Positions 1-64,000 of a stretch of DNA of 64,000 nucleotides are shown here, one piece after another (the stretch's first letter is position 1; each line of letters starts with the position of its first letter). This DNA is from Cyanobium sp. FGCU52 (lineage in GTDB: Bacteria; Cyanobacteriota; Cyanobacteriia; PCC-6307; Cyanobiaceae): contig JANWUS010000012.1 of NCBI GenBank assembly GCA_024958715.1, positions 1 to 64,000 on the forward strand. The letters are read 5' to 3'. Both the position numbers and the translations under genes were made by a program. The notes beneath the pieces are model-generated. The model was not told the DNA's origin. It ran no database searches and was given only the letters and a program-made list of their open reading frames with translations.

Positions 1-3
1 CGA

Positions 4-885
<882 letters not shown>

Positions 886-992
886 ACGGCCCTCGCAGAC
901 GACGTTGTCCCCAAGGGCCACCACCATGCCCTTGGGGATGCGCGGCCCTGCGTTGGCCCTGTCGATGGGGCACCAGGGCCCAATGGCACCCA

Positions 993-1289
993 GCGGATGA
1001 TCAGCGGATCGAGCAGATCGGCCGCGAGGCAACTCCAGCGGCGGCGTAATCGCGTGCATCCGTGCAGCACCCTCGTGTGGGTGTGATCCGGGTGGCCTTC
1101 AAGCCCACCGCCACGATCCGCAAGGAACAGCAGACGATCGATTCCGAAGGGAACGCCACCACATTGGCCGCCAAGGGCCGCCACGATCCCTGCGTGGTGC
1201 CCCGCGCCGTGCCGATGGTGGAGGCGATGGTGGCCCTGGTGCTGGCCGATCACCTGCTGCGTCAGCAGGGGCAGTGCAGCCTCTGGTGA
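993..1289 (+). pseudogene. aroC: Chorismate synthase (aroC) relic
   Basis: The last 68 or so residues match the C-terminus of chorismate synthase, including [29 protein letters not shown] and a normal stop at 1289. Just upstream a second aroC-like piece can be read: ADDQRIEQIGRE (from 993), then, after a one-base frame change near 1028, [15 protein letters not shown] (to about 1073). In intact AroC these pieces are separated by roughly 100 residues that are missing here, and the N-terminal half is absent. So the copy is truncated, frameshifted and internally deleted, and cannot encode an active enzyme. AroC makes chorismate from EPSP and is normally essential, so a working copy should exist elsewhere. 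The remaining sequence at 886-992 shows no gene I can support. Confidence 0.8.
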
Positions 1290-1308
1290 GTGGGGGGAGG
1301 CCAAGGCC

Positions 1309-2022
1309 TCACTCCGCCCAGATCGGTTCCAGATCAAGCGACAACCCTGGAAACTCAGGCGCTCCCTCCAGCCGTGTGGCCTGCTCGAGCCGCCGGCCTT
1401 GTTCGCCCCCGGCCAGTGGCCCCCACACCTCCACCGCCCTCTCCGCGGGGATCAGCAACCAGCCAAGGCGGGCGCCATTGCGCTGGTAGGTGGCCATCTT
1501 CTGCCGCAGGGCGGTGAGACCGCTGGGCTCTTCGTCGCTAGGACTGACAAGCTCGACCACAAGATCGGGGCAGAGGGGAGGGAACTGGCGCCGCTGCTCG
1601 GCGGTGAGGGCTTGCCAGCGCTCTTCCAGTACCAGGGAGGCATCAGGACTGCGTACTGATCCATCGGGGAGGCGGAAACAGCCGGAACTGTCGAAGATCC
1701 TCAGAGGTGAGTCGCAACTGGGAAGGGCAATCCCCAGCTGGATGAGGAGACGGCTGTTGCGACTGCTGGTTTCGCCGCAGGTGGGTGTCATGGCAATCAC
1801 ATGGCCATCAGCAGCCAGCTCGAGCACCGCCTCAGGGTTGGCTTCACAGAGCCGCTGGAATTGCTCGGGGGTGAGCCTCAGGCTGGCCGTGAGGGCCACG
1901 GGAAGAGTGAGCGAGCCGAAAGGCTGATCCCCGCTCAGAACGCCGGGGGCAGGCGGCGTGGCGCTCAGGATCTCCTGAGGGGTGTGAGGGGCCAGCATCA
2001 GCCTCGGCAGTGCTGATTTCAC
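1309..2022 (-). CDS. Uma2 family (DUF820) endonuclease-like protein
   Basis: Member of the Uma2/DUF820 family, a PD-(D/E)XK nuclease-fold group greatly expanded in cyanobacteria and of unknown physiological role. Visible family features are the N-terminal LTPEQFQRLCEANP helix, ELAADGHVIAMTPTCGETS, then SPDASLVLEERW and PDLVVELVSPSDE, which hold the acidic residues of the nuclease-fold core, and a C-terminal VEVWGP strand. The start used is GTG at 2022; a start nearer LTLPVALTAS would also keep the whole domain. It lies between the aroC relic and a ribbon-helix-helix-like gene, in a small accessory block. Uma2 genes often appear as isolated copies; no partner is apparent. Confidence 0.85.
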   Translation of the reverse strand: MKSALPRLMLAPHTPQEILSATPPAPGVLSGDQPFGSLTLPVALTASLRLTPEQFQRLCEANPEAVLELAADGHVIAMTPTCGETSSRNSRLLIQLGIALPSCDSPLRIFDSSGCFRLPDGSVRSPDASLVLEERWQALTAEQRRQFPPLCPDLVVELVSPSDEEPSGLTALRQKMATYQRNGARLGWLLIPAERAVEVWGPLAGGEQGRRLEQATRLEGAPEFPGLSLDLEPIWAE

Positions 2023-2084
2023 TTTAGGGGGATGCGCTCAGCACAACCAGGCGGGCTGGGCATGACCTGCGCGATCGACCCCCA

Positions 2085-2669
2085 TCAGAGCGAGACGATC
2101 GCTGCCTGGGTACTGCCATTCGCAGAAGCAGACCCGGGGGCGGGCTTAAGGACAGGAGCTTCGGCACGTGGTTGACGGGACACGCTCCTGCGGGAGGAGG
2201 ACCGGGGAGAAGGGCCTGATCCAGCCTTCGGCTTCGCCTTTACCGGGGTGTTGGCCCTGGCCGGGGCGACGGTTTCGGGGGAGGCTTCCGCCACGGGCCT
2301 GCGGGCAGCGGCCTTCGCCTTCCTCCCAGCGGTGGTTCGGGCCGTGGCAGCCCTGGCCTTGCGGGGAGCGGGGGGCGCGGCACTGCGGGTGCGATGGGAG
2401 AGCACCAGCACCCACTCCTCATCGCTCAGGCCGGCCGGCCGGGCCCCATGGGCGTCGGCAAGGCGGGCCGCCTTCTCGATATCGGCCACGAGATTCTTCC
2501 AGGACGTGGCGAAGCGCTTATCCGACTGAGACTTGGCCCCACTCTCCACCAGGGTCTCGATCACACCGGCCGCCGATACCTTCTTGCGTCGCCGTTGGAA
2601 GATCTCCTTCTGCAGCTGAGCGATCAGGGCGTCGGCCCGATCGCTGAGCTGAACGGTGAGCTGGGACAT
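2085..2669 (-). CDS. Ribbon-helix-helix-like protein with basic Ala/Lys/Pro-rich tail
   Basis: Unrecognised 194-residue protein in two parts. Residues 1-50 (strand LTVQLSDRADALIAQLQKEI, basic QRRRKK, helix AAGVIETLVESGA) resemble an Arc/MetJ-type ribbon-helix-helix DNA-binding fold. From about residue 95 to 185 the chain is low-complexity and strongly basic (RKARAATARTTAGRKAKAAARR), like histone H1 or bacterial HU-tail proteins. A DNA-bound or nucleoid-associated protein is plausible by inference. The start is ATG 2669, with no coupled neighbour. The repetitive basic codons make antisense frames look open; these are shadows. Confidence 0.65.
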   Translation of the reverse strand: MSQLTVQLSDRADALIAQLQKEIFQRRRKKVSAAGVIETLVESGAKSQSDKRFATSWKNLVADIEKAARLADAHGARPAGLSDEEWVLVLSHRTRSAAPPAPRKARAATARTTAGRKAKAAARRPVAEASPETVAPARANTPVKAKPKAGSGPSPRSSSRRSVSRQPRAEAPVLKPAPGSASANGSTQAAIVSL

Positions 2670-2740
2670 GGCAATCGCATCGCTATCTCATCGGTAGCAC
2701 TACAGACTCGCCATGGCAATGGCCAACGCCCGGCTGAGCG

Positions 2741-3343
2741 TCATTGCCCTGAAGAACGTGTCGCCAGCCCCGCCAATGCGGCAGCCAATGACGACGCCGC
2801 CGGCGCATCGATCTCCTCTCCAGGCGCATCGAACAGCCCAGAGCCCAGGGCCACCGCATCGACACCAGCCTCGAGCCAGGAGTCGACGTCGCCGGCGGTG
2901 AGACCACCGGCGGCGATGCAGAACGGCAAGGCTCCGCCGAGGGGCTCGCGCAGTCGGCGCCAGTAGGCCGCACCGAGGGGTGCCGCGGGGAAAAGCTTGA
3001 CGATCGGGCAGCCCCAGGCCATCGCGGCATGCACTTCGGAGGGCGACATCACGCCCGGCACCAGCGCCAGGTCGCGCTGGGCCGCCCTCTCCAGCAGAGA
3101 ACGGTCGGCCACCGGCGAGACGGCGTAGCCAAAGCCGGCCTCAGCAGCGGCATCCACGGCCTCGGCCGTGCGGATGGAGGCTGCCCCGAGACGCAGCCCG
3201 GGGAAGGCCTCACGCAGACCGCGACACCCCGTGATCCAGCCCTCACCGGGTTGCCAGGCGATCTCCACATGCAAAAGCCCCGCCGCCGACAGGCGCTCCA
3301 GCAGAGGAGCGCAGCTGTCGGGGGTTGGGGGCCGGAGCACCAC
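2741..3343 (-). CDS. eda: 2-dehydro-3-deoxy-phosphogluconate / 4-hydroxy-2-oxoglutarate aldolase
   Basis: Class I KDPG/KHG aldolase of the TIM-barrel family, splitting KDPG to pyruvate and glyceraldehyde-3-phosphate or acting on hydroxyoxoglutarate. VEIAW holds the conserved glutamate, VKLFPA the Schiff-base lysine, and IAAGGLTAGD the phosphate-binding loop. The annotated GTG start clips the protein: the frame continues upstream with family-like sequence (ERLARPLIASLSRQPLLVV) back into the ftsH stop at 3420, but I find no ATG, GTG or TTG there. The real start is therefore either a rare codon (ATC at 3373 or 3397, CTG) or this GTG. It follows ftsH on the same strand. Confidence 0.85.
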   Translation of the reverse strand: MVLRPPTPDSCAPLLERLSAAGLLHVEIAWQPGEGWITGCRGLREAFPGLRLGAASIRTAEAVDAAAEAGFGYAVSPVADRSLLERAAQRDLALVPGVMSPSEVHAAMAWGCPIVKLFPAAPLGAAYWRRLREPLGGALPFCIAAGGLTAGDVDSWLEAGVDAVALGSGLFDAPGEEIDAPAASSLAAALAGLATRSSGQ

Positions 3344-3419
3344 CAGCAGGGGCTGGCGGCTGAGGGAAGCGATCAGCGGCCGTGCCAGCCGCTCGATCGT
3401 GGCGGTGGAGGCCGGGGGA

Positions 3420-5264
<1,845 letters not shown>

Positions 5265-5336
5265 GTCGGGCGTCTCCCTGAAACAGAAGGTAAAGGAATG
5301 TTAACCGCCCCGCCGGACCGGCGGGGCCCCGGTGCC

Positions 5337-6515
5337 TCAGGCCGCGGCCCGCAGCACCTCCACCACGCTACGGAAGGCGAACCATTCCGGGATATCCTCG
5401 CCGCCGCGGAGCATGGCGCGGAACTGGGTGCCGCTCAGCTTGCGCACGTGCAGCCCCCGAGCCTCGGCGTGCTCGGCGGTGACGTAGCCCTCCTCCTCGG
5501 TGTAGACGAGGTTCAGGGACGGCACCGTCTCCATCCCCAGCTCGGTGGCGTGGTCGCGGGCGAAGTCCTGGGCCTCGTAGGGCCCGTAGAAGTCGTCGCC
5601 GCTGAGGCTCGATTTGCAGCCCGCCATGTCGCGGCCGATGATGAAGTGGGTGCAGCCGTAGTTCTTGCGGATGATCATGTGCTGCAGCGCCTCGCGCGGG
5701 CCCGCCATGTGCATCGAGTAGGGCAGGTAGGCCCAGCGGATGCGGGGGTTGGCCACCTCCTCCGCCAGCCGCTCGTAGGTCTGGAAGCGCACCTCACCGG
5801 CGATGTCGTCGTCCTGGGTGGGCCCGCAGGTGGGATGGACCAGCACCACCGCCGCCTCGCTCACGTTGGTGGCGTGCAGCGCGCGGGTGAACAGCTCGTA
5901 GTGGGCGCGGTGGATGGGATTGCGACACTGGAAGGCCACCACGTCCTGACCGGCGGGCAGGGTGGCGCGCACTTCGGCCGGGGTGCGGCAGGGGAAGACC
6001 CGGCGGGGAAGCTCCAGCCCCTGCACCCGTCCGCCGAGGTAGAAGCGCCCGCGCTCGCAGGCGATCATCCGCACCGCCGGATGCTCCAGCGAGGTGGTGC
6101 CGTAGCAGCCCTTGGCCTCGCGCACCTTGTCGGGCTCCCAGCGGCTCTCCACGGTGAACACCGCCAGGTCCTGGCCCCGGTAGGTGAGCAGCAGCCGGTC
6201 GCCGACGGCGATCGCGGCATCGTCGGTGTCGAAGACGATCGGCAGCCCGAACAGCAGGCCGCTGGTGGTGCGGAAGCCCTCCACCACCGCCTCGTAGTCC
6301 TCCTGATGCATGAAGCCGCGCAGGGGCGAGAAGCCACCCACCATCAGCAGCTCCACGTCACAGGCGTTGCGATCGCTGCACTCCACCACCCGATCCACGG
6401 CGGCGCGCACCTGATCGCGCTCTTCGGCCGGAACCATCAGATCGACCAGGCTGCCCCCGTGGGCGGCGATCAACCCCGCGGGCGTGGGATGGGCGGCGGG
6501 CTGGGTGATCGTCAT
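5337..6515 (-). CDS. sat: Sulfate adenylyltransferase (ATP sulfurylase)
   Basis: Catalyses ATP plus sulfate to adenosine 5'-phosphosulfate and pyrophosphate, the first step of sulfate assimilation. It is a homo-oligomeric single-chain Sat/Met3 type rather than CysDN. The active-site motif QCRN (196-199), HRAH (202-205) and the GRDMAG motif (294-299) are intact, and the 392-residue length is normal. There is no C-terminal APS-kinase domain. The start is ATG 6515. It lies between psbO upstream and ftsH downstream on the same strand; the terminator at 6596-6620 separates it from psbO, so it probably has its own promoter in 6516-6595. Confidence 0.97.
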   Translation of the reverse strand: MTITQPAAHPTPAGLIAAHGGSLVDLMVPAEERDQVRAAVDRVVECSDRNACDVELLMVGGFSPLRGFMHQEDYEAVVEGFRTTSGLLFGLPIVFDTDDAAIAVGDRLLLTYRGQDLAVFTVESRWEPDKVREAKGCYGTTSLEHPAVRMIACERGRFYLGGRVQGLELPRRVFPCRTPAEVRATLPAGQDVVAFQCRNPIHRAHYELFTRALHATNVSEAAVVLVHPTCGPTQDDDIAGEVRFQTYERLAEEVANPRIRWAYLPYSMHMAGPREALQHMIIRKNYGCTHFIIGRDMAGCKSSLSGDDFYGPYEAQDFARDHATELGMETVPSLNLVYTEEEGYVTAEHAEARGLHVRKLSGTQFRAMLRGGEDIPEWFAFRSVVEVLRAAA

Positions 6516-6594
6516 GGCTTCGGGCCGTGGCAGAGGCAGGACGCACGATTCTCCCAGACCAGCCGGCAGAGCCTGGGGATGGGCGGAAGGGAAT

Positions 6595-6620
6595 GAAAAA
6601 AGGGGGCCCTTCGGCCCCCT
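6595..6620 (-). terminator. Rho-independent terminator downstream of psbO
   Basis: On the minus strand an 8-bp GC stem (AGGGGGCC / GGCCCCCT) with a four-base loop is followed by six T. It sits about 60 bases after the psbO stop and upstream of sat, a classic intrinsic terminator for the strongly expressed psbO transcript. Confidence 0.85.
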
Positions 6621-6679
6621 CGTTTGACTGGATCGCGGGGTTCGCCCGTGTGATCAGAGTCGCTGGTGCCGCGAACCGA

Positions 6680-7492
6680 TCAGGCCTTCTCGAGCCGGCC
6701 GTAGAGCTCGCCGGTGATCTTCACGTCGACGGCGGGCTTGGTGCCCATGTCGGTGTCGGAGGGCTGCAGGGCGGTGAACACACCGGCGAACTCGCCGGTT
6801 TCGGCATCCACCTTGGTGATCGAGAGATTCATGGTGCCGGTGCCGTCGACATAGGCCTTGACGGTTTCGCCCGCGAATTCATCCCCTGCGGGAACCAGAC
6901 CCACCGCGCTGCTGTAGCCGGTGGTCAGACCGCGACCCTTGGGATCGAGGAAGTTGCTGGTGCGGTAGCTGGGAGCGCGGTAGGGGCCGCTGAAGTCGGT
7001 GCTGGTGCTGATGGCGGCACCGCTGGCCTCGGCGACCAGTTCCTTGCTGGAGAAGGTGAAGGGCACTTCCTCACCGCCGGGGAGGAGAACGGTGACCGGC
7101 TGGAAGTCGATGCCACCGAGTTCCTTGAAGGTGAGCTTGTCGCCGGAGACGGTGAGATCCCCGAACACCTGATCGAGGCTGGAGGTGTAGCGGGTGAGGA
7201 TCTTGCCCGCCACGAACTGGGCCTCCTGGCGCTTGTTGGCCGGCTCACCCTTCACGAACACCTCGGAGGGGTGCAGGCAGATCTCGCGCAGCTGATAGCG
7301 GACGCCCGACTCCAGAGGGATGGAACCGCGTGCCGAATCCGGCAGGGTGGGGCAGTTGTTGGCCAGGCCGGTGTTGACGATGTCGTCGTAGGTGATGTTC
7401 GAGCGATCCACCGCCTTGGCTCCGCCGCTGCATGCGGTGACCAGGGTCAGGCACAACGCCAGCACGACGGCCAGCAGGGGACGAAAACGCAT
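6680..7492 (-). CDS. psbO: Photosystem II manganese-stabilizing protein PsbO
   Basis: Extrinsic 33-kDa subunit on the lumenal face of photosystem II that stabilises the Mn4CaO5 oxygen-evolving cluster. A signal peptide at residues 1-20 ends in a lipobox-like LVTAC, so the mature form may start at Cys21. The mature N-terminus has the family signature YDDIVNTGLANNCPTL; FTFSSKELVAEASG, DPKGRG and a conserved C-terminal GELYGRLE follow. Length of 270 is normal. The start is ATG 7492, and a strong intrinsic terminator follows the gene. Confidence 0.98.
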   Translation of the reverse strand: MRFRPLLAVVLALCLTLVTACSGGAKAVDRSNITYDDIVNTGLANNCPTLPDSARGSIPLESGVRYQLREICLHPSEVFVKGEPANKRQEAQFVAGKILTRYTSSLDQVFGDLTVSGDKLTFKELGGIDFQPVTVLLPGGEEVPFTFSSKELVAEASGAAISTSTDFSGPYRAPSYRTSNFLDPKGRGLTTGYSSAVGLVPAGDEFAGETVKAYVDGTGTMNLSITKVDAETGEFAGVFTALQPSDTDMGTKPAVDVKITGELYGRLEKA

Positions 7493-7603
7493 GGGAGAAG
7501 CCGCAGAGACGGAACGGGGACTGGGCTGAGGCGGATCCTACCGGTGGGAAACGCTCCATCCCTGCGGCTTGCGCTCGCTGGCAACAACCTGTATGAGAGT
7601 CCG

Positions 7604-7951
7604 ATGAATCAGACCCTTCCATCGCCCCCCGAGGGGGGCACCATCGCCGGGCTGGAGGAGCAGCTGGCCAGCCTGGAACGCCTGGCGGGCGAACTCAACG
7701 GGCAGCCGGAGGCCCTGCTCGATCTGCTGCGGCGGCTCGAGCAGCTGCATCGCAGCATCCAGGACGGCCCCTTCCGCAACAGCCTCCCTGCCGACCGCAA
7801 CGACCTGTTCCGCCTGCTGGCCGAGATGGAGCGCAGCGGCGGCTGGCCCTACATCCCCCGGCTTCAGCTGCGCACGTTCATGGATCTGCTGCAGCGGGAT
7901 GCATCCCATCCGCTGCCGGCCGATGCGGGGGAGCAGCCGCTGGCGGCCTGA
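7604..7951 (+). CDS. Conserved picocyanobacterial hypothetical protein
   Basis: 115-residue soluble protein, unrecognised in function but with sequence typical of a small cyanobacterial family: an N-terminal amphipathic coiled-coil-like stretch (LEEQLASLERLAGELNGQP), then LLRRLEQLHRSIQDGPFRNSLP, DLFRLLAEMERSGGWPYIPRLQLRT and a short variable tail. The start is ATG 7604, divergent from psbO. The 3' end overlaps the 3' end of convergent coaBC by 74 bp, and the overlap falls in the variable tails of both proteins. Confidence 0.75.
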   Translation: MNQTLPSPPEGGTIAGLEEQLASLERLAGELNGQPEALLDLLRRLEQLHRSIQDGPFRNSLPADRNDLFRLLAEMERSGGWPYIPRLQLRTFMDLLQRDASHPLPADAGEQPLAA

Positions 7952-9239
7952 GCGGAAGGCCGGCGAGGGCGTCGAGCAACAGGTGGGCCACCGCCAGCTT
8001 CGGCGCCGGCGCGATCGGCTCGATCCGCTCCCCCGGACCGAGCAGCCAACCCTGGTTGAAGGGCGAACCGAATCCGGCAGCGGGCTGGTCGATCGGATTG
8101 GCGAACAGCAGATCACAGCCCTTGCGGGCGAACTTGGCGCGGGCCTGGGGCAGAACGTCACCGCTGTGGGCGGCAAAGCCAAGGATCCGCTGGCCCGCAG
8201 GCCGGCGGGCGACGAGACCCGCCAGCAGATCGGGCACCGGCTCCCAGCCGCCGCTCAGGGCCGGCTGAAGATCCTGTTTCGGCAGCTTGTCGAGCCGCGC
8301 CTCGACCCGGCGATGGTCGGCCACGGCGGCAGCCATCACGATCGCATCGGCCGCAGGCTGGAGATCCACCAGCTGCCGCTCCATCTCGGCAGCCGTGACC
8401 ACCGGATGTCGCCGCAGGCCCTCCAGCAGCACAGGGTCCACGGTGAGTGGGCCGTGCACGACGTCGACGGTCGCGCCGCGCTGCAGGGCCGCCTGGGCCA
8501 GCAGCACCCCCATCCGGCCGGTGCTGGGATTGGTGAGGCAGCGGGCCGGATCGAGGAACTCCCGGGTGGGCCCCGTGCTCACGAGCAGCCGGCGGCCGGC
8601 CCAGTCCCGACGCCAGCCGTGGAGGGCCAGGGATTCCAGGGCCAGCAGCAGCCGCTCCGGCTCGGCCATCCGCCCCTCCCCCCGCCGATCGCAGGCCAGC
8701 AGCCCGTGAGCGGGAGCGACGGGGACCACCCGCTCGAAGGTCTGAAGGGCCTGCCAGTTGCGACGCACCGGCACTGCCTCCCACATCGCCGTGTTCATCG
8801 CCGGCGCCACCAGCACCGGGGCCTCGCAGGCCAGCAGCGTGCTGGCCACCAGCCCGTCGGCCAGACCGTGCACCCATCGCCCTAGGGTGGTGGCGCTGAG
8901 GGGCGCCAGAAGCACGAGGTCGGCCCATTCGGCCAGCTCGATGTGCAGGGGCCGGGCCGCCTGGTGACTCCACTGGTCGTCGTCGAGGGCGCAGGGGCGA
9001 CGGGCGAGGCTGGCCAGGGCCACCGGACTCACCAGCCGTTCCGCGGAGGGGGTGAGGGCGCAGCGCACCTCGGCCCCACGGGCCGCGAGGGCACTCACCA
9101 CGAGCGGCAGCTTCACCGCGGCGATGCTGCCGCTGATCAGCACCAGCACCCGCTGACCGGCAAGGGGATCGGCGGGGGGGAGAAGGGGGGCTGGGGCCGC
9201 TCCGCCCGGCTCAGTCCCCCCGCCTGACTCAATCCTCAT
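7878..9239 (-). CDS. coaBC: Bifunctional phosphopantothenoylcysteine decarboxylase / phosphopantothenate-cysteine ligase
   Basis: Two consecutive coenzyme A biosynthesis steps in one protein. The N-terminal flavoprotein CoaC domain has LISGSIAAVKLP, the active-site histidine in SHQAARPLHIELAEWAD, and PAMNTAMWEAVPVRRN. The C-terminal CoaB ligase domain begins at LLVSTGPTREFLDPARCLTN and includes NPSTGRMG, AAVADHR and KLPK. The start chosen is ATG 9239 (MRIESGGG); it overlaps the end of the DUF2555 gene by 11 bp, suggesting translational coupling. The C-terminal tail is extended and Pro/Ala rich, and its coding DNA overlaps the convergent gene at 7604-7951. Confidence 0.95.
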   Translation of the reverse strand: MRIESGGGTEPGGAAPAPLLPPADPLAGQRVLVLISGSIAAVKLPLVVSALAARGAEVRCALTPSAERLVSPVALASLARRPCALDDDQWSHQAARPLHIELAEWADLVLLAPLSATTLGRWVHGLADGLVASTLLACEAPVLVAPAMNTAMWEAVPVRRNWQALQTFERVVPVAPAHGLLACDRRGEGRMAEPERLLLALESLALHGWRRDWAGRRLLVSTGPTREFLDPARCLTNPSTGRMGVLLAQAALQRGATVDVVHGPLTVDPVLLEGLRRHPVVTAAEMERQLVDLQPAADAIVMAAAVADHRRVEARLDKLPKQDLQPALSGGWEPVPDLLAGLVARRPAGQRILGFAAHSGDVLPQARAKFARKGCDLLFANPIDQPAAGFGSPFNQGWLLGPGERIEPIAPAPKLAVAHLLLDALAGLPLRPPAAAPPHRPAADGMHPAAADP

Positions 9240-9447
9240 CGAAGGGCTCCTGGTCGACCAGGTGCACATAGGGGCGGGCCAGGTCGGGGCGATGGATGGC
9301 CAGGGCCCGCAGCAGATGCCAGTCCGCCAGTCCGGCGAACGGGGTGAGGTAGTCGTCGTCCTCCAGGCGCCGGGCCAGCTCTGCGATGGAGGCCTCGTCG
9401 AAGCTGGCGAGCAGTTCGGGGGTGATCGGAACGCCGGATTCGGCCAC
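9229..9447 (-). CDS. DUF2555 protein
   Basis: 72-residue soluble protein with the cyanobacterial DUF2555 pattern: an acidic helical N-terminus, LARRLEDDDYLTPFAGLADWHLLRA, and an acidic end (DQEPFDED). Function unknown. Its last codons contain the ATG of coaBC, so the two are probably translated from one mRNA. The start is ATG 9447, just divergent from tRNA-Ala. Confidence 0.8.
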   Translation of the reverse strand: MAESGVPITPELLASFDEASIAELARRLEDDDYLTPFAGLADWHLLRALAIHRPDLARPYVHLVDQEPFDED

Positions 9448-9492
9448 GGGGTGGACTCGGCAGGGGGTGCAGAGGCAATAATTGCCTGCGAC

Positions 9493-9565
9493 GGGGAATT
9501 AGCTCAGCTGGTAGAGCGCTGCGATCGCACCGCAGAGGTCAGGGGTTCGAGTCCCCTATTCTCCA
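9493..9565 (+). tRNA. tRNA-Ala (anticodon CGC)
   Basis: Full cloverleaf, 73 nt. Acceptor stem GGGGAAT/ATTCTCC carries the alanine identity pair G3-U70. The anticodon stem CTGCG/CGCAG has the 7-base loop ATCGCAC, giving anticodon CGC. The T arm is present with loop TTCGAGT. The 3' CCA is not encoded. The anticodon arm contains a GCGATCGC octamer. Confidence 0.97.
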
Positions 9566-9602
9566 TCGACCCCTGCCGCCGGTCCTGGCGACCAGCCCGT
9601 CG

Positions 9603-9764
9603 ATGACCTGGACCCCGGAGGCCGAGAAGCGGCTCAAGGAGATCCCCTTCTTCGTGAGACCGGCGGTGCGCCGGCGGATCGAGAGCCTGGCCACGGAGGC
9701 AGGCGTGGCCCTGATCGATGAGGCCTTCTACGAACAGGCCAAGGCCCGCTTCGGCGAGAAGTGA
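9603..9764 (+). CDS. PCP_red-domain mini-protein
   Basis: A 53-residue ORF beginning MTWTPEAEKRL and ending KARFGEK. It matches the short C-terminal domain of the ChlB subunit of light-independent protochlorophyllide reductase (PCP_red): WTPEAEKRLKEIPFFVRP, then RRRIESLATEAG and DEAFYEQAKARF. Standalone copies occur in cyanobacteria, and the domain binds near the protochlorophyllide site in ChlB. Whether the free form acts in pigment synthesis is unknown. It starts 38 bases after tRNA-Ala with no terminator between them, so it may be co-transcribed. Confidence 0.85.
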   Translation: MTWTPEAEKRLKEIPFFVRPAVRRRIESLATEAGVALIDEAFYEQAKARFGEK

Positions 9765-9807
9765 ACAGGCGATGGGGTAAAAGGGGTGATCCGTCCATCC
9801 CGAAGCG

Positions 9808-10002
9808 ATGTCGCAGTCGAAGCGCGAGCAGGTCGTCAGCCACCTCCGCTACATCCGCCAGGAACTCCGGGAGATGCACCAGGGCGTGATGGAAGATGGC
9901 CTGCTGCCCGAGGCTGGTGAGGTGCGCGGCGTGATGGCCCAGATGGAGGCCCTGCTCGAACTGCTCGAGGGCAAGGGCCGCAAGAAGGATGGCGACGGCT
10001 GA
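9808..10002 (+). CDS. Small conserved hypothetical protein
   Basis: 64 residues, predicted almost entirely alpha-helical (VVSHLRYIRQELREMHQGVMEDG, then VRGVMAQMEALLELLEG) with a basic/acidic disordered end. No catalytic motif. Not recognised beyond resemblance to small picocyanobacterial proteins. The start is ATG 9808, 43 bp after the PCP_red gene and in the same direction; a GC-rich dyad with a T run follows at 10111-10136. Confidence 0.6.
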   Translation: MSQSKREQVVSHLRYIRQELREMHQGVMEDGLLPEAGEVRGVMAQMEALLELLEGKGRKKDGDG

Positions 10003-10110
10003 GACAGGTCAAGCCTCCGTCAAGTCCCCCGGGGACGCTCGATGCAGCGGCCTTCCCCCCTTGCCCCGCCTCGGATCCGCTGGTTTCCTTGTCCCGTCCC
10101 CATCACCCTG

Positions 10111-10136
10111 CCCCGGCCGCGGCCGCGGGCTTTTTT
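10111..10136 (+). terminator. Possible intrinsic terminator
   Basis: A GC-rich dyad built on the palindrome GGCCGCGGCC is followed by six T. It fits the end of the transcript carrying the two small genes at 9603-10002. Several pairings compete, so the exact stem is uncertain. Confidence 0.5.
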
Positions 10137-10239
10137 ATTGGGATCCCCTATCGGTGGGGGCAAAACACTGCCGGCACGCCAGAGATGGTGTAGACATGTG
10201 GGAGCAGGTCCAGGCCGGGTGATGGGGATCCCCGCCAGC

Positions 10240-10276
10240 GGTCCTGCCTTCCGGACAGGCTTCGGAAGGCAGGACC
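10240..10276. repeat. Perfect 14-bp inverted repeat
   Basis: GGTCCTGCCTTCCG at 10240-10253 and its exact reverse complement at 10263-10276 with a 9-base loop. No T run follows, so it is not a standard terminator. It lies 19 bases before the ycf20-like start and could form a hairpin in that mRNA leader. Apart from this and the dyad at 10111-10136, I see nothing in the gap 10003-10295. Confidence 0.9.
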
Positions 10277-10295
10277 GCCCTGCCCCCCTTCCCGG

Positions 10296-10667
10296 ATGGC
10301 GACCCGGATGGCGACGACACCACCGCGACGCCCTCGCTATCAGCAGACGCGCTTTCAGCGCAACGCCGTTCAGATCGCCGACCGGATCTCGGCCTGGGCC
10401 GCCAATCCCTGGCGACGGATGTCGCTGAGGTGGATCGTGCTGCTGGTGGCCTTCGGCATCGGCACCATTCTCGGTGCGATCGTCGGCGCTCTCTCCTATC
10501 TCGATCCGGTCGCCGCCCTGCTGTGCGTGCTGGCCATCGAACTGGCGGCCCGCAGCCGGCGCCTGCTGCTGGAGCGTCCCGGCGACCACCTGGGCCTCGA
10601 ACTGCTCGACATGGGGCGGATCGGCCTGCTCTACGGGCTGCTGCTCGACGGTTTCAAGCTGCTGTAG
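10296..10667 (+). CDS. DUF565 / Ycf20-like membrane protein
   Basis: 123 residues. The order [34 protein letters not shown], a second hydrophobic stretch ([21 protein letters not shown]) and C-terminal [22 protein letters not shown] matches the plastid/cyanobacterial Ycf20 (DUF565) family, whose plant members affect non-photochemical quenching. The start is ATG 10296 or the in-frame ATG at 10308. Its last 14 bases overlap the 3' end of convergent pyrB. A strong hairpin precedes it. Confidence 0.8.
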
Positions 10668-11691
10668 ACGCCGCTGCCGCCTCGCCGGTGGCGAGCAGAT
10701 AGAGCAGGGCCATCCGCACCGGGATGCCGTTGCGCACCTGCTCGTCGACCAGGCTCAACGAGGGATCGTCGAGCAGGTCGCCGGCCAGCTCCACCCCCCG
10801 GTTCACCGGGCCCGGGTGGAGCAGGGGCACCGGCCGGCCGCAGAGGGCCATGCGCTCCTGGCTGAGGCCATAGAGCCGGTGATAGGTGTCGAGGCTGGTA
10901 AGCAGATGCTGACGCATGCGCTCCTTCTGCAGCCGCAGGGTCATCACCGCATCGGCACCGGGAAGCGCCCGCTCGAGCGAGCGCTCCACCGTGATCCGGC
11001 CCCGCGTCGCCACAGGATCGACGGCCTGACCGGGCGGGGGCGCGGCAGTGAAGGCGGCGAACAGATCCGGGACGAGGGTGGGCGGGCCGCAGAGAACGAC
11101 ATCGGCACCGCAGGCGGTGAGGGCCCAGAGATTGGAGCGGGCCACGCGCGAATGCACCACGTCACCGACGATCACGATGCGGCGGCCGGCCAGGGCCGCC
11201 GGGCCCGGCGCCGCCGGATCGAAATGGCGGGCGAGGGTGAACAGATCCAGCAGGCCCTGGCTGGGGTGGCTGTGCAGGCCGTCGCCTGCATTCAGCACCG
11301 CCACCCGCTCGCCGGCCGCCTCCAGATCGCGGGCCAGGGTGCGGGGAACGGCGGCACAGCGGTGCCGCACCACCAGGATGTCGGCCCCCATGGCCACGTA
11401 GGTGCGGGCCGTGTCCAGCAGGCTCTCGCCCTTGCTGAGGGAACTGGAGGAGGGGGAGAAGCTCTGAACGTCGGCCGAAAGGCGCCGGGCTGCAAGTTCG
11501 AAGCTGCTGCGGGTGCGGGTGCTGGGCTCGAAGAACAGGCTGGTCATCAACCGGCCCTGCAGGGCCGGCAGCTTGCGCGCGCCCGCCACCGGCAGGGCCC
11601 GGAAGCGCTGGGCCAGGGCCAGAACGGTGGCGAAGTCGGCCAAGGAGAACGAGGCCAGGTCGAGCACGTGGTGATGGCTCCAGCCGCTCAA
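10654..11691 (-). CDS. pyrB: Aspartate carbamoyltransferase catalytic subunit
   Basis: Condenses carbamoyl phosphate with aspartate, the committed step of pyrimidine synthesis. Carbamoyl-phosphate loop [13 protein letters not shown], the 80s-type loop [25 protein letters not shown] and LHPGPVNRG are all present. The likely start is TTG 11691 ([12 protein letters not shown]), because that residue begins the conserved N-terminal pattern and no ATG fits. The gene begins next to the mpg stop on the same strand and overlaps the end of the ycf20-like gene. The C-terminal tail is Ala-rich. Confidence 0.93.
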
Positions 11692-11707
11692 CGCTGCAGT
11701 TCCCTTC

Positions 11708-12370
11708 TCATGAGCCAACCGTAGAGGCCGGGGTGTCGTTCGCCAGCCAGGGAGCCAGCCGCTCGAGGCGGGGGCGGCGGTCGCCGGGGGCCCGCCGGCT
11801 GACGCTGCGGCTGCCCTGCAGATACCAGCGCCAGGGCAGGTCCTGGCCGCGGGAGAGGCCGATGCGGGTGGTGCGGCGGATCGCCGCCGGCCCGTCCTCC
11901 GCCAGCAGGGCCGCCACCGCCGGCGGTGGCGCCTCCAGCCAGAGGCCCCGGGCGGGATCGGCGGGCCGGGCATCGCAGTCGCCGTCGATGGCGAAGGCGC
12001 GCGCCAGCAGGGCCGGGCCTGCCGCGATCCGCTCCGGCGCTCCCGGCAGCGCCGCGGCCCGCAGCAGCACGCCGCTGGCCCACTCGGCCCGATCCGTGAC
12101 CACATTCACGCAGTGGTGGATGCCGTAGCTCACGTAGACGTAGAAGTGGCCGGGCGCGCCGAAGAGGGTCTCGTTGCTCGGCGTGCGGCGGCGGTGGCCA
12201 TGGCAGCCGGGCTCGCTCTGGCAGTAGGCCTCGGTTTCCACGATCACGCCGCGCCGCAGAGCTCCGCCTGGGAGCCGGCGCACCAGCAGACAGCCGATCA
12301 GCCCGGGGGCCACCGTTTCGGCGGGGCGGGCGAAGAAAGCGGGGGGGAGGACAGGCCCAATGGAGGCCAT
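11708..12370 (-). CDS. mpg: 3-methyladenine DNA glycosylase (AAG/MPG family)
   Basis: Base-excision repair enzyme removing alkylated purines. The family motifs are [21 protein letters not shown], the catalytic glutamate in [31 protein letters not shown] and GVLLRAAAL. It is 220 residues from ATG 12370, normal for bacterial AAG. An in-frame extension upstream exists but is Gly/Pro-rich and not family-like. It lies 16 bp upstream of pyrB on the same strand and is divergent from the small membrane gene at 12500. Confidence 0.9.
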
Positions 12371-12499
12371 GGCGGGGCCGGAGGGCTGCGGTGGCCATGC
12401 TGCCCGAGACAACGGAACGCGGCGGGGGCGCGGCGGCGGGCCCGGTTCCCGGCCAGACTGCCGCCAGTTCCAACCGGCCTTCAGGGTCGGTCCGTCCCG

Positions 12500-12637
12500 A
12501 TGGACAGCCCCGGTTTCGACCTCGGCACCGTGCTCCTCGCCGGCAGCGGCCTGTTCTGCCTGGCCACCCTGTTCTTCGGCACCCGCGGTGGCTACTACGA
12601 CACCGATGACTACGACGGCAACGGCACCGCCCACTGA
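12500..12637 (+). CDS. Small single-span membrane protein
   Basis: 45 residues: a short N-terminus, one membrane segment ([20 protein letters not shown]) and a Tyr/Asp-rich end ([17 protein letters not shown]). The proportions are like those of low-molecular-weight photosystem or cytochrome subunits, but it matches none that I know. I recall similar sequences in marine Synechococcus. ATG 12500; 4 bp before the creatininase gene, so likely one operon. Confidence 0.7.
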
Positions 12638-12641
12638 TCCG

Positions 12642-13424
12642 ATGACCTCCCCCGGCCCGGTTGACGAGGCAGCCGCGATCCGTCTGCAGTTGCGCACCTG
12701 GCCCGAGGTGGAGGCCTACCTCGGGCGCTGCCGCGGCGTGATCGTGCCCCTCGGCTCCACCGAACAGCACGGCCCCACCGGCGCCATCGGCACCGATGCC
12801 CTCACCGCCGAGGCGGTGGCCCTCGAGGTGGGCCGCCGCACCGGCGTGCTGGTGACCCCCGCCCAGAGCTTCGGCATGGCCGAGCATCACCTGGGCTTCC
12901 CCGGCACGGTGAGCCTGCAGCCCTCCACCCTGCTGGCGGTGCTCCACGACGTCGTGCTGTCGCTGGCGCACCACGGCTTCGAGCGGATCTTCGTGATCAA
13001 CGGCCACGGCGGCAACATCGCCACCACCCGGGCCGCCTTCGCCGAGGCCTACGCCACGGCCGCCAGCCGCGGCCTGCCGGTCGCCGGGCGGCTGCGCTGC
13101 CGTCTGGCGAACTGGTTCACCGCCGGCCCCGTGATGCGTGAGGCCCGGGAGCTCTATGGAGAGAAGGAGGGCCATCACGCCACTCCCAGCGAGATCGCCC
13201 TGACCCTGCACCTGGAGCCCTCGCTGCAGGCCCATCAGCGCCCCCTGCCGGAACCGGCGCCCGCTGGCCCGATCCACGGCCCGGACGACTTCCGCCGCCG
13301 CCACCCCGACGGGCGCATGGGCTCCGATCCCTATCTTGCCCAACCGGACCATGGCGAGCGCTTCCTCGACGTGGCCGCCACAGCCCTGGCCGCCGATCTG
13401 GAGGCCTTCCTGGCCGAGGACTGA
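12642..13424 (+). CDS. Creatininase family amidohydrolase
   Basis: Metal-dependent amide hydrolase fold shared by creatininase, MftE and FAPy deformylase-like ArfB. Metal ligands are visible in [11 protein letters not shown] (Glu, His), [10 protein letters not shown] (Asp), VINGHGGN (His) and [15 protein letters not shown] (His, Glu). 260 residues from ATG 12642. The substrate in cyanobacteria is not known, so creatinine should not be assumed. It is preceded by the 45-residue membrane protein and followed by gatC in the same direction. Confidence 0.9.
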
Positions 13425-13479
13425 GGCCCCGGAGCCCCGGGCGCGGGCGTCTAGGGTTGGCGCTCCGGACAGCCCGTGG

Positions 13480-13773
13480 ATGAGCAGGATCTCCGCCGAC
13501 GACGTGCGCAAGGTGGCCCAGCTGGCCCGCCTCGATCTGCCCGAGGAGCGCATCGCCACCTACACCGGCCAGCTCGAGCGCATCCTCGACTACGTGGCCC
13601 ATCTCCAGGCGGTGGACACCGAGGGCGTGCCCCCCACCACCCGGGCCGTGGAGGTGGTGAACGTCACCCGCGAGGACGAGGTGACGCCGACGCCGGTGCG
13701 GGAGGACCTGCTCGATCTGGCGCCCCAGCGGGAGGGCGACTTCTTCCGGGTTCCGCGGATCCTGGCGGACTGA
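13480..13773 (+). CDS. gatC: Aspartyl/glutamyl-tRNA amidotransferase subunit C
   Basis: Small subunit of GatCAB, which converts Glu-tRNA(Gln) to Gln-tRNA(Gln). [20 protein letters not shown], the helix with [19 protein letters not shown], the PTT motif and the conserved end [15 protein letters not shown] identify it. 97 residues from ATG 13480. It is convergent with crtR, and gatA/gatB are not adjacent. Confidence 0.96.
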
Positions 13774-13787
13774 TCGGCCCGATCAGC

Positions 13788-14828
13788 TCAGCGCACCGGC
13801 GACACGGCGGTGCGATGCAGCAGCTCGAGCACCCGGCGGCGGGTGTAGCGGGTGGGCATCAGCGCCGCCAGGGGACGCAGGCGGCTGCGGCGCCGCTTGT
13901 GGCTGCGAACCCCCAGGAAGATGTCGTAGAGGAAGTTGAGGAAGTCCTTGCGCGTTTCGAACATGCCCAGACGCTGGGGCGAACCCTTGGCATCAAGAAT
14001 GTGCCGGGTGGCGAGATAGGCGGGCTGGTACTGGAACCAGGGAATCGAGGGCCAGAGATGGTGAACCAGGTGATAGTTCTGGCCCATGATCAGCCAGTTC
14101 ATCATGCGGCTCGGATACACCCGGGCGTTGTGCCAGCGGTTGCGGGACTGGAAGGGACGGTGGGGCAGGTAGTCGAAGAAAAGGCCGAGGGTGACGCCCA
14201 CCATCAGGGCCGGGGCGAACCAGCAGTTGAACAGGAAGGGGAGGAAATCGAAGCGGATGGCCGCCAGCACGATCGCCAGGAAGACTCCTCGGGCAAGGCC
14301 CCACTCCAGCAGTTCCCAGCGGCGCCAGAGCCGATGGCGGAAGAAAAAGACTTCGTGATAGAAGAAGCGCGGCGCGATCAGCCACAGCGGGCCGAAGGTG
14401 CTGACGATGTGATCGGGATCATGCTTCGGATCGTTCACATGGGCGTGATGCTGCAGGTGAACCCGCGTGAACACCGGGAAGCTGAAGCCCAGCAGCAGGG
14501 CGGCCCCGTGGCCCATCACCGCATTGCAGAAGCGGTTCGGATGGGCGGCGTTGTGACAGGCGTCGTGGATCACCGTGCCCTCCAGGTGGAGGGAGAGGAA
14601 GCCGAGGGCGAGCAGGGCCGGCAGGGGCCAGCCGCCCGCAAACCAGCCCCAGATCGTGAGGGCCGCCAGCAGATAGCCGGCCAGGAAGAGAGCCACCGTG
14701 GGGTTCCAGCCCGCCGGCGGATCCAGATACTGCCGCGGCACGCTCTGCACGGCGGTGGTGCGCTGCACGGGCAGGACTCCAGTGACGACGGGAGTGGCTC
14801 GGCAGGCTCGGGGCAGCGCTGGAGTCAT
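13788..14828 (-). CDS. crtR: Beta-carotene hydroxylase (fatty-acid desaturase superfamily)
   Basis: Membrane di-iron enzyme hydroxylating beta-carotene rings toward zeaxanthin. Histidine boxes HDACHNAAH (88-96), HLQHHAHVND (from 124) and HLVHHLWPSIPW (from 253) are in the CrtR arrangement, with hydrophobic segments near 43-80, 105-120 and 185-220. The 346 residues from ATG 14828 include a longer than usual basic C-terminal tail (SHKRRRSRLRPL). It follows tRNA-Leu on the same strand. Confidence 0.93.
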   Translation of the reverse strand: MTPALPRACRATPVVTGVLPVQRTTAVQSVPRQYLDPPAGWNPTVALFLAGYLLAALTIWGWFAGGWPLPALLALGFLSLHLEGTVIHDACHNAAHPNRFCNAVMGHGAALLLGFSFPVFTRVHLQHHAHVNDPKHDPDHIVSTFGPLWLIAPRFFYHEVFFFRHRLWRRWELLEWGLARGVFLAIVLAAIRFDFLPFLFNCWFAPALMVGVTLGLFFDYLPHRPFQSRNRWHNARVYPSRMMNWLIMGQNYHLVHHLWPSIPWFQYQPAYLATRHILDAKGSPQRLGMFETRKDFLNFLYDIFLGVRSHKRRRSRLRPLAALMPTRYTRRRVLELLHRTAVSPVR

Positions 14829-14934
14829 CAGCTGGGGGAAGGCTGCCTGCGGTCCTGAAGGCCAGGTTACGAAATCACAAAGCGCATCGCCGGGCTCGCG
14901 GCACGTCGGCGGGCTGGACGGCGACGATCGGGGA

Positions 14935-15016
14935 TGCCCACCGGGGGACTTGAACCCCCACGACCTGAGTCACTGGAACCTAAACCCAGCGCGTCTACCG
15001 ATTCCGCCAGGTGGGC
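14935..15016 (-). tRNA. tRNA-Leu (anticodon UAG)
   Basis: 82-nt class II tRNA with a long variable arm. Acceptor GCCCACC/GGTGGGC, D arm with GGTAGACGC, anticodon stem CTGGG/TCCAG with loop TTTAGGT giving UAG, and T loop TTCAAGT. Discriminator A; CCA not encoded. Confidence 0.97.
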
Positions 15017-15089
15017 GCTGCGGAACTCTAGGCAGCCGATCAAGCAGCACATCCACTGAGCCCAGAATGGGGACCACCGCTGAACGGCC

Positions 15090-15650
15090 ATGCTCGCCAC
15101 CCTGGGGGGACTGCTGGCCCTGCTGCTGGGGCTGGCGGTCCTGCTGCTGCCCCTGCTCACCCCCGAACTTAGCCGGCCCCGGGATTCGGCCTGGGGCGCG
15201 CTCGTGCTGCTGCTGGGCCTGGTGCTGGTCACCAGCGCCGATCGGCTCAGCGGTGCCCCGATGCTGGGGGTGCTCTGCGGCGGCCTGCTGATCGGCCGGC
15301 TCGGCAGCGAGGTGGGCCAGGCGCGCTGGCGCCAGCTCAGCGAGGAGGAACGGGGGCAGATCGGCTCGGCGTCCCGTTGGCGCGAGCGGCTGGATCAGCT
15401 GCTGGCCGCGCTGGGACGCCTGCTGGAGCTGGTCGCCTCCCGGGTGCAGGCCTTCGCCAGCCGGTTCGGTGGCGGCCGCCAGCCCCGCGGCGGCGGCAAG
15501 CGCTGGGTGCGGCCTGACGTCGCGGGCGAGCCGGCGGCGGCGCCGGCCGATCCCTCGGTGCGCGAAGTGGCCGGCTTCGAGGCGATCGAGACCCTGCTCG
15601 TGGAGGCCGGAGCCCTGAAGCAGGAACCGGAAGGCGACGGAGCGGGATAA
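15090..15650 (+). CDS. Ycf66-like membrane protein
   Basis: 186 residues with an N-terminal hydrophobic pair (LATLGGLLALLLGLAVLLLP and ALVLLLGLVLVTSADR) and a third short hydrophobic stretch (MLGVLCGGLLIGRLG), then a soluble helical and basic region. The N-terminus resembles the Ycf66 family, of unknown function in cyanobacteria and some plastids; moderate confidence. The ATG at 15090 follows tRNA-Leu divergently, and ileS starts 23 bp downstream in the same direction. Confidence 0.6.
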   Translation: MLATLGGLLALLLGLAVLLLPLLTPELSRPRDSAWGALVLLLGLVLVTSADRLSGAPMLGVLCGGLLIGRLGSEVGQARWRQLSEEERGQIGSASRWRERLDQLLAALGRLLELVASRVQAFASRFGGGRQPRGGGKRWVRPDVAGEPAAAPADPSVREVAGFEAIETLLVEAGALKQEPEGDGAG

Positions 15651-15673
15651 TCCAGCCTTGCTGCCCAGGCGAT

Positions 15674-18616
15674 GTGACCGCCAGCCCGGCCTCCACCCCG
15701 TCGGCTTCCTCCTACAAGGACACGCTCAACCTGCTGAAGACGCCGTTCGCCATGCGGGCCAACGCGCGGGTGCGGGAGCCCGAACTGCAGGCGTTCTGGG
15801 CGGAGCTCGGCCTCTACGAGCGGCTGAGCCGCGGCAACCCCGGCGAGCGCTTCACCCTCCACGACGGGCCGCCCTACGCCAACGGAGCCCTGCACGTAGG
15901 CCACGCGCTCAACAAGATCCTCAAGGACATCATCAACAAGCACGCCCTGCTCAACGGGCGCCGGGCCCGCTTCCGGCCCGGCTGGGACTGCCACGGCCTG
16001 CCGATCGAGCTCAAGGTGCTGCAGGGGCTGAGCAGCGAGGAGCGCCGCTCGCTCACGCCCATCGACTTGCGGCGGCGTGCCCGCGCCTACGCCCTCGAGC
16101 AGGTGGAGGGGCAGAAGCAGGGCTTCCGGCGCTGGGGGATCTGGGCCGACTGGGAGAAGCCCTACCTCACCCTCGATCGCGCCTACGAGGCCGCCCAGAT
16201 CCAGGTGTTCGGGCGGATGGTGCTGGCCGGGCACATCTACCGGGGCCTCAAGCCGGTGCACTGGAGTCCCAGCTCCCGCACCGCCCTGGCGGAGGCGGAA
16301 CTGGAGTATCCCGACGGCCACACCTCGCCAAGCGTCTACGTGGCCTTCCCGGTGCGAACACTGCCCGAGGCCCTGGCGGCCCAGCTGCGACAGGCCGGCC
16401 AGACGGCCCTGGCCGACGCCCCGGAGGCGGAGGGGCTGGGGGTAGCGATCTGGACCACCACCCCCTGGACGCTGCCGGCGAACCTGGCGGTGTCGGTGAA
16501 CGGCCGGCTCGACTACGCGATCTGCCGCCAGGAGCGCGGCGGCCGGGTGCGCCACCTGGTGGTGGCCCGCGAGCTGGTGGAGAGCCTCGCAGAGCGGCTG
16601 GGAGCCCCGCTGCAGCCCCTGCTGAGCGTGAAGGGCGCCGACCTCGAGGGCATCGTCTACGGCCATCCGCTGCTGGAGCGCAGCGCGCCGGTGGTGATCG
16701 GCGGCGACACCATCACCACCGAATCCGGCACGGGCCTGGTGCACACCGCCCCGGGCCACGGCGTCGATGACTTCAACACCGGAGCCAAGTACGGCCTGGC
16801 GGTGCTCTGCCCCGTGGACGAGGCCGGCACCCTCACCGAGGAGGCCGGGCCCTTCGCCGGCCTGAACGTGCTCAAGGACGCCAACCCAGCGATCATCGAG
16901 GCCCTGGCCGCGGCCGGCGCCCTGCTCGCCGAGGAGCGCTATGCCCACCGCTATCCCTACGACTGGCGCACCAAGAAGCCCACGATCTTCCGGGCCACCG
17001 AGCAGTGGTTCGCCTCGGTGGAGGGCTTCCGCAGCCAGGCGCTCGAGGCGATCGCCGCCGTGGACTGGCTTCCGGAGAGCGGCCGCAACCGCATCGAGGC
17101 GATGGTGCGCGACCGGGGCGACTGGTGTATCTCCCGCCAGCGCACCTGGGGGGTGCCGATCCCCGTCTTCTACCACCGCGAGAGCGGCGAGGTGCTGCTC
17201 AACGCCGACACCCTGCGCCACATCGAGGGGCTGATCGCCGAACACGGCTCCGACGTGTGGTGGGAGCGCGACGAGGCCGGCCTGCTGCCGCCCGGACTGG
17301 CGGCCGAGGCCGATCAGTGGCGCAAGGGCACCGACACGATGGATGTGTGGTTCGACTCGGGCTCGTCGTGGGCCGGTGTGCTCGGCGGCCTCGGCGGCGA
17401 TCACCCCGCCGGCGACGAGGCGCTGGCCTATCCCGCCGACCTGTACCTGGAGGGATCGGACCAGCACCGCGGCTGGTTCCAGAGCAGCCTGCTCACCTCG
17501 GTGGCGGTCAACGGCCACGCCCCCTACCGCCGGGTGCTCACCCACGGGTTCACCCTCGATGAGAAGGGCCGCAAGATGAGCAAGTCGCTGGGCAATGTGG
17601 TGGACCCGGCGGTGCTGGTGGAGGGCGGCAAGAACGAGAAGCAGGAGCCGGCCTACGGCGCCGATGTGCTGCGGCTGTGGGTGAGCTCGGTGGACTACTC
17701 CGCCGACGTTCCCCTGGGGCCCGGGATCGTGAAGCAGCTGGCCGACGTGTACCGCAAGGTGCGCAACACCGCCCGCTACCTGCTCGGCAACCTGCACGAC
17801 TTCGATCCCGCCACCGACGCTGTTCCCGTGGCCGAACTGCCGCTGCTGGATCGCTGGATGCTGCAGCGCACGAGCGCCCTGATCGAGGCGGTGAGCGCCG
17901 ACTTCGAGCACTTCGAGTTCTACCGCTTCTTCCAGGCCCTGCAGAACTTCTGCGTGGTGGATCTCTCCAACGTCTACCTCGACATCGCCAAGGACCGGCT
18001 GTACGTGAGCGCCCCCGCCTCATTCCGGCGCCGCAGCTGCCAGACGGTGCTGCACCTGGTGGTGGAGCGGCTGGCGGGGCTGATCGCCCCGGTGCTCTGC
18101 CACATGGCGGAGGACATCTGGCAGAACCTGCCCTATCCGGTGGCCGAGGCCTCGGTGTTCGAGCGCGGCTGGCCCCGCTCACCGCAGGCCTGGGCCGCCC
18201 CGGAGCTGGAGGAACCGATGCAGCGCATCCTTGATCTGCGCGCCCTGGTGAACCGCCAGCTCGAAAGCTGCCGCAGCCGCGCTGAACTGGGCGCCTCGCT
18301 GGAGGCGCGGGTGCACCTGTCGCTCGACGGCGGCGACGCCACAGCCCCGCTGCGGCAGGCCCTCGCCCTGCTGGAGACCAGCCCCCATCCCACGGTCGAC
18401 AACCTGGCGGACTGGCTGCTGGTGTCGGACCTGGCGATCGGCGGCCCTCCTCCCGATGCCCCCCTGGCGCTGGAGGAGGACGGCGGCGTGCGGGTGACCG
18501 TGGCCCGGGCCGACGGCAGCAAGTGCGAACGCTGCTGGCACTACGAGAGCGACATCGGCAGCCACACCGCCCATCCCACCCTGTGCGGACGCTGCGTGGA
18601 GGCCCTGGAGGGCTGA
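15674..18616 (+). CDS. ileS: Isoleucyl-tRNA synthetase
   Basis: Class I synthetase charging tRNA-Ile. HIGH-type signature HVGH (74-77) after DGPPYANG, the tryptophan-rich WTTTPWTLPANLAV of the editing domain, KMSKS near 634-638 with DEKGRKMSKSLGN, and a C-terminal zinc knuckle CERCWHYESD...CGRCVEAL. The 980-residue length is normal. The start is GTG 15674. An editing-domain GTGLVHTAPGHG motif is intact, so post-transfer editing should work. Confidence 0.98.
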   Translation: MTASPASTPSASSYKDTLNLLKTPFAMRANARVREPELQAFWAELGLYERLSRGNPGERFTLHDGPPYANGALHVGHALNKILKDIINKHALLNGRRARFRPGWDCHGLPIELKVLQGLSSEERRSLTPIDLRRRARAYALEQVEGQKQGFRRWGIWADWEKPYLTLDRAYEAAQIQVFGRMVLAGHIYRGLKPVHWSPSSRTALAEAELEYPDGHTSPSVYVAFPVRTLPEALAAQLRQAGQTALADAPEAEGLGVAIWTTTPWTLPANLAVSVNGRLDYAICRQERGGRVRHLVVARELVESLAERLGAPLQPLLSVKGADLEGIVYGHPLLERSAPVVIGGDTITTESGTGLVHTAPGHGVDDFNTGAKYGLAVLCPVDEAGTLTEEAGPFAGLNVLKDANPAIIEALAAAGALLAEERYAHRYPYDWRTKKPTIFRATEQWFASVEGFRSQALEAIAAVDWLPESGRNRIEAMVRDRGDWCISRQRTWGVPIPVFYHRESGEVLLNADTLRHIEGLIAEHGSDVWWERDEAGLLPPGLAAEADQWRKGTDTMDVWFDSGSSWAGVLGGLGGDHPAGDEALAYPADLYLEGSDQHRGWFQSSLLTSVAVNGHAPYRRVLTHGFTLDEKGRKMSKSLGNVVDPAVLVEGGKNEKQEPAYGADVLRLWVSSVDYSADVPLGPGIVKQLADVYRKVRNTARYLLGNLHDFDPATDAVPVAELPLLDRWMLQRTSALIEAVSADFEHFEFYRFFQALQNFCVVDLSNVYLDIAKDRLYVSAPASFRRRSCQTVLHLVVERLAGLIAPVLCHMAEDIWQNLPYPVAEASVFERGWPRSPQAWAAPELEEPMQRILDLRALVNRQLESCRSRAELGASLEARVHLSLDGGDATAPLRQALALLETSPHPTVDNLADWLLVSDLAIGGPPPDAPLALEEDGGVRVTVARADGSKCERCWHYESDIGSHTAHPTLCGRCVEALEG

Positions 18617-18636
18617 GCTCAGGCCGCCAGGGGCTC

Positions 18637-19269
18637 TCAGCCCTCCGGGCGAGGCGGCAGCAGCCGGGGCAGCAGCAGGCCGGACCGCCGCTTCCAGGCC
18701 TCGAAGCCGGGGTGGCGGGCCAGGGACGCCTCCTTGCGGCGCATGTTGGGCACGAACACCCCCAGGGCGAAGCCAGCCAGCACCAGATAGGGGAGGAGAT
18801 GCATCGCCAGCACGGCGAACGAAAGGTAGATGAGGATCTCGCCGAGATAGTTGGGATTGCGGCAGCGGGCGAAGAAGCCTTCGTCGATCAGGCCGGGCCG
18901 CTGCTGCAGGGTGAAGTGCTTCTGGGCATCGGCGCCGTAGTGCAGGAACACGCCGGTGAGGCAGAGGGCCGTGGCGGCCGCCGCCAGGGGCGGGGGCGGC
19001 ACCGCACCGGAGGAGATCAGCAGGTAGGGAGCCAGCCAGTACAGCCCCAGGGCCAGGAAGCCGCTGAGGGCCACGGGCCAGCCCACCGTCTGCTCCCACT
19101 GGCGGTCGGGGAACATCCGGTCCTTGAGCAGCCAGAGCAGGCCGTAGGTGCCGTGCAGGGCCAGGTAGAGCCAGGGGCCGCTGCCGAAGTTGCCGTAGGC
19201 CGCCATCAGAGCCAGCACCACCGGCGGGGTGAGGCCCTTGTGCAGGTTGATCACATGACGGAGCTGCAT
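18637..19269 (-). CDS. DUF1295 / isoprenylcysteine methyltransferase-like membrane protein
   Basis: 210-residue polytopic protein with about five hydrophobic segments and the diagnostic cytoplasmic motif RCRNPNYLGEILIYLSF near residues 133-150, seen in DUF1295 and ICMT/steroid-reductase-like families that bind a nucleotide cofactor near the C-terminus (EASLARHPGFEAWKRRSG). Substrate not inferable. ATG 19269; its start lies 5 bp after the stop of the gene at 19274-19636, so the two probably form an operon. Confidence 0.8.
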   Translation of the reverse strand: MQLRHVINLHKGLTPPVVLALMAAYGNFGSGPWLYLALHGTYGLLWLLKDRMFPDRQWEQTVGWPVALSGFLALGLYWLAPYLLISSGAVPPPPLAAAATALCLTGVFLHYGADAQKHFTLQQRPGLIDEGFFARCRNPNYLGEILIYLSFAVLAMHLLPYLVLAGFALGVFVPNMRRKEASLARHPGFEAWKRRSGLLLPRLLPPRPEG

Positions 19270-19273
19270 CCCT

Positions 19274-19636
19274 TCACCAGGCGGCGGAGTCGAGAAAGGC
19301 GTCCACGGGGGAGGGTCCGGCCAGCAGGATCTCCGCCCCCGGGCGCAGGGGCCCTTCCAGCAGTTCGGCGCCGGTGATCGCGCTGCCCTCCGGCAGGGCC
19401 GGGCGGTCGGGGTCGAAGGCCGTGGGGTGGGTGGTGCTGCTGGAGAAACCGCGGAAGATCAGCAGTTCGAACGCCTCCCGTTCCTCACCCTGCTCGGCGG
19501 GGAGGGTGCCGGTGAGCCGCAGCACCCGATCCGGCCGTGCCCGGCTCAGCTCCTCCAGCCGGGCGAGCAACGAGGCCACGGTGGTGTCAGCGGAGGGGAA
19601 GGGCGGGGCCATCGGAGGGGGCGGGGATGGGCCCAT
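19274..19636 (-). CDS. Conserved cyanobacterial protein (DUF7734-like)
   Basis: About 120 residues, soluble. The conserved core is LARLEELSRARPDRVLRLTGTL, FELLIFRGFSSSTTHPTAFDPD and the end VDAFLDSAAW, a pattern I associate with a cyanobacterial/plant conserved family of unknown function. Start uncertain: ATG 19636 or ATG 19612, neither with a clear ribosome site; the conserved part begins after both. It lies between DUF3177 and DUF1295 genes on the same strand. Confidence 0.65.
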   Translation of the reverse strand: MGPSPPPPMAPPFPSADTTVASLLARLEELSRARPDRVLRLTGTLPAEQGEEREAFELLIFRGFSSSTTHPTAFDPDRPALPEGSAITGAELLEGPLRPGAEILLAGPSPVDAFLDSAAW

Positions 19637-19679
19637 GCTGGCGGCTGAGGCCGCCCGGCGAGAGGGCGATCGGGGGGGG

Positions 19680-20309
19680 TCAGAACTCGCCGGCCACCCG
19701 CCCGGCCCGGGGCAGGCGCACCAGCACCCACTGGAGCAGGCCCACCACCCAGCCCACCAGAGCCAGATAGCCCACGAAGGCCGCCACAGGCGGACTCCAG
19801 GTGGCTCCGAAGATGAAGCCGAACACGGTGGCGACGATCCCGTGGAGTCCGGCCGGTGCCTCCAGCCAGGGGCGGCAGAGGCTGAGCTTCTCCACCCCGC
19901 CCATGCAGGCCAGGGCCGTGGTGGCCAGGGCCGCACTGAGCAGACAGAACAGCGTCACGCCCCAGCGCCAGATCCGCAGGGTGAGGGGCAGGGCGCGCCA
20001 GGGCGGCAGATCGGCCAGTTCCTCGTTCAGATCCACCCAGAACCACAGTGCCGCCACGATCAGCAGCGGCGCCAGCACCAGCAGCAGATAGCCGGTGGGG
20101 CGGCGGTTGGTTAGCAGCAGCAGGGCGATCAGCAGCAGGCTGGAGACCTTCCAGTAGATCCCCAGCAGGCGCAGCATCGCTCCCTGCTTCTGGAGGGTAA
20201 CCCACACCAGCAGCACCAGCGGCACGCCCACGGCGAAGAGCAGGCCGAGGCGAACGTCGAGCCAGACCGCGGATCGGTAGAGCAGGGGGCTGGAAAACGG
20301 ATCCGGCAC
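19680..20309 (-). CDS. DUF3177 membrane protein
   Basis: 209-residue polytopic membrane protein. N-terminal YRSAVWLDVRLGLLFAVGVPLVLLVW, IYWKVSSLLLIALLLL, a charged loop DLNEELADLPPW and four to five further hydrophobic segments match the cyanobacterial DUF3177 family, function unknown. The start is GTG 20309. It heads a three-gene minus-strand run and is divergent from the FIST gene. Confidence 0.8.
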   Translation of the reverse strand: MPDPFSSPLLYRSAVWLDVRLGLLFAVGVPLVLLVWVTLQKQGAMLRLLGIYWKVSSLLLIALLLLTNRRPTGYLLLVLAPLLIVAALWFWVDLNEELADLPPWRALPLTLRIWRWGVTLFCLLSAALATTALACMGGVEKLSLCRPWLEAPAGLHGIVATVFGFIFGATWSPPVAAFVGYLALVGWVVGLLQWVLVRLPRAGRVAGEF

Positions 20310-20368
20310 GGACGCTCGGTACGGGAAGGCGCCATTATCCGTGCGCCCCCGGGGCCTAGGGTCCGCCC

Positions 20369-21655
20369 ATGGCTGGCTTCCCCTCCTTCCCCTGGCTTCC
20401 CCGCCGCGGACGGCCCGCCGCGGACGGGGCCTGGTGTCGCACGGCGCTGGTGCGCGAGGCCTCGCTGCAGGCGGCGGTGGACGCAGTCGTGCAGCAGCTG
20501 GGCAGTGGAGGCTCGGCCGATTTCGCCCTGGTGTTCGCCTCCAGCAGCTACGCCAGCGACCTGCCGCGCCTGCTGCCGCTGCTGCAGGCGCGGCTCAAGG
20601 CCGATCACTGGCTGGGCTGTGTCGGCGGGGGCGTTGTGGGCACCGATCCCGGGGGCGATCCCCATGAACTCGAGGGCGAACCGGCGCTGACGGTGACCCT
20701 GCTGCACCTGCCGGGGGCCCACCTGCATCCCTTCGCCCTCGACGCCGACAAGCTGCCGGACCTGGACGGACCGGCCGAACCCTGGCGGGAGCTGCTGGGA
20801 GCGCCACCGGAAGCCGGGCAGTCGCTGCTGCTGCTGATCGATCCCGGCTGCGGCAGCATCCAGGATCTGATCAGCGGCCTCGACTACGCCTACCCCGAGG
20901 CTCCGAAGGTGGGCGGGATCGCCGGCCAGCACAGCGCCGCCCACGGCTCCCTGCTTTACGGCAACGCGGTGCGGGGGGGCGCGGTGGGCTGCCTGATCGG
21001 CGGCGCCTGGCGTCTGGATCCGGTGGTCGCCCAGGGGTGCCGGCCGATCGGCCCGGTGTTCGAGGTGGAGCAGGCTCAGCGCAACGTGGTGCTGCAGGTG
21101 AGCCGCGGCAGCAGGCGCAACAGCCCGGTGGAGGCCCTCCAAGCGATTCTCACCGACCTGACGCCGGCGGAGCGGGAGCAGGTGAAGAACTCCCTGTTCC
21201 TGGGGGTGGGTCGCAGCGAATTCAGCCTCGCCGGCAGCGAGGATCCGCCCGCTTTCCTGGTGCGCAACCTGATCGGGGTGGACCCGCGCAACGGGGCCGT
21301 GGCCGTGGGGGAACGGATGCGGGTGGGACAGAAGGTGCAGTTCCAGCTGCGCGATGCCGATGCCTCCCGCGAGGAGTCGCGCCAGCTGCTCCGGCGACAG
21401 GCCCTGCGCAGGGCCGAGCCCCTCACCGCCCTGCTGTTCGCCTGCCTGGGCCGCGGCGAGAGCCTCTACGGCGAACCCGACGGCGATGTGAGCCTGTGCC
21501 GCGAGGCCTTCGCCACCGTGCCGATTGCGGGGGTGTTCTGCAACGGCGAGATCGGACCGGTGGGCAGCCCCACCACCCACCTGCACGGCTACACCGCCAG
21601 CTGGGGCTTCCTGGTGCCCGCCTCCCAGGACGACGAGGCACGCGGTTCCCGCTGA
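20369..21655 (+). CDS. FIST-domain sensory protein
   Basis: 428 residues with FIST-N (about 25-230; [33 protein letters not shown]) and FIST-C (about 235-415; [23 protein letters not shown]) domains, thought to sense small ligands in signal pathways. [13 protein letters not shown] and [14 protein letters not shown] are typical. No output domain is fused, so it may act with a separate kinase; none is adjacent. ATG 20369, immediately before trmB. Confidence 0.9.
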
Positions 21656-21656
21656 G

Positions 21657-22403
21657 ATGGTGCGTCAGCACGTCAATCCGCTGAGCCTCTTCTACCGGCA
21701 GCCGCGGCCCCTGCCGCCGTTGGTGGAGCTGTTCGACGATCCCGCGCTGCCGCTGCACCTCGACATCGGCTGCGCCCGGGGCCGGTTCCTGCTGGCCCTC
21801 GCCCCGCAGGAGCCGCAGCGCAATCACCTGGGCCTGGAGATCCGCCGGCCGCTGGTGGAGCTGGCCGAGGCCGACCGGATCGCGGCCGGCCTGGGCAACC
21901 TGCGCTTCCTGTTCCGCAATGCCAACGTCAGCCTCGACGACTGGCTGCGCTCCCTGCCCGAAGGCCGGCTGGCGCTGGTGACGGTTCAGTTCCCCGATCC
22001 CTGGTTCAAGAAGAAGCATCACAAGCGCCGGGTTCTGCAGCCGGGCCTGCTGGCCGCCCTGGCCACCGCCCTGGCTCCCGGCCGGGAGCTGTTCGTGCAG
22101 AGCGACGTGCCGGCGGTGATCGAGCCGATGGTGGCCCTGATCGAGGCCAGCGGCTGCTTCACCCGCCCGCCGGCCGACGCCCGCCCCTGGCGGGCCGACA
22201 ATCCCCTGCCCCTGCCGACCGAGCGGGAGCGGCACGTGCTGGCCCAGGGTCTGCCCGTGTACCGGGTGCTGTTCCGTCGCAACACCGCGCCGGTTCCCGC
22301 AGTGGCGGATCTGGAGGCGGCGGCCCGGGCCGCCGATAATCCGGGCGACGGCGCCGATCCGGCCGCCGCGGCTGTCTCCCCCACGCCTTCGCCCACACCC
22401 TGA
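21657..22403 (+). CDS. trmB: tRNA (guanine-N7-)-methyltransferase
   Basis: Methylates G46 of tRNAs with SAM. SAM-binding [28 protein letters not shown] and the family hallmark [15 protein letters not shown] are intact. 248 residues from ATG 21657, one base after the FIST stop. The C-terminal 30 residues are an Ala/Asp/Pro-rich extension. Stop and the ictB start overlap as TGATG, indicating coupled translation. Confidence 0.95.
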
Positions 22404-23734
22404 TGGTGCCCGCCCCCAGCCCGCCCGTTCCCCTGCTCCTGCGCTGGCAGGGGCTGCTGGCCGCTGGGCCCGCGGGGGTTCTGGGACGTCATCTGCCCCT
22501 GATCGCGGGCTGGGTGCTCTGTGCCCTGCTGGCAGGCCTCCCCCTGGTGACCCGCGGCGGTCTCAGCCTGCTGATCGCCGCCAGCGGGCTTCTGTGGGTG
22601 GTGTGGGCCCTGCGCACCCCGCCGGGCCGGATCGGCACCATCAACGGCTGGCTGCTGGTGGTGCTGGGGGTGGCGGTGCTGGCCTCGGGCTTCTCGCCGG
22701 TGCCGATGGCGGCGTTCAAGGGCCTGCTGAAGCTGGTGAGCTATCTGGGCGTGTACGCCCTGATGCGCCAGCTGCTGGCGACCTCCCCACTCTGGTGGGA
22801 CCGGCTGGTGGCGGCCCTGATGGCCGGGGAACTGCTGACCGCCGTGATCGGCATCCGCCAGCTGTACGAAGACACCAACGCCCTGGCCCGCTGGTCGGAT
22901 GCCAACTCGGTGGCCCGGGGCACGGTGCGCATCTACAGCACGCTCGAGAACCCCAACCTGCTGGGCGGCTTCCTGCTGCCGGTGCTCCCCATCGCCCTGG
23001 TCGCCGTCGTGCGCTGGCGCCATCCGGCACGCCGTCTGTTCGCCCTGGCCTGCCTGGTGCTGGGACTGATCGCCCTGGTGCTCACCTACAGCCGGGGGGC
23101 CTGGATGGGGATGGTGGCCTCTCTGGCCGTTCTGGCGCTGCTGCTGGTCCTGCGGGCCACCCGCTCCTGGCCGCCCCTTTGGCGGAGGCTGCTGCCCCTG
23201 GGCCTGCTGCTGGGGGGAGCGCTGGTGCTGACGATCCTCGTGACCCAGGTGGAAGCGCTGCAGGTGAGGGTGCTGAGCCTGCTGGCGGGCCGCGAGGACA
23301 GCTCGAACAACTTCCGCATGAACGTGTGGACCTCGGCGCTGGAGATGGTCCAGGACCGCCCCTGGCTGGGGATCGGGCCCGGGAACACCGCCTTCAACCT
23401 GATCTACCCGCTGTATCAGCAGCCCAAGTTCAATGCCCTGAGCACCTATTCCATCCCGCTGGAGTGGCTCGTGGAGGCCGGCGTGCCGGGCCTGATCGCC
23501 GGCGTGGGCCTGTTCCTGGCCTCGGTGCGCTCCGGGCTGGCCCGGCGCCTGGGCGACGGGCCCCTGGTGCTGCCGGGGCTGGCGTCGGTGGCCGCCTTCG
23601 TGGGCCTGGCGATCCAGGGCCTGACGGACACGATCTTCTTCCGGCCTGAGGTGCAGCTGGTGGGCTTCCTGTGCCTGGCCACCCTGGCGGCGGGCGCCAA
23701 CCCCACCCCGGCGGAAGCGCGCCGCGATGCCTGA
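22403..23734 (+). CDS. ictB: IctB-family polytopic membrane protein (O-antigen ligase fold)
   Basis: 443 residues, about ten membrane segments. The large periplasmic loop with NFRMNVWTSALEMVQDRPWLGIGPGN is the Wzy/WaaL (O-antigen ligase) signature; IYSTLENPNLLGGFLLP and TYSRGAWMG are IctB-like. IctB was named for inorganic carbon uptake, but its transport role is disputed and a ligase activity is equally consistent with the fold. The start overlaps the trmB stop, and the end overlaps the next gene by 8 bp. Confidence 0.88.
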   Translation: MVPAPSPPVPLLLRWQGLLAAGPAGVLGRHLPLIAGWVLCALLAGLPLVTRGGLSLLIAASGLLWVVWALRTPPGRIGTINGWLLVVLGVAVLASGFSPVPMAAFKGLLKLVSYLGVYALMRQLLATSPLWWDRLVAALMAGELLTAVIGIRQLYEDTNALARWSDANSVARGTVRIYSTLENPNLLGGFLLPVLPIALVAVVRWRHPARRLFALACLVLGLIALVLTYSRGAWMGMVASLAVLALLLVLRATRSWPPLWRRLLPLGLLLGGALVLTILVTQVEALQVRVLSLLAGREDSSNNFRMNVWTSALEMVQDRPWLGIGPGNTAFNLIYPLYQQPKFNALSTYSIPLEWLVEAGVPGLIAGVGLFLASVRSGLARRLGDGPLVLPGLASVAAFVGLAIQGLTDTIFFRPEVQLVGFLCLATLAAGANPTPAEARRDA

Positions 23735-24701
23735 GGGGCTGATCGCGGGCTTCGATGCCGGCCAGACCCACACCACCTGCCGACTGGCGACAGCGGCCGG
23801 CGGCCTGGTGCTGGCGGAGGGGGAAGGCCCGGGGGTCTGCCATCTCGCGGCTCCGGGGGGCGAGGAGCGCTTCCAGGACGCTCTGCAAGGCGCCCTGGCC
23901 GCTGCCCGGGGCAGGCTGACGGAATGCCCCGCCAGCCTGCCCCTGGTGGCGGCGGCGGTGGGGGCCAGCGGCATCGAGCAGGGTTCGGCGGTTCAGGAGC
24001 GGGGCCAGTCCCTGGCGGCCCGTTGCCTCGGCCTGGCGTCAGGGCGCACCGCGGTGACCGGGGACGAGCGCACCGCCCTGCGGGGCGCCTTCCCGGACGG
24101 CCCGGGGATCGTGGTGATCAGCGGCACCGGCACGATCGCCGTGGGGCGGGACGGAAGGGGCCGGGAGCACCGCTGCGGCGGCTGGGGCTGGCTGCTCGAT
24201 GGCGCGGGGGCGGCGATGGACATCGGCCGGGACGGCCTGGCCCTGAGCCTGCGCATGGCCGACGGGCGGCGGCCGGACACCCCCCTGCGGGCCGCCCTCT
24301 GGGACGCCCTTGGGCTCGATCCCGCTGATCCGGGCGCACCGCAGCGGATCAAGGCGCAGGTGGTGAGCCCGCAGTTCGGCCCCGCCGGGTTCGCGCGGCT
24401 GGCCCCGGTGGTGCACCGTGAGGCGCAGGCGGGTGACCCGGAGGCGGAGGCGATCCTGATGCGCTCGGCCCTGGCCCTGGCGGAGATGGTGGCGGGGGTG
24501 GCGGCGGCCCTTCACCTGGACGCACCGGCGGTGTGCGGGATGGGCGGAGCCCTGGAGAACCTCGAAGGGTTGCGGATTCGGTTCGCCCGGAATCTGGCCG
24601 GGCTTGTGCCCCAGGCCAGGCTGGTGGTGGCCAGGGGCGATGCCTGTGCCGGCGCCCTTGCCCTGGCGGTGGAGCTGGCGGAGGCTGCCTCGGCGGGCTG
24701 A
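23727..24701 (+). CDS. BadF/BadG/BcrA/BcrD-type ATPase (sugar kinase-like)
   Basis: ASKHA-fold protein of 324 residues: phosphate-1 loop GFDAGQTHTTCRLA, phosphate-2 ISGTGTIAVGRDG, CGGWGWLLDGAGAAMDIGRDGL and the adenosine motif CGMGGALENL. This family includes N-acetylglucosamine kinases; the convergent neighbour is glmM, so amino-sugar recycling is a reasonable inference only. The start overlaps the ictB end. Confidence 0.88.
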   Translation: MPEGLIAGFDAGQTHTTCRLATAAGGLVLAEGEGPGVCHLAAPGGEERFQDALQGALAAARGRLTECPASLPLVAAAVGASGIEQGSAVQERGQSLAARCLGLASGRTAVTGDERTALRGAFPDGPGIVVISGTGTIAVGRDGRGREHRCGGWGWLLDGAGAAMDIGRDGLALSLRMADGRRPDTPLRAALWDALGLDPADPGAPQRIKAQVVSPQFGPAGFARLAPVVHREAQAGDPEAEAILMRSALALAEMVAGVAAALHLDAPAVCGMGGALENLEGLRIRFARNLAGLVPQARLVVARGDACAGALALAVELAEAASAG

Positions 24702-24707
24702 GCCGGC

Positions 24708-26123
24708 TCAGCCGGCATTGAGGTGGTGATCGGCGGAGGCCGCCAGCTGGCCGGCCCAGTGCTCCACCTGCTCCATTTCGGCGGCCTCCACCATCACCCG
24801 CAGCAGCGGTTCGGTGCCGCTGGCGCGCACCAGCACCCGGCCCCGGCCCTCCATCGCGGCCTCAGCCCGCTCCACCTCCAACCGCAGGGGGTCGCAGGAC
24901 TGCCAGCCGATGCGCCGCTCCCGGTCGGGCACCGTGATGTTCACCAGCTTCTGGGGCCAGGGGGTGAAACTGGTGTCCATCCAGTCGGCGAGGCTGCCGC
25001 CGCCACCGTGGATCAGGGTGGCCACCTGCAGGGCGGTCAGCAGGCCATCGCCGCTCATGCCGTGCCGCGCGGAGAGGATGTGCCCCGACTGCTCCCCGCC
25101 CAGGGCCGCACCCATCGCCTCCATCGCCGCATGGACGTACTGGTCGCCCACGGGGGTGCGCTCGAGCACGCCCCCTCGCTCCTGCCAGGCCCGCTCGAAG
25201 CCGAGGTTGGACATGACCGTGGCCACGATCCGCTGGTCGGGCAGCTGGCCCGCATCCCGCAGGGCCGACCCCCAGAGAAAGAGGATCTGGTCGCCGTCGA
25301 CGATGCGGCCGCGGCCGTCGACGGCCAGCATCCGATCCGCGTCGCCGTCGAACGCGAAGCCCATCGCCGCCCCCTGGTCCAGCACTGCATGGCGCAGGGG
25401 CTCGAGATGGGTGCTGCCACAGCCCTGGTTGATGCGGGCACCGTCGGGCTCCCCGTGCAGCACCGTCACCCGGGCCCCCAGGCGCCGGAACACCTCCTCG
25501 CCGCAGGCGGTGGCGGAACCGTGGCAGAGGTCGAGCACGATCGGGCAGCCCTCCAGGCGGGCGCCCCCCACGCTCTCCACCAGGCCATCGGCGTAGGCCG
25601 CCACCAGGTCGGGACGGAGGTGGGCGGTGCCACCACCGTGGAAGCCCTTCTCAGCGCCCTCCGGCCCCTCCGGCGACGAGCCTGCCGTGCCGCGCAGGCC
25701 GGCCTCGATCGCCTCCTGCTGGCGGCGGCCGAGCTTGGCGCCGCAGGCTCCGAACACCTTGATGCCGTTGTCGTGGGGAGGGTTGTGGCTGGCCGACACC
25801 ATCAGGCCGCCGGCGGCACCGAGGCGACGGATGGTTCCGGGCACGGCGGGGGTGGGGCACAGCCCCAGCTGCCAGACCTCCCGTCCGGCCGCGGTGAGCC
25901 CGGCGGTCAGCGCCGCCACCAGCATCGGGCCGCTGGAGCGGGAGTCGGTGCCGATCAGCACCGGGCCGCCCTGGGGAAGCACCCGGCCGCACCAGTAGCC
26001 CACCTGCAGGGCCAGGGCCGGGGTGATGGTGGTCCCGACCCGGCCGCGGATGCCATCGGTGCCGAAGCGGGCGCCGGCCGAACCCAGGGGTGCTCCGAGG
26101 GGGGGGGGAACCGGCTGCGGCAT
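24708..26123 (-). CDS. glmM: Phosphoglucosamine mutase
   Basis: Interconverts glucosamine-6-P and glucosamine-1-P for UDP-GlcNAc and peptidoglycan. FGTDGIRGRVG, phosphoserine loop SASHNPPHDNG (Ser112), metal loop AFDGDADRM and phosphate-binding RASGTEPLLRVM are in order. 471 residues from ATG 26123. It is convergent with the BadF-type ATPase gene. Confidence 0.93.
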   Translation of the reverse strand: MPQPVPPPLGAPLGSAGARFGTDGIRGRVGTTITPALALQVGYWCGRVLPQGGPVLIGTDSRSSGPMLVAALTAGLTAAGREVWQLGLCPTPAVPGTIRRLGAAGGLMVSASHNPPHDNGIKVFGACGAKLGRRQQEAIEAGLRGTAGSSPEGPEGAEKGFHGGGTAHLRPDLVAAYADGLVESVGGARLEGCPIVLDLCHGSATACGEEVFRRLGARVTVLHGEPDGARINQGCGSTHLEPLRHAVLDQGAAMGFAFDGDADRMLAVDGRGRIVDGDQILFLWGSALRDAGQLPDQRIVATVMSNLGFERAWQERGGVLERTPVGDQYVHAAMEAMGAALGGEQSGHILSARHGMSGDGLLTALQVATLIHGGGGSLADWMDTSFTPWPQKLVNITVPDRERRIGWQSCDPLRLEVERAEAAMEGRGRVLVRASGTEPLLRVMVEAAEMEQVEHWAGQLAASADHHLNAG

Positions 26124-26192
26124 GCCGTGGGCGCGAGAAGGGGTCAGGCTACGCGGGCCGGCGGGAGCCCCCCGGCGCAGCCATCCTCTGCC

Positions 26193-26432
26193 TCAGCGCC
26201 AGCGGTGGGGACGCCACAGCCAGCGGAGCAGTGCGGCGACGCTGAGCAGCAGCAGCAGGCCCACCAGCCAGCCGGGGAGCCAGAGGAACGGGGGCCAGGG
26301 CCGCAGCACCACCGCCAGGCCGGCCAGCGCCGCCAGGGTGAGGGCCCGCCGCCGCTGTCCGGCGCCGGGCAGGTCGCGCAGCAGCGGCGGCAGCCAGGTG
26401 AGCTGCAGCGAGGGCAGACGGGGCAGGCGCAC
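26193..26432 (-). CDS. Small hypothetical membrane protein
   Basis: About 79 residues from GTG 26432: a basic N-terminus (VRLPRLPSLQLTWLPPLL) and two hydrophobic segments (ALTLAALAGLAVVL and FLWLPGWLVGLLLLLSVAAL) ending in RWLWRPHRWR. No family recognised. The frame is open further upstream without a convincing start. It is divergent from the lytic transglycosylase gene, whose start is about 50 bp away. Confidence 0.45.
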   Translation of the reverse strand: MRLPRLPSLQLTWLPPLLRDLPGAGQRRRALTLAALAGLAVVLRPWPPFLWLPGWLVGLLLLLSVAALLRWLWRPHRWR

Positions 26433-26483
26433 CGGGCTGGGGCGGAACGCTGTCCAGAATGCCGGGCGACATGCATCTCCGCC

Positions 26484-28526
26484 TTGGCCCGTCTGCCGAT
26501 CCTGCTGGCCGTGTCCTGCCTGGGCACGGGGGCGGCGCTCCTGCTGGGCAGGGCCATGCTGCAGGCGCGTCCTGCCCTCACCCCCGCCACCCCGTCCTCC
26601 AACCTGGAGAGGGTGCAGCGCTGGGACCCCGATCCCGGCCGCCGCCGGGAAGCGGCCCTGCTGCTCCACGGCAGCGGCGACGGCAACCGTCAGGCCCGTC
26701 GGGCCCTGCTGCGGGGACAGGGCTGGGGGCCGGATCCCCTGGCGGCGGTGGTGCTGAAGCTCGACGCCCTCGATGCCCAGGCCCTGGATCGGCCGGTCCA
26801 GGCCGAAGGCCTGTGGCGCAGCCTGCTGCGCCGGTTCCCCGCGTCGCCCGCCAGTGCCGACGCCCTGTATGCCCTCGGACGGAGTGAGCCACCCCTGCGC
26901 CGGCAGCTTCTGGAACGCTGGCCGGCCCATCCCGCCGCCCTGGCGGGAGCCGTGGAGGCTGGTCCGGATCCCGCCCTGCGCCTGAAGGGAGCGGTGCATC
27001 TGGCCCGCTGGGGAGCCCGCTGGCCCGGAGCCGAGGCCCTGCTGCGCGAGGCCTGCGCCAGTGCCGGCAGCTCTGCCTCTGGCAGCAGCCGGGTGGCCGC
27101 TCCGGATCCGGCCCAGCGGGGCGTGCTGGCCGGTGGGCTGGCGGAACTGGGGGATGGACGGGCTGCCCTGGCCTGTCTCACGCCCGCCGGTGCCACCACC
27201 CCGGACACCTCCGCCCTCGGGCCAGCGGAGAGGCTTGCCCTGGCCCGCAGCCTGCTCAAGGGGGAGGACGCCCAGGCGCGGCAGGGCGAAGCCCTGCTGG
27301 TGGAGGTGGTGCGCCGCGCTCCATCCTCCCCGCAGGCCGAGGAGGCGGTGCGCCTGCTGGCCCAGCAGGAGGGGAAACCGGCCGTGGCCGCGCTGGCGGC
27401 TCTGCCGCCGAGCTGGCGGGACCGGGCGCCGGTGCAGGCCCGTCTGGCGCTGGAGAGCGGCGATGGCCGGCAGGTCGCCGACGTGCTCCAGCGCTGGCCC
27501 GATGACCCTGCCTCCTGGGACCTGCAGTGGGAGCTGGCCAGGCGGCTGCTGCTTGCCGGGCGCTGGCAGGACGCCGAACAGGTGCTGACCCGGCTGGATG
27601 CCGATCGCCTCTCACCCGCCCTGGCCGCCCGACAGCGGTTCTGGCTGGGGTACGTCCAGCAGCAGCTGGGACAGGATGAGCAGGCCACCGCCACCTGGCG
27701 GGAGCTGCGGCTGCATCATCCCGGCGGCTACTACGGCTGGCGCGCGGCCGTGCAGCTCGGCGAAGGGGATCTGGCGCTCGATTCCGGATCTGGCGATCCG
27801 AAGCACGGCGATGCCTGGGAACCTCTGGCGAGTGGCGACCCGGAGCTCGACCGGCTGTGGCGCCTCGGCCAGAGCACCGAGGCCTGGGAGGCCTGGCGGC
27901 ATCAACGCGGCAGTCAGCCGCCCCGGGCCAGCCGCGAGCTGCTGGTGGAAGGGCGGCTGCGACAGGGGGTGGGCGACGACTGGACGGGCCTGGGCCAGCT
28001 GGAGCAGGCCGCCCTGCGGCTCCCCCCCGACCAGTGCGCCCTGCTGCCCCAGCTGGAGCGCAGCCTCCACCCCCACCGCTTCCTCGACGCCTTCGGGCCG
28101 GTGGCCCGCGCCCAGGGCCTGCCGCTCCCCCTGCTGCTGGGGGTGGCCAAGCAGGAATCGCGCTTCACCCCCACCGTCCACTCCGGCGCCGGTGCCGTGG
28201 GACTGCTGCAGCTGATGCCGGACACCGCCGCCGAACTGGCGGGCGGGAAGCTGAGTGAAGCCGAACTTGAGGCCCCGGAGCGCAACGCCGCCCTCGGCGG
28301 TCGCTATCTGCGGAGATTGCTCGACCAGTGGAAGGGCAATCCCCTGCCGGCGGTGGCCAGCTACAACGCCGGTCCTGGAGCGGTCCAGGAGTGGGTGAAT
28401 CCTCAGCTGACCACGGCGCCGGAGCTGTGGGTGGAGGCGATCCCCTTCCCGGAGACCCGGCTGTACGTGAAGAAGGTGCTGGGCAACGCCTGGAGCTATC
28501 AGGAGGGCCGCCCGCCCGCCTGCTGA
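26484..28526 (+). CDS. Soluble lytic murein transglycosylase
   Basis: Cleaves peptidoglycan glycan strands in the periplasm. N-terminal hydrophobic export segment (LPILLAVSCLGTGAALLLG), a long helical/TPR-like superhelix (residues about 60-510), then the C-terminal SLT domain with catalytic glutamate in AKQESRFTPTVHSGAGAVGLL, QLMPDTA and VASYNAGPGAV. About 680 residues, close to Slt70. The best start is TTG 26484 just before the signal; no ATG or GTG fits the N-terminus better. The frame extends far upstream across glmM antisense, which is not part of the gene. Confidence 0.9.
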   Translation: MARLPILLAVSCLGTGAALLLGRAMLQARPALTPATPSSNLERVQRWDPDPGRRREAALLLHGSGDGNRQARRALLRGQGWGPDPLAAVVLKLDALDAQALDRPVQAEGLWRSLLRRFPASPASADALYALGRSEPPLRRQLLERWPAHPAALAGAVEAGPDPALRLKGAVHLARWGARWPGAEALLREACASAGSSASGSSRVAAPDPAQRGVLAGGLAELGDGRAALACLTPAGATTPDTSALGPAERLALARSLLKGEDAQARQGEALLVEVVRRAPSSPQAEEAVRLLAQQEGKPAVAALAALPPSWRDRAPVQARLALESGDGRQVADVLQRWPDDPASWDLQWELARRLLLAGRWQDAEQVLTRLDADRLSPALAARQRFWLGYVQQQLGQDEQATATWRELRLHHPGGYYGWRAAVQLGEGDLALDSGSGDPKHGDAWEPLASGDPELDRLWRLGQSTEAWEAWRHQRGSQPPRASRELLVEGRLRQGVGDDWTGLGQLEQAALRLPPDQCALLPQLERSLHPHRFLDAFGPVARAQGLPLPLLLGVAKQESRFTPTVHSGAGAVGLLQLMPDTAAELAGGKLSEAELEAPERNAALGGRYLRRLLDQWKGNPLPAVASYNAGPGAVQEWVNPQLTTAPELWVEAIPFPETRLYVKKVLGNAWSYQEGRPPAC

Positions 28527-28532
28527 GGCGTC

Positions 28533-29039
28533 CTAACCCCCGTGACCGAAGGGCGTGAGCTGGAAGCTGGTGCTGAGCAGACGCCCCAGGCTCAGGCCCC
28601 CCAGCACCACCACCGAGAGCACCACGGTCATCAGCAGCGGGGGTGGAACGACGCGGATGCGCACCAGATCGAGCCGGGCCAGCATCACCGCCGATCCCAG
28701 GACAAGCACGCTGGCCAGCACCGCCAGATGGAGCAGATAGAGCCCGCCGATGGTGACCATCAGCAGGGTGAGCACGAGGCTGAGCACCCGGCTGGCCGAC
28801 ATCATCGAGGAGAGCTGGTGCAGCAGCTCCAGGGGCATGGTGCAGACGGCCACCACCACCAGGGCCTGGAGGCATTCGATCGACCAGATCACCTCGGAGT
28901 AGCCCCCCATCGGGCCTGGGGTCTGCTGCAGGGAGTGCGCCCAGTGCAGCCCCTGATAGGTACTCACGACCACCAGGAGCAGCAGCATCGGCGCCTGGAG
29001 AGGCACCAGCATGATCCGCAGGAAGGAGCGCATCGGCAT
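28533..29039 (-). CDS. Conserved polytopic membrane protein
   Basis: 168 residues with four to five hydrophobic segments (IMLVPLQAPMLLLLVVVSTYQG, ECLQALVVVAVCTMP, VLSLVLTLLMVTIGGLYLLHLAVLASVLVLG, LLMTVVLSVVVLGGLSLG). Not recognised. ATG 29039 sits one base after the stop of the NIL/ferredoxin gene, so the two are almost surely co-translated; a role tied to that iron-sulfur protein is inference. Confidence 0.7.
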   Translation of the reverse strand: MPMRSFLRIMLVPLQAPMLLLLVVVSTYQGLHWAHSLQQTPGPMGGYSEVIWSIECLQALVVVAVCTMPLELLHQLSSMMSASRVLSLVLTLLMVTIGGLYLLHLAVLASVLVLGSAVMLARLDLVRIRVVPPPLLMTVVLSVVVLGGLSLGRLLSTSFQLTPFGHGG

Positions 29040-29040
29040 C

Positions 29041-29454
29041 TCAGGCGGGATCCAGCACCAGGGAGATCGCCTCCAGCGGGCAGCTGGGGATGCACTGCTC
29101 GCAGACCAGGCACCGGGGTGCCTCGAAGTGGAGCCGGGCGGTGTGCGGATCGAAGCGGAGGGCACCGCTCGGGCAGACGCTCGAGCAGATGCCGCAGTCG
29201 ATGCAGCGATCGGGATCGATGCCGATCTCGCCGGGCGTGCGGCGCAGAGCGAGACCCTGACGCTCCAGCCACAACTCGGCCGCATCGAGCTCGTCGATGT
29301 CGCCCGAGAGTTCCACCACCATGGTGCCGCTCTGGTTCGGAGCGATCTGCGCGCGCAGGATCTTGGCGGCGATGTCGAAGTCCACGGCCAGCCTGTAGGT
29401 GATCGGCTGGTGCACCGCCTCGCGGGGGAAGTGGAGGGTGAGGCGGCGTTTCAC
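29041..29454 (-). CDS. NIL domain plus 2x[4Fe-4S] ferredoxin protein
   Basis: 137 residues from GTG 29454. An N-terminal NIL domain (about 1-75; VKRRLTLHFP, PITYRLAVDFDIAAKILRAQI, GTMVVELSGD) usually binds methionine-like ligands or regulates. It is followed by two CxxCxxCxxxCP clusters: CIDCGICSSVCP and CLVCEQCIPSC. This NIL-Fe/S fusion is common in cyanobacteria, function unsettled (electron transfer or sulfur metabolism). Operon with the membrane gene downstream; divergent from the TxlA-like thioredoxin, which hints at a redox link. Confidence 0.88.
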   Translation of the reverse strand: MKRRLTLHFPREAVHQPITYRLAVDFDIAAKILRAQIAPNQSGTMVVELSGDIDELDAAELWLERQGLALRRTPGEIGIDPDRCIDCGICSSVCPSGALRFDPHTARLHFEAPRCLVCEQCIPSCPLEAISLVLDPA

Positions 29455-29579
29455 GGCCCCAGGGCAGTGATGGGAACCTAGCAAGGGCGCTCGGGGTCGC
29501 CCCGTGGCGACGGCGACCGGAACCGCGACCGGCCAGGGGCGGCTGCCAGAGTGCGGCGAGCGTCGCGCCCCTGCCGCCG

Positions 29580-30149
29580 ATGACCACGCCTGCCCCCGCC
29601 GAACCCCTGGGCCGCCGGGAGCGGATGCTGCTGGCTGCGGTGGCCGCCGTGCTGGCGGTGGCACTGTTCTGGTTCCGGGGTGGCCTCCATCCGGAGGCGC
29701 CGCTGGAGCGCCTGGCCCGCCGCTCACCCGACCTCACGACGGCGCTCGCGAATGGTCGGCCCACGGTGGTGGAGTTCTATGCCGACTGGTGCGAGGCCTG
29801 CCGTGCGATGGCACCGGCGATGGAGGCGATCGAACGGGACCACCGCGACGATCTCGACGTGGTGCTGCTGAACGTGGACAACCCGCGCTGGCAGCCCCAG
29901 CTCGAGCAGTACGGCGTGAACGGCATCCCCCAGCTCGAGTTCTTCGATGCGGCCGGCCGGGACGTGGGCCGCTCCCTCGGGGCCCGCCGGCCTGCGGAAC
30001 TGCAGGCGCTCACCACGGCCCTGCTCGAGGGCGTGGCGCTGCCGGAGCTGGCGGGGGTGGGAGCGCTGAGCGACCTGGCCGCATCGGCGGCCTCCCCCGA
30101 GCAGGGCTCAGCGACGGCGCCGGCGGTCGGTCCCCGCAGTCACGGCTGA
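29580..30149 (+). CDS. txlA: Membrane-anchored thioredoxin (TxlA/HCF164-like)
   Basis: 189 residues. N-terminal anchor (LLAAVAAVLAVALFWFRGG) places the thioredoxin domain on the lumenal/periplasmic side. Active site WCEAC in VVEFYADWCEACRAMAP, then LLNVDNPRW and the cis-proline NGIPQLEFFD. In plants and cyanobacteria this type passes reducing power to cytochrome c maturation. The C-terminal 40 residues are low-complexity. ATG 29580; thyX follows 57 bp downstream. Confidence 0.88.
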   Translation: MTTPAPAEPLGRRERMLLAAVAAVLAVALFWFRGGLHPEAPLERLARRSPDLTTALANGRPTVVEFYADWCEACRAMAPAMEAIERDHRDDLDVVLLNVDNPRWQPQLEQYGVNGIPQLEFFDAAGRDVGRSLGARRPAELQALTTALLEGVALPELAGVGALSDLAASAASPEQGSATAPAVGPRSHG

Positions 30150-30206
30150 GCGGCGGGGAGAACCGTCCACGAGGCACCAGAGTGGGCGGGTGTGCCGCCA
30201 CCACCG

Positions 30207-32294
30207 ATGGATCCCCGCTTCCGGGTCGAGCTGATCGCCGCCACCCCGAATCCCCAGCAATGCGTCTACGCCGGGATGCATCAGGACTACAGCGAGGGCT
30301 TCGTGGCCGCCGACCGCGCCGGGTGGCCCGACGAGACCCGCGCCGGTGAGATCTGCGTGAAGCGTCTGCTGGCGGGGGAGCGGGGCCACTACGGACCGCT
30401 CGAGCACGCCCAGATCGTGCTCAACGTGGGCTGGTTCCCCCATTCGGTGATGCAGCAGGCCCGCACCCATCGAGTGGGCGTGAGCTTCGATGTGCAATGT
30501 CTCGCCGGTGACACCGAGATCACCTTCCTGCATGCCGGTGGGAGCCTACGGAAGATCAAGATCGCTGAACTACACGACCTCTGGACGAACGGAGAGCGAG
30601 CGACTCGACATCGGCAGATCCGTGGCCGTCAAGGCGAAGCACCAGGAACATACCGCCGCGATTGCCGCAAGCGGCTGCAGAAGATGAAGTTACGGGTGCT
30701 GAACGAAGACACGAACGTCTTTGAAACGAGCCATCTTACGGATGTGATTTGCAGTGGGCTGCAACCGGTCTATCGGCTTACGATGGAGGACGGTCGCACT
30801 CTTGACTGCACCGCCAACCATCGGTTGCTCACGCCGGATGGCTGGCAGACCATGGGAGATGCCCTGTCCCTGAGGGTGAGAAGAGATGGCACCGTGCGCA
30901 GCTTCCGACGCACGGCGCAGGTGTTGGTGAACGGGAACGTGGCGGTTGGCAGCGGGGCCTACCGAGACCGTGGCTGGCTGCAACAACAGGTCGAATGCGG
31001 AGCGACCCCAGACGAGATGGCGGAGCGGGCTGGCTGTTCGACCACCACGATCCGGGACTGGGCCCGTCGGCATCAGATCCGCTTGGTGAAAAGCGACACG
31101 CGCTTTCGAGCGGGATTCAACCCCTGGAACCACAACCCTTCAGCTCTCTATCGGCAGCAACAATGGTTGCAGCAACAACTGGAGAACGGGCTTTGTGCCA
31201 AGGAGATGGCTGAACTTGCGGGCTGCTCCGTGGAAGCCATCAAAAAGTGGGTCTATCACTTCGGGCTGACCCTCAATAAACGCCCATTTTTCCAAAAGGG
31301 CATGCGGCCTTGGAACAAAGGGCGAGGTGGTTATCGCCTGCAGCTATCGGAAGAGTCACGCGAAGCGCGGCGTGCCCATGGCCGACAGATCACCCGTCGA
31401 GGCTCGGCATCACATTTTTGGAGAGGGGGTTCATCGTCTGAGCGCATGTTGATCGGTTCCTGGACGCGACAAATCGCTCCCCAGGTTCATCAACGCTTCG
31501 ATCACACATGCCAGCGTTGTGGATTGCGAGGAAGCGAGCAACAACTGCACGCCCACCACCTGGTGCCTGTCTATGCGGATCCAAGTCTGGGCTGCGAGAT
31601 CGAGAATCTCGTCACGCTTTGCCAAGCCTGTCACGCCTTCATTCACAAACACCACTTGGAAGCTGATTTTGCTGCGGAGTTCCGTCTGCTGAAGCCAATC
31701 CAAAACTGGCCCGTTAAGCCCCGTCCCCGGGGCCGGAAGCTCATGGCCCATCCGCTCACGGTGGTCCAAGTGGAATTTCTAGGCACTCAGATGACCTACG
31801 ACCTTGCGGTGGCGGATCCCTGGCACAATTTCGTGGCCAATGGCTTAGTGGTTCATAACTCCATGCGCTACACGGGCGATCGCATCCGCAAGGCGGCGAA
31901 CGGCGAGCTGGAGCTGGAGGAGGTGTTCTACCTGCGCCCGCTGGGCAGCTACAGCGACCGCCAGGGCAAGAAGTACAGCTACGACGCCGACCAACGGGCG
32001 ATCGACCTCGATCTGTGCTGCCGCGCGGCCGAGCGCTACCGCGACCTGCTGGATGCCGGCTTCGCCGAGGAACACGCCCGCGGCATCCTGCCGTTCGACT
32101 ACCGCCAGCACTTCGTGGTGAGCTTCAGCCTGCGCGCCTTCCTCCATTTCCTGGATCTGCGCGCCAAGCTCGACGCCCAGGAGGAGATCCGCGCCCTCTG
32201 CGATCTGATGTGGCCCCACCTGCAGGCCTGGGCCCCGGAGATCGCCGGCTGGTACGAGAAGAGCCGGCTGCACAAGGCGCGCCTGGCTCCCTGA
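30207..32294 (+). CDS. thyX: Flavin-dependent thymidylate synthase ThyX, interrupted by an intein
   Basis: Makes dTMP from dUMP with FAD and methylene-tetrahydrofolate. The frame is continuous for 695 residues, but only 241 are ThyX: residues 1-97 (HYGPLEHAQI, QQARTHRVGVSFDVQ) and 552-695 (SMRYTGDRIRK, PFDYRQHFVVSFSLRAFLHFL). Residues 98-551 are an intein. It splits the ThyX motif right before the catalytic-motif serine (Ser552), so splicing is needed for activity. The start is ATG 30207 (MDPRFRVEL); a GTG at 30192 would add five residues. It is convergent with dcd, another dTMP-pathway gene. No thyA is seen in the window. Confidence 0.96.
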   Translation: MDPRFRVELIAATPNPQQCVYAGMHQDYSEGFVAADRAGWPDETRAGEICVKRLLAGERGHYGPLEHAQIVLNVGWFPHSVMQQARTHRVGVSFDVQCLAGDTEITFLHAGGSLRKIKIAELHDLWTNGERATRHRQIRGRQGEAPGTYRRDCRKRLQKMKLRVLNEDTNVFETSHLTDVICSGLQPVYRLTMEDGRTLDCTANHRLLTPDGWQTMGDALSLRVRRDGTVRSFRRTAQVLVNGNVAVGSGAYRDRGWLQQQVECGATPDEMAERAGCSTTTIRDWARRHQIRLVKSDTRFRAGFNPWNHNPSALYRQQQWLQQQLENGLCAKEMAELAGCSVEAIKKWVYHFGLTLNKRPFFQKGMRPWNKGRGGYRLQLSEESREARRAHGRQITRRGSASHFWRGGSSSERMLIGSWTRQIAPQVHQRFDHTCQRCGLRGSEQQLHAHHLVPVYADPSLGCEIENLVTLCQACHAFIHKHHLEADFAAEFRLLKPIQNWPVKPRPRGRKLMAHPLTVVQVEFLGTQMTYDLAVADPWHNFVANGLVVHNSMRYTGDRIRKAANGELELEEVFYLRPLGSYSDRQGKKYSYDADQRAIDLDLCCRAAERYRDLLDAGFAEEHARGILPFDYRQHFVVSFSLRAFLHFLDLRAKLDAQEEIRALCDLMWPHLQAWAPEIAGWYEKSRLHKARLAP
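30498..31859 (+). mobile_element. Intein with HNH homing endonuclease in thyX
   Basis: 454 codons inserted in frame. Splicing features: Cys1 in CLAGDTEI (block A), TANH in LDCTANHRLLTPDGW (block B, 105-108), YDLAVADPWHNFVANG (block F) and the terminal VVHN (block G), with Ser+1 in ThyX. The middle carries a helix-turn-helix module repeated twice (about 159-212 and 222-276) and an HNH nuclease (338-383: CQRC, HAHHLVP, N370, CQACH). No LAGLIDADG motif. Sample lines are 52-53% GC against about 72% in flanking thyX, so recent acquisition is likely. All splicing residues look intact. Confidence 0.96.
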
Positions 32295-32306
32295 TCGCCC
32301 GGGCCG

Positions 32307-32900
32307 TCAGACCCTGGCGAGGGTCACCCGTTCGGGCTGGTGCTGGTATTTGCCGGCCCGATCCTGGTAGGTGGTCGCGCAGGGATCGCCTTCGAAGAAC
32401 AGCAGCTGGCAGATGCCTTCGCCGGCGTAGATGCGGCAGTCGGCGCCGGAGGAGTTGCTGAACTCCAGGGTGAGGTGGCCCTCCCAGCTGGCCTCGGCCG
32501 GCGTGGTGTTGACGATGATCCCCAGCCGGGCGTAGGTGCTCTTGCCGAGGCAGATCACGGTGATGTTGGCGGGCACCCGCAGCTTCTCCAGCGCCACCCC
32601 CAGGCCGTAGGAGTGGGCCGGCAGGATGAAGTACTCGCCGTCCTCATCGCGGTGCAGGGGCGCGGGCTCGAGGTTGGCGGGATTGAACCGCTTGGGGTTC
32701 ATCACCGTGCCGGGCACGTGCCTGAAAATCAGGAACTCCTTGGCCGAGAGGCGCAGGTCGTAGCCGTAGGAGGAGCAGCCATAACTCAGCACGGCCCCGG
32801 TGCGGGCCTCCGGATCCAGGTGGCGCACCAGGGTGCCCTGGAACGGCTCGATCATGCCGGCGGCGGCCTGCTCGTGGATCCAGCGGTCGTTCTTGAGCAT
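32307..32900 (-). CDS. dcd: dCTP deaminase
   Basis: Deaminates dCTP to dUTP, feeding dUMP to ThyX. Conserved YGCSSYGYDLRL, PAHSYGLGVALEKLRVP, the active-site run GKSTYARLGI and EASWEGHLTLEFSN are present. 197 residues from ATG 32900. It is convergent with thyX, 12 bp apart. There is no fused dUTPase signature, so a separate dUTPase is presumed elsewhere. Confidence 0.95.
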   Translation of the reverse strand: MLKNDRWIHEQAAAGMIEPFQGTLVRHLDPEARTGAVLSYGCSSYGYDLRLSAKEFLIFRHVPGTVMNPKRFNPANLEPAPLHRDEDGEYFILPAHSYGLGVALEKLRVPANITVICLGKSTYARLGIIVNTTPAEASWEGHLTLEFSNSSGADCRIYAGEGICQLLFFEGDPCATTYQDRAGKYQHQPERVTLARV

Positions 32901-32946
32901 CGATCGGGGGGGCGGGCCGCGGTTCGGAGGCTATCCGGGCCGGCCA

Positions 32947-33534
32947 TCAGGCGCCGCGGCGCAGTTCGGTCACCTGATCGGCCATCGCCATCAGCACCTC
33001 CGGCACCGCCGGGCCCGTGAGGATCACATCGAGGTGGGCGGGCCGCCGCTGGAGCGCCTCGGTGACCTCGTCGGCCGAGACATAGCCCAGTTCCACCGCC
33101 AGTCCCAGCTCATCGAGCACCATCAGATCCACGTCGCCGGCCAGCAGGCGCTCCCGGCTGAAGGCCCACACCTCCGCCACCGCCTCCAGGGGATCGGCCT
33201 CCTCGGCCACCGAGACCGCCAGGGCGTCGGCGGGGCGATCGAGGCACAGGGGCAGGGCGGGCCGGAGCCACTGCAGCCGGCCGCACAGCCAGAGGCTGCC
33301 CGCCAGCCCCTGGGCCACCCCACCCTTGAGGAACTGGCTCACCAGCACCCGGCTGCCGAGGCCGGCGCTGCGCAGGGCCTGGCTGAACACGGCGGCGAAG
33401 CTGCCCCGGTAAGGAGCGGTGTGGATCTGCAGCAGCCCCTCCGGCTCGGGCACCAGCCGCAGGGGGGGCACCACCCGCAGGGGTTCCAGCGGGGAACGTC
33501 CGGCGGAATGGGGATGGACGAGGCTGACGGTCAT
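32947..33534 (-). CDS. CobO/BtuR-like P-loop protein
   Basis: Resembles corrinoid adenosyltransferases of the CobO/BtuR type: LLQIHTAPYRGSFAAVFSQALRSAG, RVLVSQFLKGG, LMVLDELGLAVELGYVS and HLDVILTGPAVPEVLMAMAD follow the family order. However, the canonical GNGKGKT P-loop is replaced by TAPYRGSF, lacking the GKT that binds ATP phosphates. So either it is a divergent homologue with another role or it binds nucleotide differently. 195 residues from ATG 33534. It is downstream-facing toward dcd and divergent from rph. Confidence 0.75.
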   Translation of the reverse strand: MTVSLVHPHSAGRSPLEPLRVVPPLRLVPEPEGLLQIHTAPYRGSFAAVFSQALRSAGLGSRVLVSQFLKGGVAQGLAGSLWLCGRLQWLRPALPLCLDRPADALAVSVAEEADPLEAVAEVWAFSRERLLAGDVDLMVLDELGLAVELGYVSADEVTEALQRRPAHLDVILTGPAVPEVLMAMADQVTELRRGA

Positions 33535-33737
33535 GCACCCCTGGCGGCGAAGCGGACACGCGACACCACCGCCACGGAGGACCGGAACGGTCCCGGCACC
33601 GGAAGCGGCGGGCCCGGCGGCGGAACCATCCGGGGCGTATGTCCCGAATGTAGCGGCATCGCACCGGGCTGCACACCAGCCCTGGTGGCAAACAGACGTA
33701 CCACCCCCTACGCTGCCGGCCCGGCCGCCACGATCCC

Positions 33738-34505
33738 GTGACCACCAGTCCCGCTTCCCCCCGGCGCGCCGACGGCCGCGGCGACGACGCCCTGCGGCCG
33801 GTGCGCTTTCTCTGGGATTCGATGGGCTTCGCCCTCGCCTCGCTCACGGTGGAGGCCGGACGGACCCGGGTGCTGTGCAGCGTCTGCCTGGAGGAGGAGG
33901 TGCCCCGCTGGCGGAGGGGAGGTGGCCGGGGCTGGCTCAGCGCCGAGTACCGCCTGCTGCCCGCCTCCACGCCCGAACGGCAGCCGCGGGAGCTGATGAA
34001 GCTTTCGGGCCGCACCCAGGAGATCCAGCGCCTGATCGGCCGCAGCCTGCGGGCCGCCCTCGACCTGGAGGCCCTGGGGGAGCGCACCCTGCTGATCGAC
34101 TGTGACGTGCTCCAGGCTGATGCCGGCACCCGCACCGCCTCCATCACCGGGGCCTGGGTGGCCCTGGCGGCCGCGCTCGAACGGCTGCAGGAGCGGGGGG
34201 TGCTGGCGACCTCCCCCCTGCGCCGCCAGGTGAGCGCCGTGTCGGTGGGCCTGGTGGACGGCCGGGCCCTGCTCGATCTGGATTACGGGGAGGACAGCCG
34301 CGCCGAGGTGGACCTCAACGTGGTGGGTGACGAGGCGGACCAGCTCCTGGAGATCCAGGGCACCGCCGAGGGCGCCCCCTTCTCCCGCGCCCAGCTCACG
34401 GCGATGCTCGACCTTGCGGCCTCGGGACTGGCCGGGCTGCGGCAGGCCCAGAGGGCCGCCCTGGCGGAGCAGGCCGCAGAACGACGGTCCGGGCAAACCG
34501 TGTGA
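33738..34505 (+). CDS. rph: Ribonuclease PH
   Basis: Phosphorolytic 3'-5' exoribonuclease trimming tRNA 3' ends. PVRFLWDSMGFALASLTVEAGRTRVLCSV, RGWLSAEYRLLPAST, RTQEIQRLIGRSLRAALDLEALGERTLLIDCDV, DAGTRTASITGA and DLDYGEDSRAEVDLNVV are intact family blocks. 255 residues from GTG 33738. Phosphate-binding arginines in the RTQEIQRLIGRSLRA region are kept. Ends 58 bp before ntcA. Confidence 0.94.
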   Translation: MTTSPASPRRADGRGDDALRPVRFLWDSMGFALASLTVEAGRTRVLCSVCLEEEVPRWRRGGGRGWLSAEYRLLPASTPERQPRELMKLSGRTQEIQRLIGRSLRAALDLEALGERTLLIDCDVLQADAGTRTASITGAWVALAAALERLQERGVLATSPLRRQVSAVSVGLVDGRALLDLDYGEDSRAEVDLNVVGDEADQLLEIQGTAEGAPFSRAQLTAMLDLAASGLAGLRQAQRAALAEQAAERRSGQTV

Positions 34506-34563
34506 TCCGCTACAAGGAGGGAGGGGAGCGATCCCTAGCTTCCCCCCACCTCGCACCGCCTGA

Positions 34564-35301
34564 ATGGTCGGCGCCACTCGCGGATTCAGCCGTTACTCCA
34601 ACACCCCATCGGGTGGGCTTCCGGGTGTGGCGTCGGTGGGCAACCCCGGGCCGGCCTCCCCCACGCTGCTGGAGGTGATCCGGGGCCTGGCCGGGAGCAG
34701 CGTCGAAACGATCGAACGGGGCAAGACGATCTTCTTTCCAGGGGATCCCGCCGAACGGGTCTACCTCCTGCGCCGTGGGGCCGTGCGGCTGTCGCGGGTC
34801 TACGAATCCGGCGAGGAGATCACCGTGGCCCTGCTGCGGGAGAACAGCCTCTTCGGCGTGCTCTCCCTGCTCACCGGCCAGCGCTCCGACCGCTTCTATC
34901 ACGCGATCGCCTTCACCCGGGTCGAGATGGTCACCGCGCCGGCCACGTCGGTGCGCCGGGCCATCGAACAGGACGCCAGCGTGGGCCTGCTGCTGCTCCA
35001 GGGCCTCTCCTCCCGCATCCTGCAGACGGAAACGATGATCGAAACCCTTACCCACCGGGACATGAGTTCCCGGCTGGTCAGCTTTCTGCTGGTGCTCTGC
35101 CGCGACTTCGGGGTGCCCGGAAACGAAGGCATCACCATCGACCTCCGTCTGTCCCATCAGGCGATCGCCGAGGCGATCGGCTCCACCCGCGTCACCATCA
35201 CCCGCCTGCTGGGCGATCTCCGCAACGATGGCCTGGTGCAGATCGACCGCAAGAAGATCACGGTGTTCGATCCCATCGCCCTGGCTAAGCGGTTCAGCTG
35301 A
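34564..35301 (+). CDS. ntcA: Global nitrogen regulator NtcA
   Basis: CRP-family transcription factor that activates nitrogen-assimilation genes when 2-oxoglutarate is high. Cyclic-nucleotide-like domain ([35 protein letters not shown]) for 2-oxoglutarate, dimer helix, and C-terminal helix-turn-helix [20 protein letters not shown]. The long N-terminus [16 protein letters not shown] is the form found in marine picocyanobacteria. 245 residues from ATG 34564. I looked for the GTA-N8-TAC self-site upstream and did not find a convincing one. An AAGGAGG run at about 34513 is too far to be the ribosome site. Confidence 0.97.
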
Positions 35302-35370
35302 TCCGCCGGCGCCCGTCGCCGAGCCTGGCCCCCATCCGGCAGGGATACTGGGGCACCCCTGGAGCCGAGC

Positions 35371-36657
35371 GTGTCGGGCTGGCTGCTGATCCTGGCGCTG
35401 CTGGTCCTCGGGGGGGTGCTCTCGACCCTGGGCGACCGGCTGGGAAGCCGGGTGGGCAAGGCCCGGCTCAGCCTGTTCAATCTGCGCCCCCGCGACACCG
35501 CCGTGGTGATCACGGCCCTCACCGGCGCCCTGATCAGCGCGGTGTCCCTCGGGCTGCTGCTGCTGGTGAGCGAGCGGCTGCGAGTGGGCCTGTTCCAGCT
35601 CGATCAGATCCAGGCCCGCCTGCGGGACAGCCGCGCCGCGCTCGAACGCAACCGCGAGGACCTGATCCGCAGCCGGGGCGAGGTGGCCCGGGCGGAGCAG
35701 GGCCGCACCCAGGCCCTGCGCAGTCGCAGCCAGGCCCTGACGATCCGCGACCGGGCGCTGGCCAGCAGCCGGGAGGCCCAGGCGCAGCAGCGCAAGGCCC
35801 AGGCCGGCCTCAAGGGGGCGGAGCAGCGGGTGGCCGGACTGCGCCGCGAACTGATGCCGCTGCAGCAGGAGCGCCGACGGCTGGAGGGCGAACGGGCGCG
35901 GCTGAGCAAGGACGTGCGGGCGCGGGATGCGGAGATCCGACGGACGGAGAGCGAACTGAAGACGGTGCGCGAGCGCATCGCGGCCGGCGCCAAGGAGTTG
36001 AAGGAGCTGGAGACCAACGTGATCGCGCTCCGCCGCGGCGATGTGGTGATCGCCAGCGGCCAGCCCCTGGCCTCGGCGAAGGTTCGGCTGCAGCAACAGG
36101 GCCAGGCCCGCTCGGTGATCGACGCCCTGCTGCAGCAGGCCAACCTGGCCGCTTTTCGCCTGCTCCTGCCTGAGCAGCGGCCGGATCGCCAGATCCTGCT
36201 GGTGCCCCGCAACGATATCGAGAGGCTGGAGCAGATGATCCGCAAGTCGGGCACCTGGGTGGTGAGCATCCGTTCGGCCAGCAACGTGGTGCGGGGCGAG
36301 CAGCGGGTGCTCGCCTTCCCCGACGTGCGGCCCAACCGCTCGGTGGTGCGCCGGGGGGAGGTGCTGGCCCGCACCGCCCTGGAAGGAGACGAACGCCGTC
36401 CGGAAGAGGTGCGCAACCGGCTGAATCTGCTGCTGGCGGCGGCCTTCGCCCGCGCCCAGCGTCAGGGCACCCTGGTGGACGGACTCCAGTTCGACGTGGC
36501 GGCCTTCAACGCCCTCGGCAGGCGGCTGAGTGAGCGGCCGGCGGGGCTGACGGCCCAGCTCGAGGCCGTGGCGATCCGGGATGCGGACACCCCCGATCCG
36601 ATCGTGGTGGAACTGCGCTGGCCTGGAGCCGGCGAGCGGCAGCAGCGGCGACCATGA
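35371..36657 (+). CDS. DUF3084 protein with membrane anchor and coiled coil
   Basis: 428 residues: N-terminal membrane segments (LLILALLVLGGVLSTLGDRLGSRVGKARLSLFNLRPRDTA, VVITALTGALISAVSLGLLLL), a long coiled coil at about 75-215 rich in Arg/Glu/Gln, and a C-terminal globular domain (residues about 220-425). This matches cyanobacterial DUF3084, function unknown. The GTG 35371 start is used. The stop overlaps the RuvC-like start (ATGA). Confidence 0.88.
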   Translation: MSGWLLILALLVLGGVLSTLGDRLGSRVGKARLSLFNLRPRDTAVVITALTGALISAVSLGLLLLVSERLRVGLFQLDQIQARLRDSRAALERNREDLIRSRGEVARAEQGRTQALRSRSQALTIRDRALASSREAQAQQRKAQAGLKGAEQRVAGLRRELMPLQQERRRLEGERARLSKDVRARDAEIRRTESELKTVRERIAAGAKELKELETNVIALRRGDVVIASGQPLASAKVRLQQQGQARSVIDALLQQANLAAFRLLLPEQRPDRQILLVPRNDIERLEQMIRKSGTWVVSIRSASNVVRGEQRVLAFPDVRPNRSVVRRGEVLARTALEGDERRPEEVRNRLNLLLAAAFARAQRQGTLVDGLQFDVAAFNALGRRLSERPAGLTAQLEAVAIRDADTPDPIVVELRWPGAGERQQRRP

Positions 36658-37094
36658 ACGCAGGGCCGGTGGCGGGGCTCGATCCGGGGCGCAGCAAATG
36701 CGGGCTGGTGCTCACCGATCCGCAGCGGCGGCGGGTCGTGACCGCCCTGGTGCTGCCGCCCGAGCAGGCCGGGGAGGCCCTGGAGCAGTGGATCGGGGCG
36801 GGACTGGTGGCCGTGGTGCTGGGGAATGGCACCGGCTCGGCGGCCTGGCGACACCGGCTGGAAGCGCACCTGCCGGTGCTGCTGGTGGACGAGGGGGGGA
36901 GCACCCTGGCCGCCCGCCAGCGCTTCTTTCAGCTGGAGCCGCCCCGGGGTTGGCGCCGTGTGCTTCCCCGGGGGCTGCGGCTGCCGCCGCGGGACATCGA
37001 TGACGTGGTGGCCCAGCTGCTGCTGGAGCGCTGGCTCGGCCATCCCCTGAGCCGGGACGGGACGACCCGGCTCAGAACGATGCCCGGACGGTGA
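36654..37094 (+). CDS. RuvC/YqgF-fold predicted nuclease
   Basis: 146 residues with an RNase H-like core: first acidic residue in GLDPGRSKCGLVLTD, VVLGNGTG, LLVDEGGSTLAARQ and the late DIDDVVAQLLL acidic motif. Holliday-junction or pre-rRNA nuclease function is inferred from fold only. ATG overlaps the DUF3084 stop, so the pair is coupled. The 3' end overlaps convergent DUF3146 by 23 bp. Confidence 0.8.
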   Translation: MNAGPVAGLDPGRSKCGLVLTDPQRRRVVTALVLPPEQAGEALEQWIGAGLVAVVLGNGTGSAAWRHRLEAHLPVLLVDEGGSTLAARQRFFQLEPPRGWRRVLPRGLRLPPRDIDDVVAQLLLERWLGHPLSRDGTTRLRTMPGR

Positions 37095-37329
37095 AGGAGT
37101 AGTCGCCCCCCGGCTCGAGCTCGTAGTCGGCCCGCAGCAGGAAGCGCAGCAGGGCGTCCTGGATCAGGGCCCGGCCCAGGGAGGGCTCCACGCTCAGTTC
37201 GCCGCGGTCGAAGGCCCAGTGGAAGCTCCACTGGAACCCGCCGGCGCTCACCTCCCCCTCCAGCAGGCACGGCCGGAAGCTGCGGCGCAGCACCCGCAGC
37301 TGGGCAGTGGTGGCGGGAAGGCGGGGCAA
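37072..37329 (-). CDS. DUF3146 protein
   Basis: 85 residues, cyanobacteria-specific DUF3146: N-terminal LPATTAQLRVLRRSF, FQWSFHWAFDRGELSVEPSLGRALI and the conserved C-terminus YELEPGGDYSFTVRASF. Function unknown. The start is TTG 37329. It follows pth in the same direction. Confidence 0.85.
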   Translation of the reverse strand: MPRLPATTAQLRVLRRSFRPCLLEGEVSAGGFQWSFHWAFDRGELSVEPSLGRALIQDALLRFLLRADYELEPGGDYSFTVRASF

Positions 37330-37359
37330 GACAGGGGCGTGAACGACAGGGGGTCGGGT

Positions 37360-37968
37360 TCAGGATGCCGGCACCGGGGCCCGGAAACTGTTCAGGCGGT
37401 TGCCTGCCCGCTCCAGTCCCTGGCGCCGGATCAGATCCACGCCGGCCAGCACCTCTTCCAGCATGGCGTCGACCACGGGGCGCTCCTCACCCGAGAAACG
37501 CCCGAGCACATGGGAGACGGTGCGCTCCCGCCGTTCGGCCGGCTGCTCGGCGGGGGCGCCGATGCCGATGCGAAGCCGGGCGAACTCCTGGGTGCCGAGA
37601 TGCTGGATCGTGCTGCGCAGGCCGTTGTGGCCGCCGGCACTGCCCGAGGCGCGCAGCCGCAGGCGACCGAGGGGCAGATCCATGTCGTCGACGAGCACCA
37701 GCAGCTGGGCCGGGCTGAGGCGGAACCAGTCGAGGGCGGCGCGGATGGAACGGCCGCTCTCGTTCATGTAGGTCTGGGGCATCAGCAGCCGCAGGCGATC
37801 AGGGCCGGTGCCGATTTCCGCCAGCAGCCCCTGCAGCCGGGTCTGGGAGCGGAAAGCCGCCGCTTCGCAGGCGGCCAGGCGCTCCAGGGCCATGAACCCG
37901 ACGTTGTGGCGGGTGTCGACGTAGCGAGGGCCTGGATTGCCCAGCCCCACCAGCAACCGAAGATCCAA
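37360..37968 (-). CDS. pth: Peptidyl-tRNA hydrolase
   Basis: Releases peptides from prematurely dropped peptidyl-tRNA. VGLGNPGPRYVDTRHNVGF holds Asn11 and the catalytic His21; LLMPQTYMNESG, VDDMDLPLG and GSAGGHNGLRS complete the active site. 202 residues from TTG 37968. It is in a minus-strand run with tatA upstream. Confidence 0.95.
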   Translation of the reverse strand: MDLRLLVGLGNPGPRYVDTRHNVGFMALERLAACEAAAFRSQTRLQGLLAEIGTGPDRLRLLMPQTYMNESGRSIRAALDWFRLSPAQLLVLVDDMDLPLGRLRLRASGSAGGHNGLRSTIQHLGTQEFARLRIGIGAPAEQPAERRERTVSHVLGRFSGEERPVVDAMLEEVLAGVDLIRRQGLERAGNRLNSFRAPVPAS

Positions 37969-37977
37969 GGGTTGGGG

Positions 37978-38286
37978 TCAGGCGTGCTCACCACCGCCCG
38001 GAGCCTCAGCCGGAGCGGTGGCGGACGGGGAGGTGACCTCCGGGGAGCTCACCGACGCCGGAGGGAGGGGGGCCGCCGCCGCGGCTTCTGCAGGTTCAGC
38101 GGCCGTGCCCTCGGCGGAGATGGCGGTGCGGAACTCCTTCTCGAACTCCTGGGAGGCCGACTGGAAGCCCCGCAGGGTGCGGCCGAGGGTTTTGCCCAGT
38201 TCCGGCAGGCGCTTGGGACCGAAGACCAGCAGACCGATGGCGGCGATCACCGCCATCTCGGGCAGACCGATGCCGAAGACGTTCAT
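37978..38286 (-). CDS. tatA: Twin-arginine translocase TatA/E component
   Basis: 102 residues: one N-terminal membrane helix (LPEMAVIAAIGLLVFGPKRLPELGKTLG), the family FGPKRLP hinge, an amphipathic helix to about residue 55 and an Ala/Pro-rich tail. It forms the pore-like assembly for folded-protein export across thylakoid and plasma membranes. ATG 38286, 18 bp after psbH, so likely co-transcribed with psbH. Confidence 0.94.
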   Translation of the reverse strand: MNVFGIGLPEMAVIAAIGLLVFGPKRLPELGKTLGRTLRGFQSASQEFEKEFRTAISAEGTAAEPAEAAAAAPLPPASVSSPEVTSPSATAPAEAPGGGEHA

Positions 38287-38304
38287 GGAGAGGGAGCGGG
38301 GGGA

Positions 38305-38505
38305 TCAGCCGAGGCTGTTCCAGTTCACGTTGATGCCCTCGAGCAGCAGCGACTTGTTGTAGAGCTGAAGGATCACCAGCAGGAACACCAGGAACAGGAG
38401 CATGAACACGCCCATCACGGGTGTGGTGCCCCAGCCGGGAACGACCTTGCCGTACTCGGAGTTCAGCGGACGCAGGATGTCTCCCAGGCGGGTGCGTTGG
38501 GCCAT
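38305..38505 (-). CDS. psbH: Photosystem II protein PsbH
   Basis: 66-residue single-span subunit needed for PSII stability and QA-QB function. [29 protein letters not shown] precedes the span [26 protein letters not shown] 38505; a longer upstream frame is not family-like. It is divergent from psbN, the conserved cyanobacterial/plastid arrangement. Confidence 0.97.
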
Positions 38506-38693
38506 GGCGGCTCTGGCGGGAACGGCAACGGGAACGGCGCTCTCAGTCCTGAGATCGCGGTGGCTACTGTAAGGGCCGTGGCCGCCGCATCGCGGCTGAG
38601 CGTCGAGACTTGTCACGCGGGGCGCCCTGCTCGGCGTCGGCGGCCGCGGCCCCAGCCCTCGCTCCCGTCCCGTTCCACCCTGCCGCGCTGCCG

Positions 38694-38840
38694 ATGGATC
38701 CCGCCGCCACCTCCCCCGCCCTGTCCGTGGCCATCACGGTGCTGGTGGTGCTGCTGGCCCTCACCGGCTTCGGCATCTACACCGCCTTCGGGCCGCCCTC
38801 CAAGGGCCTTACCGATCCCTTCGACGATCACGACGACTGA
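38694..38840 (+). CDS. psbN: PsbN, photosystem II assembly factor
   Basis: 48 residues. Membrane segment [26 protein letters not shown] followed by [10 protein letters not shown] is diagnostic. PsbN is not a stable PSII subunit but is needed for assembly and repair of reaction centres. It is encoded opposite psbH as usual. ATG 38694 is the third candidate in the frame and the one that matches the family. The end overlaps the alpha-mannosidase 3' end by 13 bp. Confidence 0.96.
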
Positions 38841-41800
38841 GCGGCCCCGGCCTCCTTCGGCTCCAGTCGCCAGAAGGCCAGTTCCCATGGCCTCAGATCC
38901 AGCCGATCCGCTGCAGCAGCGGCGACTGATTCGTCCATGCCATCCAGGCGCGCGGTGATCCGCCAGTCCGGCCCCGGATCCCACCCCCGTCGGCAGGGGC
39001 CGAGGTTCTGCACCGCCAGCACCACCCCGCCACTCCCGTGGGCGGCCGGGCGGAGCGCCACCGGCTCGAGATCGTCCCCCAGGGGCGGGAACAGCGCGGC
39101 CGGGGGCACCTCACCATCGTGGGGGCGGCACCAGAGCGGTTCCCGGAAGCGGCGGGCCTGCAGCGGCAGAGCCGCCCCCCGCCAGCCGGCGGGCACCGGC
39201 ATCAGCGCCAGCCGCTGACGCTGCCGGCCGTTGTCGGCGCCGGGATCGGGCCAGGTGGGGCCGCGCAGCAGCGACACCCCGAGCCGATCACTCTGGCCGG
39301 ACACCCCCTGGGGCCCGTCGAGCAGCACCGCCACGCCGGCCCCGGCGGGTCCGGACACCGAGGCGAGCCAGCTCACCGCCGCCACCTCCCAGCGGCTGCG
39401 CTCCCTCGGCAGCCGGGCGTCGCCGGGGCGCTCGATCACGCCCCCGGACGTATCGGCGGCCCAACGCTCCGCCGGCTGGGCCAGGGGCACCTCCAGCCGC
39501 AGCAGTTCATGGCGCTGGCGCCAGTCGATGCTCAGCGCGAGCTCCAGCCAGGGGCTGCCGGCCAGCAGACGGCCATCGAGCCGCAGGGGGCTGGCGCCGC
39601 AGCGGCCGCGCCAGAGGAAGCGGCAGCAGAGCGGACCCCGTTCCACCCAGGTGGGGAACCCCTGCCAGCGCCAGGGGAGGGGATGGTCGCGGTGGTCGGC
39701 GGCCAGATCCCAGGCATCCCAGAACTCGCCCCGGTCGCCGAAGCGACACCAGGCCAGGGGCCCGGCCAGGGTCTCCTCCCCGCCGGGTGCCCGCAGCCCC
39801 TCCACGCCCGCCGGGCCGATCACCGCCTCCACCAGCCCGTTGGCGAGATGCCAGCGCCCCTCGGCAGCGGAGGTGAGCGTCACCGCCCCGACCGGCGCGG
39901 CCGGGAAGGTCTCCGCCCCGATCCCCTCCTGGCCTGAATCTGGGGTCGCGCCCTCGGGACGGTGCCGCAGCCCCAGCACCCCGACCCCGGCGATGCCCGG
40001 CAGCTGGAGCCATTGCCCGCCGCCGGGGGCCGGCTGGCCGAGCAGGGGCACCGCCCCACCCGGAGCCTCCAGCGACCACGATCCGGCCGGCAGGCGCAGG
40101 GTGCGGGGAGCTGCCGGCAGGGGCTGAAGCTGGGCGACCCACCAGCGCCTCTCGTCCTTGCCGGGGCCGCACGGGCCCGACGGGCCCTTCGCGTCGCCCG
40201 GCTCGAGCCCCAGGGCCCGATCGCGCTGACGCACGGCCCGGCGGCGGGCGGCCCGCCACTGGGGTTCGGCCTGCTCGAACACCTCGGGAATCGAGGTGCC
40301 CGGGAGGATGTCATGGAATTGCTGGAACAGCAGGGTCCGCCAGCCGTCGCTCTGCTCCCCCGCCTCCGGCCCTGGATCCGGGCCGTGATCCGGGGCGGCG
40401 AACAGGGCGCGGGCGGTGTCCGCCTCCCGCAGCAGGCGCTCGAGCGTGCGGTTATGGCGCTTCTGATCGGGCCGGCTGGTGGCGCAGCCCCGGTGCAGCT
40501 CCAGGTAGAGCTCGTCGCGCCACACGGGCAACGCCTGCGCCAGCGGCTCCAGCTCCGCCAGGAAGGCCCGCACGGGCCCATGGCGCTGGGGCACCGCCTC
40601 GGGCCGCTGGGCCCAGAGCGCCAGCTGCTCCAGCATCTCGGCGCTGGGGCCTCCGCCGTGGTCCCCCACCCCCGGCAGCCAGAGGGCATCGTCCCGGCCC
40701 GTGGCCCGCCGCCACTCCAGGCGATGGCGCTCGATCGCCACAGGATCGCCGTCGGTGCCGATCGGGGCGCTCATCAGCGCCAGCACCTCGGCCCCGCAAC
40801 GGCTGCGCCAGCGGAACAGCCGGTGGGGGAAGGGGTTGGTGGCGTTCCAGAACAGCTTGTGGGTGCAGAACCAGCGCACCCCCGTGGCGGCCGCCACCGC
40901 CGGCAGTCCGGCGGCGAAGCCGAAGCTGTCCGGCAACCAGGCCAGGTGGTGGCTCCATTCCGGGAAACGGCGGCGGCTGTACCCCTGCCCCTCCTGGAAC
41001 TGGCGCAGCAGCGAGGCGGTGGCGATCAGCACGGCATCGGTCTCCACCCAGGGGCCGTTGAGCGGCTCCCAGCGCCCGGCCCGCATGGCGCTGCGGATGC
41101 GGGCGAACAGGGCCGGGCGGTGGCGCTCCAGCCAGGCGTAGAGCGCGGGGGTGGAGTGGCCGAAGTGGAGCGAGGGGAAGCGCTCCATCAGGGCGAGCAC
41201 CGAGGTGAAGGTGCGCTCGGCCGCCTGCCAGGTGTCGGCGACGGGCCAGAGCCAGGCCAGGTCGAGGTGGGCGTGGCTGCAGATCTGGAGCATTCCCCCG
41301 CCGGGCTCGTGGGGGGCCACGCCGTAGGACTGGCGCAGCTCCGCCAGGGCCGCCACGCCGGAGCCGAGCAGCCCGAGGGGATCGGCCGGGTCGGTGGGTT
41401 CGAGCTCCAGCCGGCTGTGGATCAGGGCGCCGTCGTCATGCAGGGGGCTGCGCAGAAGCAGCTCCAGATCGAGGGGCTCCCCCTGCCACCAGGAGTCCGG
41501 CAGGGGCCAGCGGCAGGCCGTGTCGAACAGATCACCGCCGTGCACGGGCCGGCCGTTGACCCGCAGTTCCACCCGATCGGCCCACCAGCGCAGGGCCAGC
41601 CGCGCCACGGCGGCCCCGGGATCCAGTCGCCGCCAGTCCGGCGGACACCCCAGGCGCAGGCGCAGCCGGCACCAGGTCCCCCCCCGGGGCCAGACGATCA
41701 GCCCGCGGCGAATCCAGTCGGGCCGGTGCAGCGGCCCCCAGGGATGGGCCACGGCGGGTGCCTCACGGCCATCGGGCTGGGGGCAGATCCACTGCGCCTG

Positions 41801-41914
41801 CAGGTCGATGGCCTCCAGCCCGGCCGGGTCCGTCGGTGAAGGAAACGTTTCAATCCGGGCGCGTTCTCCCGCCTCACGGCCCTCGGGCATCAGGGTTCGC
41901 CGACCATGCCCCAT
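38828..41914 (-). CDS. Alpha-mannosidase, glycoside hydrolase family 38
   Basis: 1028 residues. N-terminal beta-sandwich-like region (about 30-205), then the GH38 catalytic domain: zinc-binding HAHLDLAWLWP (about 214-224), WVETDAVL...LLRQFQEG (289-307), nucleophile Asp in WLPDSFGFAAGLP (about 329), HKLFWN and a helical bundle (FQQFHDILPGTSIPEVFEQ, about 535), then a long C-terminal beta domain. It removes alpha-mannose from glycans or mannosylglycerate-like substrates; which one is unknown. No signal peptide is obvious, so it is probably cytosolic. ATG 41914; 41890 is a second option. It separates psbN from psbI. Confidence 0.93.
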   Translation of the reverse strand: MGHGRRTLMPEGREAGERARIETFPSPTDPAGLEAIDLQAQWICPQPDGREAPAVAHPWGPLHRPDWIRRGLIVWPRGGTWCRLRLRLGCPPDWRRLDPGAAVARLALRWWADRVELRVNGRPVHGGDLFDTACRWPLPDSWWQGEPLDLELLLRSPLHDDGALIHSRLELEPTDPADPLGLLGSGVAALAELRQSYGVAPHEPGGGMLQICSHAHLDLAWLWPVADTWQAAERTFTSVLALMERFPSLHFGHSTPALYAWLERHRPALFARIRSAMRAGRWEPLNGPWVETDAVLIATASLLRQFQEGQGYSRRRFPEWSHHLAWLPDSFGFAAGLPAVAAATGVRWFCTHKLFWNATNPFPHRLFRWRSRCGAEVLALMSAPIGTDGDPVAIERHRLEWRRATGRDDALWLPGVGDHGGGPSAEMLEQLALWAQRPEAVPQRHGPVRAFLAELEPLAQALPVWRDELYLELHRGCATSRPDQKRHNRTLERLLREADTARALFAAPDHGPDPGPEAGEQSDGWRTLLFQQFHDILPGTSIPEVFEQAEPQWRAARRRAVRQRDRALGLEPGDAKGPSGPCGPGKDERRWWVAQLQPLPAAPRTLRLPAGSWSLEAPGGAVPLLGQPAPGGGQWLQLPGIAGVGVLGLRHRPEGATPDSGQEGIGAETFPAAPVGAVTLTSAAEGRWHLANGLVEAVIGPAGVEGLRAPGGEETLAGPLAWCRFGDRGEFWDAWDLAADHRDHPLPWRWQGFPTWVERGPLCCRFLWRGRCGASPLRLDGRLLAGSPWLELALSIDWRQRHELLRLEVPLAQPAERWAADTSGGVIERPGDARLPRERSRWEVAAVSWLASVSGPAGAGVAVLLDGPQGVSGQSDRLGVSLLRGPTWPDPGADNGRQRQRLALMPVPAGWRGAALPLQARRFREPLWCRPHDGEVPPAALFPPLGDDLEPVALRPAAHGSGGVVLAVQNLGPCRRGWDPGPDWRITARLDGMDESVAAAAADRLDLRPWELAFWRLEPKEAGAAQSS

Positions 41915-41990
41915 AGGATGATGCGGCTGCCGCAGGGTCGATCAGGCCCCTACCGGCGCCTGTCACTCCCTGTCACCCGCCGGACAGTCC

Positions 41991-42110
41991 ATGCTCGCCC
42001 TCAAGATCTCGGTCTATTCCGTCGTCTTCTTCTTCATCGGGATCTTCGTGTTCGGCTTCCTGGCCAGCGACCCGAGCCGCACCCCCAGCCGCAAGGACCT
42101 CGAGGAGTGA
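41991..42110 (+). CDS. psbI: Photosystem II reaction-centre protein PsbI
   Basis: 39 residues: [20 protein letters not shown], then [19 protein letters not shown]. The hydrophobic span and the basic/acidic RKDLE ending match PsbI, which sits beside D1 and CP43. ATG 41991. It is divergent from the alpha-mannosidase and 99 bp before the LptD-like gene. Confidence 0.96.
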
Positions 42111-42209
42111 TCGGCTGATCCACGGTCGCCGCCGCTCACGCCGGCCTCCTCCTAACCCTGCCGACGCGCATCCCGTGGGAGGATCCCAAACCCATAGCCT
42201 CCCTCAGGG

Positions 42210-45200
42210 TTGCCTTCGGTGCCCCAGTTCAGGTCCGCACCCTCGAGCAACCCGATGCCACCGGCCGTTGGCCTGCTCGGGGCTCTCGGTGTCGGTGGCG
42301 CCATCCTCCTGGGCTCGAACGGCGCCGCCCGGGCTGCCGAAGCCCCCGCTCCGGTGCCGCGGAGCACGACTGCGGCAGCTGACAACCCATCCCCACCGCC
42401 CCGCCCACCGTTCCACCCACGGCTCAGCCCGCCGCCGCCGGTGGCCGGCGAGCCCCCGGAACCGCCGCAGCTGACCCCGCGGCTCAAGGCGGCCCTCGAC
42501 GATCTGCCCGCCGCGGCCCAACCAGCTTCGCGGCCGGTTGCACAACTCCCGCCTGAGCCGGTCATCGCCCGTCAGAGCGGTGCCCTGCTACCGCCCGGTC
42601 CGGCGGGCCGCCCCGCCGCCGCGGCCCGGCCGGCTCCGGCACCTGCCTGGAGCGCCGCCGACAACGCGCCGATCACCCTGCCGACGCCTCCCGGTCCCCT
42701 GGTGGCGCCGGCTCCGGTGGCCCTGAGCCCGGACAACCCGCCGGCGCCCACCGCTCCGGTGCCCGAGAACGCCCTGCCGGCGGCCAGTGCTCCGCCCCTG
42801 GAGCTCGAGCTCACCGCCAACAGCCAGAACTTCGACAACCAGCGCCAGCGGTTCGTGGCGATCGGCAAGGCCATGGCCCGCCTGGCGGGGGGTCGGGTGC
42901 TGGCCGATCGCATCGAGTTCGACACGGAAACCCGCACCCTCTACGCCAGCGGCAGCGTGCGCTTCCAGCGCGGCCTGCAGTATCTGCAGGCCAGCCGGCT
43001 GCGTTTCAGCCTGCCGGAGGGTACGGGCGAACTGGAGGACGTCTACGGCGTCATCGACCTCGATGGGACCGACCAGGACTTCGATCTCGAGACGACGCCC
43101 TCCGTGCCGCTGCCGCCACCGGAGCCCATGGGCTGCACGCCGGCAGTGCCGCCCCCGCCGGACTGGCAGCCCTACCCCTGGGCCGTCACCGTCTGGGGCG
43201 GCCAGATGTTCCACTCCGACTTCGGCCAGACCTTCACCTTCGACGGCGTGTTCCGCCCCGAATACCTGCTGGGCGCCGGCATCATGCGCCGGCTGGTCAA
43301 GGCCGGCCCCTTCGCCCTCGATCTCGACTTCAACGTGCTCGGTCACCGGGCGGCCGCCCAGAAGGGCTCCAAGTACATCGGCCCCTACAGCGCCAGCGAG
43401 GTGGCCAATCTCCAGACGGCCAGCCAGTCGTTCTTCGAGTTCACCGGCGGCCTGATGCTGCGCGCCTGGCTCCAGCCCTGGCTGAGCATCGGATTCGAGG
43501 AAGGGGTCAGTCTCAACACGAGCCTCAGCTACTACGAGGACACCTACCGCGAGCGCTCCTCCCGCTTCCTCAACTACCTCGCCTTCGAGGTGGAGGCGCT
43601 GGTGGCTCCCGAGTGGTCGGTGGTGGGCCGCATCCACCACCGCTCCGGCGCCTTCGGCACCTACAACGGCGTGCGGGAAGGCAGCAACGCTTACCTGGTG
43701 GGCGTGCGCTACCGCTACGGCAAGGACGGCAAACCTGCCCCCCAGCTTGTCCTGCCCCCTCCCCAGGGCTGTCCCGGAGCCCCGCCCCCTGGCAACGAAG
43801 CCCCGGTCGGGCTGGCCCAGCAGCTGGAAATGGTGACCCTCGGCCCGGGCCGCACCAGCGCCACCGAGGCGTCTTCCCCCGCCGCCAACGTCAACGCCAA
43901 CGAAGCCGCCGGCCCGACCTCGGCGAGCCGCCCTCAAGGCACGGTGTGGAGCCGTGCCCGACAGCAGGAGCGGGAACGTCGGGCCGCGATCGCCACCATC
44001 GACCAGCGGGTCACCGATCTGCGGTTCCAGCAGAGCCTGACGGCGGAGAGGCGCTACGGCTTCCCCAACCAATTCACGACTCCCGACGCCGCCAACCAGT
44101 TCGGACAGATCCGCCCCCCCCAGCTCGCCGACCTCACCACCAAAGGCAACCGCCAGCTGGTGCAGGGCACCATCAGCCGCTGGCGGATCCAGGCGCGGCG
44201 GCTGCGGATCACCCCCAACACCCTCTCCGGCGATCGGGTGGCCTTCACCAACGATCCCTTCACCCCGGCCCAGTCGTGGATGGATTCCCAGAACGTGGTC
44301 GCCACCCTGATGCCGAACGGGGACACGGTGATCAAGGCGGACTCCAACCAGCTGATCCTGGAAGACCGCCTGCCGATTCCCGTGCGCCGCCAGACGGTGA
44401 TCAAGAAGCAGGAGGAGGTGGAGAACCGCTGGGTTCTGGGCGTCGACCGCGAAGATCGCGACGGCTTCTACGGCGGCTACGACATCCCGATCCGCTTCGG
44501 CCGCAGGGGCAGCCTGGTGCTCCAGCCCCAGTTCATGATCGAACGGGCCTACAACGGCACCACCGACAGCTACCCGCTGCCCGGTGAACCGGCCGGTGCC
44601 GACCCGCAGAGCCAGCCGGTCACGACCGGTGACCTGTTCGGCCTGCAGGCGAAGCTGCTCACGCCCCTGGCGGGTTTCGATGCGGATGCCACCCTCGAGA
44701 TCTCGACCTTCGATTCGGCCAACTTCGACAACGGCACCCGCACCTGGGGCGACCTGAGCCGCATGGTGAAGCTGCCGCTGCTGGGCGACAGCACCCTGCG
44801 CCTGTTCGGCGCCTACCGCTACCGGGTCTGGAACGGATCCCTCGGAGAAGAAGACGTCTACTCCGCCTACGGCGTGTCGCTGGAGGACACGGGCGTGCTG
44901 CCGAACTGGGGCCGTCTGAGCAGCAACTACTTCTGGCGCATCGGCATGGGCAACTACCAGGCCAACGCCTTCCAGAGCACCAGCCTCACCGACCTCTGGC
45001 GCAGCAACGTGATCGGCTCGCTGAACCTGAGCCTCCCCCTCTGGACCGGCACGCCGGCCCCTCCCACCGCCACGCAGGCCTACCAGAACACCGCCATCCC
45101 GGTCGTGCCGGGACTCAGCCTCAACGCCAACGTGCTCGGCACCCTGGCCTACTACGGCGACGGCAGAAACCAGAACACCCTGAGCCTCTCCGGCGGCCCC

Positions 45201-45605
45201 ACCCTCACCCTGGGCCGGTTCGTGAAACCGTTCCTCGATTTCACCCGCCTCACCATCACCGGCAGCGCCACGGCGCGGCAGGGGGTCAGCCCGCTGAGCT
45301 TTGACCGTGCCGTCGACCTCGGCACCGTCGGCATCGGCCTCACCCAGCAGATCGTGGGGCCGCTGGTGTTCAACGGCGGCATCGGCTTCAACGTCGATCC
45401 AGGTTCGGAGTTCTACGGCGACGTCACCGCCTCCTACGTCGAACTGCGCTGGCAGCGTCGCTCCTACGAGATCGGCATCTTCTACAGCCCCTACGACGGC
45501 CTCGGCGGGGTGCGGGTGAAGCTGAACGACTTCAACTTCAAGGGCACCGGCGTTCCCTTCGTGCCGTACTCCCCCAGCCAGCAGCTGCTGAACCGGCCCT
45601 TCTGA
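42210..45605 (+). CDS. DUF3769 protein, LptD/OstA-like outer-membrane assembly protein
   Basis: 1131 residues. After a signal-like segment (AVGLLGALGVGGAILLGSNGAARAAEA) comes a Pro-rich linker to about 190, an OstA/LptA-like strand region (LADRIEFDTETRTLYASGSVRFQRGLQ is typical, about 230-290), a central region, and a large C-terminal beta-barrel with alternating strands ending in VPFVPYSPSQQLLNRPF. This is the cyanobacterial DUF3769 type, thought to replace or act as LptD in lipopolysaccharide insertion. Start uncertain: TTG 42210, GTG 42219 or ATG 42255, the last giving the best signal peptide. Confidence 0.82.
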   Translation: MPSVPQFRSAPSSNPMPPAVGLLGALGVGGAILLGSNGAARAAEAPAPVPRSTTAAADNPSPPPRPPFHPRLSPPPPVAGEPPEPPQLTPRLKAALDDLPAAAQPASRPVAQLPPEPVIARQSGALLPPGPAGRPAAAARPAPAPAWSAADNAPITLPTPPGPLVAPAPVALSPDNPPAPTAPVPENALPAASAPPLELELTANSQNFDNQRQRFVAIGKAMARLAGGRVLADRIEFDTETRTLYASGSVRFQRGLQYLQASRLRFSLPEGTGELEDVYGVIDLDGTDQDFDLETTPSVPLPPPEPMGCTPAVPPPPDWQPYPWAVTVWGGQMFHSDFGQTFTFDGVFRPEYLLGAGIMRRLVKAGPFALDLDFNVLGHRAAAQKGSKYIGPYSASEVANLQTASQSFFEFTGGLMLRAWLQPWLSIGFEEGVSLNTSLSYYEDTYRERSSRFLNYLAFEVEALVAPEWSVVGRIHHRSGAFGTYNGVREGSNAYLVGVRYRYGKDGKPAPQLVLPPPQGCPGAPPPGNEAPVGLAQQLEMVTLGPGRTSATEASSPAANVNANEAAGPTSASRPQGTVWSRARQQERERRAAIATIDQRVTDLRFQQSLTAERRYGFPNQFTTPDAANQFGQIRPPQLADLTTKGNRQLVQGTISRWRIQARRLRITPNTLSGDRVAFTNDPFTPAQSWMDSQNVVATLMPNGDTVIKADSNQLILEDRLPIPVRRQTVIKKQEEVENRWVLGVDREDRDGFYGGYDIPIRFGRRGSLVLQPQFMIERAYNGTTDSYPLPGEPAGADPQSQPVTTGDLFGLQAKLLTPLAGFDADATLEISTFDSANFDNGTRTWGDLSRMVKLPLLGDSTLRLFGAYRYRVWNGSLGEEDVYSAYGVSLEDTGVLPNWGRLSSNYFWRIGMGNYQANAFQSTSLTDLWRSNVIGSLNLSLPLWTGTPAPPTATQAYQNTAIPVVPGLSLNANVLGTLAYYGDGRNQNTLSLSGGPTLTLGRFVKPFLDFTRLTITGSATARQGVSPLSFDRAVDLGTVGIGLTQQIVGPLVFNGGIGFNVDPGSEFYGDVTASYVELRWQRRSYEIGIFYSPYDGLGGVRVKLNDFNFKGTGVPFVPYSPSQQLLNRPF

Positions 45606-45625
45606 GCCGAGGGCGAGGCGGGGGA

Positions 45626-46257
45626 TCAGACCAGCGCGAACCCGTTCAGGTAGGGGAGACGGGCGGCGGTGGCCGTGAGCTCGCTGTCGTGGGCCACGAG
45701 CTGGGAGGTGCCGTCCCACTGGCCGCTCACAAGCATCCGCTGGGGGCCCGGGGCGAGCTGCACGGGCCAGCGGTTGGCCCCGACGAACTCGCTCTCCAGC
45801 TCCACCGCCAGGGCCTCGAGATCCAGATAGAGCTCGGCCCCGGGATCGGCGGCGATCGCCTGCTGCAGCTCGGCCACGTGAACCGGATCGGCCGTGAGGC
45901 AGGGGATGCCGAGGGCCAGGCAGTTGCCGAAGAAAATCTCGGCGAAGCTTTCGCCGATCACCGCCCGGATGCCCCAGCGCATCAGCGCCTGGGGGGCGTG
46001 CTCACGGCTGGAGCCGCAGCCGAAGTTGCTGTTCACCACCAGCACCGAAGCGCCCCGGTGCTCGTCGCGATCGAAGGGATGGGCTCCCGCCAGCTCGGTG
46101 CGGTCGTCGGCGAAGGCGCCTTCGGCCAGCCCTTCGAAGGTGACGCACTTGAGGAAGCGGGCCGGGATGATCCGGTCGGTATCGATGTCGGCGCCGACCA
46201 GGGGGATGGCCCGCCCCCGGTGGGCGATGACCGGACCGGCGGGGAAGGGAAGGCTGC

Positions 46258-46261
<4 letters not shown>
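45626..46261 (-). CDS. leuD: 3-isopropylmalate dehydratase small subunit
   Basis: Leucine synthesis, isomerising 2- to 3-isopropylmalate with Leu[32 protein letters not shown] and [15 protein letters not shown] are intact. 211 residues from ATG 46261, which overlaps the leuC stop (ATGA), so coupled synthesis at equal ratio is expected. Confidence 0.96.
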
Positions 46262-47691
<1,430 letters not shown>

Positions 47692-47756
47692 GGGTAACCC
47701 GTCGGGACAGAAGGACCACCCTACGGCGGACGCGGGACGCCGGGCCCCGGAGCGAC

Positions 47757-48002
47757 TCAGGGCCGGGGCGGAACGCTGGTGGCGGGATCGCGCCGGAACA
47801 GGCCGTCGAGGTAGTGGCGAGCCACCGCCCGGTCGGTGGCACCGTGCTGGAACAGAAAACCGGCCAGCGCCGCCTGCATCAACCGGTACTGGTCCCACTG
47901 GGGGTGACGGCGGACGAAGTCCCGCATCGCGTCGTACAGATCCTCAGGGAACTGGTTCTCGACGCTCACGGTGCGGGGGGCATGGTCGGGGATCTGGCTC
48001 AT
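47757..48002 (-). CDS. DUF2811 protein
   Basis: 81 residues from ATG 48002. [44 protein letters not shown] and ARHYLDGLF match the cyanobacterial DUF2811 family. The N-terminus looks like a strand plus two helices, ribbon-helix-helix-like. Function unknown. Three GTTTTCCCC repeats lie about 250-300 bp upstream. Confidence 0.8.
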
Positions 48003-48362
48003 GCGGCACGGGTCGGTCGGTCGGCTCCATGACGCCACGGGACTCCCGGTTCCGTCAAAGGCAGGCGGGCCGGCCGAGACGAGCGGGACGCCCGCCGCGA
48101 CCGCTGCCGCCACGGCCCTTCCTCCCACCTGGAACGACACCGGGGAACGACCGCCCTGCGGAGGGCCCGGCGGTCAAGGGGAGAGGCGCTTTCCCCAGAA
48201 GCGGGCGATCAGGGACGGTGCGCGCATGGGTCTGAACGTGAGGACCTGGGGAAAACAGGGGCCGTTTCCGGGGAAAACCCTGGGCTGCGGGGGAAAACCC
48301 GATCGCTCAGGATTCGTGATCGGTCCCGCCCCGATGGGGCAGGGATCCCGATGGGAGCTCCC
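48003..48362. other. Gene-free interval between cinA and the DUF2811 gene
   Basis: 360 bp with no supported gene. It holds three direct copies of GGGGAAAAC (48248-48256, 48270-48278, 48290-48298) and a nearby inverted GCTTTCCCC at about 48189-48197. Everything else looks like ordinary GC-rich intergenic DNA. The interval lies upstream of the DUF2811 gene on the minus strand, so it may include its promoter. Confidence 0.6.
48248..48298 (-). repeat. Three direct repeats GTTTTCCCC
   Basis: Read on the minus strand as GTTTTCCCC, spaced 20 and 22 bp between equivalent positions, near two helical turns, so all copies face the same side of the DNA. No match to a known operator that I can name. Confidence 0.75.
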
Positions 48363-49676
48363 TCAGATCGGGCCGGAGGTCTCCAGCAGCCGACGCCGCA
48401 GGCGATCCAGGGCCTCACCGGCGCTCACGGCCTGGATCCACGACCGACCGCGGCGGGCGCCGAAGCGCACCGGAGCGCTGCGGGTTTCCTCCGGGCCGGC
48501 CACGGCGATGTGCACCAGGCCCACGGGTTTGTCGGCGGTGCCGCCACCGGGGCCCGCCACGCCGGTGATCGCCACCGACCAGTCGCTGCCGGTGATCCGC
48601 CGCACCCCCTCGGCCATGGCGGAGGCCACCGGATCGCTCACGGCTCCCCAGCGCTCCAGGTCGCCTGCACTCACACCCAGCAGATCCCGCTTCACGGCAT
48701 TGGCATAGGCGATCACCCCGCCCAGGAACACGTCGGAGGCCCCGGGCACCGCCGCCAGGGAGGCCCCGAGGCCACCGCCCGTGCAGGATTCGGCCACCGC
48801 CAGCGTCGCGCCGCGGCGGCGCAGCAACTCCAGCACCACCGACGCCAGGCTGTCGCCGTCGGCGCCGTAGAGATCGATGCCGCTGCGCTGGCGCAGGTCG
48901 GCCTCCACCGGCTCCAGCAGGCGGGCGGCGGCGGCGGCATCGTCGGCGCGGGCCGTGAGCCGGAGCGTCACCTCGCCGGTGCCGGCATAGGGCGCCACGG
49001 TGGGATTGGGCGAGTCCAGCCAATCCCCCATCCGCTCCGCCAGGGACGACTCGCCCACCCCCCAGAAGCGCAGGGTGCGGCTGGCGAACACCCCCTGGGA
49101 GAGGCCGGCCTGCCGCAGCCAGTCGGCCGCCGTGGCCTCCCACATCGCCCGCATCTCACTGGGCACCCCCGGAAAGGTGAGCACCGTGAAGCCGGGACAG
49201 AGGCCGGGATCGCCCCCCTGGGGATCGGGGGTCCAGATCATGCCCGGGGCGGTGCCGGTGGGATTGGGAAGGATCTCGGCCCCCACAGGCAAAAGCGCCT
49301 GGCGGCGGTTGCTGGCCGCCGCTGGACGGCCGCGGCCGGCGAGCTTGGCCTGGATGTCGGCCCACACCTCGGGACGCTCCTCGAGCGGCGCGCCGAAGGC
49401 GGCGGCGATCGCCTCGGTGGTGAGGTCGTCGGGGGTGGGACCGAGGCCGCCGGTGGTGATCAGCACCCGGCAGCGGCCCGCGGCCTCCCGCAGCGCGGCG
49501 ATCAGCCGCTGGCGGTTGTCCCCCACCACCCCCTGGCGGTGATGGGGAATCCCCAGGGCGGCCAGCTGCTCCGCCAGCCAGCGGGCATTGCCGTTGAGGA
49601 TCGAGCCCAGAAGCAGCTCGGTGCCGACGCACAGCACCTCCACACCCCCCGGGCCCTTGGGCAGGGAGCCGCTCAC
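48363..49676 (-). CDS. cinA: CinA family protein (competence/damage-inducible)
   Basis: 437 residues. N-terminal MoaB/MogA-like domain ([52 protein letters not shown]) and a C-terminal PncC-type NMN deamidase domain ([57 protein letters not shown]). Fused CinA hydrolyses ADP-ribose or nicotinamide mononucleotide and is linked to competence. The GTG 49676 start overlaps the stop of the WecA-type gene (GTGA). Confidence 0.94.
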
Positions 49677-50755
49677 CCCGCCTCCTCCTGCATCGAGCGG
49701 CGGCAGGCCACCAGCACGCCGATCAGGATGGCCGTGGCCAGCCCCAGCCAGAGGAAGCGCATCTCGGCGTTGGCCAGCACCAGCGCCAGGGCCGCCAACC
49801 ACTGGGTGAAGGCATAGATCAGCACCACCGTGCGGCGATGGCTGAAGCCGGCCCGCAGCAGTCGGTGGTGCAGGTGACGGCGATCGGGGTAGAAGGGCGA
49901 ACGGCCTTCGCTGAGGCGGCCCATGATCACCGCCGACATGTCGGCCAGCGGGAGGGAGAGGATCAGCAGCGGCAGCAGCAGGCTGACGCTGGTGAGTCCC
50001 TTGGCCGGGCCCACGATGCTGATCGCCGCGAGGGCGAAGCCAAGGAAATAGGAGCCGCCATCGCCCATGAAGATCAGGGCGGGGTTGAAGTTGTGGCGCA
50101 GGAAGCCGAGGCAGGCCCCCGCCAGCGCGGCCGCCAGCAGGCCGGCGGCGGGCTGGGCCAGGCTGAAGCTCACCGACAGCAGCCCCACCGCAGCGATCCC
50201 GCTGACACCGGCGGCCAGGCCGTCGAGACCATCGAGCCAGTTGATGGCGTTGGTGATGCCCACCAGCCAGATCACGGTGGCGAGCTGGCCGAGGGGCTCA
50301 GGCAGCACCACAGCAGGGTTCCCCCCAAGCAGACCGAAGGGGAGTTCGATCGTGCCGATCCGCACCCCCTGATGCCAAACGGCCACCGCCACCAGCACCT
50401 GGCCCGCCAGCCGCGGCAGGGGCGGCAGGGCGAACAGGTCGTCCGCCAGGCCGATGACGAAGTAGCAGAGGGCCCCGGCCAGGGTGGTCCAGATCAGCTG
50501 GTCCTTGTCGGGCGGGAGCTCGGCGAAGCCCCCCAGCCGCCAGGTGAGGGCCAGGGCCAGGCTGAAGCCCGCCACGATGGCGATACCTCCGAGCCGCACC
50601 ATCGGCCGGGTGTGCTGCTTGCGCGGGTCGGGGGTGTCCACCAGACCCCAGCGCAGACCGGCCCGGCGGACCAGGGGAACGATCGCGGCGGTGAGCAGGG
50701 CCGCCGTGACCAGGGTGAGCAGCGCCGCCGCGTTGGGGCTGTAGGCAAGGGTCAC
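49673..50755 (-). CDS. MraY/WecA-type polyprenyl-phosphate sugar-1-phosphate transferase
   Basis: 360 residues, about eleven membrane segments. Loop motifs: [18 protein letters not shown], the catalytic aspartates in [42 protein letters not shown] and the HHRLL motif in [17 protein letters not shown], which favours the WecA/TagO group over MraY. It loads a GlcNAc-type sugar on a lipid carrier for surface polysaccharide. ATG 50755; translationally coupled to cinA. Confidence 0.88.
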
Positions 50756-50813
50756 GGGCGGCGGGCCTGGGAACAGCGGGCCTGGAGCGTCAGATTACGG
50801 GCAGTGGGAAGGG

Positions 50814-52091
50814 TCAGGCGGGTTGAAGTTCCCGCCGGGCGGCATAGAGAGGGAAGCGGAGGCAGAGGGCGGCGACCCGCTCGCGGCAGCGGAGCTCGAT
50901 CGCGCTGTCCTCCGGATTCAGCAGCCGGTCGGCGATCACATCGGCCACTTCGCGGAAGGCGTCGGCGTCGAAGCCACGGGTGGTGCAGGCGGCGGTGCCC
51001 AGCCGCAGGCCGCTGGTGACGAACGGCGACTGGGGATCGAACGGCACCGTGTTCTTGTTGGCGGTGATGTGCACCTCGCTCACCAGCGCGTCGGCCACCT
51101 TGCCGGTCATGCCGATGCTGCGCAGATCGAGCAGCACCAGATGGTTGTCGGTGCCGCCGCTCACCACGGCGATGCCGCGCTCCTGGAGGCGCGTGGCCAG
51201 GGCCTGGGCGTTGGTGATCACCTGCTGGCTGTAGGTGCGGAAGGAAGGCTGGAGCGCTTCGCCGAAGGCCACGGCCTTGGCGGCGATCACGTGCTCGAGC
51301 GGACCGCCCTGGGTGCCGGGGAACACCGCCTTGTCGAACTGCCTGCCGAACTCGGCGTCATTGCAGAGGATCAGGCCGCCGCGCGGGCCCCGCAGGGTCT
51401 TGTGGGTGGTGGTGGTGACCACATGGCAGTGGGGCAGGGGGCTGGGGTGTACCCCGGCGGCCACGAGGCCGGCGATGTGGGCCATGTCGGCCAGCAGGTA
51501 GGCCCCCACCTCATCGGCGATGGCCCGGAAGGCGGCGAAGTCGATGGTGCGGGGATAGGCCGAGTAGCCGCACACGATCAGCTTCGGCCGGTGCTCCAGA
51601 GCCAGCTGGCGGATCGTGTCGAAGTTGAGCTGCTGGGTTTCGGGATCGACGCCATAGTGCACGGCCTTGAACCACTTGCCGCTCACGTTCACCGGTGAGC
51701 CGTGGGTGAGGTGGCCGCCGTGGGAGAGATCCATCCCCAGAATCGTGTCGCCGGGCTGCAGCAGGGCCAGGAACACCGCGAAGTTCGCCTGGGCGCCGCT
51801 GTGGGGCTGGACGTTGGCCCAGGCGGCGCCGAACAGCTGCTTCGCGCGCTCGATCGCCAGCTCCTCGATCGCGTCGACGTGCTCGCAGCCGCCGTAGTAG
51901 CGCTTGTGGGGCAGGCCTTCGGCGTACTTGTTAGTGAGCACCGAGCCCTGGGCCTCCATCACGGCGCGGGAGGCGAAGTTCTCGCTGGCGATCAGTTCCA
52001 GATGGGTCTGCTGACGATCAAGCTCCCGGCCGATCAGGGAGGCGATGGCGGGATCGCTGCTGGCGAGCGGTGCGTCGATGGAATCCGCCAT
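50814..52091 (-). CDS. glyA: Serine hydroxymethyltransferase
   Basis: PLP enzyme converting serine to glycine and making methylene-tetrahydrofolate, the carbon donor for Thy[50 protein letters not shown] lysine in [14 protein letters not shown] and [18 protein letters not shown] are intact. 425 residues from ATG 52091. A terminator lies upstream of it on the same strand. Confidence 0.97.
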
Positions 52092-52149
52092 GGGGAGCCG
52101 TGCGGGGATGCCCGATCGTAGGCAACGCCAGGGCGCGGGGCCCGGCATG

Positions 52150-52170
52150 AAAAAAGGGGCCAATGGCCCC
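52150..52170 (-). terminator. Intrinsic terminator after tRNA-Arg
   Basis: Minus-strand stem GGGGCC / GGCCCC with loop ATT followed by six T, 10 bases after the tRNA-Arg 3' end and before glyA. It should end the tRNA transcript. Confidence 0.8.
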
Positions 52171-52179
52171 CTGAACAAA

Positions 52180-52253
52180 CGCGCCTGGAGAGATTCGAAC
52201 TCCCGACCCTCTGATCCGTAGTCAGATGCTCTAATCCGCTGAGCTACAAGCGC
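52180..52253 (-). tRNA. tRNA-Arg (anticodon ACG)
   Basis: 74 nt. Acceptor GCGCTTG/CAGGCGC (with G-U), D arm TAGCTCAGCGG, anticodon stem TCTGA/TCAGA with loop CTACGGA giving ACG (wobble inosine expected), T loop TTCGAAT. CCA not encoded. Confidence 0.96.
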
Positions 52254-52410
52254 CTGGTACATGCCGTGAAGCAAGCCTCGAACAGGTAGCGAGCCGGAGC
52301 TCACACCCGCGTTCGGCTTTGCCATTCTCACCGCACGGGGGGCCCATCCGTCAACCACCGGCTCCGGGGCGGGGGAGGGCATGATCGGAGCCGAACCCGC
52401 GCCGTTCCCC

Positions 52411-52662
52411 ATGCCGATCCGCTGGTACGGCCCCGCCGACCCCACCGACCCCACCTACCGGCATTTCGACCGGATCGTCAATCTCACCCTGCACGCCGCC
52501 CTGTTCGCCGCGATCAACAGCGGCCTGTGGGTGATCCAGGGCATCCGCCATCCCTGGCCTCACCTGGAGCGTCTCACCCTGGCCTGGGCCGTGGTGCTGG
52601 CGATCCATGGCAGCGTGGTGATCCTGCTCCGGCCCCGGCCGGATCCGCCGACCTCGCCATGA
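52411..52662 (+). CDS. 2TM-domain small membrane protein
   Basis: 83 residues: [20 protein letters not shown], then hydrophobic [20 protein letters not shown], a short loop with HPWPHLERL, and [18 protein letters not shown]. This matches the bacterial 2TM-domain family, function unknown. ATG 52411; an ATG at 52381 is possible but adds a non-conserved decapeptide. The stop overlaps the DUF3181 start (ATGA). Confidence 0.8.
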
Positions 52663-52946
52663 CCCTCGCCGCCCACGATCTCGAGGAACTCACCCGTTCC
52701 CTCGCCGAGCGCCTCTATCTCGACATCGCGGGCTGGCACCTCTACCTGGGCGACGCGAAGCTGGCCGAGACCCTGGCGGTGGAATGCGCCGGCCGGCTGG
52801 ACCAGGGCGCGGCCGTGGCGGCCAGGCAGGCCCTGGAGGCGGTGCAGGTGCCGATCGGGGGTGGCGCCACCCGGCTGCCCCTGGCCCGGCTGATCCCTGC
52901 GGGGCAGCTGCGGGATCTGGAGGAAACGCTGGAGCCGTTCTGCTGA
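52659..52946 (+). CDS. DUF3181 protein
   Basis: 95 residues: LEELTRSLAERLYLDIAGWHLYLGDAKLAETLAVEC, then a helix with VAARQALEAVQVPIGGG and PLARLIPAGQLRDLEETLEPFC. Cyanobacteria-specific DUF3181, soluble, unknown function. Coupled to the 2TM gene by a 4-bp overlap. Confidence 0.8.
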   Translation: MTLAAHDLEELTRSLAERLYLDIAGWHLYLGDAKLAETLAVECAGRLDQGAAVAARQALEAVQVPIGGGATRLPLARLIPAGQLRDLEETLEPFC

Positions 52947-52986
52947 GACCGGCTGCCGATAGGGTACCGGTCGTTGCGGTGGGCCC

Positions 52987-53244
52987 GTGCTTATCGTTGA
53001 GGTCACCAACGCCCGTGATGTGGTCCGGCAACGCATCGGTCGCCTGGGGGGTCGCCTGATCGGCAAGGTGGTGGATGCCGAGGCCCAGGTGGAGAAGGCC
53101 CTGATCCAGGAACTGGAAACGGCCTTCCGCGAATTCGGCATCGAGGCCCGCATCTTCTCGGTGGATGGGCCGGCGATGCTCGGCCGCTCCCACCTCGAAG
53201 TCCCCGTGCACGTGCGCGAGGAGCGGGAGATCCGCCTGAGCTGA
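52987..53244 (+). CDS. Conserved hypothetical protein
   Basis: 85 residues from GTG 52987: MLIVEVTNARDVVRQRIGRLGGRLIG, VEKALIQELETAFREFGIEARIF, SVDGPAMLGRSHLEVPVHVREEREIRLS. It looks like an alpha/beta fold with no membrane segment. Not recognised. Third gene of the plus-strand run starting at 52411; convergent with murJ. Confidence 0.7.
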   Translation: MLIVEVTNARDVVRQRIGRLGGRLIGKVVDAEAQVEKALIQELETAFREFGIEARIFSVDGPAMLGRSHLEVPVHVREEREIRLS

Positions 53245-53248
53245 GGGC

Positions 53249-54889
53249 TCAGGCCCGCCCCGGCAGCCGGCGCTGCAGGGTGGCGAGCATCTCCCTCACC
53301 TCGGGGACGCCCGCGAGCGAGGCCGCCAGGCCGTAGACGGCCGTTCCCATGGCGCTGGCCAGACCGCAGCGGAACAGCAGGGCCAGCAGACCGGCTGGCC
53401 AGGCCACCCGATCGGCCACGACCCAGGCCGCCGCCGCCCCCAGCACGGCCGCACCCAGCAGCAGGCCGGTATCCCGGACCCAGTCGCGCAGCGGCAAGAC
53501 TCCAAGCTGGGCCTGCAGGGCGAGCAGCAGTCCGACCGTGGTGATCAGGTTGACGGCCACCGTGGCCAGCACCAGCCCGGCCGCACCGGCATTGAGCATC
53601 GGCAGCTGCAGGCCCCAGCCCGGGGTCGGTCCGCCGGTGAAGGCCCAGCAGAACACGGCATTGAGCCCGATTCCCGCCACCGACCAGCGGAAGGGGGTGT
53701 TGGCATCGCCGAGGGCATAGAAGACCCGCACCAGCACATCCCTGGCCAGGTAAGCCGGCATGCCGAGGCCATAGGCCATCAGCAGCTGACCCACAAGATC
53801 GGCGGCGCTGCGGTCGAAGGCTCCGCGCTGGTAGATCAGGGCCACGATCGGGCCCGCCAGGGCCACCATCAGCGCCCCGAGGGGCAGCATGCTGGCGTTG
53901 GAGAGCATCAGACCCTGGCGGATGCGGGAGACCAGCTCCGGCCGGTCCTCGGGCGCCGTGAGCCTGGAGTACACGGGCAGGAGCGGCACCAGCAGGGCAT
54001 TGGAGATCAGCCCCAGCGGGGTCTGGACCAGCAGGTTGGCGTAGCCCAGGCCCGCCGCCGCCGCCGGCATTCCCGAGGCGAAGAACAGCGACACGAACAC
54101 GTTGATCTGCAGCATCCCGGAGGAGAGGGTGGCCGGACCCATCACCTTCAGGACCTCGCGCACGCCGGAATCGCGCCAGTCCCAGACCAGCTTCAGCTTG
54201 TTGAGGCCCTCCTTGGCGAGGGCCGGCAGCTGGATCAGCCACTGGAGGATCGCTCCCAAGGTGGTGCTGGCGGCAAGCACGATGCCCCCCACGACAGCCG
54301 CGGAAGGCTGGGTGATGCCGCTGCCCAACTGCCACCACAGCAATCCGATGCCGCCGATCACCGCCACGCTGGAGAGCAGCGGACTCACCGACGGCAGCCA
54401 GTACACATCGGCGGCATTCAGAGCTCCGAAGCCCAGACCGATCAGACCGGCGAACAGCGCCATCGGCGCCATCCAGCGCAGCTGCAGCACGGCGATGCGG
54501 TGGCGTTCGGCATCGAGGGCCGGCCCCACCAGGTCGATCAGCGGATCGGCGAACAGCACCAGCAGCACGGTCACGGCGATCAGGCCCGCCCCCACGATCG
54601 TGTTGATCGCCGCCAGCACATGGGCGCTCTCCTCGCGGGGGCGCCGTGCCAGCACGCTCACCATGGCGCTGTGGAACGGACCGTTGATGCCGCCGAGAAG
54701 GATCAGCAGGAAGCCCGGCAGCACGTAGGCGTAGTTGTAGGCGTCGTAGGCGGCGCCGACCCCGAAGGCGGCGGCGATGACCTGCTGGCGCACGAGCCCC
54801 GCCACCTTGCTGAGGGCGGTGGCGATCGCCACGATCAGCGCGATGCGCCGCAGGGAGCGGGCCTGCGGGTTCGCCGGGGAATTCGCCAT
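53249..54889 (-). CDS. murJ: Lipid II flippase MurJ
   Basis: 546 residues, about fourteen membrane segments of the MOP superfamily. [31 protein letters not shown], the conserved [22 protein letters not shown] and [14 protein letters not shown] loop are typical of MurJ/MviN. It moves lipid II across the plasma membrane. ATG 54889 (MANSPANP); the longer frame upstream overlaps sfsA antisense and is not real. Divergent from sfsA. Confidence 0.95.
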
Positions 54890-54952
54890 CGGGCGGGGCG
54901 CGGGGCCGATCGGAACGGACGGCAGTATGGCCGCCACCACCGCCCGTGCCCC

Positions 54953-55753
54953 GTGAGCTCCGCCCCCACAAGCGCGGTCCCCGCCGCCCCTGTCACCGTG
55001 CGGCCGGCCGGAACGCTGGTGGAGGGGGTGCTGCAGCGCCGCTACAAGCGGTTCCTGGCGGACGTGGAGCTGGCCGACGGCCGCGTGGTGACGGCCCATT
55101 GCCCCAACACCGGCCCGATGACGGGCGTGCTGCATCCCGGCGGCCGGGTGCGGCTGCGTCCCAGCGCCTCCCCCACCCGCAAGCTGGCCTGGACCTGGGA
55201 GCAGGCCGAGGTGCCCGGAGCCAACGGCGCACCGGTCTGGGTGGGGGTCGACACCTCCCTGCCCAACCGGCTGGTGCGAGCCACGATCGAGGCCGGCTGC
55301 CTCGAGCCCTGGCTGGGGCCGATCGGCAGCATCCGGGCCGAGGTTCCCTACGGGGTGGATCGCCGCAGCCGCATCGATCTGCTGCTCACCCCGGCGGAGG
55401 GGGCAGCGGATCCGCGGCCGATCTGGCTGGAGGTGAAGAACACCACCTGGACCCAGGGCAGCCTGGCCCTGTTCCCGGACACCGTCACCGAACGGGGCCA
55501 GAAGCATCTCGAGGAGCTCACCGCCCTGGTGCCCGCAGCCCGGGCCGTGCTGCTGCCCTGCCTCAGCCGGGGGGATGTGGACCGCTTCGCCCCCGGCGAT
55601 GCGGCCGATCCCCGCTACGGCGAGCTGTTCCGCGCCGCCCGGGCGGCGGGGGTGGAGGTGCTGCCCTGCCGCTACGGCTTCGACACCGGCGCGGTGCAGT
55701 GGCTGGGGGTGGCGGAGGTGCTGGATCGCCCGCCCGCCGCCGGAGCCCCATAG
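54953..55753 (+). CDS. sfsA: SfsA family protein
   Basis: 266 residues from GTG 54953. [55 protein letters not shown] and [16 protein letters not shown] define the family (sugar fermentation stimulation protein, nuclease-like fold, DNA binding in E. coli). Physiological role in cyanobacteria unknown. ispH begins 26 bp after. Confidence 0.93.
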
Positions 55754-55779
55754 AGTCGGCCCAGACGGAACCTGACGCC

Positions 55780-56976
55780 GTGGATACCCGGGCCTTCAAG
55801 CGCTCCCTGCACCATTCGGAGCGCTACAACCGCCGCGGCTTCGGCCTGGGAGAGGAGGTGGCCGGCAGTCTGCAGACGGCGTACCAGAGCGACCTGGTCG
55901 CCAGCCTGCGCACCAACGGCTACGAGCTGCGCGAAGGGCGGCTGACCGTGCGGCTGGCGGAGGCCTTCGGCTTCTGCTGGGGGGTGGAGCGGGCGGTGGC
56001 CATGGCCTACGAGACCCGCCGCCACTACCCGAGCGAGCGGATCTGGATCACCAACGAGATCATCCACAACCCCTCGGTGAACGCCCATCTGCGCGAGATG
56101 GACGTGCGCTTCATCCCCGTCGACGGTGGGGTGAAGGACTTCTCCGAGGTGGCCGGCGGCGATGTGGTGATCCTGCCGGCCTTCGGGGCCACGGTGCAGG
56201 AGATGCAGCTGCTCAACGAGCGCGGCTGCCACATCGTCGACACCACCTGCCCCTGGGTGTCGAAGGTGTGGAACACCGTGGAGAAGCACAAGAAGCAGGC
56301 CTTCACCTCGATCATCCACGGCAAGGTCAAGCACGAGGAGACCCTCGCCACCAGCTCGTTCGCGGGCACCTACCTGGTGGTGCTGGATCTGGCGGAAGCC
56401 CAGATGGTGTGCGACTACATCCTCGGCAAGGGCGACCGGGAGAGCTTCATCGCCCGCTTCGCCAAGGCCAGCTCCCCCGGCTTCGACCCCGACCGCGACC
56501 TGCTGCGGCTGGGCGTGGCCAACCAGACCACCATGCTCAAGAGCGAGACCGAGGAGATCGGCCGCATGTTCGAGCGCACATTGTTACAGCGCTTCGGCCC
56601 GGCCGAGCTGAACGAGCACTTCCTGGCCTTCAACACGATCTGCGACGCCACCCAGGAGCGCCAGGACGCCATGTTCTCCCTGGTAGACGAACCCCTCGAC
56701 CTGCTGGTGGTGATCGGCGGCTACAACTCCTCGAACACCACCCACCTGCAGGAGATCGCGGTGAGCCGCGGCATCCGCTCCTTCCACATCGACACGCCGG
56801 AGCGGATCGGGCCGGGCAACCGGATCGAGCACAAGCCGCTCGGTGCGGAACTGGTGGTGGAGGAACCGTTCCTGCCGGAGGGCCCGATCCGGGTGGGCAT
56901 CACCTCCGGCGCCTCCACACCGGATCGGGTGGTGGAAGACGTGATCCGGCTGCTGATCGAGCTGAGCAGCGGCTGA
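55780..56976 (+). CDS. ispH: 4-hydroxy-3-methylbut-2-enyl diphosphate reductase
   Basis: Last step of the MEP isoprenoid pathway, making IPP and DMAPP with a [4Fe-4S] cluster. Cluster cysteines are in [28 protein letters not shown] and [13 protein letters not shown]. 398 residues, the longer cyanobacterial/plant form, from GTG 55780. It supplies precursors for carotenoids such as those used by CrtR. Confidence 0.96.
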
Positions 56977-57089
56977 CCCAGGCGTCTGCGCTGGCACATC
57001 CGATCCTGGGGAGGGGTGTCATCGCTTTAGATTTGCCACTGATTCGATCGCCCACCCGCGGGCGGTGGAGCCTGGGCCCATCAGGGGCG

Positions 57090-57836
57090 ATGATCGTCAG
57101 AGGAGTTCCGTCGTTGCCGCTTCCGGTCTCCCCTCCCGTTTCCCGCCGCCGTTCCCCCGCACTGACCCCCAGCAGCCCGACGACGACGGAGGAGCCGACG
57201 ACCGTGCTTCGCCACAGCGACGATCCGCGCGTACGGCGCTATTTCAGCCATTTCGCCGACCTGATGGAGATGCGGGCCCCCGCCCCGGTGGTGGCCTCCT
57301 ACCTCGACCGTCACGAGGGCTGGTTCCGGCGCTGCGCCGCGCCGATGGCGGTGAACCCCCTGGGCACCGATGGCTACGTGCTCACCCTCGGCCGGTTCGG
57401 CAACTTCGGCTTCGAGGTGGAGCCCACCATCGGCCTCGAGCTGCTGCCCGAGCAGGAGGGGGTGTACCGGATCGCCACCGTGCCGGTGCCCGAGGCCGAC
57501 CTCAGCCTGCAGGAGCTCTACGACGTGGTCTTCAACGCCTCCCTGCGGCTCGATGAGGCGGCGGGGGCCGAGGAGCAGGCCAAGGAGATCTCCCACGAGG
57601 AGGTCGACCGGCTGATGGCCCACACCCTGGTGCGCTGGGAGCTGGATCTGGCGGTCTGGATCCGGCTGCCGGGGATGATCACCCTGCTGCCCGAAACCCT
57701 GGTGCAGACCAGCGGCGACCGGCTGCTGCGCCAGATCGTGCGTCAGATCTCGCGGCGTCTCACCTGGAAGGTTCAGGAGGATTTCCACGCCAGTCACGGC
57801 ATCCCCTGCCCCCCCCGGCGACGGGCCCGCTTCTGA
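57090..57836 (+). CDS. DUF1997 protein
   Basis: About 248 residues from ATG 57090, or about 210 from GTG 57204; the conserved part begins at RHSDDPRVRRYFSHFADLMEMRAPAPVVASYL. GWFRRCAAPMAVNPLGTDGYVLTLGRFGNFGFEVEP and LDLAVWIRLPGMITLLPE fit DUF1997, a cyanobacterial/plastid family with an SRPBCC-like look. Function unknown. The N-terminal part is Ser/Pro/Thr-rich. Confidence 0.78.
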   Translation: MIVRGVPSLPLPVSPPVSRRRSPALTPSSPTTTEEPTTVLRHSDDPRVRRYFSHFADLMEMRAPAPVVASYLDRHEGWFRRCAAPMAVNPLGTDGYVLTLGRFGNFGFEVEPTIGLELLPEQEGVYRIATVPVPEADLSLQELYDVVFNASLRLDEAAGAEEQAKEISHEEVDRLMAHTLVRWELDLAVWIRLPGMITLLPETLVQTSGDRLLRQIVRQISRRLTWKVQEDFHASHGIPCPPRRRARF

Positions 57837-57872
57837 CGGCCAGCCCAGGGGAGTGGGAGGGCCTGCCGATTC

Positions 57873-58343
57873 TCAGCTGCCGGTGAGGATCTTGTTCACG
57901 ATCTGCATGCCGGAGACGGCCTGCCAGAGGAAGAGGGTCATCAGCGACATGTTCAGGCCCACGTGCACCTTGCGGGCCACCAGGTTGCCCTGCTGCATCA
58001 GGGGCGAGAGGGCGGCGGCCACGGCCACCAGCGCCGTCATGGCCAGGCCCACCAGCAGGTGCGGACCGACGAACAGCTTGCCGTTGTTGGCCCAGGTCAC
58101 GGCCAGGCCGCCGATGCACCCCAGCACCATCAGGGCCAGAACCCCGCTGCCGAACAGGTAGTGGCGGCGGGCGAACTGCCCCTTGATCAGCTCCTTGCGG
58201 GTCTCGGCATCGGCGGTGCGCGTCTTCTTCGCCTTGATGCCGAGCACCATGGCGTAGGCCGACAGGCCCAGCAGCACCCACATCAGCAGGGGGTGCACCA
58301 GGCTCAGCGCGAGGGGCAGGGGGAAGGGGGCGGCTTCGGCCAT
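57873..58343 (-). CDS. DUF4079 membrane protein
   Basis: 156 residues with four hydrophobic segments. LSLVHPLLMWVLLGLSAYAMVLGIKAKKTR, HYLFGSGVLALMVLGCIGG, VGPHLLVGLAMTALVAVAAAL and VHVGLNMSLMTLFLWQAVSGMQIV match the cyanobacterial DUF4079 family; the histidines could bind haem, which is inference. ATG 58343, downstream of purH on the same strand. Confidence 0.82.
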   Translation of the reverse strand: MAEAAPFPLPLALSLVHPLLMWVLLGLSAYAMVLGIKAKKTRTADAETRKELIKGQFARRHYLFGSGVLALMVLGCIGGLAVTWANNGKLFVGPHLLVGLAMTALVAVAAALSPLMQQGNLVARKVHVGLNMSLMTLFLWQAVSGMQIVNKILTGS

Positions 58344-58410
58344 GGGGGGACGACAGGGAGCCGGGCCGGGGCCGCGGCGGGCGCTGCGAAGCTACAACCG
58401 CCGCGGCACT

Positions 58411-60000
58411 TCAGTGGAGGAAGTGCCGGCGACCGGTCACCACCATCGCCAGCCCCAGCTCGTCGCAGGCGCGGATCGAATCGGCGTCGCGCACGCTGCC
58501 ACCGGGGTGGATCACCGCGGTGATGCCGTGGCTGGCGGCCAGCCGCACCGTGTCGTCGAAGGGGAAGAAACCGTCGCTGGCCAGCACGGCCCCACGGGCG
58601 GCCTCACCCGCGGCGGCCAGGGCCAGCTGGGCCGCACCGACCCGGTTGGTCTGGCCGGCGCCGATGCCCAGGCTCACCCCGCCTTTGGCCACCACGATCG
58701 CGTTGGAGCGGACATGCCGCACCAGCTGCCAGGCGAAGCGCAGGTCGCGGAGTTCCTGCTCGCCCGGGGCGCGCTGGCTGGGCAGCTGCCAGCCGTCGGG
58801 TTCGATCGGCCGATCATCGGACTCCTGCACCAGCACCCCGCCGAGGATGCTGCGCAGCTGGCGGCGGGCGGCCCGCTCGATCGCCGCGGGCGCCAGCTCC
58901 AGCAGTCGCAGGTTCGACTTGGCCGCCAGACGCTCGCGGGCGGCGGGCAGGAAGACAGGGGCCACCACGCACTCCAGAAACAGGCCGGCCAGGTGCTCGG
59001 CCGCTTCGCCATCCACCGGGCCGTTGAGGGCGACGATGCCGCCGAAGGCCGACACCCGGTCGGCGTCGAGGGCCCGCAGCAGAGCATCGGCGGGGCTGGT
59101 GCCGGTGGCCACGCCGCAGGGATTGGTGTGCTTGATCACCACCGCCGCCGGCGTCACCCCCGCGAAGGTGGCGTCGCCGTAGCCGAACTCGCGCACGGTG
59201 GCCAGGGCCGCCTCGAGGTCGAGCAGGTTGTTGTAGCTGAGTTCCTTGCCCTGGAGCTGGTGGGCCGCGCCCCAGCCGGCCTCGGGCTCGGAGTGCCAGG
59301 TGGCGCCCTGGTGGGGGTTTTCGCCATAGCGGAGGGTCTGACGGGCGGGCAGATCCAGGGTCAGCGGGGCGGCGGCGACCGCGGCGGCCTCGCTGGCTGC
59401 CTCATTGGCGGCCTCGCGGGCCAGGCGCTCCTCGATCCAGCGCTGGATGGCGCCGTCGTAGGCGGCGGTGTGGGCGAAGGCCGCCAGGGCCAGCCGGCGA
59501 CGCAGGGCCCCGTCCACCGCCCCGGCCTCCAGGGCCGCGAGGAAGCCGGCGTACTGGGCCGGATCGGTGAGCACCGCCACGTCGGCGTGGTTCTTGGCCG
59601 CCGCCCGCACCATCGCGGGACCGCCGATGTCGATGTTCTCGATCGCCGTCTCCCAGCTCACCTGCGGGTCGGCCACGGTGCGGCGGAAGGGATAGAGGTT
59701 CACCACCACCACATCGATCGGATCGATGCCCTGGGCCTCCAGATCGGCCCGGTGGGAGGGATCGTCGCGGCGGGCCAGGATCCCGCCGTGGATGCGGGGG
59801 TGGAGGGTCTTGACCCGGCCGCCCAGGATCTCGGGAGCGCCGGTGTGGTCGGCCACCCGGGTGACGGGAAGTCCCGCGGCGGCCAGGGCGGCGGCGGTGC
59901 CGCCGCTGGAGAGCAGCCGATAGCCATGACGCAGCAAGCCCGTGGCCAGGGGCACCAGCCCCTCCTTGTCGGACACGCTGAGGAGGGCCGTGGGGGCCAT
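58411..60000 (-). CDS. purH: Bifunctional AICAR formyltransferase / IMP cyclohydrolase
   Basis: Final two purine steps. N-terminal MGS-like cyclohydrolase ([67 protein letters not shown]) and C-terminal formyltransferase ([44 protein letters not shown]). 529 residues from ATG 60000. Divergent from the esterase gene. Confidence 0.97.
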
Positions 60001-60059
60001 GGGACGGCAGGGGATCGGTTCGGACGCCAACCTACGCAGCAGCAGCAGCACCGCGTCCC

Positions 60060-60734
60060 ATGAACCAGCCTCCCCAGTCAGCCCTGTTCGGACTGCCCGG
60101 CGCCGAGGAGGCCCTCTGCCTCGGGCCCGCGCACGCGTCGCGGCGCCTGGTGCTGCTGCACGGCTGGGGGGCCGATGCCGACGTCCTGCTCAATCTCGGG
60201 GAGGCTCTGGTGGACGACCCCGACGCCACCGACGTGTCGCTGGTGGCGTTGCGGGCACCGCTGCCGCACCCGGGGGGCAGCGGCCGCCAGTGGTACGACC
60301 TGCTGCCCGCGCCGGCCTGGGAGCAGCTGCCGGAAGCCCGTTCCGCGCTGCGGCAGCGCCTGCTGGCCCTGGCCACGAGCGTGCCGCTGGAGCGCACCGC
60401 CCTGCTGGGCTTCTCCCAGGGGGCGGCCATGGCGCTGGACGTGGCGCTGGACGTGGGCACCCACGATGCAGGGCCGCTGCCCCTGGCGGCCCTGATCGCC
60501 TGCAGCGGCTACCCGCATCCCGACTGGCATCCCGGGCGATCAGCCACCCGGATTCTGCTGACCCACGGAGAGCAGGATCCGATGGTGGCGCCCGGCGCCA
60601 GTGAGGAAGTGGAGCGGGCCCTGAAGGCCGCGGGCGGATCGGTGAAGCGGCTCACGTTCCCCGGTGGCCACGGCATTGATCCCGCCCTGCTGCCCAGCCT
60701 GCGGGCCTTCCTGGAGGAAGGCTGGGCAGACTGA
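60060..60734 (+). CDS. Phospholipase/carboxylesterase-family alpha/beta hydrolase
   Basis: 224 residues. Oxyanion [15 protein letters not shown], nucleophile elbow [13 protein letters not shown], Asp in [13 protein letters not shown] and His in [10 protein letters not shown] form a full catalytic triad. Substrate could be acyl-thioester or short ester. ATG 60060, 59 bp from purH on the opposite strand. Confidence 0.88.
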
Positions 60735-60754
60735 GCCGTCACCCTCGGCGCCGT

Positions 60755-61126
60755 TCAGACGAAGGCGTATTCGTACTCCTCCATCTCCTCCCAGTCGTCG
60801 GCGGCCAGGGCCTCGAGACCTTCGAAGAGCACCTCCTCACCGATGCGGTCGACAATCGCGCGCAGGGAGGGGAAGAGGAAATGGTTCTCCTCGGCGTACT
60901 GGGCACTGAACAGACCCTTCTCGCCCCAGAAGAAGCGATCGGTGGTGTGCTCGTTGCGGCGGACGTTCAGGATCGCGGGCGCCACGAGCTCGGACTCGGC
61001 GATGTAGCGACGGGCCGCGGTGACCGGCTTGTGGGAGCCGGTCTCGAGGTTGTAGGTGGGCACATGGGCCAGGACACGCTGGCCGGCAAGACGACGGCGG
61101 CTGATCCGCTTGCGCTTCTTGGACAT
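60755..61126 (-). CDS. DUF3155 protein
   Basis: 123 residues: basic start MSKKRKRISRRRLAGQRVLAHVPTY, then TAARRYIAESELVAPAILNVRRNEHTTDRFFWGEKGLFSAQYAEENHFLFPSL and an acidic end. Matches cyanobacterial DUF3155, unknown function. ATG 61126. Convergent with the esterase gene, divergent from the histidine kinase. Confidence 0.83.
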   Translation of the reverse strand: MSKKRKRISRRRLAGQRVLAHVPTYNLETGSHKPVTAARRYIAESELVAPAILNVRRNEHTTDRFFWGEKGLFSAQYAEENHFLFPSLRAIVDRIGEEVLFEGLEALAADDWEEMEEYEYAFV

Positions 61127-61540
61127 GGATCGACTCCCGGGGCGGGAGAGAGGTAGAGGGTGAGGAAGGGAAGACAGGGGATCTCCCGGCGGTGAACCCG
61201 CCGGATGGAACCCATCCGGATCCCCCGGCACCGAGGCCGGGGCGATCGACGCCCATACGTCTGTCGTCCGGCCGTCGGGGGAGTCGGAACGGGCAACGCG
61301 GTGCCAGCGGAAGGAGGCACCGAAGCAGGGGCGGGTCGACGCGGTACGCAACCCCCACTGCTGTAGCCTTGGATGCCGGTTGAACGCAACCTCGGCCGTT
61401 GCCACTGCGACAAACCGCCCAGAAGCGGAGAGCCAGGTAGTGGTCGATACCAAGAGCTTAAAGCTTTTTTTCGGAATTCCCACAGCCCTCCTGAAAGATT
61501 CCGGTATCCCCCCGGCGAGCACCGGGCTCCGAGCGTGGTG
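61127..61540. promoter_or_regulatory. Divergent upstream region between DUF3155 and histidine kinase
   Basis: 414 bp with no supported gene. It must carry both divergent promoters. An AT-rich island at about 61450-61480 stands out, with the hairpin AAGAGC/GCTTTT (loop TTAAA) and a T run on the plus strand, which could end a short leader RNA. The plus-strand stretch 61365-61471 could encode a small RNA, but no known family was recognised. Confidence 0.5.
61452..61471 (+). terminator. Weak terminator-like hairpin in AT-rich island
   Basis: Six-bp stem with one G-U pair and a TTAAA loop, then three more T, 70 bp before the histidine kinase start. Stability is low; it may be an attenuator-like element or chance. 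Confidence 0.3.
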
Positions 61541-62692
61541 ATGCCAGCCTCCGAGCGGTTTCTGACCTTGCTGGGCTTCCAGCTTGGCCAGTTCGCCGAC
61601 TGTCCACCAGTTCGCTCGCTGGTGGTGTACGTCACTCATCCCGGGCACGATGGTCAGCCCAGCCTCGTGCCTGTCGGCCACTGGCCCGCCGACGGGCGGG
61701 CCCTGCCCTCGGTGGATGCCTCCAGCCCTCTCCGCCTGCCCGCCGAGGAGCGACGCTGGCTGCCTCTTCGCGACGGCACCGTGCTCCTGGGCGCCCTGCA
61801 GGTGGAAACCATGGGCCCCGCCTGGCCCGAACCCCTCGGCCGCCGCCTCCAGGGCGTGGCCCTCTGCCTCACCGAGGCCCTGCGGCTCGACCTGGAGAAC
61901 CGGCGGCTGGCCCGCCGGCTGGAGGAGCAGGAGGAGCAGCTGCGGCTGCTGGTGCACCAGCTGCGCAATCCCCTGGCCGCGCTGCGCACGTTCGGCCAGC
62001 TGCTGCGGCGCCGCCTGGCGCACGACAGCGACACCCGCACGCTGGTGGAGGGCCTGCTGGCAGAGGAGCGGCAGCTCAACCGCTACGTGGATGCCATCAG
62101 CGACCTGGCCCGCCCCGACGCGCTGCTCGAACCGGGAGACCAGCCCCAGCCCCTGCTGCTGCCTCCCCTGCTGAGCGGACCGGAGGGCCGGCCCCTTGCC
62201 GAGTTGGTGGATCCCCTGGTCCAGCGGGCCGCCGCCACCGCCGCCCTTCAGAGCCGGCCCTGGCGGGGACCGGCCGAGGTGCCCGATTGGCGGGGCGATG
62301 GCGGCGCCGTGGCCGAGATCCTGGCCAACCTGCTGGAGAACGCTTTCCGCTACAGCCCCCAGGGCAGCGCCGTGGGCCTGCATGCGGCCAGCGGCACCGA
62401 GGGCAGCGAGGGCACGGTGCTCACCGTCTGGGATGGCGGCCCGCCGATCGATCCCCAGGAGCGGGAGGCGATCTTCCAGCGGGGGGTGCGGGGCCGCAGC
62501 GGCGAGACGATGCCGGGCACGGGCCTGGGCCTGGCACTGGCCCGCGACCTGGCCCGCCAGCTCGGGGGCGAACTGGAGCTCGTGGTCCCCCCGGCCCTGG
62601 TGGCCGCCGACCTGCCGGAGCGCGGCAACGCCTTCCGCCTCAGCCTGCCGGCCCGCCCGGAACCGCCGTCCACGCTGCCCCCACCCCCATGA
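61541..62692 (+). CDS. Sensor histidine kinase
   Basis: 383 residues from ATG 61541 (GTG 61535 also possible). A soluble N-terminal sensory region (1-120, perhaps GAF-like; no membrane span) precedes the HisKA domain with His139 in LLVHQLRNPLAALRTFGQ and the ATPase domain with N box ILANLLENAFRYSPQG, D box VWDGGPPI and G box GTGLGLALARDLA. No response regulator is adjacent in the window. The last 53 bp overlap the convergent cobS 3' end. Confidence 0.9.
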   Translation: MPASERFLTLLGFQLGQFADCPPVRSLVVYVTHPGHDGQPSLVPVGHWPADGRALPSVDASSPLRLPAEERRWLPLRDGTVLLGALQVETMGPAWPEPLGRRLQGVALCLTEALRLDLENRRLARRLEEQEEQLRLLVHQLRNPLAALRTFGQLLRRRLAHDSDTRTLVEGLLAEERQLNRYVDAISDLARPDALLEPGDQPQPLLLPPLLSGPEGRPLAELVDPLVQRAAATAALQSRPWRGPAEVPDWRGDGGAVAEILANLLENAFRYSPQGSAVGLHAASGTEGSEGTVLTVWDGGPPIDPQEREAIFQRGVRGRSGETMPGTGLGLALARDLARQLGGELELVVPPALVAADLPERGNAFRLSLPARPEPPSTLPPPP

Positions 62693-63452
62693 CCAGGGCA
62701 GCGAGCAGCAGGGCCACCGCATCGGTCCACTCCACAGAGGCGCCGTAGCTGTCGCCGCTGTGGCCGCCGAGCCGGCGGCCGAGCCAGAACGGCACCGCCA
62801 GTGCCGGCAGGACTCCGGCGCCACCGGCCAGCACCAGCCACGGGCCCGCCGGCCCCGCCCAGGCGAGGGTGCCCGCCAGCAGGACCAGCAGGAGCAGGGC
62901 GCTGGGCCGCAGCTCACGGGCCAGCCCGCTCCAGTGACGCCGGTGGAAGGCGGCGGTGCCCTCCGGGCGCAGATAGGGGAAGAAGGCCATGGCCGGCAGG
63001 GGCGCCACCCGGGACCAGACGGCCGCCCAGATCAGCAGCGGTGGAGCCATGGCACCCAGGGCGGCCAGTCCGGCAGCCCGCAGCAGCAGCAGCAGCGCCA
63101 GGGTCTGGGCCCCCATCGCCCCCACGCGGCTGTCGGCCATGGCCTCGAGGCGGCGCTGCTCGCCGGCCGCCAGCCCATCGGCGGTGTCCATGGCCCCGTC
63201 CATATGCAGCCCGCCACTGAGCACCAGGCCGGCGGCGAGCACCAGTGACACCTGCACCAGCTGGGGCACCCGCCCCTGCAGCAGCCCCCACAGCAGGGCC
63301 TGGGGCAGAGCGAGCACCAGAGCGATCCAGGGGGCGAAGCGGGCGATCCGTGCGAAGCGGGGCTGGGGCCGCGGCCAGGCGGGCAGCACCGAATAGAAGA
63401 TCCAGGCGCCGGCCAGGTCCCGCAGCCAGGGTGGGGCGCTCGGTCGGCTCAT
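62640..63452 (-). CDS. cobS: Adenosylcobinamide-GDP ribazoletransferase
   Basis: Membrane enzyme joining the lower ligand to adenosylcobinamide-GDP in cobalamin synthesis. [17 protein letters not shown], the signature [31 protein letters not shown] and [21 protein letters not shown] are present, with about six hydrophobic segments. 270 residues from ATG 63452. Divergent from tgt. Confidence 0.95.
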
Positions 63453-63497
63453 CGCGGCGCGGGCATCGGGCGGGATCGACAGGTGGGGCGAAAGGGG

Positions 63498-64000
63498 GTG
63501 GGGCGTGGGGCGTGCGACGTACCGTCGGCACAGCGACGGTGCCTCCCCATCAGCTCCGGATCCAGTTTCGCCTTCACGATCACGGCGCGCTGCCCCCGCA
63601 GCCGGGCACGCTGCGGCTGTCTGCACACCCCCCACGGGCCGGTGCACACGCCCCGGTTCATGCCGGTGGGAACCGCCGCCACCGTGAAGGGCGTGGCCAT
63701 CCCCCAGTTGGCGGAGACCGGGGCCGAGATGGTACTGGCCAACACCTATCACCTCCATCTGCAGCCTGGAGAGGCGGTGGTGGCGGAGGCGGGCGGCCTG
63801 CATCGCTTCATGGGCTGGAACGGTCCGCTGCTCACCGATTCCGGCGGTTTCCAGGTGTTCAGCCTCGGCGCCATCAACCGCATCGACGACGAGGGCGTCG
63901 TCTTCCGCTCCCCCCGCGACGGCGCCCGCATTCACCTCACCCCCGAGCGCTCGATGGCGATCCAGATGGCTCTGGGCGCCGACGTGGCCATGGCCTTCGA
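63498..64000 (+). CDS. tgt: Queuine tRNA-ribosyltransferase (partial, cut by window end)
   Basis: Exchanges guanine 34 for preQ1 in tRNAs with GUN anticodons. The frame shows [40 protein letters not shown] and [14 protein letters not shown], with the first catalytic aspartate. The zinc site and second aspartate lie beyond 64000. The start is unclear: GTG 63498 opens the frame, yet the conserved part begins near [14 protein letters not shown] 63660 would cut off conserved residues. Confidence 0.93.

Follow-up and report, generated by a model that had tools for sequence, protein, structure and literature searches.

Organization of the thyX locus

The window, i.e., the whole stretch of DNA analysed, comprises 64,000 nucleotides and carries on its forward strand the thyX gene of Cyanobium sp. 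FGCU52, which encodes the flavin-dependent thymidylate synthase, a frame of 695 codons with an ATG start (30207-32291; stop codon 32292-32294) and with an in-frame GTG also present at 30192. The earlier note described one 695-residue frame with ThyX only in its first 97 and last 144 residues, and the translation agrees. Pfam Thy1 matches the product in two pieces, with profile positions 1-85 falling in the N-extein (30207..30497, + strand) and positions 85-191 in the C-extein (31860..32291, + strand), and TIGR02170 scores 165 bits (cut-off 87.9). Without the insert, the 97 residues, which end in RTHRVGVSFDVQ, and the following 144 form a 241-residue protein with the ThyX fold and motif (RTHRVGVSFDVQ-SMRY). 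The first residue of the C-extein is the Ser+1 nucleophile and doubles as the conserved serine that ends the ThyX motif HR-x8-S. The upstream thioredoxin-like gene (29580..30146, + strand; Pfam Thioredoxin) is an ordinary chromosomal neighbour, and downstream a dCTP deaminase gene (32307..32900, - strand; Pfam DCD) lies on the strand opposite to thyX.

The 454-residue insert, from Cys1 to Asn454 (30498..31859, + strand), is in frame and exactly absent from homologues. In all 60 intein-free thyX loci of Cyanobiaceae that were read, consisting of the 20 best-scoring ones and 40 hand-picked over many genus groups, the site is uninterrupted, SFDVQ (or variants) running straight into S-x-R-Y-T-G; no intein-free orthologue aligned through the region. 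The joined exteins align with those of an intein-free genome of the same genus (G243, L013) over 726 nt without gaps at 91.7% DNA identity. The unjoined DNA matches G243 from 29014 to 30496 and then from 31860 on past the dCTP deaminase gene; base 30497 is a CAA/CAG difference, and the insert is thus absent from the syntenic G243 to within one base.

Base composition sets the insert apart as well. GC is 58.7% in the intein, 68.5% in its ThyX exteins, and 71.4% in the rest of the window once thyX is left out; each of 1198 other segments of 1362 bp in the window is richer in GC (minimum 65.9%). Likewise, GC3 is 0.66 in the intein versus 0.92 in the exteins. The drop in GC reported earlier is therefore real, but the figure of about 53% given for it was too low.

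Splicing domain

The splicing blocks A, B, F, and G are present at the two ends of the insert. Cys1, the block A nucleophile (30498..30500, + strand), lies in a region matched by TIGR01445 (intein_Nterm) above its cut-off, block B reads TANH (intein residues 105-108; 30810..30821, + strand), and the C-terminal splicing region TYDL...WHNFVANGLVVHN (31794..31859, + strand), which holds blocks F and G, is matched by TIGR01443 (intein_Cterm) above its cut-off. Pfam Intein_splicing scores 37.1 bits on the whole protein against a cut-off of 35.8. The CLAGDTEI start, TANH, the VVHN end, and Ser+1 named in the earlier note are all read in the translation of 30498-31859 and its adjoining codon, so that Cys1 and the terminal His-Asn pair do exist in the real sequence. 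That the splicing residues are all intact was borne out by an alignment of 31 inteins whose insertion point, site a, precedes the last Ser of the ThyX motif (site b lies before the first Ser, five codons upstream, and site c between both). C1, T105, H108, D435, H443, N444, H453, N454, and S+1 are invariant in 31/31, while N107 is found in 29 and differs in two.

The best structural-database match to the intein is the Ssp DnaB intein (1mi8; E 8e-11 overall), which resembles it in the N-terminal splicing blocks and weakly in the C-terminal ones, but differs in host protein and site. A PF14890 search of the FGCU52 genome returned no other intein, the thyX position being the sole match and there under the cut-off. 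From these residues, the insert is predicted to splice itself out as protein.

Splicing is likely to matter to the cell. ThyX is unlikely to function with 454 extra residues inside its signature motif, and none of the 12 carrier genomes, five of them at least 90% complete, had a Pfam ThyA match, compared with 9 of 14 control genomes. Hence, the cell probably depends on splicing to make dTMP, and unspliced ThyX would likely be lethal, given that the 12 carriers have no ThyA by Pfam. The host protein is seemingly the cell's only thymidylate synthase.

HNH nuclease and helix-turn-helix units

The nuclease core (intein residues 338-383; 31509..31646, + strand) consists of CQRC, HAHHLVP, N370, CQACH, and H383, just as the earlier note described it, and is recognized by Pfam HNH (E 2e-7, 31.5 bits, cut-off 21.4). 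All nine tallied HNH residues are present in FGCU52 (C338, C341, H353, H354, N370, C375, C378, H379, and H383), among them the zinc-type CxxC pairs of HNH homing endonucleases, and the domain is predicted to cleave DNA. The view that HNH here replaces the more common LAGLIDADG holds for the presence of HNH, but HNH is the usual class in this family of ThyX inteins, occurring in 23 of the 31 site-a inteins, of which the other eight are nuclease-free.

Ahead of the HNH domain are two tandem helix-turn-helix units, which were absent from the earlier note. The first, with a PWN tail (intein residues 155-216; 30960..31145, + strand), matches Pfam MerR below the cut-off (E 2e-5) and MerR_1 just above it (E 2e-4); the second, with a PWNKG tail (residues 218-275; 31149..31322, + strand), was recognized by its similarity to the first and by its predicted helices. 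Each has about 60 residues, and they are 46% identical to one another (E 8e-11). An AlphaFold model of the intein, based on nine aligned sequences, is poor overall (mean pLDDT 44.6) and usable only where two three-helix units are visible (pLDDT block means 62-77). A single profile match to PHROG 8446, phage proteins described simply as "HNH endonuclease", spans the helix-turn-helix and HNH stretch (residues 153-381, E 6e-26).

Distribution among cyanobacteria

Among 300 Cyanobiaceae genomes, 238 match the ThyX query at E ≤ 0.001, which a hand count divides into 168 with strong ThyX (E ≤ 1e-48) and 70 with weak matches only (E ≥ 2.5e-6). Those 70 perhaps hold a more distant ThyX type. By hand count, the intein is present in ten of these 168 genomes (FGCU52, G103, G292, G268, G059, G221, G074, G182, G105, and G044), a clearly patchy distribution. 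A scan of GTDB contigs adds CZS25K and a Lake Pavin MAG as carriers and also finds copies in Argonema antarcticum (53%) and, with a broken frame, in a member of the Leptolyngbyaceae; L033 and L035-L038 were left out as duplicates of G103, G292, G059, G268, and G074. Because the near relatives bear the names Cyanobium, Microcystis elabens FACHB-917, and Synechococcus UW140, the term "picocyanobacterial" fits.

Across 386 genomes of the phylum there are 22 matches at E ≤ 1e-10, of which 21, including FGCU52, lie in ThyX and one is a separate HNH protein outside ThyX (G584, L063). The latter was left out before the counts, as was L041 (Leptolyngbyaceae CSU_1_4), in which the ThyX intein frame is split into two ORFs and is either broken or affected by a sequencing error. 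Twenty of the 21 are at site a, with that of G377 residing in a classical-motif ThyX, and the intein of G430 is at site b; G430 and G377, with another site or another ThyX type, were left out of the residue tallies. The G430 frame (L062, ORF from 1216, 551 aa) holds a 307-aa ThyX intein with a different-looking insert that may resemble an HNH type found in phage introns.

The 31 aligned site-a inteins range from 167 to 456 aa with their catalytic residues kept, and eight of the 21 cyanobacterial ThyX inteins are mini-inteins without HNH (167-242 aa). Of the 23 inteins with HNH, 21, including that of FGCU52, retain all nine residues of the nuclease; the G292 intein has C378L, and the G044 intein has H354Q and lacks the second helix-turn-helix unit. 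The capacity to splice thus appears to be retained even where the nuclease is altered or lost, as the splicing residues are invariant in all 31 inteins and HNH is intact in 21 of 23 and missing from others. The inteins of Argonema antarcticum, G420, and G384, from different lineages and 53-62% identical to that of FGCU52, share with it the site, the splicing blocks, both helix-turn-helix units, and HNH, whereas those of G392, G455, G532, and G453 have one helix-turn-helix unit and the eight mini-inteins are nuclease-free. The full 450-aa HNH intein of G420 (L043) and the 191-aa mini-intein of G616 (L058) lie in sister ThyX exteins of the same genus group.

Mobility and alternative explanations

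We consider it very probable that thyX of FGCU52 carries an intact, full-length homing intein. The gene would be translated into a 695-residue precursor, in which Cys1, the block B Thr/His, the block F Asp/His, the penultimate His, Asn454, and Ser+1 would run standard protein splicing, yielding a free 454-residue intein and the 241-residue ThyX. Before or after excision, the part inserted between the halves of the splicing fold would act as a site-specific HNH nuclease, with the two tandem helix-turn-helix units reading the DNA around the thyX motif and the HNH core cutting intein-free alleles. Repair off the intein-bearing allele would then copy the intein together with a short flank.

The closest extein, that of G243 (95% identical), is intein-free, and the closest intein, that of G103 (91%), belongs to another genus group. 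For several carrier pairs dS is lower in the intein than in the exteins (0.45 versus 0.74 for FGCU52-G103, 0.44 versus 0.80 for G221-G074, 0.34 versus 0.82 for G268-Pavin, and also lower for G103-CZS25K); for FGCU52-G292 it is 0.49 in the intein versus 0.45 in the exteins, and the median over 66 carrier pairs is 1.24 for the intein and 0.89 for the exteins. With extein data, AU tests did not reject the intein pairings (p 0.064 for G221+G074 and p 0.124 for FGCU52+G103), and with intein data the test against CZS25K+G292 gave p 0.034. Since the AU tests do not reject it and the median dS is higher in the intein, vertical descent followed by loss accounts for part of the pattern.

The flanks were compared between the 12 carriers and the 60 empty genes. 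The His88 codon (30468..30470, + strand) is CAT in 10/12 carriers and 14/60 empty genes (Fisher p 1.5e-4 uncorrected), the largest carrier/empty difference of 238 third positions (p about 0.04 when corrected for 238 tests). On the 40 fresh empty genes alone, p was 0.0019 for His88, 0.049 for Gln97, and 0.18 for Asp95; of these three flank marks His88 alone held well, and none lies downstream. The ten codons just upstream of the site have the top carrier/empty third-position excess of 229 windows of codons and the ten downstream rank 162. A short upstream co-conversion tract fits these marks, in a small sample of related genomes; against it, carriers are richer in A/T at third positions overall (0.21 versus 0.13 in empties). 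Together, the signals of transfer between lineages and of a co-converted flank are suggestive only; the intein was probably acquired horizontally.

An intein that still splices but homes no more, inherited vertically with its HNH domain idle or decaying, would agree with the damaged HNH of G044 and G292, with the eight inteins that lack HNH, and with the AU tests, which leave co-inheritance unrejected for two of three pairings. We regard this as unlikely, while granting it appreciable weight, as FGCU52 itself retains all nine HNH residues and both helix-turn-helix units, the base composition of the intein is foreign to thyX, and the closest ThyX relative has no intein. Moreover, the intein coding sequence appears to be under constraint, since the median dN/dS between carriers is 0.14 for the intein compared with 0.10 for the exteins.

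Introns are a frequent vehicle of HNH genes, and the insert might in principle be removed as RNA or be a plain HNH gene insertion that broke thyX. The frame is open through 695 codons, protein-splicing blocks invariant over 31 inteins occupy both ends, and no ThyA was found as a replacement for ThyX, all of which makes such an origin highly improbable. The FGCU52 genome consists of 87 contigs, which could raise the suspicion of an assembly artefact or contamination; the probability of this is practically negligible, as thyX lies within a 168-kb contig, its neighbours are in the same order as in G243, and the same insert occurs in independent genomes. The homing intein that we favour is a clean and complete example, with intact nuclease and splicing residues and exact empty alleles in near relatives.

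Known ThyX inteins and phage carriage

Liu and Yang (2004) is reportedly connected with the Ter ThyX intein of Trichodesmium erythraeum, and Dalgaard (1997) is said to concern an HNH intein. A HEN-deleted mini-intein of Ter ThyX splices to about 100% in Escherichia coli according to PMC3620165; like that of FGCU52, it is an intein in a cyanobacterial ThyX. TdS (ThyX) inteins have been reported in mycobacteriophages in PMC5050341, and those of Colt and Norm share with FGCU52 the ThyX host, HNH, and a splicing domain over the Pfam cut-off, but are about 32-34% identical and smaller and, as read here, sit ahead of the first Ser of the motif and not of the last. With Trichodesmium and mycobacteriophages already known to have ThyX inteins, that of FGCU52 belongs to a known kind. 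As PMC8966425 describes accessory domains of a helix-turn-helix-like type in inteins that have nested endonucleases, precedents exist in these sources for the host gene, the nuclease class, and the accessory domains. Tandem duplication of the helix-turn-helix unit and variation in its copy number were not found described in the intein literature consulted, and a literature search for inteins in Cyanobium gave no title on the FGCU52 thyX intein.

A tblastn search of 50,697 phage records gave 18 matches, 15 of them in mycobacteriophages; the annotation reads ThyX in many cases and HNH endonuclease in some. As read here, the ThyX inteins of Colt, Norm, and Rctr197k are at site b, and that of Caudoviricetes vir335 (L075:1877-3361) is at site c, between the two Ser. 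A plasmid search returned no match to the intein. IMG/VR yielded no intein relative with the single-protein query and six viral contigs with an alignment query, all in ThyX-like frames judging by their flanks, with L117, L119, L120, and L121 at site a and L118 and L122 at site b. The intein of L117:2695-4791 (IMGVR_UViG_3300041964_000063) is a full-length helix-turn-helix/HNH intein of 447 aa (48%), and its thyX adjoins DNA polymerase and phage-type RuvC resolvase genes as well as an EAL/GGDEF protein. A terminase was found in three of the six viral records (those of L119, L120, and L121) and not in those of L117, L118, and L122, and an HK97 capsid in none of the six.

Phage carriage of related thyX inteins is thus supported. 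No donor was identified, as the viral inteins found are at most 57% identical to that of FGCU52, in the best segment. One site spans HNH-bearing, damaged, HNH-free, and empty states and extends to viral contigs, and therefore the homing cycle and phage carriage are testable in one gene. A bolder and rather improbable proposal is that the thyX homing inteins of cyanobacteria and phages form a single pool, which has a modular DNA-reading part (zero, one, or two helix-turn-helix units) and has struck the ThyX signature motif at three neighbouring points, and that in cells without ThyA splicing could also switch dTMP supply.

Some intein-bearing phage ThyX proteins are annotated as HNH endonuclease (NC_054716.1, NC_041901.1, NC_021346.1, and KX853510.1). 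On a 212-kb viral contig, L118:2746-4671 encodes a ThyX of the classical motif that is interrupted by a related intein ahead of the first Ser, and a Dda-like helicase is among the adjoining frames.
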